DNA of 42,697 nt, from positions 1 to 42,697 of the forward strand of contig JAFAMM010000266.1 in NCBI GenBank assembly GCA_019233375.1. Reading direction: 5' to 3'. Below are positions 1 to 42,697 of the stretch, piece after piece. A program made the position numbers and the translations under genes. How positions within the stretch are numbered: the first letter of the stretch is position 1; each line of letters starts with the position of its first letter. A model generated the notes under the pieces. It saw nothing but the letters and a program-made list of their open reading frames with translations. It was not told the DNA's origin and did not search any database. Source of the DNA: Acidobacteriaceae bacterium. GTDB lineage: Bacteria > Acidobacteriota > Terriglobia > Bryobacterales > Bryobacteraceae.

Positions 1-1
1 C

Positions 2-1363
2 GACGCTCTCTGGGTCGACAGTGCGCCGCTGCAGATTCACTTTCACCTCGGCGTCGATGGCATCAATGTCTGGTTAGTTCTCCTGACCGCGCTTCTGCTG
101 CCGATCGCCGTTTGGATATCGGACGGCATGGTTTCCGAGCGGCGGAAGTCATTCTTTGCGCTCCTGTTGCTCTTTGAATTCGGCCTTATCGGCGTGTTTA
201 CTTCCCTGGATCTCTTTGTCTTCTACGTGTTTTGGGAAGTCGCGCTGGTGCCGATGTACCTGCTTGTCGGCGGCTGGGGTGCCCGGCAAAGCGGCCGCGT
301 TGCGGTAAAGTTTTTCGTCTACACATTCCTGGGCTCAGCCTTCATGCTCGTGTCCATCCTTTATCTCCACACGCAAGCTGGCTCGTTTGACTACATCGAG
401 ATCATGAACCGGCTCAACGCCGGCCAATTTACCCTGTCGCCGATACAGCAGTTATTTCTGTTTCTTGGCTTCTTCGCCGCCTTCGCCGTCAAAGTACCCA
501 TATTTCCGTTTCACACCTGGCTTCCCGATACGTACACGGAAGCGCCGGCGCCGGCAACCTTCCTGCTGGCGGCGATCATGTCCAAAATGGGCGCTTATGG
601 ACTGCTTCGCTATAGTCTGACGCTGACATCGGCTGGTGCACATCGCTGCGCGGGCTGGATTGTTGTGCTCGCCATTATCGGCATTATCTATGGCGCGCTC
701 ATTGCGCTCATTCAGCCCAACATCAAGCGGCTCATCGCGTATTCGTCCGTGAGCCACCTCGGCTTCATCGTGCTGGGGATTTTTAGCTTCACGCATCAAG
801 GCGCGGACGGCGCGGTATATCAGATGATCGCGCATGGTATCTCGACCGGCGCGCTGTTTGTTCTGGCCGGATACCTCGAGCAGCGGCGCGGCTCGCTCGA
901 AATCGCCGACTTCGGCGGCATCAGCACGCCGGCGCCCGGCCTTGCCACGGCGTTTATGATTACGCTCCTGGCGAGCATCGGACTGCCGGTACTATGCAAT
1001 TTCATCGGAGAGTTTCTCGTTCTGCAGGGCGCGGCGCTCGCTCACTTCCCGTGGGCAGTCTGGGCCGCCATCGGTGTCATTCTCTCGGCCGCGTACATGT
1101 TATGGATGTACCAGCGCACCTTTCTCGGGAAAACAAACGACCGCACTGTTTCATTTCCCGACCTGACGACTCGCGACTGGGCGCCCTTAGTGCCCTTGAT
1201 TCTGCTTATGGTGTGGCTCGGCAGCTATACCGAGTCCTTTATGCCGCCGATTACTTCGGCCACGTCGCGCGTTTTGGACCAGACCAACATGAATAACCAG
1301 TACCGGGTCGAACTGGCGCGTCCCGAGACTGGACAAGCCGCGGAGTTAGTCCATGCCCATTAA
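2..1363 (+). CDS. nuoM: NADH-quinone oxidoreductase subunit M (5' end outside window)
   Basis: Frame is open to the window edge (DALWVDSAPLQIHFHLGVDGINVWLVLLTALLLPIAVWISDGM...), so the ATG at 128 is internal. Typical NuoM motifs: FYVFWEVALVPMYLLVGGWG, KVPIFPFHTWLPDTYTEAPAPATFLLAAIMSKMGAYG, LIQPNIKRLIAYSSVSHLGF. Confidence 0.95.
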   Translation, partial: DALWVDSAPLQIHFHLGVDGINVWLVLLTALLLPIAVWISDGMVSERRKSFFALLLLFEFGLIGVFTSLDLFVFYVFWEVALVPMYLLVGGWGARQSGRVAVKFFVYTFLGSAFMLVSILYLHTQAGSFDYIEIMNRLNAGQFTLSPIQQLFLFLGFFAAFAVKVPIFPFHTWLPDTYTEAPAPATFLLAAIMSKMGAYGLLRYSLTLTSAGAHRCAGWIVVLAIIGIIYGALIALIQPNIKRLIAYSSVSHLGFIVLGIFSFTHQGADGAVYQMIAHGISTGALFVLAGYLEQRRGSLEIADFGGISTPAPGLATAFMITLLASIGLPVLCNFIGEFLVLQGAALAHFPWAVWAAIGVILSAAYMLWMYQRTFLGKTNDRTVSFPDLTTRDWAPLVPLILLMVWLGSYTESFMPPITSATSRVLDQTNMNNQYRVELARPETGQAAELVHAH

Positions 1364-2816
1364 CTTCCAGGTAAGCAGTGCCGATTACCTGCGCTTTCTT
1401 CCTGAAACTCTGCTTACTCTCTTCGGCATCATTATCATGCTGATGGAAGCAGCCATGCCCGAATCCCGACGGCGCACCAGTCTGGGCGTCATAGGCCTTA
1501 TCGGGATTGTGCTCGCGTTTTTCGCGAATATCTGGGCAAACACGAATGGCGGCCCGGCGTTCCACGACATGATCACCATAGACAACTATGGAACATTCTT
1601 CCGCGGCCTTGTCCTGGTGGTCGGATTCCTCTGCATTCTCGCATCTTTCACATATCTGGAAAATGAACACGCGCAAACCGGCGAATATTACGCGCTCATT
1701 TTGTTCTCCCTCGTAGGGCAATGCATTCTCGCCACTGCGAGCGATCTGATCATGGTCTTCATCGGGCTGGAGATTTCCTCCATCGCGACCTATGTTCTGG
1801 CCGGCTTCCTGCGCGATGACCGGCGCAACAATGAATCCTCGCTCAAATACTTTCTCCTGGGTTCTTTCGCGACGGCGTTTCTGCTGTATGGCGTGGCCTG
1901 GACTTATGGCCTGGTCGGGTCTACTAACCTGCAGGAGATCCAGCGCATTCTGTCCCAGGGTTCCCAGCCCGTACTGCTGGCGGGATTAGCAGCCGCCTTG
2001 ATGTTTGTGGGCTTCGCCTTCAAGGTTTCCATCGTGCCGTTCCAGATGTGGGCACCGGATGTGTACCAGGGCGCGGCCGCTCCCGTAAGCGCGTTCATGT
2101 CCGCTGGACCTAAGGCGGCCGCTTTCGCTGTCTTCTTTCGCGTATTCATGACATCGTTCCGTTCACTCAACGAACGTTGGATCTGGCTCGTCTGGGGCTG
2201 CGCTTTGGCAACGATGGTCGTAGGAAACTTCGCCGCTCTCCTGCAAACCAACGTCAAGCGGCTGCTCGGCTACAGTTCCATCGCGCACGCCGGTTATGTT
2301 CTGATTGCTCTGACAGCCAGCTCGCAGATTGGAATCGCAGCGGCGATGTTCTACCTCGCCTCGTATGCGCTTATGAACATCGGTGCGTTCGCCGTTATCA
2401 CTCACATCAGCCAGCGGAAGGAGATGTACGTCAAGATCGAAGATCTGGCCGGCCTGGGCCGCCGCGAGCCCGCTACAGCCGCGCTTCTCGCAATTTTCGT
2501 CTTCTCCCTCATCGGCGTTCCCCTCACCGGGGGTTTCTTCGGCAAGTTCTACGTATTTCAAGCGGCCTTGAACTCGCACCTGGTCTGGTTAACTGTGCTG
2601 GGATTAGCGAACAGCGGCATCGCGGCGTACTATTACCTGAAGATCATCGTTGCGGTTTACATGCACGAACCAGGTGAGGCCATCGAACAACTGCCGCCAC
2701 CCTCCGTGAGCTTGCGGGTCGCGATCTGGGCAAGCGCGATCGGGGTACTGTTTTTGGGAATTTTTCCGGGGGCGCTGCTCCACCTGGCAAACACGTCGGC
2801 GCAGGCCTTTCGTTAA
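1353..2816 (+). CDS. nuoN: NADH-quinone oxidoreductase subunit N
   Basis: Overlaps the nuoM 3' end by 11 nt. Motifs: GLEISSIATYVLAGFLRDDRRNNESSLKYFLLGSFATAFLLYG, FKVSIVPFQMWAPDVYQGAAAPVSAFMSAGPKAAAFA, QTNVKRLLGYSSIAHAGY. Confidence 0.95.
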   Translation: MPINFQVSSADYLRFLPETLLTLFGIIIMLMEAAMPESRRRTSLGVIGLIGIVLAFFANIWANTNGGPAFHDMITIDNYGTFFRGLVLVVGFLCILASFTYLENEHAQTGEYYALILFSLVGQCILATASDLIMVFIGLEISSIATYVLAGFLRDDRRNNESSLKYFLLGSFATAFLLYGVAWTYGLVGSTNLQEIQRILSQGSQPVLLAGLAAALMFVGFAFKVSIVPFQMWAPDVYQGAAAPVSAFMSAGPKAAAFAVFFRVFMTSFRSLNERWIWLVWGCALATMVVGNFAALLQTNVKRLLGYSSIAHAGYVLIALTASSQIGIAAAMFYLASYALMNIGAFAVITHISQRKEMYVKIEDLAGLGRREPATAALLAIFVFSLIGVPLTGGFFGKFYVFQAALNSHLVWLTVLGLANSGIAAYYYLKIIVAVYMHEPGEAIEQLPPPSVSLRVAIWASAIGVLFLGIFPGALLHLANTSAQAFR

Positions 2817-2887
2817 CAGGGCGGGCTCCAAGCTACGATCGTACGAGTCGAACGCTCTTTTCGAGATCCGGCTTGCCCGGCCGGAAG

Positions 2888-3574
2888 TCAGAAGTATCTC
2901 GTCAGCTCCTGAAAACTCTCAATCCGCAACAGCCGGGGGTGATTGGCCGGGACTTCCTCGTGCTCCAAACGCCAGGTACGCGGGTGCGGGACGAACACCG
3001 CATTCAGCCCTGCCGCGAGCGCCGGATTGATATCGGACTTCGGCGAGTTACCGATCATCCAGGTACGGTCCAGCGCAAAGGCTCGGGCGTGCGCGAGCTG
3101 CCGGTAAGCCGGCTCGTTCTTCTCTTTCACGATCGCCGCGTGCCCGAAGAACCGCGCGAGGCCCGAACGGTCGATCTTCGTCTGCTGCTCCTGAGGGTCC
3201 CCTTTGGTAAACAGCGTGAGCTCATGCCGTTCGGAGAGTTCTTCGAGTGTCTCCTGCACACCCTGCATCAGCTCGAGCGGTTTCTCCAGGATCGCGTGCG
3301 CCAGTTCCATTACCGTTTCTACATCGGCGGCTGATATCTGTTTCTCTGCCAGGTGCCTGTAGCAGGCCGCCAGGTTTCGCGCGAAATTGCGCGTGCCGTA
3401 GCCGTGCAGCTTCGAATTCACGATTTCGATTTCATCTAGTACCGTGCGAACTTCCGCGCGGGACATAGACGAATGCGATAAATAATCGCAGAACTGGTCG
3501 AACGCTTCCTCAAAGTAAACGTTGTTCTCCCAAAGAGTATCGTCGGCGTCAAAGATGAGATGCTGCCTAGCCAA
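2888..3574 (-). CDS. HAD-family hydrolase
   Basis: N-terminal DADDTLW (DxDxT class motif I), later LTLFTKGDPQEQ and MIGNSPKSDINPALAAGLNAVFV, typical of HAD phosphatases. Confidence 0.85.
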   Translation of the reverse strand: MARQHLIFDADDTLWENNVYFEEAFDQFCDYLSHSSMSRAEVRTVLDEIEIVNSKLHGYGTRNFARNLAACYRHLAEKQISAADVETVMELAHAILEKPLELMQGVQETLEELSERHELTLFTKGDPQEQQTKIDRSGLARFFGHAAIVKEKNEPAYRQLAHARAFALDRTWMIGNSPKSDINPALAAGLNAVFVPHPRTWRLEHEEVPANHPRLLRIESFQELTRYF

Positions 3575-3575
3575 A

Positions 3576-4208
3576 TTACTGCCCTATCTGCGCTTTCACG
3601 TGTCCGTTCAAAGGAGCCACCCGGTTTGCTCGCGCGATGCGTTCCTGCTGCGCTACATATTCGGGAATAACGTTCACCAGAAACTCGAGCCGCGCGATCT
3701 CCGAGCGCAGCGATAACACGGTTTGCCGCTTGTCCACATCCGAAATAAACTGCGCCACTTGAAAACTCATCCGGTTTAAATCAAAATTCGGCTCCGCTAC
3801 CTCGCCCGGCTCTTCCAACGCGAGCAAGGTTCGATAAGCCTGGCGCGTGCGCTGCCGCAAGTCAAACGGTACTTCCGTCGCGTCTTCGTCGTTGAAAAAT
3901 TCTACCTGGGCGCGCAGATACGACTTTTCCTCATCGAGCGAATCGATGATAAATCGCCGCTGTCCAATGGCCACCAAATCAAGCCGCCCATCCGGATAAC
4001 GCTTCACAACACGTTCTACTCGTGCCGTACAGCCGATATTCACGATGCCGTTGTCTTTCGCCAGGACCACGCCGAACTCGCCCTGCGTTGAAAGCAGATC
4101 GCCGATCATCTCCTTGTAGCGCTCCTCAAAGATGTGCAGCGGTAACGGCATGGCTGGCAACAGAACAAGCGATAACGGAAACAGCGGAATCAGCTCATGC
4201 GTCGCCAT
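3576..4208 (-). CDS. LON peptidase substrate-binding domain protein
   Basis: ELIPLFPLSLVLLPAMPLPLHIFEERYKEMIGDLL...GVVLAKDNGIVNIGCTARVERVVKRYPDGRLDLVAIGQRRF matches standalone Lon N-domain proteins. ATG at 4208 preferred over the TTG at 4226. Confidence 0.85.
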   Translation of the reverse strand: MATHELIPLFPLSLVLLPAMPLPLHIFEERYKEMIGDLLSTQGEFGVVLAKDNGIVNIGCTARVERVVKRYPDGRLDLVAIGQRRFIIDSLDEEKSYLRAQVEFFNDEDATEVPFDLRQRTRQAYRTLLALEEPGEVAEPNFDLNRMSFQVAQFISDVDKRQTVLSLRSEIARLEFLVNVIPEYVAQQERIARANRVAPLNGHVKAQIGQ

Positions 4209-4299
4209 TACTCCTATTATGAGCAACGCGGCGCTATGCGTAACGAGCGATATACTGTTCCGGACGCTGAGATTCCGTGTCTTCGGAACGGTTTATACG

Positions 4300-4827
4300 A
4301 TGACGCTCAAACTGAAGCGCACTCCGGGCTTGTATCTGGTGGGGTTCATGGCCAGCGGAAAGACGACGATCGCCAGAAAATTGGCGGACGAACTCGGTTG
4401 GTGCTTCATTGACCTTGACAGCGAGATCGAAGAGACGCACCGCAAGACGATTTCGCAAATCTTCCTTGAAGATGGCGAGAGTACGTTTCGTGAGATCGAG
4501 ACCAAAACCTTGCGCCGCCACGTTCTCGAGATCGAAGCTGGCAAACCCTGCGTTGTCGCGCTCGGAGGCGGCGCATTTGTTCAATCAAAAAACTGGGAGT
4601 TGATCGAGAACAATGGCGTGACCGTGTGGCTTGACTGCCCGTTCGAAATCATTTTGCGGCGGCTCGGCGACGATACCACAAGGCCGCTCGCGACGGACCG
4701 CGGCAAACTCTCCGAAATATTCGAGGATCGCCGGCCTCTGTATGCTCGTGCTGACTTTCGCATATTTGTCGATACAGACGACGTTTCGGCCATTGTCCGC
4801 CAGATCTTAAACCTGCCAATCTTCTGA
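4300..4827 (+). CDS. aroK: Shikimate kinase
   Basis: P-loop GFMASGKTTIARKLADELGWCFIDLDSEIE, then FRxxE and VVALGGGAFV, DDTTRPLATD. Start at ATG 4300, not the upstream in-frame ATG 4132 that overlaps the LON gene. Confidence 0.88.
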   Translation: MTLKLKRTPGLYLVGFMASGKTTIARKLADELGWCFIDLDSEIEETHRKTISQIFLEDGESTFREIETKTLRRHVLEIEAGKPCVVALGGGAFVQSKNWELIENNGVTVWLDCPFEIILRRLGDDTTRPLATDRGKLSEIFEDRRPLYARADFRIFVDTDDVSAIVRQILNLPIF

Positions 4828-6170
4828 CGCGAGCCCAGCTAACAGAACGCCGTCTTCGCCGCCACGCCCTGTGCATCCTTCAGAGCGCACTCGATGCCGC
4901 CGAGGCAGGCGGCGCCGTTCACAAACATTTCAAGCGAACCCGCGGCTTTCTGAGCGCCGGAAATGTGCACCTGCCGCTTACTCTGTTCGATCGCATTTTC
5001 TTGGTGGCGGCCGGCAAGGCGGCGCCGCGCATGGCTGCCACTATCGAACAGATTCTTGGGCCGCTGCTCTCGGGCGGAATCGTCGTTACAAAGCGGGGCC
5101 ATTTATCCGCTCCATTCAAAACGTGTCACGCCATCGAAGCGGGGCACCCGGTGCCGGACGAAGCGGGCCTCAATGCCGCGGAACTTGTTCGCGATCTCCT
5201 GCGCGAACTTAACGCTCGGGACCTGCTCATCGTTGCCGTTTCAGGCGGCGCGTCCGCCCTGCTCAGTGCGCCTTGCCGGAGCATCCCGCTCGCGGGCAAG
5301 CAGCGGGCAACCTCGTTGCTCCTTCGCGCTGGAGCGAGCATCACCGAACTAAACACCATACGGAAGCACCTGTCCTTCCTCAAGGGCGGAGGTCTCGCCG
5401 CACTCGCGTATCCCGCCACCGTGGTAGGGTTTTTGCTCTCTGATGTGATCGGGGACCCCCTCGATGTCATCGGTTCCGGCCTCACCGCGCCCGACCCTTC
5501 AACGTTTGCGGATGCCCTCGCGATCCTCGAAAAATACGAACTGACGTCCCAGGTACCCGCACCTGTCCGCGACCACCTCACGGCAGGCGCCGCCGGCATC
5601 ATCCCGGAGACGCCTAAGCCCGGAAGCCCTGTATTCGCCAATGTTCATAACGTGATCGTTGGCAGCAATGAACAGGCGCTTGCAGCCGCCGCGCGCAAAG
5701 CGAACGAACTAAATTACCGGACGCTTGTTCTTTCGAGCACACTCTATGGCGAAAGCCGCGAAGTGGCCCGCGTGCATGCGCAGATTCTGCGTCAGATCAC
5801 GCGCACGGGGCAGCCTGTTCCGCGGCCGGCATGCGTGCTCGCGGGCGGTGAAACTACCGTCACAGTGAAAGGCCATGGCAAAGGGGGCCGGAATCAGGAG
5901 TTTGCTTTGGCTGCGGCGATTGATATCGCAGGATTCGATCGTGCCCTGGTTCTTAGTTGCGGGACAGACGGTACCGACGGTCCTACAGATGCTGCCGGCG
6001 CGATTGCCACCGGCGACACTATCCTCCGCGCGGCAGGCCTTGGCCTCGATCCGTTGTGTTACTTAGCCGCGAACGATTCGTACACGTTCTTCGACCGGCT
6101 TGGCGACTTGCTTAAAACAGGGCCAACCGGCACAAACGTAATGGATATTCATATTTTGCTGGCCGGGTGA
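4824..6170 (+). CDS. Glycerate 2-kinase / MOFRL-family protein; N-terminus uncertain
   Basis: VAVSGGASALLSAP, TIRKHLSFLKGGGLAALAYPATVVGFLLSDVIGDPLDVIGSGLTAPDPSTF, CVLAGGETTVTVKGHGKGGRNQEFALAAAI, SCGTDGTDGPTDAAGA. Family-like N-terminal helix (RRHALCILQSALDAAEAGGAVHKHF) lies upstream of the track start (GTG 4965); only CTG 4824 is available there as a near-cognate start. Confidence 0.85.
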   Translation: MTRAQLTERRLRRHALCILQSALDAAEAGGAVHKHFKRTRGFLSAGNVHLPLTLFDRIFLVAAGKAAPRMAATIEQILGPLLSGGIVVTKRGHLSAPFKTCHAIEAGHPVPDEAGLNAAELVRDLLRELNARDLLIVAVSGGASALLSAPCRSIPLAGKQRATSLLLRAGASITELNTIRKHLSFLKGGGLAALAYPATVVGFLLSDVIGDPLDVIGSGLTAPDPSTFADALAILEKYELTSQVPAPVRDHLTAGAAGIIPETPKPGSPVFANVHNVIVGSNEQALAAAARKANELNYRTLVLSSTLYGESREVARVHAQILRQITRTGQPVPRPACVLAGGETTVTVKGHGKGGRNQEFALAAAIDIAGFDRALVLSCGTDGTDGPTDAAGAIATGDTILRAAGLGLDPLCYLAANDSYTFFDRLGDLLKTGPTGTNVMDIHILLAG

Positions 6171-6703
6171 ATACAGCCCGCCGGCTCATAAAAGGAAAGC
6201 GAGTTGTCGCCCTGCCGCAGCACGCGGTTTTTGCGCAACACGCCATAACACTCTTCCAGTTCCAGACGCGATGCATGCTGCGCGATCGCGAGTGAGCAGC
6301 GTGTGCCGGCCAAAGCTGTGAGTGAACCGGCATACTCGTTCACCTGCTCGTATGGCGGGTCAATAAAGGCAATGTCGCAGGGATAATTCGGGATCAACAC
6401 CGTTGCGCTGCCGCGTACGATCGAGACATCGTCCTCAATCTTCAGTGAAGCTAAGTTCTCGCGAATCACAGCAAGCGCGTTCGCGTTCCGCTCTATCAAA
6501 ATGACGTGCTTCGCTCCCCGGCTGAGCGCCTCAATCCCTACCGCCCCCGTGCCCGCGTAGGCGTCCAGGAACACTCTGCCCTCAAGCCTGAACGCCAGTA
6601 CATTGAACAGCGCTTCCCGTAACCGGTCCGGCGTGGGGCGCACCGCGAACCCGGGCACGCTTTTGAGCTGCCTGCTACGAAATTGCCCGGCAATGATGCG
6701 CAT
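6149..6703 (-). CDS. rsmD: 16S rRNA (guanine(966)-N(2))-methyltransferase RsmD
   Basis: MRIIAGQFRSRQLKSVPG..RPTPDRLREALFNVLAFRLEGRVFLDAYAGTGAVGIEALSRGA...AFIDPPYEQ (DPPY motif). Confidence 0.92.
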   Translation of the reverse strand: MRIIAGQFRSRQLKSVPGFAVRPTPDRLREALFNVLAFRLEGRVFLDAYAGTGAVGIEALSRGAKHVILIERNANALAVIRENLASLKIEDDVSIVRGSATVLIPNYPCDIAFIDPPYEQVNEYAGSLTALAGTRCSLAIAQHASRLELEECYGVLRKNRVLRQGDNSLSFYEPAGCIHPASKI

Positions 6704-6706
6704 CCG

Positions 6707-8800
6707 CTAGCCGACCTGGACGAAACCGTATCGGCGCTGCCAGTGTTCCTGAATGTAGCGCACGGCGGCACGCAATTCCGTGCTGTCTTTTTTCTCTATC
6801 AACCTCTGAGCCTCCCTGCGCGCCATCTCCAGCACGTCGCTGTCGCGCAGAATATCCGCCAGCCGCAAACCCGGAATACCGGCCTGCTTCGTCCCGAAAA
6901 ACTCGCCCGGGCCCCTCAGCTTCATGTCCATCTCTGAGATATAAAAGCCATCGCTTGATTCCACCAGCGTTCGAATCCGCTCGCGCGCAATATCGTTCAC
7001 TTTGCCCGTGACCAGGATGCAGTAGCTCTGGTGCGCGCCACGCCCGACGCGCCCCCGAAGCTGGTGAATCTGCGCCAATCCAAAACGTTCTGCTTGCTCC
7101 ACTACCATCACGGTGGCGTTCGGTACATCCACTCCCACCTCAATTACGGTGGTTGTAACGAGAATCTGGATGTCGCCGCTCTTAAAGGCGCGCATGGCCA
7201 GTTCTTTCTCATCCGCGCTGAGCTTACCGTGCAAAAGGCCGACACGGAGGGCCGGGAACACTTTGGTTGAGAGATGCTCGTGCATCTTTTCCGCCGCTTT
7301 CACCGCGCTCGTCTCTGATTCCTCGACAACCGGATACACAACATACGCCTGCCGTCCTGCTTTGATCTGCTGGGCTACAAAGCTGTAAACGCCTTCGATA
7401 GCGGATTCATGTACATGCTTCGTGACTACTGGTCTGCGCCCTGGTGGTAACTCGTCGATCGTCGACACCTCCAGATCGCCGTAAATTGTCAGCGCGAGCG
7501 TGCGTGGAATCGGTGTTGCCGTCATCACCAGCACATCCGGTTGCGTACCCTTCCGCATCAATTCCAGCCGCTGCCGTACGCCGAAGCGGTGCTGTTCATC
7601 GACAATCGCCAACCCCAGACGCGCGAAGTTCACGTCCTCCTGAATCAGCGCGTGCGTCCCGATAGTGGCATGCACGAGGCCGTCCGCAATCAGCTTTTTG
7701 ATCTGCTGCTTCTCGCGCGCAGTGCTCGAACCTGTGAGCAATGCCACCGTGTACCCGGCGCCCCCAAGCAATCGCTTGAAGTAAATGTGGTGTTGCGCGG
7801 CCAGAATCTCTGTGGGAGCGAGCACCGCAACCTGGTAATCGTTTTCGATCGCAATTACAGCAGCCTGCGCGGCCACAATCGTCTTTCCGCTGCCCACATC
7901 GCCTTGCAGCAGCCGGTTCATCGGATGCGGCCGCTTCATGTCATCCGCTATCTCCTGCATGACGCGCCGCTGCGCCGCGGTCGGCTTAAACGGCAGCATG
8001 CGTTTGATCTGTTCCCGCACCCGGCCAGTGACGTTGAACGTAATCCCCGGGGCAAGCCGCGCATGCGTCTTCTTCACCAGCAGCCCGCACTCCAGCCAGA
8101 AAAATTCGTCGAAGATCAGCCGCACCTGCGCGGGGGAGCGAAATTCGTTGAGGAATCGCAGGTCTGTGCCAGCGGAAGGAGTGTGGACCTCGCGAATGGC
8201 ATCTGCCAGGCCGGGCAGTTGGACACGCTCACGCACGCTCTGCGGCAGCGCGTCCTCGGGCATTGAGACCTCCTTCAGAATCCGGTCGATCAGCAGACGG
8301 AAAACGCGCGTGGAAATGCGGCCGGCCGCCTCGTAGACGGCAATGATGCGGCCGGTATGCAGCGCTTCGTGTTCGCCCGGCTCGTCAGGCAGAATCTCCA
8401 CCTCCGGCTGAACCATGAGCCGCGACGCGCTCCCTCTTTCCAGTTCGACCTTACCGAACAGCGCGACTCTGGTACCGGGCACCAGCGAATCCGCGTAGGA
8501 CTCACCGTGGAACCATCGCCCGAGCAGCGAGGCTCCGCTCCCGTCCTGAAAGGTCGCCTCGAACACTCCCGGCGCGCGACGCCGGAAGCCGGACAACTTG
8601 GCCGAACAAACCTGCGCCATCGCTACGGCTTTCTCACCCGGAGCGAGTTCTGCGATGGCTTTGATATTGGTCCGGTCCTCGTACCGGAAGGGAGCGTAAT
8701 ACAGGAGGTCGGAGACGGTGAAAAGGCCTTTTGCGGCCAGCATGTCTGCGCGCGCGGGGCCAATTCCTTTCACATACTGCAGTGGAGTCGCGAGATCCAA
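6707..8800 (-). CDS. recG: ATP-dependent DNA helicase RecG
   Basis: Wedge domain LQYVKGIGPARADMLAAKGLFTVSDLLYYAPFRYEDR; LLQGDVGSGKTIVAAQAA, DEQHRFGVRQR, MTATPIPRTLALTIYGDLEVSTIDELPPGRRPV, HQLRGRVGRG. Confidence 0.96.
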   Translation of the reverse strand: MDLATPLQYVKGIGPARADMLAAKGLFTVSDLLYYAPFRYEDRTNIKAIAELAPGEKAVAMAQVCSAKLSGFRRRAPGVFEATFQDGSGASLLGRWFHGESYADSLVPGTRVALFGKVELERGSASRLMVQPEVEILPDEPGEHEALHTGRIIAVYEAAGRISTRVFRLLIDRILKEVSMPEDALPQSVRERVQLPGLADAIREVHTPSAGTDLRFLNEFRSPAQVRLIFDEFFWLECGLLVKKTHARLAPGITFNVTGRVREQIKRMLPFKPTAAQRRVMQEIADDMKRPHPMNRLLQGDVGSGKTIVAAQAAVIAIENDYQVAVLAPTEILAAQHHIYFKRLLGGAGYTVALLTGSSTAREKQQIKKLIADGLVHATIGTHALIQEDVNFARLGLAIVDEQHRFGVRQRLELMRKGTQPDVLVMTATPIPRTLALTIYGDLEVSTIDELPPGRRPVVTKHVHESAIEGVYSFVAQQIKAGRQAYVVYPVVEESETSAVKAAEKMHEHLSTKVFPALRVGLLHGKLSADEKELAMRAFKSGDIQILVTTTVIEVGVDVPNATVMVVEQAERFGLAQIHQLRGRVGRGAHQSYCILVTGKVNDIARERIRTLVESSDGFYISEMDMKLRGPGEFFGTKQAGIPGLRLADILRDSDVLEMARREAQRLIEKKDSTELRAAVRYIQEHWQRRYGFVQVG

Positions 8801-8857
8801 CTCTCTAGGCTACTTTGTCACGCGGCGCGCCAACCGAGCCGCATGTAAGCGAGCCGC

Positions 8858-10303
8858 TTACTTCGCAACCGCCGCGAGTTCCGCCACCTGCGTCCGCGTG
8901 GCGGTCACATCTGTGCCTGCCGGAGGAAAGCCGGTCTTCGATTCCGACGATTTCCGCAGTGTGATGCTGCCGCGTTCAGTCGTGAGACTGACGTCCGGCC
9001 CGCTGCCGATTGATCCCTCCAGCCGTGCGCCCGAACCGGATGTCTGCTCCTTCAAAGAATCCCCGAATTCGTTATCGATATCGCCGTGATCGGTGCTCGC
9101 AGTAACCTGAAACTTAGCCGTTTCCGGTAGCGCCAGTTCTATGTTTCCAGAACGTGTACGCACCACCATGTTGGCGAGCGGCAGATGTCCCGGCCGCAGA
9201 TCGATATCTCCCCGATCCAGTGCCAGATTCAGGCCGTTTTGCCAGCCGTCAATGCTGACATCCGTCGAGTGTGCAGTCAGCTTCACGGGACCTACGATAT
9301 TTTCCGCATTTAAACTACCTCGATCGAGCCGGATCTCGCCAGGCACGCTCTCAACATTGAGAATCGTGCGTAAGTTCTCCACCCGCACCGGCTTGGCCAA
9401 TTCCCGCAACGATACCGTGCCTGAGTAATCCCCGTTGATGTTCACTTCCCGATCGGCCTTTGTCACTTCCACATCGGTCCCGTGCCCGCGGAGTTCCACA
9501 GTTCCCTTCACATTCGTGCAGCGCACGATGTCGCTTTGCCGCGTGTCTACCTTCACATTGCCGCCGATGTCGTCCAAATGCACGCCGGCGTTCGCGCTGC
9601 TCAGGTCTACATCGCCGGCAAGAGACGAAATATCGAAATCACCCGCCGTTCCGGTTGCTTCGAGGCTCGCGCCCTTCGGGACGGAAAGCTCCAGATTGCT
9701 CGTCACGATCGCTCGTGCGCCGGCCTGATCCTGATGGCAGCGGATCGTCACGGTGTTGCCACGAACCGTCATTTCAACCGGCGTCTGCTGGTTCGCTCGC
9801 TCGGCTTCCGAAGTCTCTACGCTTCGAATACTCTTATGACCGGAAAGGCTAACCTGGTTCCCGTCTATTCCCGTCACCTTCGCATCGCCGCGAAAATTCT
9901 CGAGGATGATATGCGGGCCCGCGCCAACGGTTTTCTGTACCAGTTCGATGCTGTACTCGTGGTCATCGCCCAGAAACGCTTCATTGAATCCGCGGCCCCA
10001 GTCCGTGTTGCTCCACCAGTGCCCGGGTTGGTGAATCTCGAACAGACTCGCGCCGGCGAGGGAGATTACTACAATCACTACCCAGGAACCGCTTGAAATC
10101 CCGTTCACGGGTATGGTCGACCCTCGCAGAAAACGCAGCGTCACCTCCAGGAACGCCAGCACGCCCCAAACAATCAGCAGGTATGGCCAGTACACCGCTA
10201 CGAAATCCAGAATGCGCAGCTCCGGATGGAGCGCGTGAATCAGGAAAACGATGCCGATCAGGATAATAATGACCGGGCCGCTAACGGAACCCCGTGGTCT
10301 CAT
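8858..10303 (-). CDS. Membrane protein with LiaF/DUF5668-like TM N-terminus and DUF4097-like beta-strand-repeat C-terminus
   Basis: N-terminal hydrophobic helices (PVIIILIGIVFLIHAL; YWPYLLIVWGVLAFLEV) followed by repetitive beta units (GDFDISSLAGDVDLSSANAGVHLDDIGGNVKVDTRQSDI...). Start overlaps the upstream gene stop. Confidence 0.75.
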   Translation of the reverse strand: MRPRGSVSGPVIIILIGIVFLIHALHPELRILDFVAVYWPYLLIVWGVLAFLEVTLRFLRGSTIPVNGISSGSWVVIVVISLAGASLFEIHQPGHWWSNTDWGRGFNEAFLGDDHEYSIELVQKTVGAGPHIILENFRGDAKVTGIDGNQVSLSGHKSIRSVETSEAERANQQTPVEMTVRGNTVTIRCHQDQAGARAIVTSNLELSVPKGASLEATGTAGDFDISSLAGDVDLSSANAGVHLDDIGGNVKVDTRQSDIVRCTNVKGTVELRGHGTDVEVTKADREVNINGDYSGTVSLRELAKPVRVENLRTILNVESVPGEIRLDRGSLNAENIVGPVKLTAHSTDVSIDGWQNGLNLALDRGDIDLRPGHLPLANMVVRTRSGNIELALPETAKFQVTASTDHGDIDNEFGDSLKEQTSGSGARLEGSIGSGPDVSLTTERGSITLRKSSESKTGFPPAGTDVTATRTQVAELAAVAK

Positions 10304-10512
10304 TGCGCGCTGCCTCCCGCCGGAGGGTACGGTTGCCTCGGTGATGCCAGCCGCTCCACCAGCTTCATCACGCCAATCACGATAATGAAGAGCGGCCAGG
10401 TTTGACGTAAAGGCACAGCGCCGCTCTGCTGCATCGCGAACAGGACGCCCGCCGTGATCAACAAAACCGGCCCGCGGATCGCCTGTGCGTACAATGCTGT
10501 TCTACTGTTCAC
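10300..10512 (-). CDS. Small LiaI/DUF5668-like membrane protein
   Basis: 70 aa, GPVLLITAGVLFAMQQSGAVPLRQTWPLFIIVIGVMKLVERL; overlaps both neighbours by a few nt, consistent with translational coupling. Confidence 0.7.
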   Translation of the reverse strand: MNSRTALYAQAIRGPVLLITAGVLFAMQQSGAVPLRQTWPLFIIVIGVMKLVERLASPRQPYPPAGGSAQ

Positions 10513-11236
10513 GTCGACTCCCCGCCAAATCGTCCTGCTCTGTACGGGCGCGCGGCCGTGAAGCGGGCGGAGCGAGGCGATTGTACAGCATCCACGCTCC
10601 GATTATGATCAGCAGCACGGGCCAGTAGCGGGCGATTTCATGAAAGTTCAGCAGGTCAAGCGTATTCAGCAGGTACACGACGCCAATAGCGATCAGGACA
10701 ATGGGGCCGATTGGAGCGCCCGAGCCTTGGCGCGACAGCGGCAAAATGCTCGACCATTCATCCGGGGTCAAACCGCGGTTGCGGGCTGTCGCCGTGTGCA
10801 GCGCTTCGAACGGCATGTAGAAGATGAAGGCGGCCATCAAGATACCCAGCATCGGCTGGGTGGAGGAAGGGGAACTGTTGAGCATTGTTACTAACAGGCC
10901 AAAAATCAGCGCGTGCACCAAGCCCTTCACATACTGCCCGTTATAGATGGCGCCCACTCCCGGAATCCAGCCGAGAATAAAGGCCAGTGCGGGCGAGCTG
11001 TGTGCGGTTTGAGCTGCTGCCGGCGCCGTCTGCACATAGGGATTCGAGGCGGCCGAGGTGTTTATGTCCCCCGCGTTCGGATAAGCAGTCGCGGGATTAG
11101 AATATGCGTTCACGGGTGTATGGTCCTGACAGTAAATAGTTCCTTCAAACGGGCGCTGGCAGGCAGCGCAAAGAGGCCGGCCGCAGGCACGGCAATACGC
11201 GGTTGCCGCCGTCTCCGGATGTAAATAGCAATTCAT
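10502..11236 (-). CDS. B-box-type zinc finger plus multi-TM protein
   Basis: N-terminal C/H-rich finger CYLHPETAATAYCRACGRPLCAACQRPFEGTIYCQDH, then several TM segments and a C-terminal PIGPIVLIAIGVVYLLNTL...YWPVLLIIIGAWMLYNRL module. ATGA overlap with the anti-sigma stop. Confidence 0.78.
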   Translation of the reverse strand: MNCYLHPETAATAYCRACGRPLCAACQRPFEGTIYCQDHTPVNAYSNPATAYPNAGDINTSAASNPYVQTAPAAAQTAHSSPALAFILGWIPGVGAIYNGQYVKGLVHALIFGLLVTMLNSSPSSTQPMLGILMAAFIFYMPFEALHTATARNRGLTPDEWSSILPLSRQGSGAPIGPIVLIAIGVVYLLNTLDLLNFHEIARYWPVLLIIIGAWMLYNRLAPPASRPRARTEQDDLAGSRREQ

Positions 11237-11880
11237 TTCTGTTTTCCTTCGTTGCGAGCGGGGCTCGACGCTCCCGGCGCGTCATGGGCGGCAGTTCCCG
11301 CCGCGCCCTGCTTTGTTGCCCGGCTCCGGCGCAGCGCTTGTTCGTCTACCGCCGCCTCCTGCGCCTGCAGCTCTTTCACTCGCGTCTCTATCTCGTAAAC
11401 TACGCGCAGGTTTTCATAGGATTTGACAATCCGGTCCCGCACGCGCATGGTCTTGTCTTCAAGGCCATTCCAGACCCGGACAGGATTTAAGTCCGCGGCC
11501 TGAATGTGCTGTATCTGAACGCCCGTGCACCGCTCCAGCATGGAAAACGAGAGCAGCGTCATCGCCATGCCCATGACCAGTCGCGGCTGCAGAATCGGCC
11601 CGAGCCATCGCGCAGCCATTTTTCGCAAGGCCCCGCGGTTCTCATGCGGTTGCCGCATCCGGCCCCGCGGAGCCTGGAACGCGATGCGCGTGATCAGCTC
11701 CGGCGGCGGCTCCACATCCGGCGCGCTCTTCAGCGCGTTCAACGCCGTGGCGACGTCGGCCATGAACTCACGGCAGCTGGCACACTGCGCCGCATGCGCG
11801 TCAACGGCGCGCCGCTGGATTGCATCCAACGTGCCGTCGGCGTAATCGGCCAATATGCTTTCAAGCTCCGTGCAGTTCAT
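11233..11880 (-). CDS. Putative anti-sigma factor with zf-HC2-like domain
   Basis: N-terminal HAAQCASCREF (HxxxCxxC) ZAS-like motif, single TM region (LVMGMAMTLLSFSML), immediately downstream of an ECF sigma gene. ATG at 11880 preferred over TTG 11886. Confidence 0.75.
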   Translation of the reverse strand: MNCTELESILADYADGTLDAIQRRAVDAHAAQCASCREFMADVATALNALKSAPDVEPPPELITRIAFQAPRGRMRQPHENRGALRKMAARWLGPILQPRLVMGMAMTLLSFSMLERCTGVQIQHIQAADLNPVRVWNGLEDKTMRVRDRIVKSYENLRVVYEIETRVKELQAQEAAVDEQALRRSRATKQGAAGTAAHDAPGASSPARNEGKQK

Positions 11881-11912
11881 CTTCAAACCGGGGTTCGCCC
11901 CCGCCTCGTACT

Positions 11913-12599
11913 CTAAGGCGCGACTTTGCTCCTCTTCAAAATTCTTGCCAGCTCCGCCCGCCCCCGGTTCAGGCGAGACTTCACCGTCCCTTCCGGTATA
12001 TTCAACACGCGCGCTATCTCGCGGTATTCCATCTCGTGCAAATCTCTTAGAATGACCGCCTCACGCAACTCGGGTGAAAGCTTTGTCAGCGCCGCCTGAA
12101 GCAGTTCGCCTGCCTCCCGCCCTGCCAGCATGCCGTCCGTCCGGCTGATCTGTGCAGTCTTCTCTTCCAGCACCGGCAATTTATCTTCCAGGGCGTCGGT
12201 AGCGCGGTCATTTTTCGTCCGGCGGTAATGGTCAATTAGCAGATTCCGAGTCAGGCGAGTCAGCCAAACCGTGAACGACCCCTCCCCAGCCCGAAACGTA
12301 CCGAGCGTACGGAAGATGCGCACGAACACTTCCTGCGTTAAATCCTGCGCTTCGGCATCGCTGCCTGTGAATCGAAAGCAAATCGCGTACACCCGCTTGG
12401 TGTAGCTCTTCACCATCTCGTCCCAGGCGCCCTGCTCCCCAGCCACGCAGCGCTCAACTAAAATCGTTTCGGTACCCAAGGATTTTGGAAATCGAACAGC
12501 CGCGCTGTCTACCCCGTCCCGTGACTGTGCGGCCAATGATTTTGAGCTTACCGAACTTTTCCAGTGGAGCGAAACAGGCGCTATCGCGGCGGCCGACAT
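11913..12599 (-). CDS. RNA polymerase sigma factor, ECF subfamily
   Basis: Region 2 (DAEAQDLTQEVFVRIFRTLGTFRAGEGSFTVWLTRLTRNLLIDHYRR) and region 4 (LSPELREAVILRDLHEMEYREIARVLNIPEGTVKSRLNRGRAELARIL). ATG at 12599 has a nearby GTGAGGATC SD-like sequence; the track used TTG 12614. Confidence 0.92.
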   Translation of the reverse strand: MSAAAIAPVSLHWKSSVSSKSLAAQSRDGVDSAAVRFPKSLGTETILVERCVAGEQGAWDEMVKSYTKRVYAICFRFTGSDAEAQDLTQEVFVRIFRTLGTFRAGEGSFTVWLTRLTRNLLIDHYRRTKNDRATDALEDKLPVLEEKTAQISRTDGMLAGREAGELLQAALTKLSPELREAVILRDLHEMEYREIARVLNIPEGTVKSRLNRGRAELARILKRSKVAP

Positions 12600-12745
12600 C
12601 TGATCCTCACCCAACTAAACGATAGAATCTGCTACGAAGTTCAATGGAACGGCGATACCCCAGGCCTGCAGTTGCGGTTGTCCACCGTAAGGCAGCGGTC
12701 ACAGAAATACCGCCCCTGAAAATACTCTATTCCAATTAGATCCAA

Positions 12746-13207
12746 ATGACTTGCCCTTTCTGCGGCCACCGTGAAGACAAGGTGATCGACTCTCGTGAAA
12801 GTAAGGAGGGTGACTCTATCCGCCGTCGCCGGGAGTGCCTCGCGTGCGAGCGCCGCTTTACTACGTACGAACGCTGCGACGAAGTGCCTTACATGGTCAT
12901 CAAAAAGGACGGGAGGCGGGAGAAGTTTGACCGCCAAAAGGTTCTGAGCGGGTTGCTTCGTGCCTGCGAGAAACGTCCTGTACCTATGGGCAAACTCGCT
13001 GAACTCGTGGACGATGTGGCCTCTACCTTGCTGGAAACCCCAGATCGTGAACTGCCCACCACCCTCATTGGGGAACGTCTCATGGAAGGTCTCAAAACAT
13101 TGGACAAAATTGCCTATGTGCGCTTTGCCTCGGTATACCGGGATTTTCAGGACGTTGAAGAATTCGTGAGCGAACTCAAAAACGTAATGCTCAATCGGAA
13201 AGTCTAA
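12746..13207 (+). CDS. nrdR: Transcriptional repressor NrdR
   Basis: Zinc ribbon MTCPFCGHREDKVIDSRESKEGDSIRRRRECLACERRFTTYER plus ATP-cone VIKKDGRREKFDRQKVLSGLLRACEKRPV. Confidence 0.96.
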   Translation: MTCPFCGHREDKVIDSRESKEGDSIRRRRECLACERRFTTYERCDEVPYMVIKKDGRREKFDRQKVLSGLLRACEKRPVPMGKLAELVDDVASTLLETPDRELPTTLIGERLMEGLKTLDKIAYVRFASVYRDFQDVEEFVSELKNVMLNRKV

Positions 13208-13319
13208 TGGTGGGTGGAGGTGGTAGATTCTGCCATATGAGGGGGTGGGTCGCGGCGCGGCTGTGACCGCTAACTTTTGTGTAACCAACCACTTTGGTGA
13301 ACATCTTCCTTATTAGGTA

Positions 13320-13348
13320 TTAACTTCCAGCTTAAAAAGAGATATAAT
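13320..13348 (+). promoter_or_regulatory. Candidate sigma-70 promoter for rpoD
   Basis: TTAACT (13320-13325), 17-nt spacer, perfect TATAAT (13343-13348). Confidence 0.6.
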
Positions 13349-13384
13349 CGGGGCGCGCAATTCTGACCAGGTTTCAACACTTGC

Positions 13385-13543
13385 ATGCCGCCCTGGCGCG
13401 GGACTAGCAAAGAACTACCCAGACGATTCGGTGGCGCGTTTCCCCCATCCGTTATTTGGCCGGGCTTGAGTTGTCAGGTTGAAGTGGTAGTAAACCGTTT
13501 GACCGTGGAAGAAGTGGGTGTGCAAGTAGGAGTGATTAAGTAA
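13385..13543 (+). CDS. Possible 52-aa leader ORF upstream of rpoD (speculative)
   Basis: ATG 13385 to TAA 13541-13543: [52 protein letters not shown]. Stop lies one nt before the rpoD GTG. No clear SD. Confidence 0.25.
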
Positions 13544-13544
13544 G

Positions 13545-15080
13545 GTGGATCAATTCGAGGATCAATATTTAGCCGACGGACATGAGCCTCTGGCTATGCC
13601 CTTCGACGAGGATGCAAACTTTTTTCATCCCGAGGAGGTGCAGGACGAGGAATTTCACGGCGCGCAGCAGGTAGAGGAGTCGATCTACACCGACGACCCG
13701 GTCCGCGTGTACCTACGCGAAATGGGGTCCGTGCCGCTGTTGACCCGCGAAGGCGAGGTCACGCTGGCACGCAAAATGGAGCGTGGCAAGCTGCGCATGC
13801 AGAAGGCTATCAGCCGCTCTCCGTTGATTCAGAGTGTCGTATTCGATTTTGGCGAACTGATCCGCCGCGAAGCCGAAGATGTCGACAGCTTCGTTGATTT
13901 TGGCCCCTCGGACATCGAAGAAGGTAGCGCGGCCGACATTAAGCGCCGTAACGAGATCAAGGAGCTGTTTTTCAACTACCTGGCGACTTTTAAGAAGATG
14001 CAGCAGACCGTTGACAAGCACGCAGCGGTTCCCGCCCTCAACAAGAAACTCAGGAAGAAGTGGGCCGGCAAAGTTGCCCGCGCCAAGGTTGAGTTGTCCC
14101 GGGCCCTGCGGGCCATTCCCTTCAACCTGGCGCGTTGGAAAGAGTTCGTCCGGGCGATCGAGCGTACCGCGGATGAAATGTCTCTTCTCGACGCCGAAGC
14201 AAAGAAGCTCGAGGGGCGTGACAATCCCCAGGCGCAGCTCCGAGTCAAGGAAATCAAGCGCGATCTCAAGAAGAAAGAGACCGAAGCCGGTGCATCTCTG
14301 CCCGATCTGCGGCATAGCCTCTCGGTCATACGCCACGGCGAAATCGAAGCCGAGCGCGCCAAAAAGGATCTTGTCGAAGCCAATCTTCGGCTCGTGGTCT
14401 CGGTCGCCAAGAAGTACGTCAACCGCGGCCTGCATTTGCTGGATTTGATCCAGGAGGGCAACATCGGCTTGATGCGCGCTGCCGATAAATTCGAGTACCG
14501 GCGCGGTTACAAATTTTCAACTTACGCCACTTGGTGGATCCGCCAGGCCATCACCCGTGCCATTGCCGACCAATCGCGCACTATTCGCATCCCAGTTCAC
14601 ATGAACGAGAGCATGAACAAGTTTTTGCGTGCGACTCGCGAGCTGGAAAAGGAACTGGGCCGAATTCCCACGAACGACGAGATCAGCCGCCGGATGGACA
14701 TTCCGGTCGAGAAAGTGCAGAAGCTCAAGACCATCTCGCGCGATCCGGTGTCTCTCGAAACCCCGGTCGGACGCGACGGCGAATCCGCGCTCGGCGATCT
14801 GATTGAAGACCGCTGGGTCGGCTCTCCGGTGGACGCTGTCATCGATTCGAACGTTCGCGACGAGACCGCGAACATCCTGAAGACCCTATCGCCAAAGGAA
14901 GAAAAAGTCATCAGGCTTCGCTTCGGGATTGGCTGCGAGCGCGAGCATACGCTGGAAGAGATCGGGCAGGAGTTTGACGTGACCCGCGAGCGCATTCGCC
15001 AGATCGAGGCCAAGGCTCTCCGGCAGCTTCGTTCTCCGGAAAGGGCCCGGCACTTGCGCGCCCTGCTGGCTGCCCGCTAG
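13545..15080 (+). CDS. rpoD: Primary RNA polymerase sigma factor (sigma-70/RpoD)
   Basis: Region 1.2 [30 protein letters not shown]; region 2 [77 protein letters not shown]; region 4 [42 protein letters not shown] start. Confidence 0.96.
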
Positions 15081-15177
15081 CACCAGGTCCGCTTCGCTTC
15101 CTGGATTTCGGCGATTTTTATCCTCAACCTGCCCGTACTCGACACCAGTCGGGGACGCGCCGTATTAGCGTAGAAGT

Positions 15178-15918
15178 TTGCGAGTTCTGGTTTTAACCGA
15201 CCTCCATGCCAACTGGGCCGCGCTTGAAGCCGTCCTCGAGGATGCAGAGGGCAAATACGAACAGATCATTTGCTGCGGCGATCTGGTCGGCTACAATCCC
15301 GATCCGGAGCCAGTCATCGAGTGGGTGCGATCTCACTGCGCAAGCGTCATTCGGGGCAATCATGACAAAGTGGTGGCCGGCATCGAAGGCCTCGATTGGT
15401 TCAATGACGTCGCGCAGGCCGCGGCCCTATGGACCCGGGCTCGCCTGAGCGAGGACCAGCTTGCTTATCTCCGCTCGCTTCCGCAAGGTCCTGTGACTCT
15501 CGAGCACTTCCAAATATGGCACGGCTCGCCTCGTGATGAAGACGAGTACGTGACTAACCCCCGCGAAGCTGCTCCGTGTTTCGCTTTTGTTCAGATGCCA
15601 TTGGCTTTTTTTGGGCATACGCATCTGCAGGGCGCTTTCTTTTCGAAATACCGCCGCATCGGAACGGTGCCGCCCGTCCCGGGTAATTCGGACGAAGCCG
15701 TCATCCAGCTCGATCCCGATACGGTGTTTATGGTCAACCCCGGCTCCGTCGGGCAGCCCCGGGACGGCGATTCCCGCGCAGCATACGCCATCTTCGACTC
15801 CGAACAGAATTATGTCGCCCTGCGCCGGACTGAATACCCGGTGCAGCGCACGGCCGACCGCATTTGCCGCGCGGGTCTGCCGGATGTCCTCGCGCAACGA
15901 TTGCTCGCCGGAATTTAA
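15178..15918 (+). CDS. Metallophosphoesterase (calcineurin-like, YfcE/DUF2436-type)
   Basis: MRVLVLTDLHANWAALEAVL, CCGDLVGYNPDPEPVIEWV, VIRGNHDKV, FFGHTHLQGAF, VNPGSVGQPRDGD. TTG start. Confidence 0.88.
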   Translation: MRVLVLTDLHANWAALEAVLEDAEGKYEQIICCGDLVGYNPDPEPVIEWVRSHCASVIRGNHDKVVAGIEGLDWFNDVAQAAALWTRARLSEDQLAYLRSLPQGPVTLEHFQIWHGSPRDEDEYVTNPREAAPCFAFVQMPLAFFGHTHLQGAFFSKYRRIGTVPPVPGNSDEAVIQLDPDTVFMVNPGSVGQPRDGDSRAAYAIFDSEQNYVALRRTEYPVQRTADRICRAGLPDVLAQRLLAGI

Positions 15919-15978
15919 TCCTTCTGCGAGACGATGGAAAAGACTGCGGACTCGTCAATGTTCCTCAATTCGTGCGAG

Positions 15979-16007
15979 ACTAGTACTCTCCATAGAGGAT
16001 CACTAGT
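15979..16007 (+). promoter_or_regulatory. Candidate SD-sequestering hairpin directly before the HdeD-like start codon
   Basis: ACTAGT-A-CTCT-CCAT-AGAG-GATC-ACTAGT then ATG; 6-bp outer and 4-bp inner stem, SD-like AGAGGA (15994-15999) in the 3' side. Confidence 0.4.
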
Positions 16008-16559
16008 ATGCAACCTGTTGCGGTTCATTGGTGGGCGCTGGCGCTGAGAGGGCTGGTAGCCATAATCTGCGGAATCATCAGCTTTGCGGCTCCCGGTGCC
16101 GCGCTGGCGCTGCTGGTCGCGCTGTTTGGAGCATACGCCCTGGTAGATGGAGTTTTTGCGATCGTCTCGACGTTCCGGGCCATCAAGGGGCACAGCCGGT
16201 GGGTGCCATTCTTACTGGAAGGAATAGCAGGAATCGTCGCCGGGATCATCACCTTTCTCGCTCCCGCAATTACATTCGCGTTCCTGCTGCTCGTAGTCGC
16301 ATTCTGGGCAATTGTGACAGGAATTTTGGAAATCGTCGCCGCTATCCGGATGCGAAGGCACCTTCCGGGAGAGTGGTTTTTGCTACTCACTGGGGTATTA
16401 TCGATCGTGTTTGGACTCATAGTCCTGTGGCGACCGCTCGTCGGCGCGCTGGCCATTACGATCTGGCTCGGCGCATACCTTCTTCTCGCCGGTATTCTTT
16501 TGCTCGCCTTGGCGTTCCGGTTACGCGGCTTGCGCGAGATAGCGGCCGCGACGGCGTAA
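16008..16559 (+). CDS. HdeD-like (DUF308) membrane protein
   Basis: Six hydrophobic segments with repeated WWALALRGLVAIICGIISFAAPGAALALLVALFGAYALVDGVFAIVSTFRAI / ...EGIAGIVAGIITFLAPAITFAFLLLVVAFWAIVTGILEIVAAIRMRR. Confidence 0.88.
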   Translation: MQPVAVHWWALALRGLVAIICGIISFAAPGAALALLVALFGAYALVDGVFAIVSTFRAIKGHSRWVPFLLEGIAGIVAGIITFLAPAITFAFLLLVVAFWAIVTGILEIVAAIRMRRHLPGEWFLLLTGVLSIVFGLIVLWRPLVGALAITIWLGAYLLLAGILLLALAFRLRGLREIAAATA

Positions 16560-16609
16560 CCCCCCCGCCGGCACCTTCGACGCGTTGAGCGCGCGACAAT
16601 GCAGGTGGC

Positions 16610-17326
16610 GTGCCGGCGCGTTCCGTCAGCTTTCGGTTTCATGGAGAACTGAACGACTTTCTTTCTCCTCAGAGGCGGAACACGAGATTCCCGCACACGG
16701 CAGGAGAGACTGACACAATCAAGCATATTGTGGAATCGCTAGGCGTACCGCACACCGAAGTGGAATCAGTGGCGGTGAACGGGCTTGCACGCTCAGCCTC
16801 TGAGCGGCTCTTGGAAGGCGATAGTGTCGACGTGTTTCCGCATGCGATGCCGGTTCTTGTCGAACAGCCCCGATTCGTTGTAGACGGCCATCTCGGCCGG
16901 CTGGCAGCGTATCTGCGAATGCTAGGATTCGACTCGTGGTACGACCGTCTTGCGGATGACCCGCTGCTCGCTACGGTGGCCAGCCGGGAGGGCCGGGTTC
17001 TGCTTACTCGCGATGTGGGCCTACTCAAGCGCCGCGAGGTCGAGCACGGATACTGTGTGCGTTCTGACAAGCCGCACGATCAACTACGAGAAGTTGCGAC
17101 GCGGTTCGCTTTGAGTTCGCGCTTCACACCGTTCAGGCGCTGCATGGAATGCAACGGCCCGCTCCGTGGCGTCCCGAAACAGGAAGTTGCGGATCAATTG
17201 CCGCCTCACACGCGGCAGACCAAGACCGAATTCAGCCGCTGCGTTGCGTGCGGCAAAATCTATTGGCGCGGCTCGCACTACGCCCGAATGCTCGAGCGAA
17301 TCAAGGAACTAAGCGGCCAGCGATAA
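16610..17326 (+). CDS. Mut7-C RNase-domain protein with N-terminal ubiquitin-like Mut7-C domain
   Basis: FRFHGELNDFLSPQRRN, then FVVDGHLGRLAAYLRMLGFDSWYDRLADDPLLATVASREGRVLLTRDVGLLKRR and C-terminal zinc ribbon CMECNGPL...CVACGKIYWRGSHYARM. Confidence 0.85.
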   Translation: MPARSVSFRFHGELNDFLSPQRRNTRFPHTAGETDTIKHIVESLGVPHTEVESVAVNGLARSASERLLEGDSVDVFPHAMPVLVEQPRFVVDGHLGRLAAYLRMLGFDSWYDRLADDPLLATVASREGRVLLTRDVGLLKRREVEHGYCVRSDKPHDQLREVATRFALSSRFTPFRRCMECNGPLRGVPKQEVADQLPPHTRQTKTEFSRCVACGKIYWRGSHYARMLERIKELSGQR

Positions 17327-17408
17327 TTGTCCGCCAAGCCAATATACGTGTCGCCTCAATCACTTACACGCTAACGAATTTCTAACTTGTAAATATTTGC
17401 CCAGGCTC

Positions 17409-17438
17409 TTGACTTGGCTTTGAAGCGCTTATTAGAAT
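17409..17438 (+). promoter_or_regulatory. Candidate sigma-70 promoter upstream of the slipin-like gene
   Basis: TTGACT (17409-17414), 18-nt spacer, TAGAAT (17433-17438). Would give a leader of about 320 nt. Confidence 0.45.
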
Positions 17439-17626
17439 GTAGGCTCGGATGGTGTTATTCATGACCACATATCAAACGACGAAGCTTATAGCGCTTCAAT
17501 GGTTTGCCATCGACGAACCAAGTGTTGATATGCGGACACTCGCTATCCAACGCTGCCTCCAATAACTGTCTCAGTTTGCGTTCTAACGTTTCACGTCAGG
17601 ACGCACCTCTCAATTAGATAGCGCGG

Positions 17627-17659
17627 TTTGCGTCGCGGCTTTGTCGAGCGAGGCGCAAA
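17627..17659 (+). other. Predicted stem-loop in the long leader of the slipin-like gene
   Basis: TTTGCG-TCGC-ggctttgtcga-GCGA-gg-CGCAAA: ten base pairs with a 2-nt bulge and 11-nt loop. Confidence 0.4.
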
Positions 17660-17763
17660 TATCGGCTTGCTAAACCCGCGGGGCTCGGCCTCGAATCGTG
17701 GTTTCTCAATTCACAATTCAGGCTATTAACAAAACCGGAAGTAAGTGCAGTCAAGAGGTGCTT

Positions 17764-18516
17764 ATGTTATGGAAACGATTCGTCATCGCTGATAAACAGC
17801 GCGGACTGGTCACAAAGAACGGACGGTTCGGCGGAATCTTCCCGCCGGGCGAATACGCCATGTTCGTACCGTCTGATGTGTCGCTTAAAGTCGAGCGCCA
17901 CGACCTTGCCAACATCGTTTTCCGGAGCAACTGGACCGAGTTCCTGGTCAGAAAGAGGCCGGACCTGGTGGAGCGGCATTTCAAGCAAGTCAGGACCAAT
18001 GATGTGCAAGTAGCAATGGTGTATGTCAACGGCCGGTTGTTTCAGGTGCTCACTCCCAGGAAGCGCCTGCTGCTGTGGCGCGATGCAGGCGAGGTTACGT
18101 CCGAGGTTGTGGACGTGATCTCAAGGCCGACGGGCCCCATCGAAGAGGCGGCCGCGGCTGTCACTTCCAAGAACAAAACACGTTTCGAGCTTAGTCCCGA
18201 AAACGATGCGGCTACCTGCCTGTTTTTCATTCATAGCCGGCTTGCCCGGGCGCGAACGCCGGGCAAGTACGGCGAGCACATTACGGCGCAAGAAATTTCT
18301 ATATTGACTGGCGCGGCGGGCGAACTCTTCGATGGGGTCGCAGGGCGTATGCAAACCTCAATTGTCACCGCTGCTACCTCCCTCATGCGCAAGGCGCGGG
18401 AGATGGACAGTGCAACACCGCGTATGTCAGGTCCATGTGATGGCTCTCGCCGGTCTCAAGTTATTCCCTTGCCGGTAAATTCCCCGAAACATCCGATTTC
18501 CCGGATGCAACGATGA
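17764..18516 (+). CDS. Slipin-like N-terminal domain protein lacking a recognisable SPFH domain (possibly truncated)
   Basis: MLWKRFVIADKQRGLVTKNGRFGGIFPPGEYAMF...RPDLVERHFKQVRTNDVQVAMVYVNGRLFQVLTPRKRLLLWRDAGEVTSEVVDVI resembles the N-terminal region of acidobacterial slipins; SD AAGAGGTG before ATG 17764 (track start 17698 is upstream). Confidence 0.6.
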   Translation: MLWKRFVIADKQRGLVTKNGRFGGIFPPGEYAMFVPSDVSLKVERHDLANIVFRSNWTEFLVRKRPDLVERHFKQVRTNDVQVAMVYVNGRLFQVLTPRKRLLLWRDAGEVTSEVVDVISRPTGPIEEAAAAVTSKNKTRFELSPENDAATCLFFIHSRLARARTPGKYGEHITAQEISILTGAAGELFDGVAGRMQTSIVTAATSLMRKAREMDSATPRMSGPCDGSRRSQVIPLPVNSPKHPISRMQR

Positions 18517-18518
18517 AT

Positions 18519-19691
18519 CTACTTCGTTGAGGAAACATTTCGATCGCCTGGCAGACTAACCCTATTACCGAAGAGCGTTCCGGCGAGCGCCTCGGCGATA
18601 TTCTCGGCGTTCACCGTCTCATTGTTCCCCAAAACAATGACGGCGGCGTTATCGTCCGGAAATCGGGCAATATACGTGCTAAATCCGGGGATGCCTCCGC
18701 CATGGCCGTACTGCCTGTGATTGACCATAGGACCAATCATCCAGCCGTAGCCATAATTGTGCATAACAGGCGTCCACATGCGATCGCGGGCGGACTTACT
18801 CAGGATGCTGTCCGTGTAGAGCGCACGATCCCATTTATAGAGGTCCTGCGCGGTCGAATAAAGGGACCCCGCAGCATATGGAAGAGACATATCAATGTAA
18901 TCCGAGTTGCAAAGGTCGTTACCGCAAGACTTATAGCCCGACACCCGACGCTTGAGGACAACAGCCGTTTCGTCGTACCCGGTGTCGTGCATGTTCAAAG
19001 GGTCAAAGATATGCTTCTTTAAGTAATCTGCGTACTTCTCGCCAGATGCCTTCTCTATGATTATTCCCAGAAGAATATAGCCGCTGTTGTCATATTTCCA
19101 CTGTGTGCCCGGCGGGAAATCAAGCGGCTCATCCTTGGTGAGCAGCAGAACTTCCGAGGGGCTAAGCGGCACGCGGATGAAGTTCGGCTGCCCGAACCGT
19201 TTCATCCGAGTGTAACTTGGTATACCCGAGGTATGACTGAGTAGCTGATGAATGGTGACCTGCTTCCAGGAATCGGGGCACTTATCGAAGTATTTGCACG
19301 CTTTGTCGTCGACTGAGACCTTGTGCTGGGCGGCAAGTTGCAGGATCGCAGCGGATGTGAACTGTTTCGTTATCGAGCCGAGTCGAAACTTTCCATCCGG
19401 CGCGTTAGGAACGCCCCACTCGAGGTCGGCCATGCCGTAGCCCTTCTCAAGCAGAACGCGCCCATCCCTTGCGACCAGAACGGAGCCCATGAAGTGCCGG
19501 TTCGTTTCGAAAGCCGAAAGAACGTGATCGAGTTTCTGGGCAAGGTCTTCCGCCCGTGCCGGCGTCCGAGCGATGAATACAACGAGCAACACCAGGATCC
19601 CGCATAGCGCAGAGTTCGGGTATATACGTTTCGATGGAAGGAACACGTACGGTATACGCACCGGAACTGCCCAGAGTTCAAACCAGTACAC
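18519..19691 (-). CDS. Exported serine hydrolase, beta-lactamase class C / PBP-like
   Basis: SxxK in GSITKQFTSAAILQLAA, YxN in WKYDNSGYILLG, HGG in YGHGGGIPGFSTY; N-terminal hydrophobic segment. Confidence 0.9.
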   Translation of the reverse strand: MYWFELWAVPVRIPYVFLPSKRIYPNSALCGILVLLVVFIARTPARAEDLAQKLDHVLSAFETNRHFMGSVLVARDGRVLLEKGYGMADLEWGVPNAPDGKFRLGSITKQFTSAAILQLAAQHKVSVDDKACKYFDKCPDSWKQVTIHQLLSHTSGIPSYTRMKRFGQPNFIRVPLSPSEVLLLTKDEPLDFPPGTQWKYDNSGYILLGIIIEKASGEKYADYLKKHIFDPLNMHDTGYDETAVVLKRRVSGYKSCGNDLCNSDYIDMSLPYAAGSLYSTAQDLYKWDRALYTDSILSKSARDRMWTPVMHNYGYGWMIGPMVNHRQYGHGGGIPGFSTYIARFPDDNAAVIVLGNNETVNAENIAEALAGTLFGNRVSLPGDRNVSSTK

Positions 19692-19722
19692 TGGTTTCTT
19701 GTCTAAACATTTACAGTCTCAG

Positions 19723-22707
19723 ATGCAATCTCTGTTCATAATCCTTTTCTTCGCTCTGATTTCTGCCTTTCAGCTAAGCGGCCAATCGTTGGGAACCGAT
19801 GCCTTCGCGCGCAATCCGAATCAAGCGGTCAATGAGCAGTATACCGATCACATCCGCAAGTACACGACGAGCCCGAGTTTGAACTCGCCATTGACGAATT
19901 ACCTGCCCGCCTCAAAAGCGGTACCCACCCCGGACAAGGTCTTGGGCGATGTGGCAGGGGCTCCGGACATACTCCCGTATGCCGAAGACGTTTACCGGTA
20001 TTTCCGAATGCTTGCGGCCAGCAGCCCGCGGGTAAAAGTTTTTACAATTGGCCACACGGAGGAAGGTCGCGAAATGATTGCGGCGGCCGTGGCAGACGAA
20101 GCGCTCCTGTCCCGAGTAAGAGACAACGACGAGCGCCTGGCCAAGCTGGGCGACCCGCGCTTAATCGGCATGAACGATGAAACGGCACAAGGTTTGCTCT
20201 CTGGTGCATTTCCGGTTTACTACATCACCGGCACTATACATTCACCCGAAACGGGTGCGCCAACCGCATTGATGGAACTGGCGTACCGCCTTGTGGTCGA
20301 TGACGCACCGTACATCCAGTACATACGGACACATCTGATCACGCTGATCACACCCGTGGTAGAGGTGGATGGCCGCGACCGCATGGTGGATATCTATAAA
20401 TGGCACAAAGCACACCCGAAACAGAACTGGCCACGCCTGATTTATTGGGGTCATTACGTCGCGCACGATAATAACCGCGATGCCATGGGCATGACCCTGA
20501 ACCTCACGAATAACGTTCTCAACACATACCTGAGCTGGCACGCGCAGGTGCTGCATGACTTACATGAATCCGTGCCCTTTATTTACGACAACACTGTCGG
20601 TGACGGACCCTATAACGCATGGATTGACCCGATCTTAGCGGACGAGTGGGCTGCGCTCGGCTGGAACAATGTGCAGCAGCTTCAAAGCTTTGGCATGCCG
20701 GGAGCATTTACGCATGGTGACTTCGATACCTGGAGTCCCGGCTATTTGATGTTTCTTGCGGGACTGCACAACGGCATCAGCCGTCTCTACGAAACCTTCG
20801 GGAACGGCGGCGCCGATACTGAAAAGCGGATACTGAGTCCGGACGAGTATTCACGAACATGGTTCCGGCAGAACCCGCCCTATCCGGTGGTCGAATGGTC
20901 CCAGCGCGATAACAATAACTATGAGGAGACGGCACTTCTCTCCACGCTTTCGTACTTCTCACACAACGCACGTCATTTCCTGGAGAACTATTACCTCAAA
21001 AGCAAACGGTCCATCGAAAAGCCGAAGGATGCGGGTCCGGCCGCGTATGTATTTATGCCTGATGAAGACGCCTTGAACCGGCAGATGCAGCTTTTGAAAG
21101 TGCTCGCGGCACAGCACGTCGAGATTCACCGGTTGACGCAGGCTGCGATCGTAACTATTCCGGCAAAACCAGTCAAGGCGGGGACGGACGACAAAGCAGA
21201 ATCGAAGGCTCCGACGGCACAGACATTCGCTGCAGGCTGTGTTGTCATCCGGATGGACCAGCCATTCTCGCGTGCGGCGGACGCCTTGCTCGACCGGCAG
21301 TACTGGTCACCCGAGGATCCGCAGAAGCACCCTTACGATGACACCGGATGGTCCTTCGGCGATCTGTTCAACGCTAAAGTCGTTCGAGTGACGGATACCT
21401 CGATCCTGACGGCCAAGATGCAGCCCGTCGCCGACTTAGGAACCGCGGTACAGGCACTTGCGGACTCCGGCGCGATTTATGCCGTAAATAACTCGGGGCA
21501 AATTGGGTTGGCGGCTTTGGTTTATGCGCTGAAAGGGGCGGACGTGTCCATCGCGGATCAGCCGTTCGAGGACGGCGGAAAGCGCTTTCGGGCGGGTTCG
21601 ATTGTCATAAGCGGAGCGGGCCGAGAACAATTGAAAGCCGGGCTGCAACGGCTCGACCTTACGGCACGAGTCCTGAGCGCGAAGCCTAAGGTGCCGGCGC
21701 ACGCGGCCGCAACTCCTCGAATCGCGTTCTTGCATACTTGGCTTTATACGCAAACCGAGGGTTGGTGGCGCATGGCATTCGATAAGCTGCAGGTTCCCTA
21801 CGAATACATCAGTACGCAAGCAGCAGCCCGTGAAACAAATCTGCGATCGAAATATGACGTAATTATCTTCGCTCCGGTATCATCGCGCTTTTCCAGTCAA
21901 GAGATCGTGAACGGCTTGCCAATGTGGGGCAATCCGCTGCCGTGGCAAAAAACATCGCTGACTCCGAATCTCGGCGCGATCGATTCGACCGAAGATATGC
22001 GTCCAGGGCTCGGCTATCAAGGCATCGCCCATTTGAAGGAATTCGTGGAGCGAGGCGGCCTGCTCATTACCGCCGAAGATACGGCGCAGTTCGCGATTGA
22101 AGAAGGGCTGGCGCCGGGCGTTTTCGTAGCGCCACGCAAGAACGTCAGGGTTGTCGGCAGCGTTCTTAAAGCCGAACTGGCGGATAAGACCCATCCCGTG
22201 GCATACGGCTATGACGCAGATCTGGCGGTTTACAGCGCTGATGGCATGGCATTTACAGTCAGCAATCTGGTTGTCAACAGGCCGATACTTACGGACAAAG
22301 AATATAAGCGTCCGACCGGGCGCGGAGGACCCGAAGAAGCGGACCTACCAGAGGGCCGTCCTATCCAGCAGCCGCCGGAACTACCTGCGCCGAAGCCATG
22401 GCAGCCAGCAGCGTTAAATGAAGAGCAGGCGCGAAACAACCCGTTCCTCATACCGGAGCAGTACCGGCCGAATGTCATCCTTCGCTATTCGGAGGCGAAG
22501 AGTCTTCTGATTTCAGGACTGCTCGAAAACGGCGGCGCGATAGCGGAACTGCCGCTGGTGGTCGATGCGCACCTGGGAAGCGGGGATGTTCTGCTGTTTG
22601 CAAACAATCCTGTCTATCGGGGCGAAACAATTGGCAGTTACGGACTCGTTTTCAACGCAATTATGAATTACGATCATTTGGCCAATCGGGCGCCGGCCGG
22701 CCAGTAG
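19723..22707 (+). CDS. Exported M14-family zinc carboxypeptidase-like protein
   Basis: Signal peptide MQSLFIILFFALISAFQLSGQS; FTIGHTEEGREMIAAAV, zinc-site-like ITGTIHSPETGAPTALMELAYRL, DLHESVPFIYDN. ATG 19723 preferred; the 19573 start overlaps the divergent gene. Confidence 0.85.
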   Translation: MQSLFIILFFALISAFQLSGQSLGTDAFARNPNQAVNEQYTDHIRKYTTSPSLNSPLTNYLPASKAVPTPDKVLGDVAGAPDILPYAEDVYRYFRMLAASSPRVKVFTIGHTEEGREMIAAAVADEALLSRVRDNDERLAKLGDPRLIGMNDETAQGLLSGAFPVYYITGTIHSPETGAPTALMELAYRLVVDDAPYIQYIRTHLITLITPVVEVDGRDRMVDIYKWHKAHPKQNWPRLIYWGHYVAHDNNRDAMGMTLNLTNNVLNTYLSWHAQVLHDLHESVPFIYDNTVGDGPYNAWIDPILADEWAALGWNNVQQLQSFGMPGAFTHGDFDTWSPGYLMFLAGLHNGISRLYETFGNGGADTEKRILSPDEYSRTWFRQNPPYPVVEWSQRDNNNYEETALLSTLSYFSHNARHFLENYYLKSKRSIEKPKDAGPAAYVFMPDEDALNRQMQLLKVLAAQHVEIHRLTQAAIVTIPAKPVKAGTDDKAESKAPTAQTFAAGCVVIRMDQPFSRAADALLDRQYWSPEDPQKHPYDDTGWSFGDLFNAKVVRVTDTSILTAKMQPVADLGTAVQALADSGAIYAVNNSGQIGLAALVYALKGADVSIADQPFEDGGKRFRAGSIVISGAGREQLKAGLQRLDLTARVLSAKPKVPAHAAATPRIAFLHTWLYTQTEGWWRMAFDKLQVPYEYISTQAAARETNLRSKYDVIIFAPVSSRFSSQEIVNGLPMWGNPLPWQKTSLTPNLGAIDSTEDMRPGLGYQGIAHLKEFVERGGLLITAEDTAQFAIEEGLAPGVFVAPRKNVRVVGSVLKAELADKTHPVAYGYDADLAVYSADGMAFTVSNLVVNRPILTDKEYKRPTGRGGPEEADLPEGRPIQQPPELPAPKPWQPAALNEEQARNNPFLIPEQYRPNVILRYSEAKSLLISGLLENGGAIAELPLVVDAHLGSGDVLLFANNPVYRGETIGSYGLVFNAIMNYDHLANRAPAGQ

Positions 22708-22713
22708 CTAATT

Positions 22714-23496
22714 TCATTTAGGCCGGAGTTTGATCTGAAAAAGCTTTGGCCATAACTTGCCTGTGACAAACAGCCGGTCACCCATTGAGTCATAGGCGAT
22801 GCCGTTCAGCACATCGACATTACCCGATCTATCCTCTCTTGAAAGGAGACCCGAAAGGTCAATCCATCCCAGTACGCGCCCGTCGCTGGGAGAGATTTGC
22901 ACAATGCGGTCGGTTGCCCAGATGTTAGCGTAGAGTTCGCCCCGAACGCACTCAAGCTCGTTCAAGCGCTCGATGTTCTCTTGGCCATCAGTGACGGTGA
23001 ACCGCCGGACTTCGGCTAGAGTCAACGGATCAAGAACGCGGATGATGGCGGTTCCGTCGCTCATGTAAAGGAATTGCCCGTCGTTGGCGAGGCCCCAGCC
23101 TTCTCCTGGATACGAGAAAGTCTTCAACAGGCGAAACGTCGTCTGATCATAGACGAACCCCTCGTGGGACTGCCACGTGAGCTGAACGATGCGGCCGTTT
23201 TCAACCGTGATGCCTTCGCCGAAATACTGCTCCGGCAAAGTGAGTTCCTCCAAGATTTTTCCCGTCTCCAGTTCTTCTTTTCGCAAAGTAGACCTGCCAT
23301 GAAGGCCGGTGCCTTCATATACAAATCCGCCTCGGTATTCAAGACCCTGGGTGAACGCGGAGGGATCGTGAGGAAAGACTCTTGCCACCTCGAAACCATA
23401 GACGGGAATCGTTCCGCGGGTCGCATGTGAGCCGAAAGCGAATTCGCAAAGGCCGGCCAGCAGGGCGGCCACAAGCACGTAATTCGTACGTGTCAA
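22714..23496 (-). CDS. Glutaminyl-peptide cyclotransferase (glutamine cyclotransferase)
   Basis: HDPSAFTQGLEYRGGFVYEGTGLHGRSTLRKEELETGKILEELTLPEQYFGEGITV...QLTWQSHEGFVYD...EGWGLANDGQFLYMSDGTA...LNELECVRGELYANIWATDRIVQI. TTG start overlapping an upstream small-ORF stop. Confidence 0.92.
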   Translation of the reverse strand: MTRTNYVLVAALLAGLCEFAFGSHATRGTIPVYGFEVARVFPHDPSAFTQGLEYRGGFVYEGTGLHGRSTLRKEELETGKILEELTLPEQYFGEGITVENGRIVQLTWQSHEGFVYDQTTFRLLKTFSYPGEGWGLANDGQFLYMSDGTAIIRVLDPLTLAEVRRFTVTDGQENIERLNELECVRGELYANIWATDRIVQISPSDGRVLGWIDLSGLLSREDRSGNVDVLNGIAYDSMGDRLFVTGKLWPKLFQIKLRPK

Positions 23497-23687
23497 AGCA
23501 AGTGTGCGCGTCCGAGCAGATGCCGGCAGATCAGATGCCGCCTACGAGTCTCGTCAAGCTGCGTGAGAAGGGTCATGCAGCGGGAACCTGGCGTTTGGCT
23601 CTGCTCCCGTCTCTCTTCTCGAACTTGCCGCATGTCTGGCTCTGACTGATACTCCTTTTGGATTCTCCGGTATGTCTTTCGGACCAT
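23493..23687 (-). CDS. Uncharacterised small basic protein (64 aa)
   Basis: MVRKTYRRIQKEYQSEPDMRQVREERREQSQTPGSRCMTLLTQLDETRRRHLICRHLLGRAHLL. ATG 23687 preceded by AGAGGAGGAG (SD core AGGAGG at 23697-23702, 9-nt spacing); stop TGA overlaps the next gene's TTG start (TTGA). Confidence 0.5.
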   Translation of the reverse strand: MVRKTYRRIQKEYQSEPDMRQVREERREQSQTPGSRCMTLLTQLDETRRRHLICRHLLGRAHLL

Positions 23688-23812
23688 TTCGCCACTCCTC
23701 CTCTAACGATTTGGACGCCTGCAGTGGGAAAAGGGGCCGCGAACTCGAACTCTTCGGAGCAGCCGGATGACCAGATTCTATCGAAAATACCCGGAAGTAG
23801 TTAGGCCGCACC

Positions 23813-25159
23813 TTATGCGCGCAGCGTCTTCGTTTCGGCGTCAAAGTACACCGTCTGCCCGCGGAAATACGACTCGTTGGCCATATGGCAAGCGATGGCG
23901 GCATGATTTCCAAAGACCGCATCCTCGGCAACCGGCTTCCGGCTCTTTACCGCTTGGAAGAATGTCCAGAGGTGCGGGCGCACATCGTCCCAATCATTGC
24001 CCTGGTACACGGTTTGATCTGTAATAGGTTCGCGCCAAGACGGGCCGTGCTCGCGATACCAGGTTGCATCGTACTCTGCGCGCATCTGCTGCGGAAAGCT
24101 GCTGGCGTAATAACTGGGCGAAGTGTCGGTCCCGCTCTGCGCAATAATTCGAAGCTCGGTGCCGCTCGCCTCCATCACTCCTTTGGGTCCCAGAAATCGT
24201 GCCATCTCAGGCGTCTCGGCGCCCAGACTGAGACGAACGTAGACGGGGACGCCATGATAGTCGAACAAGACGGTTTGCAGGTCCGGCATATTGCGACCGT
24301 CTTTCCATCGAACAATGCCGCCTAATGCTGTGGCGGAACGGGGCGCCTCGTTCCAGCCCAGCGTGAACAGCATACCGCTGAGCAAGTGGACCATCAGGTC
24401 GCCCGCGACGCCGGTGCCGTATTCCTTCCAGCAGCGCCAGCGCGCGAACCGATACTTATCAAAGGGGATTTTGGGCGCATCGTTGAGCCAAGTTTCCCAG
24501 TCGATTACTTCGGCTGAAGCGTCCAGAGGCGGAGGGTATTCCCACGCTCCTGTAGGGCTGTTGCGGCCCAGGCTGAGCTCAACCATCTCAATTTCGCCGA
24601 TCGCACCTGAATGGTAGAGATCACGCGCCTTGGCACACAGCATGGAGCTGACACGCTGTGAACCGATCTGCACAATGCGCTGGTTCTTTTGGGCCGCCTC
24701 GACCATGGCAAAGCCTTGCCGAATGGCATGCGACATTGGTTTTTCGCAGTAGATGTCTTTGCCTGCGCTGCAGGCGTCCACGACGACGCGCATGTGCCAG
24801 TGGTCAGGAACGGCGGCGACGATGCAATCGACATCTTTGCGCTCGAGCACTTCGTGGTAGCGCCGCGTGACAGGAAGTTCCAAATTGCCAGTGATCTGGC
24901 GTGCAAGCGTGTGCCGGCCGTCGTAGAGCTCTGCCGCAGCCACGCACGTGATTCCCGAAAGCGTAATAGCGTTCGATAGCAATCCCGATCCCTGCATCCC
25001 GACCCCGATCATGGCAAATCGGACGCGGTCCGTGGAAGTACTCTGCCCGGCGGATTCCGCCATCGCAGTCTCGTGCAGCATTATGGGAGCAGCCACAGTT
25101 CCGGCCACCATCGCGTGCTTTAGAAAATCACGGCGTGGCAAGTACTTCTTTGTAGACAT
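23813..25159 (-). CDS. Gfo/Idh/MocA-family oxidoreductase with Tat signal
   Basis: MSTKKYLPRRDFLKHAMVAGTVAAPIM (RRDFLK), FAMIGVGMQGSGLL, DCIVAAVPDHWHMRVVVDACSAGKDIYCEKPMSHAIRQG. Confidence 0.92.
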   Translation of the reverse strand: MSTKKYLPRRDFLKHAMVAGTVAAPIMLHETAMAESAGQSTSTDRVRFAMIGVGMQGSGLLSNAITLSGITCVAAAELYDGRHTLARQITGNLELPVTRRYHEVLERKDVDCIVAAVPDHWHMRVVVDACSAGKDIYCEKPMSHAIRQGFAMVEAAQKNQRIVQIGSQRVSSMLCAKARDLYHSGAIGEIEMVELSLGRNSPTGAWEYPPPLDASAEVIDWETWLNDAPKIPFDKYRFARWRCWKEYGTGVAGDLMVHLLSGMLFTLGWNEAPRSATALGGIVRWKDGRNMPDLQTVLFDYHGVPVYVRLSLGAETPEMARFLGPKGVMEASGTELRIIAQSGTDTSPSYYASSFPQQMRAEYDATWYREHGPSWREPITDQTVYQGNDWDDVRPHLWTFFQAVKSRKPVAEDAVFGNHAAIACHMANESYFRGQTVYFDAETKTLRA

Positions 25160-25226
25160 ATTCGCGGCTTTCGTCGTTCAAAGTGAGTTTATTACAGCCG
25201 CTTCCGGAACAAAGGCGGGGCTGCTG

Positions 25227-27329
25227 TCAACGCCCTTGCAGGTTGTGGATGAAGAAGTCCGTTGCGGAATCGAGAGCTGTGCCATCAAGGCGCTCCACTT
25301 GCTTCAAGCTTGCTTGCCGCGCGGCGTTGCCCAGCTCAGAAAACAGCTCAGAAATGTTGGCGGGATCGACTGCTTTATCCTCGGCGATCGCCACGATCAG
25401 AAGTTTTCCTCGCAGCTTCGAAGCCGCTTCGAGCGGGGACGACTCGTCATATTCTTCGGCGTGATTCTGCGCGAGTCCAATATAGCGTTCTGTATAAGCT
25501 GCGTTGTAAAGACGCCAATCCACGATGGGCGAGATGGCAACGCCGGCTTTGAAGTCCTCAGGATCTTCAAACAGCGCGTGCAGCGCGAGCTGCGCCCCAT
25601 ATTGCATGCCCGCGACACCAATTCTGGAAGAGTCTATATAGGGAAGACCGCGGAGATATTGAATGGCATCGCGCTGGTCAGATATTTCCTGAGCGCCCAA
25701 ACGGCAGTGAATCGGCTCTTCAAATAAGTGCCCGTGCCCCCCGGACCCCCTGTTATCGACCGCGAAGATGATAAACCCCTTGCGAGCCATGGCTTCCTGC
25801 CAAAGAAAGAGCGCGCCGCCCCAAGCGTTACGAACGGCCTGCTCATGCGGGCCGCCAGCCATCCAAAGAATCACCGGGTACGTTCGCGTGGCCGTGAAAT
25901 CAGGCGGCCTGATCATTTCGGCGTTTAGAGACACTCCATCATGTGCCTGGATATTGATGAAGTGGACAGGCGAGGGCGGCGCGGAATATGAGGCGCTCCC
26001 GCCGTCAAGAGACGAAATCACCTGGCCATCGGTACGAAACAGGCTTCGCGTGGGCGCGGACATCGCTGAGGAACAGATATCGGCAAAGGATTGGGCGTTG
26101 GGTGACAAACTGACGAGGTGCCAGCCATCGGGACCGGTAACGCGTACGGGTTCCGAACCAGTTAGAGAAGTGCGGTAGAGTTGCCGCTCTAACGGGCTGG
26201 CGCGAGTCGCCGTAAAATAAATCTCCGACGCTTTCTCGTCAACGCCGGTTAGCGATGATACCTCCCAACTTCCGTTTGTAAGCTGGCGTAGCAACTTACC
26301 TTGAACATCGTACAAATAAAGTTGCCGGTACCCACTGCGTTCGCTCGACCAAATGAAGCGCTCGGCATCTTTGAAGAAGTAAAGATCGTCGCTTACGTTG
26401 ATCCAATAATCGTCTCGTTCCTGAATGACCGTGTGCGATTCTACGGTGGTAGTGTCCGCGATAATGAGATCGAGCATCGTTTGCGACCGGTTCAGCCACT
26501 GCAGAGCCAGCCGCGAACTATCCGGCATCCAGTTCACTCGGACGATATAGCCCTCCCGTGTGACCGTATTGACGGTCGATACCGGCTGACCATCCAGATG
26601 GGCGATCAGAACTCGTACCACTGGAATCGGATCGCCGACCCTCGGATAGAATCCTGGGCGGCTGGCTGGCTGCTTGCTGTGATCTATTTCCAGCAATGCA
26701 ATGGCGGACGAATCTGGAGCCCACCAGTAAGCATGACGCAGTGAAAATGCCTCCTGATAGAGCCAGTCGGGCTCTCCCTCCAGGATCTTCGCCGATGGAT
26801 TCTTCGTGACGGCCTTTACGCCGCTTCCTTTGACGCTCGCGACCCAAAGGTTGTTATCGCGTACGAAACTGATCCACCGGCCATCGGGCGAGATCTGGCC
26901 GTCAAAGATGGCACGGCCTCCCGAAACCAGCGTTCTCACTGTGTGTTGCTTTAGATTCAGCCAGAGCAGCGTGGTGTTCGACGTGATCAAGAGGGCATCA
27001 CCGCGGGGAGCCCATTGATAGCTGCGGATCACCGGCAATACAGGGAGGCCGGGATGATCTGCAGGACTGCAGATCGATGCGAGAACATGTCGATGACCGC
27101 TCTTCACATCTGCTGACCACAATTTTGCGGCGCTTTCGCCAGGCCCGGATGTCTGCACCCAAGCGATCCGGCTCCCATCTGGGCTCCACGCGAAGTTGGA
27201 CGTGAAGTCCGGCTGGTCCATAACGGCCTGTTGCGCTGGTGCTTGTGCCACGTTATCCGCAGCTGCCAGACTGCGCAATAGCACTAAAGCCGACAGACCG
27301 AAAAGTGGTTTGAGGGATAACCGCCTCAT
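25227..27329 (-). CDS. S9/DPP-IV-like protein with degraded catalytic residues (probable pseudo-enzyme)
   Basis: DPP-IV propeller (FTSNFAWSPDGSRIAWVQ; DWLYQEAFSLRHAYWWAPDSSAIALLEID) and alpha/beta-hydrolase fold (VILWMAGGPHEQ, FAVDNRGSGGHGHLFEEPIHCRLGAQEISDQRDAIQYLRGLPYIDSSRIGVAGMQYGAQLALHAL). Expected GWSYGG reads GMQYGA. Confidence 0.85.
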   Translation of the reverse strand: MRRLSLKPLFGLSALVLLRSLAAADNVAQAPAQQAVMDQPDFTSNFAWSPDGSRIAWVQTSGPGESAAKLWSADVKSGHRHVLASICSPADHPGLPVLPVIRSYQWAPRGDALLITSNTTLLWLNLKQHTVRTLVSGGRAIFDGQISPDGRWISFVRDNNLWVASVKGSGVKAVTKNPSAKILEGEPDWLYQEAFSLRHAYWWAPDSSAIALLEIDHSKQPASRPGFYPRVGDPIPVVRVLIAHLDGQPVSTVNTVTREGYIVRVNWMPDSSRLALQWLNRSQTMLDLIIADTTTVESHTVIQERDDYWINVSDDLYFFKDAERFIWSSERSGYRQLYLYDVQGKLLRQLTNGSWEVSSLTGVDEKASEIYFTATRASPLERQLYRTSLTGSEPVRVTGPDGWHLVSLSPNAQSFADICSSAMSAPTRSLFRTDGQVISSLDGGSASYSAPPSPVHFINIQAHDGVSLNAEMIRPPDFTATRTYPVILWMAGGPHEQAVRNAWGGALFLWQEAMARKGFIIFAVDNRGSGGHGHLFEEPIHCRLGAQEISDQRDAIQYLRGLPYIDSSRIGVAGMQYGAQLALHALFEDPEDFKAGVAISPIVDWRLYNAAYTERYIGLAQNHAEEYDESSPLEAASKLRGKLLIVAIAEDKAVDPANISELFSELGNAARQASLKQVERLDGTALDSATDFFIHNLQGR

Positions 27330-27358
27330 TCAGGCCCTTTCACATTTGAGGCTTGAGA

Positions 27359-30300
27359 TCAGGGCGTGAATGTCCACGTCAGGATCTCCTGGTTTGCCGT
27401 GGATGAGCCAGTGCCTCCTGTAAACCCGATGTAGGCTGTGTTGCCACCGACAATAGACGGTATGTTTACCGTCCACTGAGTCGTAAAGCTTAAGCTCTTC
27501 GCGGCATCGCTGATTGTCATTGATAAGGTCGTGCCATCGTAAGTCATCTGCACGCTAAGGACATCGCCGCTATGCAGACTCACGCCCGTGATCGTTGTGG
27601 CCGGCAAGGTTGGCATAGCTCCGTTCGTGTACAGGCCGGTGGAGTTCGATCCTTCGCCAGCGTTGCTATACAGGTCAAACTTTACAGCGACGCTATTTGG
27701 AATGCCGTTTTTGCCATTCGTCGTTGTGGGGCCGTATCCCAGTGCACCGCCCAAGGCACCCAGGGCAGTCGGCCCGTTTGATTGAATCGTGAAGGTAAAT
27801 CCGTCGGCGTTCGGCTTGGTTAATTGAAAAGTGAAATTGTTAGTAAAAGTCTGAATATTCACGGGTACGTCGAAAAATGCGCTACCTTTTTCCATGCTGC
27901 CGCCATTCGTCAATTGCAGGCGCGAGCCATCGAGCGCGGCACTTCCATTCAGAGTAACGGCAGTTGATGAACCGACAAAGCCGTTTGCGAAATTGACGCC
28001 CGTACTTCCCGTCTGAATCGAATACGCAGCGGAGACCACCGGGCTGTTCGCAAGGCCGCTGGCTGCCGCCATTGCTTTGATCGTGGTTGCCGAGTTAACG
28101 GCAATGGGCCCCGCATACACGGATGAAGAGGTAGTAGGAGTAGTTCCGTCCAGCGTGTAGTAAATGATGGCATTGGGAGTAGTATCTGAAATGGACACGG
28201 TTTGCGCTGAGGTGTAAGTGCCGGCTGCGGGCGAGAAGACGGGATTCGCCGTTTCCGGGGAGTTAACTGTCAACGTAACGGCTGCTGTCTGGGTCAAAGA
28301 TCCCGATGTCCCGATAATCGTGATTGGAACGGAGCCCGTTGCCACTGAACTTGTCACTGAGAACGTGGCGGTGCTGGTGGTTGAGGTACTTGTAGGGCTG
28401 AATGTAACGCTAATACCGCTGGGCAAGGTGGAGGTGGATAGCTGTACGGCCCCGGTGAATCCATACTGGGGTGTCACCTGCACGGTTGCTGTCGCGCTTG
28501 CGCCCTGCGTTATGCTTACGCTGGACGGCGAGGCTGAAAGCGTGAAATTCGGGGATGGTACGGTGTACGTTGCGCTGGCAACGGCACTGGGCGCGAAGTT
28601 AGTTGCCGTTGCAATCGCCTGGATGGTGGTGGTGCCCGACAGAGAGATGGGCCCAGTATATGGAAGAGACGAGCTACTGGGCGTGGTGCCATCCGTTGTG
28701 TAGAAGATTGAAGCTCCTGTTGTTGTGTCACTGATGGTTACGGACTGAGGCAGCATATACGTCCCAGCCGCGGGACTGAGAACCGGAGTATTCGCCTGAG
28801 GATTCGCCGTGGGGACGAAAGTCCACGTTTCTATCTTTTGGCTTGCCGTCTGAGATCCGGTTCCGCCCGTAAAGCCGACATACGCGACATTGCTGCCGAC
28901 CGCTGCCGGAATGTTAACGGTCCATTGCGTCGAGAAGGTGACGTTTTTCACACCATCCGTAATTGTCATCTTCAGGGTCGTGCCGTCATAGGTCATATGG
29001 ACCGACATCGTGTCGCCGCTATGCAGGTTGACTCCCGTGATGGTGGTCGCGGGAACAGTTGGCATCGCTCCGTTGGTGTACACGCCCGTCGAATTCGATC
29101 CCTCGCCTGCGTTATTGTACAAGTCAAATTTCACCGCAACGCTCTTCGGAATGCCGCCCGTCCCGCCTGCTGATGACGGTCCATACCCCAGACCGCCGCC
29201 CAGCCGGCCGAGAGCAGTGGGGCCGTTCCCTTGAATGGTGAATGTGAAACCGTCCGCGTTCGGATTGCTGATTTGAAAAGTGAAGTCGTTTGTGAACGTC
29301 TGAATGCCGACGGGAGTGTTATAGAAGGCGCTCCCCGCCTCGCTTTGTCCGCCGTTGGTGAGTTGCAGCCGCGAGTCGTCGAGTGTTGTACTTCCATTGA
29401 AGGTCATGCTCGAGGACGACGTGCTAAATCCGTTTGCGAAGTTGATGAAGTTGCCCGTAATTGTGTAAGTGCCGGTTATGACCGCGCTACTAATATCTCC
29501 GCTTTTCATGCCTATGGCGTTGATTGTTGTTGTGGAGCTAACTGTTATGGGTGCGGTATAGACCGTCGAAGATGCCGTGGGCGTGCTGCCGTCCAGAGTG
29601 TAATAGATGATGGCATTCGGGGTGGTATCGGAAATAGATACGGTTTGAGTGGCGGCGTAAGCTCCCGGAGCTGGAGAGAAGACCGGGGCGGCTACCTGAT
29701 CCAGCAACGTAAAGGTAGCGCTCGCGATAGAACTTTGCAAATAGCCGGTCGCGCTGGCGATTGCGTTTATGGTGGTAGTGGTGCTTACCGTAATCGGGCC
29801 AGAGTAGACTTGCGACGCTATATTAGGCGTGGACCCATCCGTTGTGTAAAAGATAACCGCCCCCGGTGTGGCATCGCTGATCGTCAGTGATGTCGATCCG
29901 AGAAATGAGGTGCCGGGAGGACTAATGACCGGAGCGGCAGCCTGCGGTGTCTGGCCGAGCAAGCCATACACGCTGAACTGCTTTTGCGCGCCCACGTATA
30001 CTTTCCCGTTGGCTACCACTGGAACGGTGAACTTAACTGCCGGGCCTGGATTATCGCGGCCCAAATTCTGATTACTCGAATACAACGTGGTGGCGACGTT
30101 TGTTGCATCGTGAGCCTGTAGTACGGCGGATCCATTTACGTTGTAGGCGTCGGTCTGAACCGTCCAAACGATGGCATTCGAGTTCGCCAGAGCAGAAACC
30201 ACCGGTGTCGAGCCTGGATAATTAGAGGTTTCCGACGAAACCGACGTCGGAGTTGTCGAAAGGAGACCACCATTAAATGAGAATGCCTTTAGGTGGTCGC

Positions 30301-31609
30301 CCCTTCCCCAGAAATAGACATTATTATTCCAATAGGCCGGCATGCTCCAGAGGCCTTTAATTTGGTTCGTGATTTCCTGTACAACATTGTCAGACGTTGT
30401 GCTGTACCCGCCCATGTTGTCACGGTCAACCAAATAAATACTGCCTTGCTTTCCGGCTTGTACCAAAAGATGGGTATGGCCGCCGGAGGTTTGGTCGGGG
30501 AGCAGCAGCACACCCCCGGAAGCCACGTCTAAGTCAGCACCCTGAAGGCTGAATTGGTTGTAAGGGGTGAAGGAATCTTCGATGACGGGTACTCCGTTGG
30601 TTAAATCAAGCCGGAGATGATCATCACCGAAGCTCATGCTGTTCGTGTACGGGGCCGATGCGCTGTATGACCCGTTGCCGGTGGCCACGAACATACGGCC
30701 GAACGGCGAATTGACCGGGTCAATGACGTCTGCGGCCAGGCCCGAGCCGGCCATCCAGATACCCGATCCAGTACCATTCGGAGTAGTGCAGTACACGCCC
30801 GTTTGCTGCAGAGTCTGGGCATTGTATGCCAGAATCCAACCGTGCCAAGGTCCGTTATCACCATGCGACCCGAAAGCGGCGTAAACAATCCCGTTTTGTA
30901 GGAGAAGACCGGCCCGGTTATTTGCCCACTTAGGGTCAAAGTGCAGCATTCCCCCGGAGCTTCCATTGCCGGTTCCGGGCACCGCTGCCGATATAACCAC
31001 CGGCCCTCCAAACTTTTCCGCCCCGGTGGTGATGTCTAACGCATGAAGGCGCTGAACGGCATTCCCCGCCTCTTTTGTCTGCCCGATCAGGTACATTGTG
31101 CCCGAAACGGGGTCGATCACAGGGGTTGAAGTAATGCCTATTTCCGGAACGAGGTCGGCGCTGCTTACGTCCGAGCTGGGCTCGGTGGTGGCCCCGGCAG
31201 CGGCACCGTGAGCGCTGTCGAGCAACGTAATGTGCCAGAGTGGCGTGGCATTGGTTCCGCCATTGTTGTCGGCGTCGAAAGCGTAAACGCTATCGTGCTC
31301 GGTTGCGATGAAAACGACATTGTGTGTTCCATTTCCCGGGATTGTCAGATTCGGGATGTAGAGTGGCTGCGCATAAATGTAGCCATCCACCAACGTTGTG
31401 AACAATTTTCCGAATGTCGCGGTATTGATATTAGACGGTGTTAGCGTGCTCTCGTTTAAGTTCGCGCCACTTCGGTAGTTGTCGTAATGCTGCGTCACTA
31501 CGCTTACCTGGGCAAATAGGCCCAGAGACGGGAGTAATAGTGCGGCAATCAACCGCGAGACGCTATAAACTAATTTATCGGGATATCCAGAGAAATATTT
31601 GCACATCAT
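27359..31609 (-). CDS. Large exported mosaic: PQQ-like beta-propeller, four CHB_HEX_C-like repeats, Ig-like module, two L-type-lectin-like domains
   Basis: Signal-like N-terminus; VVTQHYDNYRSGANLNESTLTPSNIN...; repeated (S/A)PVxSPxxGxYxxxQxVxISDTTPxAxIYYTxDGxTPxxSSxxYxGPIxV; lectin-like units NFANGF...LDxSRLQLTNGG...SVAVKFDLYxNAGEGSNSTGxYTNGAMPTxPATTITGVxLHSGD. Confidence 0.85.
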   Translation of the reverse strand: MMCKYFSGYPDKLVYSVSRLIAALLLPSLGLFAQVSVVTQHYDNYRSGANLNESTLTPSNINTATFGKLFTTLVDGYIYAQPLYIPNLTIPGNGTHNVVFIATEHDSVYAFDADNNGGTNATPLWHITLLDSAHGAAAGATTEPSSDVSSADLVPEIGITSTPVIDPVSGTMYLIGQTKEAGNAVQRLHALDITTGAEKFGGPVVISAAVPGTGNGSSGGMLHFDPKWANNRAGLLLQNGIVYAAFGSHGDNGPWHGWILAYNAQTLQQTGVYCTTPNGTGSGIWMAGSGLAADVIDPVNSPFGRMFVATGNGSYSASAPYTNSMSFGDDHLRLDLTNGVPVIEDSFTPYNQFSLQGADLDVASGGVLLLPDQTSGGHTHLLVQAGKQGSIYLVDRDNMGGYSTTSDNVVQEITNQIKGLWSMPAYWNNNVYFWGRGDHLKAFSFNGGLLSTTPTSVSSETSNYPGSTPVVSALANSNAIVWTVQTDAYNVNGSAVLQAHDATNVATTLYSSNQNLGRDNPGPAVKFTVPVVANGKVYVGAQKQFSVYGLLGQTPQAAAPVISPPGTSFLGSTSLTISDATPGAVIFYTTDGSTPNIASQVYSGPITVSTTTTINAIASATGYLQSSIASATFTLLDQVAAPVFSPAPGAYAATQTVSISDTTPNAIIYYTLDGSTPTASSTVYTAPITVSSTTTINAIGMKSGDISSAVITGTYTITGNFINFANGFSTSSSSMTFNGSTTLDDSRLQLTNGGQSEAGSAFYNTPVGIQTFTNDFTFQISNPNADGFTFTIQGNGPTALGRLGGGLGYGPSSAGGTGGIPKSVAVKFDLYNNAGEGSNSTGVYTNGAMPTVPATTITGVNLHSGDTMSVHMTYDGTTLKMTITDGVKNVTFSTQWTVNIPAAVGSNVAYVGFTGGTGSQTASQKIETWTFVPTANPQANTPVLSPAAGTYMLPQSVTISDTTTGASIFYTTDGTTPSSSSLPYTGPISLSGTTTIQAIATATNFAPSAVASATYTVPSPNFTLSASPSSVSITQGASATATVQVTPQYGFTGAVQLSTSTLPSGISVTFSPTSTSTTSTATFSVTSSVATGSVPITIIGTSGSLTQTAAVTLTVNSPETANPVFSPAAGTYTSAQTVSISDTTPNAIIYYTLDGTTPTTSSSVYAGPIAVNSATTIKAMAAASGLANSPVVSAAYSIQTGSTGVNFANGFVGSSTAVTLNGSAALDGSRLQLTNGGSMEKGSAFFDVPVNIQTFTNNFTFQLTKPNADGFTFTIQSNGPTALGALGGALGYGPTTTNGKNGIPNSVAVKFDLYSNAGEGSNSTGLYTNGAMPTLPATTITGVSLHSGDVLSVQMTYDGTTLSMTISDAAKSLSFTTQWTVNIPSIVGGNTAYIGFTGGTGSSTANQEILTWTFTP
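27362..27998 (-). repeat. C-terminal copy of the duplicated lectin-like domain
   Basis: Encodes NFANGFVGSSTAVTLNG...VKFDLYSNAGEGSNSTGLYTNGAMPTLPATTITGVSLHSGD...QEILTWTFTP, closely matching 28812-29452. Boundaries approximate. Confidence 0.8.
28812..29452 (-). repeat. Internal copy of the duplicated lectin-like domain
   Basis: Encodes NFANGFSTSSSSMTFNG...VKFDLYNNAGEGSNSTGVYTNGAMPTVPATTITGVNLHSGD...QKIETWTFVP. Boundaries approximate. Confidence 0.8.
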
Positions 31610-31657
31610 CGTCTACCGAGCTTGCCAATGCACACACAACTCACAGTCTTGTTTGAT

Positions 31658-31686
31658 GGCTTTATAAGCCTGGACTTATAAGAGCC
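31658..31686. promoter_or_regulatory. Imperfect inverted repeat upstream of the lectin-mosaic gene
   Basis: GGCTTTATAAG-CCTGGA-CTTATAAGAGCC: arms complementary apart from a single-nt bulge, centred about 60 nt upstream of the start at 31609. Confidence 0.4.
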
Positions 31687-32418
31687 GTGCAACCTAAGCT
31701 TTAAATTCCTGTATTGTTGCACTCGCATGGCCACAATACACCTGGCGCTAGTACTCCTGGATTCAGTACTTACTAGGTGATACGGCCAATTCCCAAGAGG
31801 ATAATGACTTAAATGAAGCAACTTGCAGCTCGGTCCGCTGTCAGTTCGGCACCATGCGCGAAAATGCAGGGCGTGCTGCGCAGAACATTCGAGTGAACCG
31901 GCTCCGTCGTGTTCACCGCTGCAAGAGTTTGGATAACGGTAGGAACTGCAACGGGCGCGCGCCCCGAATATCCCATCCCGAGCGCAGCTCGACAGATTTT
32001 CGCTACGATCGCATGTTTAAGATAATCAACGGGCAAATACACATGCTTTTGCGGGGATGAGTCCAGTACTAGGGTTACTCGAACATGAATTGTCGTTCAT
32101 GAGTGCGGAAGTCACGGACCCGCGGAGCACTTGAGAGCAAAAGCGCCGTAATCTGCGGCGGCAGAATTGACCTGATCTTAGGATCTCCCGCGCCGGTTCC
32201 AAATCAGGGTTGATCCCCGAGATAGGGCGTGTTCACGCGTTCCGGGTCCACAGGCGGTTCGAGAAATTGCCTTCCATTGAGACCACCCGTTTCACGTGAT
32301 CTCGCTTTTATCGTGACGCGGCGTCAAGTTTCGCGGATGATGCCGGAATCGCCTCGTTTACATCGCCAGAGCATGTTCGGCAGGTCGAGCACGGCCGCCG
32401 TTCGGGCCGGATGCCCGG

Positions 32419-33342
32419 TCACTTTGGGCCGGTTTTGTGTCGCGTCGGCTTGTGCGTGCTCTTAACGGGCGCCTTCGCTTCGACGAGTTGCTTCGCCTGT
32501 ACATCCAGTAAATGCAGGATGGTGGCAGCCGCAGTTTGGCTGATTGCCGGTTTGCCCGAGGACATGGCGGGTTCGATGTCGTTTACGACACTTGGATCGC
32601 CTCTCTTGGCGAGAGCTACGAGTGCCGCGACCTGGACTACATCTTTATCGTTGAATGCCGACTGCACGAGTGCTTTCCCGATGCTTGGATCGCGGTCTGG
32701 GTCCTCTGCTAGCGCGCTTACGGCAAGTACATTGATGCTCGATTGCGCGGCACTGTTTTTTCTGAAATAGTTGTAAGCGCCGGTCCCCACGCCGCTGAAG
32801 GGAATAAAACCAATCGCCGTTTGCACCCCCATTGCTTCCATGGCTTTTCTGTCTTTAACACCGGCAAAGATGCTACCGCCGCTTTGACGCTTGCCTGTGA
32901 GGATCTGGTAGTAAATGTCGTATGCTTCGGGGTCGTTGAATTTTTTGAGGGCCGCCGCAATCACCAGTATCGTTTTGCCATCCGCACTGTTGATAAGATC
33001 TTTGATCTTTGGCAACGCTGACTTCGCATCCATATCGGCCAATGCAGTGATAGCAGCCCTGCGGACATCGGGGTCGGTATCCTGTAGGGCCCGATCTGCC
33101 ATCTCAGTCGCCTTGTTGTCACCTGGCATCAGACCTAGCGCCGATACGGCAAGACTCCTCTTGTCGGGCTTTGCATCGTGAACTCCGGCGTCGAGGATGG
33201 CCCACGCCTTATCGGCAGTAGTCTGCTCAGTTCCCAACAGTGCCGACCTGCTTAACAAAATGAGGCACATCGCCAGGATCCAATACGCGTGCTTAGTGCG
33301 GACGCCCTGGATGGATCTCGGTATCTTGGTCATCGTCGTCAA
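32419..33342 (-). CDS. Exported HEAT-repeat protein
   Basis: N-terminal hydrophobic segment (YWILAMCLILLSRSALLG) and HEAT-like units (RSLAVSALGLMPGDNKATEMADRALQDTDPDVRRAAITALADMDAKSALPKIKDLI). Confidence 0.75.
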   Translation of the reverse strand: MTTMTKIPRSIQGVRTKHAYWILAMCLILLSRSALLGTEQTTADKAWAILDAGVHDAKPDKRSLAVSALGLMPGDNKATEMADRALQDTDPDVRRAAITALADMDAKSALPKIKDLINSADGKTILVIAAALKKFNDPEAYDIYYQILTGKRQSGGSIFAGVKDRKAMEAMGVQTAIGFIPFSGVGTGAYNYFRKNSAAQSSINVLAVSALAEDPDRDPSIGKALVQSAFNDKDVVQVAALVALAKRGDPSVVNDIEPAMSSGKPAISQTAAATILHLLDVQAKQLVEAKAPVKSTHKPTRHKTGPK

Positions 33343-33791
33343 TTGAAGGGTAACTCAATGGGAGCACGTTGGACTCCGCGAGATCTCGGGTTGAGAGTGA
33401 TACAGAATACGTGATTGCTTCCAATTAGAGACGATCACAAAGTACCGCTAAGGCCGAATGATAGGAGCGCGAAATGCTTTCCCGAAGGCGGTGTCACGCC
33501 CATAACAGCAAGCGCGCCGTAGAACTGTGCGATCCGTCTGCCTCCCCGTGCGGGAGGTCGCACCTCGGTGCGCGTAACAGGACGCGCGGCTCAGATCAGA
33601 CATTGAGCTGGGAAGAACGGAATGTGTTTCGGTAGGGTGGGTGATTGGCCCGTCTCTTGAAACCCATGCCAAAAACAGGGACCTTCGTTGACAGGGGGGC
33701 GGTAACCCTAAGATACTGGACCAAACATCGCGAGCAACTCTTAGAGTCCTAGTTTGACCCTCTCGTTGGTGGACGTGGAAGGGATACGCAC

Positions 33792-36700
33792 ATGAAGGCC
33801 AGAAGCTTTCCGATTGCAGCATGCATCGGGTTTGCACTTCTTTCGATCTGTTCGCCGGGTTTTGGACAGATTACAGCCACGATTTCGGGAACCATTACCG
33901 ACGCGAGCGGCGCCGCGGTAGCTGGCGCGAAGATCGTTGTCACGTCGCCGGCAACCGGGGCCTCCCGTGAAGCAGTAAGCGACAACGACGGGCACTATGT
34001 AGTTCCCTTGCTGCCGGTCGGAAACTACGCCATCCGGGTGGATATTAAGGGTTTCCGCAGTGAGGAAGCCAGAAATGTGGTCTTGCAGACGAACGAGCAG
34101 CGTGAACTGAACTTTACGGTCTCACCAGCCTCAGTTCAGCAAACGGTCGAGGTAAGCGCGGCTCCGGTTGCCGTCGAAACCGCTAACCCGACGCTCGGTC
34201 AGGTCATTACCTCTCAGCAGGTGGCAGAACTTCCGCTCAACGGCCGCGACTTTGTACAGTTGGCGACACTAACACCCGGAACCGTTCAGGAGACAAATCC
34301 GCAAAGCTTCTTCAATGGCGGCCCGAGCAGCGAGGTTTCGGCGCGGGGCTCATTTTCGCTTTCGGTCGGCGGCTCGCGCGCAAACAGCACGGATTGGCTA
34401 CTGGATGGCAACGATAACAACGAGCTGACTGCGGGCGGAATCGCTATCCTTCCCTCTATCGACGCCATTCAGGAATTCAAGGTTCTGACCTATAACTATT
34501 CCGCCGAGTATGGTCTCCGCGCGGGTCCTACGGTTCTGGTGACGACGAAATCCGGAACAAACCAGCTCCACGGCTCGGCTTTTGAGTTTTTCCGGAACAC
34601 CGATCTGGATGCAAGAAGCTTCTTTGCGTCCTACACGGAACAGTTCAACTTGAATCAGTTTGGCGGTTCGGTGGGCCTGCCCCTCAAGAAAGACAAGACG
34701 TTCCTTTTTGCCGACATTCAGAACAAAATGCAGCGCCACGGGATACCGTTTACCGGTCTGGTTCCGAGCACGGCCATGCGAAACGGAGATTTCACGGAGG
34801 ATCCGTTCGGAAATCCACGGTCAGGATTTCTCATCAACCCCAACGTGACGGGCGCGGCCAATACGGCGTTTCAATGCGACAGCGCAGGGAATCCGATGCC
34901 GGCGAACGCAGACGGGAGCCAACCCGCCGGCATAAGCTGCAACAAGATTCCAGCCGGCTTGATCAACTCTATCGGTCAGAAAATGATCAACTTGTATCCC
35001 TTGCCTAACGCCAATAATGCCGCACTCGGGTACAACTATGTGAACGAGCCCGTCCGTAAGTTAAACGAGGGAGAATTCGACGTGCGCCTCGACGAAAACT
35101 TCTCCAGCAAAGACAGCGCGTTCGCCCGTTTTAGTTACGATCAGGCTAACTCTTTCGTTCCCGGAGGTTCGCCGGGATTTGCAGAGGCCAATCCGTTTGG
35201 CAGCAATCAAGTTATCTTAAATCACGGCCGCAATGTGGTTGCTTCGGAAACTCACGTTTTTTCCCCGAACACCGTAAATCAGGTGATCGGAGGTTATAAC
35301 CGGATCTTCAACTATATTTCGTCGCAGGGTAGCTATAGCTGTATATCGGCCGCGTTTGGAATTCCAGGCGCAAACCTCGGCGGGGTGAGCTGTGGACTTA
35401 CCTCCACCCAATTATCCGGCGGCTATTGGTCGTTAGGCGACCGAGGGTTTTCCCCGTTTCAGGGCGGTACGAACGTTTTCACCATAGCCGATACGCTGGA
35501 CATGGTGAGAGGCCAACACGATCTCAGAGTGGGCGGCGCAATCATCGCTAACCAGATGAATGTCATGACGGAAGGCTTTCAGGATGGTTATTGGATCTAT
35601 AGCGGAGCCTGGACCGGTGATGCGGAGGGAGACCTGCTCATGGGCTTCCCCAGCCTGGCTATTCATGACCAGACCTTCGATGGAAATGTAACTGGCCGGC
35701 GCTGGAAATCATACCGCCCGTTTATTCAGGACAACTGGCAAGTCAACAAAAGTCTGACGCTCAATCTCGGTCTGGCGTACGTTCTGACCACGCCGATAAC
35801 CGAAGTTTTTAATCGCCAGGCTGACTTTAACCCTGCAACAGCCACGTTCCTCATTCCGGGCCAGAACGGCGTCGGCGCCACCGCCGGCATTCAGTATGAC
35901 AAGACAGCCTTTGAGCCGCGCATCGGAGTTGCATGGAAGGCGTTCGGCCATGTGAACACGGTAATTCGCGGCGGATACGCTATTTTCCACGACTCGTCGT
36001 GGAACCAGGGAGCGCAAGGATTGTGGCAGAATCCGCCTTATTATGCGGAGTCCGATCAATTTGCATTTGGCGGCGGCTGTACCTTCGCGACTGCCGCGTG
36101 CGCCACCATCTACGGCAAGACACCCACCGCCATCAGCGCATCATCCGGATTTCCGATTTTCACCTCGCCACCCAACCCTTCCGACTTCACCGGAACCATC
36201 CAAGCGCAGAACGTAAATTTCAAGCTGGGCCAGGTGCAGCAGTACAACGCGAACCTCCAGCAGCAGTTGCCGGGCAGCATTGTACTTACGGTCGGCTACG
36301 CCGGATCGCGCAGTTCGCATATCCTGATCGACGGGAACAATATGAACGTCGGTTCGCCTACGGCTTGCGGCACCGTCTCCGGCTATACGTTGGGTTGTGG
36401 TCCCGGCGGCTCTGCATTCGGCGTACCGTATACTGCTTTCCCGTTTTCCACCATCTCCAATATCAGCGATATCGGGAAAGCCCACTACAATTCTTTTCAA
36501 GTCAAAGCGGAGACGCAAAACGATAAGTACGGCCTATATGCACTGATCGGGTACACATACGCGCGTGCTTACGACAACGGCTTTACGGATGGCCTGGGTT
36601 CGCTGATCGGCGCTACTTACTATCCACTGCCGAATTGGCCCAAACTGGATTGGGGTCTTTCCCAGATCAATCTCGACAATACTTTTACGGCGAGTATCAT

Positions 36701-37226
36701 CTATCAGCTCCCGTTTGGGCACGGTAAGCGCTTTGGGAGCAATTGGAACGGCGCGATGAACCAGTTACTAGGAGGCTGGCAGATCAACATAATTGAAAGA
36801 GCGATCTCCGGATTTCCGGTCTTCATTGTCGACAGCAACAACTTATCCGGCGTCAATTTCCAAAATAACGGCAATAGCCTGAATCGCCCGAATCAGACGT
36901 GCAATCCGAAATCCGGCCCGAACAGCCTGGCCGAGTTCTTTAACACCTCGTGCTTCGCGGCGCCGCCTTCGGGAGAACTTGGCAACGCATCGCGAACACC
37001 GCTATCCGGTCCTGACTTCGTCAATACTGATTTTTCGGCGATCAAGAATTTCGCGCTGCCCCGTGAAAACATGCAACTGCAATTCCGGACCGAAATCTTC
37101 AATCTCTTCAACCATGCGCAATTCGGGCAGCCCGGCGGTGATATCAATTCAGCGACATTTGGCGTGATCAATACGACCGTCGGCAACCCACGCGTCATTC
37201 AGTTTGCCCTGAAGTTCCTGTTTTGA
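33792..37226 (+). CDS. TonB-dependent receptor with N-terminal carboxypeptidase-regulatory-like domain (Oar-like)
   Basis: Signal peptide; ATISGTITDASGAAVAGAKIVVTSPATGASREAVSDNDGHYVVPLLPVGNYAIRVDIKGF; VAELPLNGRDFVQLATLTPGT; C-terminal LPRENMQLQFRTEIFNLFNHAQFGQPGGDINSATFGVINTTVGNPRVIQFALKFLF. SD GGAAGGGAT before ATG. Confidence 0.92.
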   Translation: MKARSFPIAACIGFALLSICSPGFGQITATISGTITDASGAAVAGAKIVVTSPATGASREAVSDNDGHYVVPLLPVGNYAIRVDIKGFRSEEARNVVLQTNEQRELNFTVSPASVQQTVEVSAAPVAVETANPTLGQVITSQQVAELPLNGRDFVQLATLTPGTVQETNPQSFFNGGPSSEVSARGSFSLSVGGSRANSTDWLLDGNDNNELTAGGIAILPSIDAIQEFKVLTYNYSAEYGLRAGPTVLVTTKSGTNQLHGSAFEFFRNTDLDARSFFASYTEQFNLNQFGGSVGLPLKKDKTFLFADIQNKMQRHGIPFTGLVPSTAMRNGDFTEDPFGNPRSGFLINPNVTGAANTAFQCDSAGNPMPANADGSQPAGISCNKIPAGLINSIGQKMINLYPLPNANNAALGYNYVNEPVRKLNEGEFDVRLDENFSSKDSAFARFSYDQANSFVPGGSPGFAEANPFGSNQVILNHGRNVVASETHVFSPNTVNQVIGGYNRIFNYISSQGSYSCISAAFGIPGANLGGVSCGLTSTQLSGGYWSLGDRGFSPFQGGTNVFTIADTLDMVRGQHDLRVGGAIIANQMNVMTEGFQDGYWIYSGAWTGDAEGDLLMGFPSLAIHDQTFDGNVTGRRWKSYRPFIQDNWQVNKSLTLNLGLAYVLTTPITEVFNRQADFNPATATFLIPGQNGVGATAGIQYDKTAFEPRIGVAWKAFGHVNTVIRGGYAIFHDSSWNQGAQGLWQNPPYYAESDQFAFGGGCTFATAACATIYGKTPTAISASSGFPIFTSPPNPSDFTGTIQAQNVNFKLGQVQQYNANLQQQLPGSIVLTVGYAGSRSSHILIDGNNMNVGSPTACGTVSGYTLGCGPGGSAFGVPYTAFPFSTISNISDIGKAHYNSFQVKAETQNDKYGLYALIGYTYARAYDNGFTDGLGSLIGATYYPLPNWPKLDWGLSQINLDNTFTASIIYQLPFGHGKRFGSNWNGAMNQLLGGWQINIIERAISGFPVFIVDSNNLSGVNFQNNGNSLNRPNQTCNPKSGPNSLAEFFNTSCFAAPPSGELGNASRTPLSGPDFVNTDFSAIKNFALPRENMQLQFRTEIFNLFNHAQFGQPGGDINSATFGVINTTVGNPRVIQFALKFLF

Positions 37227-37262
37227 GTCATTGCTCGCGGTGAACAGTTGCTCTGCCTGTTT

Positions 37263-38342
37263 ATGGCCTTAGCCAGAAGATGCTGCATGGCCATCGCGCT
37301 CGCCATGCTGGCCGGTTCGTTAAGCGCCCAGACCCGCCGCAAGGTGATCATCGACGAAGACGCGGCGGGACCCGGTGGCACCAACATGCAGGCGATCCTG
37401 GTCATGATTCAATCGCCTGATGTCGAAGTGCTGGGCATAACGGTCGCCAGCGGGGATCAGTGGCGTGATGAGGAGCTGGCGCACACGCTTCGCCTACTGG
37501 AGTTGATCGGGCGCACGGACATCCCGGTGCTTAGCGGTGCCGCGTTTCCTCTGGTGCGAACGCGCGCTGAGACGAAACTCTGGGAGCAGCGCTACGGCAA
37601 ATTAGAGTACGAAGGCGCGTGGGATGACCGTTGGTATCACGAACCCTTCGTAATTCCGCCTTTGCCGGAAGGGCCGCCAACCGCCAAGCCGTCGGAAGAA
37701 GGCGCAGTTAACTTCCTGGTACGCATGGTGCACAAATATCCGAACGAGGTCACGATCTACGAGGGTGCGCCGATGACAAACGTTGCGCTGGCGATTTCGG
37801 TTGATCCGAAATTTGCTGCGCTCGCGCGGGAACTGGTGTTCATGGGAGGAAGCCTCAATCCGAGCTCCGAGTACACCGAGTTCGCCGAGAATCCCCGGCA
37901 TGAGTTCAACTTCTGGTTTGATCCGGAGGCCGCTGAGATCGTTTTACGCGCGCCATGGAAGAAAATGGTGTGCACGCCCACAGACGTTTCATTGAAGGCA
38001 AGACTCAGCCCCGAGTTAGTCAAGCGAATCGCCGAGAGTAAGTCGCCAGCCGCGCAGTATGTGCAGCGATATTACCAGCGCGGGTTCGGTGTCGATGTGA
38101 TGTGGGATGAGCTTGCAGCGGCGGCTTGGATCGATCCGAGTCTCATTACAAAAACCGAGTCGCGCTATATGGGTGTGGATCTGGATAAGGGCGCTGGGTA
38201 TGGCAATACCCTGACCACTTCTAAAGAAAACGCGCCAAAACTGGTGGGCCAACCGATAGAGATTCAACTGGATGTCGATGCTAAAAGGTTCTATGACATG
38301 TTTGCGAATCTGATGGAGGCGCGCACGCCCGCGGCTCCTTAG
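37263..38342 (+). CDS. Exported, divergent nucleoside-hydrolase-like protein
   Basis: Signal-like AIALAMLAGSLSAQ; EVLGITVASGDQWRDEELAHTLRLLELIGRTDIPVLSGA; MGGSLNP...HEFNFWFDPEAAEIVL. Metal motif reads IIDEDAAGPGGTNMQ. Start uncertain (TTG 37248, ATG 37263 or ATG 37287). Confidence 0.78.
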   Translation: MALARRCCMAIALAMLAGSLSAQTRRKVIIDEDAAGPGGTNMQAILVMIQSPDVEVLGITVASGDQWRDEELAHTLRLLELIGRTDIPVLSGAAFPLVRTRAETKLWEQRYGKLEYEGAWDDRWYHEPFVIPPLPEGPPTAKPSEEGAVNFLVRMVHKYPNEVTIYEGAPMTNVALAISVDPKFAALARELVFMGGSLNPSSEYTEFAENPRHEFNFWFDPEAAEIVLRAPWKKMVCTPTDVSLKARLSPELVKRIAESKSPAAQYVQRYYQRGFGVDVMWDELAAAAWIDPSLITKTESRYMGVDLDKGAGYGNTLTTSKENAPKLVGQPIEIQLDVDAKRFYDMFANLMEARTPAAP

Positions 38343-39799
38343 TTGGACGCCGGGCTCTTCAGGGCAAAGACGAACTGCTGCAATTCCGAGCGCTGTTTGG
38401 CGAGTTGCTCAGCGGAAGCCTCAGACAGTTTCCGGAACATCTCGATTTCCTTCTGCGCTTCCTGCAGGTTACCGGATTGCCGGTAGGCTTGCGCGAGATC
38501 GTAGTGTGCCTGTTCCATGCCCGGGTCGATCTCGAGAGCTTTCTTGAAAACCCGGATTGCCTCTTGAGTGTCGTGCTTATCGAGATACACAACGCCCGAT
38601 TCGAAAAAGGCCGGCGCCAGCCTGGGATCGAGGCGCACTGCTTTTTGCAAAAGCGATTCGACGCGCTCGCGAGTCCCGGTATCGTCAGGACTCTTGCGCC
38701 GGTTCCACAGTGCGACGGCGTAATAGTAGTTAGCCCACGCATTCTGTGGTTGAAATGCAGCGAACCGGGCCAGCCGTTCGAGCAAGCCATCTGATTGCGT
38801 AATCTGCGGCGCTTGCAGCTTGCCGAGAAACATATAGGGCACGGGATCAGCCGGATTCAGATCAGCCGCTTGGAAAAACCGTCGCGCAGCCTGGCTGAAA
38901 TCGCCGCGCGCATATGCCGCGACAGCAGCGCCCAGCAGCATCCGCGAAGAGAGCGGGAACCGCTGAATGCCTGAATTGAATACCTGAACCGCCGGTTCCG
39001 GGGCTTTATGGATGAGCAGCTCCGTTCCCCAATCGAAGAGATTCGTTTCGCTTGGATCGAGTTCTGCAGCCTTTTGATATTCCCGAACTGCATCCAACGG
39101 GTCATTTACGCGTTCGTCGGCCGCCGCGATGGAATGATGAACGGCCGCCTGCTTGGGGTTCAATTCCGCGGCCTTCTTCAGATACACAAGTGCTTCTGTG
39201 TAATCGCCGCTTGCGAAGAGGAAACGGCCAAGCTGATCGTTGGCTAAAAAATCGCCGGGCTCGGCCGCAACTCTGGCCCGTAAGGACTTCTCTTCCGCGC
39301 CTGCTGCCGCTGGTATTCCCGTTGGCGTCTTCTCTAGAGATGCAGCCGCTTTGGTGAGCGCCTCGGTAGAGCGCATGACGGTCTCGGAACCATGCCCCCC
39401 GACGTAGGTGTTTTCAGTCACGCCGGCTACTGCAAATGTCGGTTCGTCAAAGAACTCCGCGGCAGCCGCGACCGGCTTGAGAACAAGATCCACTGTCTTT
39501 TTGTCATTCTCCGTGAGCGAGACCGGACGAATTGTGCTGCCTCGAAGCGAACCCATGCTCACCGTGAGAGTGTAGCTGCCTGCGGCAAGGGAAGAGATGC
39601 TATATTGACCCTGCGCGTCGGTGCTAACCGTTTGAATGATGTTCGTGCGATCGGCCATGGCTGGCGCGACCTGAACGTTTGCGCCCGCGACCACGGCGCC
39701 GTCTGTGTCGCGCACCGTACCGTGAAGGGTAGCTGCATGCGACGATCCCGCAATGGCGGCAATGCCAGCAATGGCGATCAAGCGGTGAGCTTTGCTCAT
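38339..39799 (-). CDS. Exported carboxypeptidase-regulatory-like plus TPR protein
   Basis: Signal peptide; ATLHGTVRDTDGAVVAGANVQVAP...TDAQGQYSISSLAAGSYTLTVSMGSLRG; TPR units (FKKALEIDPGMEQAHYDLAQAYRQSGNLQEAQKEI). ATGA overlap with the upstream gene. Confidence 0.85.
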   Translation of the reverse strand: MSKAHRLIAIAGIAAIAGSSHAATLHGTVRDTDGAVVAGANVQVAPAMADRTNIIQTVSTDAQGQYSISSLAAGSYTLTVSMGSLRGSTIRPVSLTENDKKTVDLVLKPVAAAAEFFDEPTFAVAGVTENTYVGGHGSETVMRSTEALTKAAASLEKTPTGIPAAAGAEEKSLRARVAAEPGDFLANDQLGRFLFASGDYTEALVYLKKAAELNPKQAAVHHSIAAADERVNDPLDAVREYQKAAELDPSETNLFDWGTELLIHKAPEPAVQVFNSGIQRFPLSSRMLLGAAVAAYARGDFSQAARRFFQAADLNPADPVPYMFLGKLQAPQITQSDGLLERLARFAAFQPQNAWANYYYAVALWNRRKSPDDTGTRERVESLLQKAVRLDPRLAPAFFESGVVYLDKHDTQEAIRVFKKALEIDPGMEQAHYDLAQAYRQSGNLQEAQKEIEMFRKLSEASAEQLAKQRSELQQFVFALKSPASN

Positions 39800-40737
39800 A
39801 ATCGTGCGAGCCGGTCAATGACCAAATCGAAATAACCCTGTGCGTTGATCTCTCTGCACACTTTGACCGTCGCAGGCTTGCCGGTTACTGACCACCAATC
39901 GACGACGGTCATACCCAAGGTCAAATCACTCGCACATTCCACGTCTACGTGCACCATGCGTCCAGAGAAGAGTTCCGGCCGCAGGAGGTAAGCCGGTACT
40001 GTGGCATCGTGCAGCGGGCCGCCGACTGTTCCGTACTTCTGCTCATCGAAAATCTTGTTGAATTTCAACAGGTGGTAAAAGGCCTCGGCCAGCGGGGTGC
40101 CAATATGCCGTAACTTATCGAGCCGCTCGGGAGTGGTTAACGCCTGGTGGGTGCAGTCGAGCGGGATCATGGTGATCGGCGCGCCGCATTTCAGCACGCG
40201 CGCTGCAGCCTCGGGGTCGACATAGATATTGAACTCAGCCGCGGGCGTTACGTTGCCGCCTTCGGAAAAAGAGCCTCCCATCAGTACAATCTCTCTCAAG
40301 CGGCTCGCGAGTTTCGGCTCTTTCGCGAGCGCGAGCGCGATGTTCGTGAGCGGCGCGAGGCAGCACAGCGTGACTTCGCCCTGCGGCCTGCTCATCACGA
40401 GTTCGATGATGGCGTCCGGCGCGAAGCCGCGGGCCAGTTGGGTGGTGGGATCCGGCAAGTCGTAGCCATCAAAACCGGTGCGGCCGTGTACATGCTCAGC
40501 CGTGATGAGCGGGCGAATCAACGGCGCGTGCGCTCCGGCGTACACCGGCGTCTCGGTTCGGCGTGCCAGCTCGAGCGCTTTCAAGGCATTTTGGGATGTT
40601 AGCGGCAGCGGAACATTGCCGGCGACCGTTGTGATTGCGAGTACTTCAAGCTCTTCGGGCGAAGCCAAAGCCACAAGAAACGCGACAGCATCGTCCGGAG
40701 AAGGATCGGTGTCGATAATAACAGGACGCGGAGGCAT
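39796..40737 (-). CDS. Nucleoside hydrolase, canonical IU-NH type
   Basis: PVIIDTDPSPDDAVAFLVAL, LAPLTNIALALAKEPKLASRLREIVLMGGSFSEGGNVTPAAEFNIYVDPEAA, GPLHDATVPAYLL, GMTVVDWW. Confidence 0.93.
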   Translation of the reverse strand: MPPRPVIIDTDPSPDDAVAFLVALASPEELEVLAITTVAGNVPLPLTSQNALKALELARRTETPVYAGAHAPLIRPLITAEHVHGRTGFDGYDLPDPTTQLARGFAPDAIIELVMSRPQGEVTLCCLAPLTNIALALAKEPKLASRLREIVLMGGSFSEGGNVTPAAEFNIYVDPEAAARVLKCGAPITMIPLDCTHQALTTPERLDKLRHIGTPLAEAFYHLLKFNKIFDEQKYGTVGGPLHDATVPAYLLRPELFSGRMVHVDVECASDLTLGMTVVDWWSVTGKPATVKVCREINAQGYFDLVIDRLARL

Positions 40738-42697
40738 TACTTCAGCTCTTCAAGCGCCTTCTGCGCCTGCGCGTTGTCCGGATCCTGCTTCAATAGCGCG
40801 AGCAGGGTCGCACGAGCCTTATCACGGTCGCCCTCGATCACATAGACACGGGCAAGATTTAGATAAGCCGGCCCGAAAGCCGGCGCGAGCCGGATGCAAT
40901 TTTGGAACTCCGCGACAGCATCATCCGGTTTAAGCATGCGAAGGTAAAGAACCCCGAGGTTGTTCATCGCCTCCGGGTACACCGGCCGGAGCCTGAGCGC
41001 TTTCTGCAGGAATTCATAAGCGCGATTGGGCTGGTCCGTTTGAGCGAACACCATGCCAAGACTGTAATTCACTTCGGGGTCATCCGGTGCAAGTTCGAGT
41101 GCGCGCTGCAAGGTGAGCCGTGCTAGCTCCCATTGCTTCTGCTGCCGGTATGCGTTGCCGAGGTTTTGCAGCGAAATCAGGTAATCCGGACTCAGATTGA
41201 GAGCGTTCTTAAAAAACCCGATCGCCTCATCGAATCTCCCCTGCTGCGTCGCGAGTAGCCCGAGATTATTCCAGGCGTTCGGTTTGGTGTCGGGGTAGCT
41301 CGAATCCCGTTTCACAGCGGCTTCAAAACAGGCCCGGGCCTCAGCGGCCTTAGACTGCTTCAGGTAAACACTCCCAAGGCCGTAGTTGGCTTCTGCACTC
41401 TGTGGATCATCGCGCAGCGCCCGCTGAAACGCCGTGCCGGCTTGTTCGAAATAGCCTCGTTGAAAGTAAGTGGAGCCGAGCGAAAGATAGTTGCGGCTGA
41501 ACGGGAGAGTTGGGGTGTTGGCTGGGAATGGCAGAGCTTTCGCAATACGCTCGGCGGCAGAATTCGGAATGTCGCGGATGTCCTGCTGAACGTTATCAAC
41601 ATTCAGCGGGCCCTGATAAATCTTGACGATTTCACCGCGTTCGTCGACCAGGAAGGAAGTCGGGAGACTCAGGTCTCGATGGCGGTCAAAAAGGAAACAG
41701 TAAAGAATGTCGTAGACCGCGGCTGTATCGTCGGATGCGGTCAGGATGGGAAATGAAAACCGCTGTTGGTGCGTGGATTGGCGATTGTCGCACTGCATTG
41801 CGAGCAGGCGAAGGCCGCCATCGGCCCAGCTCTTGTGAACACGTTCGAGTGATCTGAGGTTTTCTGCGCAAGCTTCAGACGCGGCGGTCCAAAAATAGAG
41901 TAATACTCGTTTGCCGCGGAGCGCGGAAAGAGGGTACGTTGTGCCGTCAGCCGCCGCGAGCGAGAAGTCCGGCGCTGTTACCGGAGCAAGTAGCCATGTT
42001 TCTGCGATAACGGGGAGCGTTTCAGTGGGCTGCGGTTCCGGCGATTCCGACTTCGTCAGCGGCGGGCCAAACGGCTCCGCGCGGCACGATGCGGCGCCCT
42101 CAGTCACGTAGACCCTGTGGTTCGGCGCAAGATCGTTTAGTTTTTGCACCAACCCGCTCGGCCAGTGGATCGAGGCGCTAACCGCACCCTTTGCTTCGCC
42201 CAGACCGAAGAAGATTTCCTTGCTGTGCTGTGCGAGGAACCCGGACCCGGCTTGCAACATCCGTGTTTGCCGGCCCAGATCCGTTTCGATCGTGATCGCC
42301 GAACCAATCGCGTCCCGATTGCCTTTTGTGCCCTGTAAACGGAAGCTAATGGAACGCGGCAGATCTGTCACTACGTTCTTCAGAATCCGTAACTGTGGTG
42401 CATTCCGGTTTTTGAGGACCACTTCCAGCCGACCGTCATGGTCAATGTCGGCCAGAGCGAAAGAACGTCCGTCTTCCAGGAAATCCAGCCCCATCGCACC
42501 TGACACATCCGAGAACGTGCCGTCGCGGTTATTGGCATAGAATACATTCCGCTCAAAGCCGCTCCAACTGTAATCCGAGCGGATCAATTCGTTGATCGCG
42601 TTCCAGCCCTGTTCATAATCGTGCGCGGGCTTTGCCTCGTCAGGAGATTTCGCAACTACCTGACGCCAGAAGAAGCTGTTGAGATCTTCTCGCAACG
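40737..42697 (-). CDS. CRTAC1-like ASPIC/UnbV - redoxin - TPR fusion (5' end outside window)
   Basis: NVFYANNRDGTFSDVSGAMGLDFLEDGRSFALADIDHDGRLEVVLKNRN, GSAITIETDLGRQTRMLQAGSGFLAQHSKEIFFGLG, redoxin PDFSLAAADGTTYPLSALRGKRVLLYFWTAASEACAENL, then about seven TPRs. Frame reaches the window edge; TAATG overlap with the next gene. Confidence 0.88.
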   Translation of the reverse strand, partial: LREDLNSFFWRQVVAKSPDEAKPAHDYEQGWNAINELIRSDYSWSGFERNVFYANNRDGTFSDVSGAMGLDFLEDGRSFALADIDHDGRLEVVLKNRNAPQLRILKNVVTDLPRSISFRLQGTKGNRDAIGSAITIETDLGRQTRMLQAGSGFLAQHSKEIFFGLGEAKGAVSASIHWPSGLVQKLNDLAPNHRVYVTEGAASCRAEPFGPPLTKSESPEPQPTETLPVIAETWLLAPVTAPDFSLAAADGTTYPLSALRGKRVLLYFWTAASEACAENLRSLERVHKSWADGGLRLLAMQCDNRQSTHQQRFSFPILTASDDTAAVYDILYCFLFDRHRDLSLPTSFLVDERGEIVKIYQGPLNVDNVQQDIRDIPNSAAERIAKALPFPANTPTLPFSRNYLSLGSTYFQRGYFEQAGTAFQRALRDDPQSAEANYGLGSVYLKQSKAAEARACFEAAVKRDSSYPDTKPNAWNNLGLLATQQGRFDEAIGFFKNALNLSPDYLISLQNLGNAYRQQKQWELARLTLQRALELAPDDPEVNYSLGMVFAQTDQPNRAYEFLQKALRLRPVYPEAMNNLGVLYLRMLKPDDAVAEFQNCIRLAPAFGPAYLNLARVYVIEGDRDKARATLLALLKQDPDNAQAQKALEELK

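Follow-up and report, generated by a model that had tools for sequence, protein, structure and literature searches.

DPP10 and DPP6 are inactive vertebrate proteins of the S9B family that serve as auxiliary subunits of Kv4 channels and whose role is the binding of another protein; S9B enzymes are dimers. Within the conserved fold, the position of the catalytic Ser is occupied by Gly in DPP10 and by Asp in DPP6, and enzymatic function is not restored by reinstating the Ser (PMC4350108). For the vertebrate proteins, it is an open question why the peptidase fold has been retained in the absence of catalysis. In the open-access literature, we found no match for inactive bacterial DPP IV or for Acidobacteria propeller proteins carrying legume-type lectins.

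Here we have analysed a window of 42,697 nucleotides from an Acidobacteriaceae bacterium (contig JAFAMM010000266.1), which on its minus strand contains an intact open reading frame (25227-27329) encoding a DPP-IV-like protein of 700 residues with a signal-like N-terminus that lacks the catalytic Ser of the family. The original prediction of such a protein in an intact 700-residue frame is borne out with respect to gene, frame and fold, although the span that it assigned (25227-25640) covers the C-terminal part of the gene alone. The translation, as read by eye, starts with a probable Sec signal peptide (about residues 1-24, MRRLSLKPLFGLSALVLLRSLAAA; 27258-27329, minus strand), followed on the same strand by a DPPIV_N β-propeller domain (residues 124-422; 26064-26960; Pfam PF00930, 8.7e-81) and a Peptidase_S9 α/β-hydrolase domain (residues 513-672; 25314-25793; Pfam PF00326, 9e-31). 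The presence of both domains places the protein in S9B, as does its best match in the PDB, the DPP IV from Pseudoxanthomonas (6.4e-95), with bacterial DPP IV enzymes as its top solved relatives. An AlphaFold2 model, calculated from a 19-sequence alignment drawn from its own and related genomes, has a pLDDT of 87 and a pTM of 0.87, and matches DPP IV (5yp4) in Foldseek with a TM score of 0.89 and the inactive human DPP10 and DPP6 with a score of 0.81. The motifs DNRGSG, FEEPI and DWRLYNAAYTERYIGL, all described as preserved in the original prediction, are found in the protein.

The active site presents a different picture. For its description we use the residue numbering of human DPP4, counted back from the C-terminus of that protein, which we take to be correct and which is consistent with the alignment to 5yp1; all coordinates refer to the minus strand. 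The position of the catalytic Ser630, which is a Ser in all 73 aligned Ser-bearing relatives, is occupied by Gln576 in the elbow GMQYGA, encoded as predicted by the codon CAA at 25602-25604. Opposite the catalytic His740 we find Asp682 (25284-25286), in a region with a local gap of about nine residues, and no His in a GxxHG context, so that the claimed loss of the triad His stands with the reservation of a gapped alignment. Conversely, the catalytic Asp, which had been regarded as lost, is retained: Asp651 (25377-25379) in the stretch AIAEDKAVD aligns with Asp708 of S9B enzymes, and the pairing of this stretch with HGTSDDNVH in the original prediction likewise sets its D over the first D of the motif. 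The adjacent Asp709-Asn710 are replaced by Lys652-Ala653 (25371-25376). A further change, which had been overlooked, concerns the oxyanion hole, where Tyr547 is replaced by Ala491 (25857-25859). The double-Glu anchor for the substrate N-terminus (Glu205-Glu206), located in a YPEEL motif in relatives, reads YQEA and is incomplete; the change of motif was thus correctly recognized, but of the two anchor residues the first is kept as Glu193 and it is the second that has become Ala194 (26748-26753).

Proteins without the catalytic Ser are not confined to the window. Among 237 genomes of the same family (f1), the nearest matches were found in two genomes of another genus (G158 and G159), with 45-50% identity depending on the alignment, followed by two from the genus of the window (G025 and G024; 39-43%). 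Their elbows read GMNYGG in the first two, GIGYGG in G025 and GCDYGA in G024, which with the window protein makes Q/N/N/G/D at the position of Ser630, in a patchy distribution of 5 out of 237 genomes. A class-wide sample of 399 genomes added many Ser-bearing relatives in family f7 and the Ser-less G454 in family f11, and searches of f11 contributed eight more Ser-less members (G558, G581, G675, G651, G666, G646, G716 and G679). None of the nine f11 proteins carries a Ser at this position, which is Gly in eight and Glu in one; eight of the elbows read GWGYGG and that of G581 reads GEGFGG. A scan of genome contigs yielded four loci, too few to be used alone. The 14 Ser-less proteins, which come from two families within the same Acidobacteriota class, make up a single clade with a support of 100/99, which splits into f1 and f11 branches and is nested inside the Ser-bearing f7 radiation, with the surrounding relatives carrying GWSYGG, DDNV and GHG motifs. 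Since the Ser-less sequences constitute one clade in all three DPP-IV trees, including the smaller ones, there is no need to invoke several independent losses, although long branches of 0.8-1.3 changes per site in several members advise caution with respect to long-branch attraction; the genomic pairing described below is independent evidence. With this caution, the conclusion holds that the loss of the Ser is old and does not reflect decay, the S9B ancestor probably having lost its nucleophile once, before the split of f1 and f11.

Other functional residues were lost in differing combinations across the clade, which concerns His740, Tyr547, Asn710 and the Glu pair. Asn710 is absent from all Ser-less members compared, the position of His740 reads D/E/E/H/Y in f1, and most members retain the catalytic Asp, as several do the His. 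In the most divergent f11 protein, G581 (L148:2644-11285), which carries the GEGFGG elbow, the catalytic Asp is gone as well and there is no His.

To compare scaffold and active site, we used the 105 alignment columns with at least 95% conservation among the 73 Ser-bearing relatives, 91 of them outside and 14 inside the active site. The window protein keeps 77 of the 91 outer columns and 7 of the 14 inner ones (Fisher p=0.0067). Across the five f1 members, the corresponding ranges are 68-82 (75-90%) and 5-7 (36-50%), with p values for the contrast between 0.0001 and 0.01. In the aligned f1 Ser-less proteins, the scaffold is thus held while the active site is released. The pair G158 and G159 (80% identical), the only Ser-less proteins close enough for the estimate, shows a dN/dS of 0.14 by both NG86 and YN00, which falls within the range of 0.06-0.19 obtained for Ser-bearing pairs (NG86), and the reading frames are open in all 14 members. 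An S9B fold kept over evolution without its catalytic Ser is represented by a clade of 14 members (100/99), with the dN/dS of 0.14 referring to one pair. With nucleophile and other catalytic residues lost in various ways and a scaffold that is intact and under selection, the comparison provides good support for a pseudo-peptidase rather than a decaying gene, as originally proposed, and the members of the clade are presumably catalytically inactive. Close orthologues with GWSYGG, which in the original prediction would have indicated a rapid loss in this gene, were not encountered, the nearest orthologues being all Ser-less, even if their replacements (N, N, G and D) differ from the Gln found here; the dN/dS analysis that it had suggested speaks for constraint in the one measurable pair. 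We can discard a sequencing error or decay, since the change from a Ser codon (TCN or AGY) to CAA requires at least two base changes and thus no single miscall would suffice, the frame is open and the loss is common to the orthologues.

Directly upstream of the Ser-less gene, on the same strand, resides a gene encoding a putatively secreted protein of 1416 residues (27359-31609, minus strand), whose orthologues are found beside the Ser-less gene elsewhere. The two genes are separated by 29 bp (27330-27358) and are probably part of one transcript, in line with their co-directional order in all five f1 members, and both products are predicted to be secreted. The N-terminal part of the larger protein (about residues 45-555; 29945-31477, minus strand) was modelled by AlphaFold2 as a propeller of the eight-bladed type (pLDDT 86), which in Foldseek resembles PQQ alcohol dehydrogenases and BamB with TMq values of 0.45-0.56; the corresponding PQQ match in Pfam is weak (0.0032) and was obtained for one orthologue only. 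Pfam further recognizes four CHB_HEX_C_1, four Fn3_assoc and two legume L-type lectin domains (PF18483), the latter at 28826-29416 (6.0e-18) and 27383-27964 (5.5e-18) on the minus strand, with each domain alone below the curated cut-off and the whole protein above it.

This arrangement recurs across genomes. The Ser-less gene adjoins the gene of a very large, putatively secreted protein in 12 of the 14 genomes; this protein usually carries carbohydrate-binding modules, and in nine of the genomes it has a PQQ/BamB-type propeller at its N-terminus. In f1, it is located directly downstream of the propeller gene on the same strand in 5 out of 5 cases and, the two congeneric genomes apart, the remaining neighbours of the pair vary. 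Distal modules of the f1 neighbours comprise chitobiase-C/Fn3 repeats and a legume-type lectin in the window, G158 and G159, a ricin-type lectin in G024, and Ig-like repeats with no recognised lectin in G025. In f11, a propeller-lectin gene is divergently oriented in G558, G651, G646 and G679, where in the last case the contig ends inside the propeller. A divergent neighbour with chitobiase-C/Fn3 repeats but a different N-terminus is found in G454, G666 and G716, with a lectin in the first two; as judged by eye, these pairs sit among glycosyltransferase-like genes, with a UDP-galactopyranose-mutase-like gene beside that of G454. No partner-like gene adjoins the Ser-less gene in G581 and G675. 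Among Ser-bearing relatives, such a gene was found in none of 64 loci (75 loci minus genomes appearing twice) within a flank of mostly 1.5 kb and in some cases up to about 9 kb; one exception beyond the flank is a propeller paralogue in G105, one ORF away from a Ser-bearing DPP-IV (L127). The difference between 12/14 and 0/64 corresponds to a Fisher p of 2e-12, which is an upper bound on the evidence because members share descent. The linked propellers fall into one subclade of their family (100/99), together with further, unlinked copies from G024 and a single one from G184. In the propeller tree, the propeller of the window groups with G158/G159 and G025 with G024, as in the first DPP-IV tree, whereas later DPP-IV trees place the window protein with G025/G024, albeit weakly (89/70 and 91/62), and the congruence inferred from the two sets of trees is therefore approximate.

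The propeller itself belongs to a large paralogous family, which in f1 is found in 65 of 237 genomes at 1e-100, with several copies each and with C-terminal modules that are very varied (NHL, TIG, Ig-like, lectins) and nearly devoid of Pfam coverage. A general association of such propellers with S9 proteins can be dismissed, as no Ser-less DPP-IV lies beside the paralogues in 20 other loci. Only two of the paralogue loci have an S9 neighbour, of another kind, and these offer weak hints. In G042 (L122:9662-15073), the gene 76 bp downstream of a propeller paralogue codes for an S9 protein of 888 residues from a different subfamily, which has a complete GGSYGG motif as well as a DUF3108 tail and may represent another case of propeller-S9 pairing, and in G131 (L126:9139-13377), a paralogue is convergent with a Ser-bearing S9 peptidase of 657 residues at a distance of 7 bp.

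Downstream of or near the pair (19573-25159), the window also encodes a Gfo/Idh/MocA oxidoreductase with a Tat-like leader, a glutamine cyclotransferase, a 1044-residue protein with an M14 carboxypeptidase domain and a protein of the β-lactamase family (S12-like); as conserved partners these were rejected since the other loci do not share them. Beside the pair, on the plus strand (33792-37226), lies the gene of a 1144-residue outer-membrane β-barrel with a CarboxypepD_reg domain (OMP_b-brl_4, 4.7e-206), and in G025 a protein 27% identical to it is encoded at a distance of about 6 kb from the pair (L041:1-3168). Four Ser-less loci of f11 (L097, L160, L162 and L164) have a common set of glycosyltransferase-like and other genes, similar to an exopolysaccharide locus, and share a protein of 845-864 residues, to which the divergent partner of G454 is similar in its N-terminal part. 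In G581, a WecG/TagA-like gene adjoins the Ser-less gene, with a gene for a pro-kumamolisin-type protease nearby.

In light of a neighbour that was kept in two arrangements, and of the precedent of DPP6 and DPP10, we consider it most economical that the Ser-less protein is a non-catalytic partner of the secreted propeller and carbohydrate-binding protein, a reading to which we assign a probability of roughly 55%. On the sequence level, it builds on the loss of catalytic residues, the single clade, purifying selection and a pairing in two gene arrangements, which leaves the absence of activity, secretion, the physical complex and a glycan target as its conjectural parts. In the scenario that we envisage, a single event would have deprived an Acidobacteriota S9B dipeptidyl-peptidase of its nucleophile, in the common ancestor of a clade that today spans two or more families of the class, whereupon the active site would have drifted, with the two-domain scaffold remaining under purifying selection. 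The protein would have become associated with a secreted partner of very large size, in which carbohydrate-binding modules mostly follow a PQQ/BamB-type propeller and for which it may act as non-catalytic subunit or as export or folding partner. Both proteins would be made together and leave through Sec, and the propeller and hydrolase surfaces of the S9B protein might dock on the partner and so help to assemble its lectin modules or to present them at the cell surface or within an exopolysaccharide matrix. Against such a partnership weighs the fact that G581 and G675 lack the adjacent partner. Most propeller paralogues in f1, moreover, have no adjoining S9 gene, and the partner type is thus independent of the Ser-less protein. 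As the distal modules vary between legume lectin, ricin lectin and Ig-like repeats, any glycan target is not conserved.

Alternatively, the protein could be a pseudo-enzyme for the binding or sensing of peptides, whose pocket captures Xaa-Pro-type N-termini uncut and passes them on. The window protein, as compared with the 73 Ser-bearing relatives, retains Tyr631, Trp659, Tyr662 and Tyr666 along with one anchor Glu, which speaks for such a function. We nevertheless regard it as unlikely, since it predicts that the pocket is best conserved, whereas across the clade few parts are conserved as poorly as the pocket, with a Glu pair that reads EA/HE/HE/AA/HE in f1, Tyr662 and Tyr666 replaced by S and F in G025, and Asn710 lost throughout. 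In a different scenario, the protein would form a regulatory subunit in a heteromer and tune a catalytically active S9B paralogue present in that cell. Two Ser-bearing paralogues (L002 and L003) are indeed found in the genome of the window, and pairs of dead and active paralogues with mutual regulation exist in other families (PMC5201418). Yet L002 and L003 show an identity of only 34% and 32% with the window protein and are located on other contigs, the paralogues most like the Ser-less ancestor turned up in another family (f7), and it is with the propeller-lectin gene that the Ser-less gene has a conserved link in the genome, all of which renders this arrangement improbable. The long branches and the patchy distribution in f1 would also suit a slowly decaying relic that has stayed intact beside its neighbour by chance or hitchhiking, but 14 open frames out of 14, the dN/dS of 0.14 and a partner that adjoins in two orientations although other flanking genes differ make this a poor explanation. 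Other α/β-hydrolases, such as haloalkane dehalogenases and epoxide hydrolases, employ an Asp as nucleophile. A hydrolytic activity with a different nucleophile, as conceivable from the Asp at the elbow of G024 and the triad Asp and His still found in members of the clade, is highly improbable given that the Ser position varies between Q, N, N, G, D, E and eight further G, of which Gly and Gln are no nucleophiles, that the His position also varies in f1, and that DPP6 carries an Asp at the same place and yet is inactive (PMC4350108).

The non-catalytic partnership would have consequences beyond this locus. The pairing with a large secreted and probably sugar-binding protein in 12 of 14 genomes is a new finding, which suggests that an old enzyme fold has been reused as a binding partner, and it draws attention to an as yet undescribed module in soil Acidobacteriota, consisting of two genes for secreted proteins. 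A Ser-less clade of independent bacterial origin, of clonable size and adjoined by an obvious candidate partner, offers a second natural experiment on the question raised by DPP6 and DPP10. It also cautions that S9 homologues labelled as dipeptidyl-peptidases in genomes of soil Acidobacteriota include dead ones.

Among known systems, bacterial DPP IV enzymes (5yp1 and 5yp4 from Pseudoxanthomonas, 2ecf from Stenotrophomonas) share with the window protein the domain order, the fold and about 30% identity, but contain the full Ser-Asp-His triad and both anchor Glu, whereas Ser, His, Tyr547 and one Glu are missing from the window protein. Its Ser-bearing sister sequences in f7 (such as L035 and L046) are 44-47% identical, yet carry complete GxSYGG, DDNVH and GHG motifs and have no propeller-lectin neighbour at any locus examined. 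Cyanobacterial pseudo-orthocaspases similarly are bacterial variants of a protease family with replaced catalytic residues (PMC6426788), although their fold and lineage are unrelated. Parallels are also found in DPP10 and DPP6, whose Gly and Asp at the Ser position recur in G025 and eight f11 members and in G024, respectively; Tyr547 is also lost in DPP10, and we propose that in both cases a peptidase fold was kept as partner of another protein. Unlike the bacterial proteins, which judged by their N-termini would be secreted, DPP10 and DPP6 are type II membrane proteins with a channel as partner instead of a candidate propeller-lectin protein, they are 22-23% identical to the window protein in the structure match, and the latter additionally lacks the His and the full anchor Glu pair. 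As the Ser-less clade falls among Ser-bearing proteins from Acidobacteriota with 44-47% identity, in trees that included no animal sequences, its origin as judged from these trees and identities is separate from that of DPP6 and DPP10. We thus tentatively put forward a bacterial counterpart of the DPP6/DPP10 system that would have arisen independently of animals, in which a dead S9B peptidase may have become the dedicated partner of a glycan-binding, secreted propeller-lectin protein, in a pair that would have outlived both the rearrangement from an operon to a divergent gene order and repeated swaps of its lectin modules.
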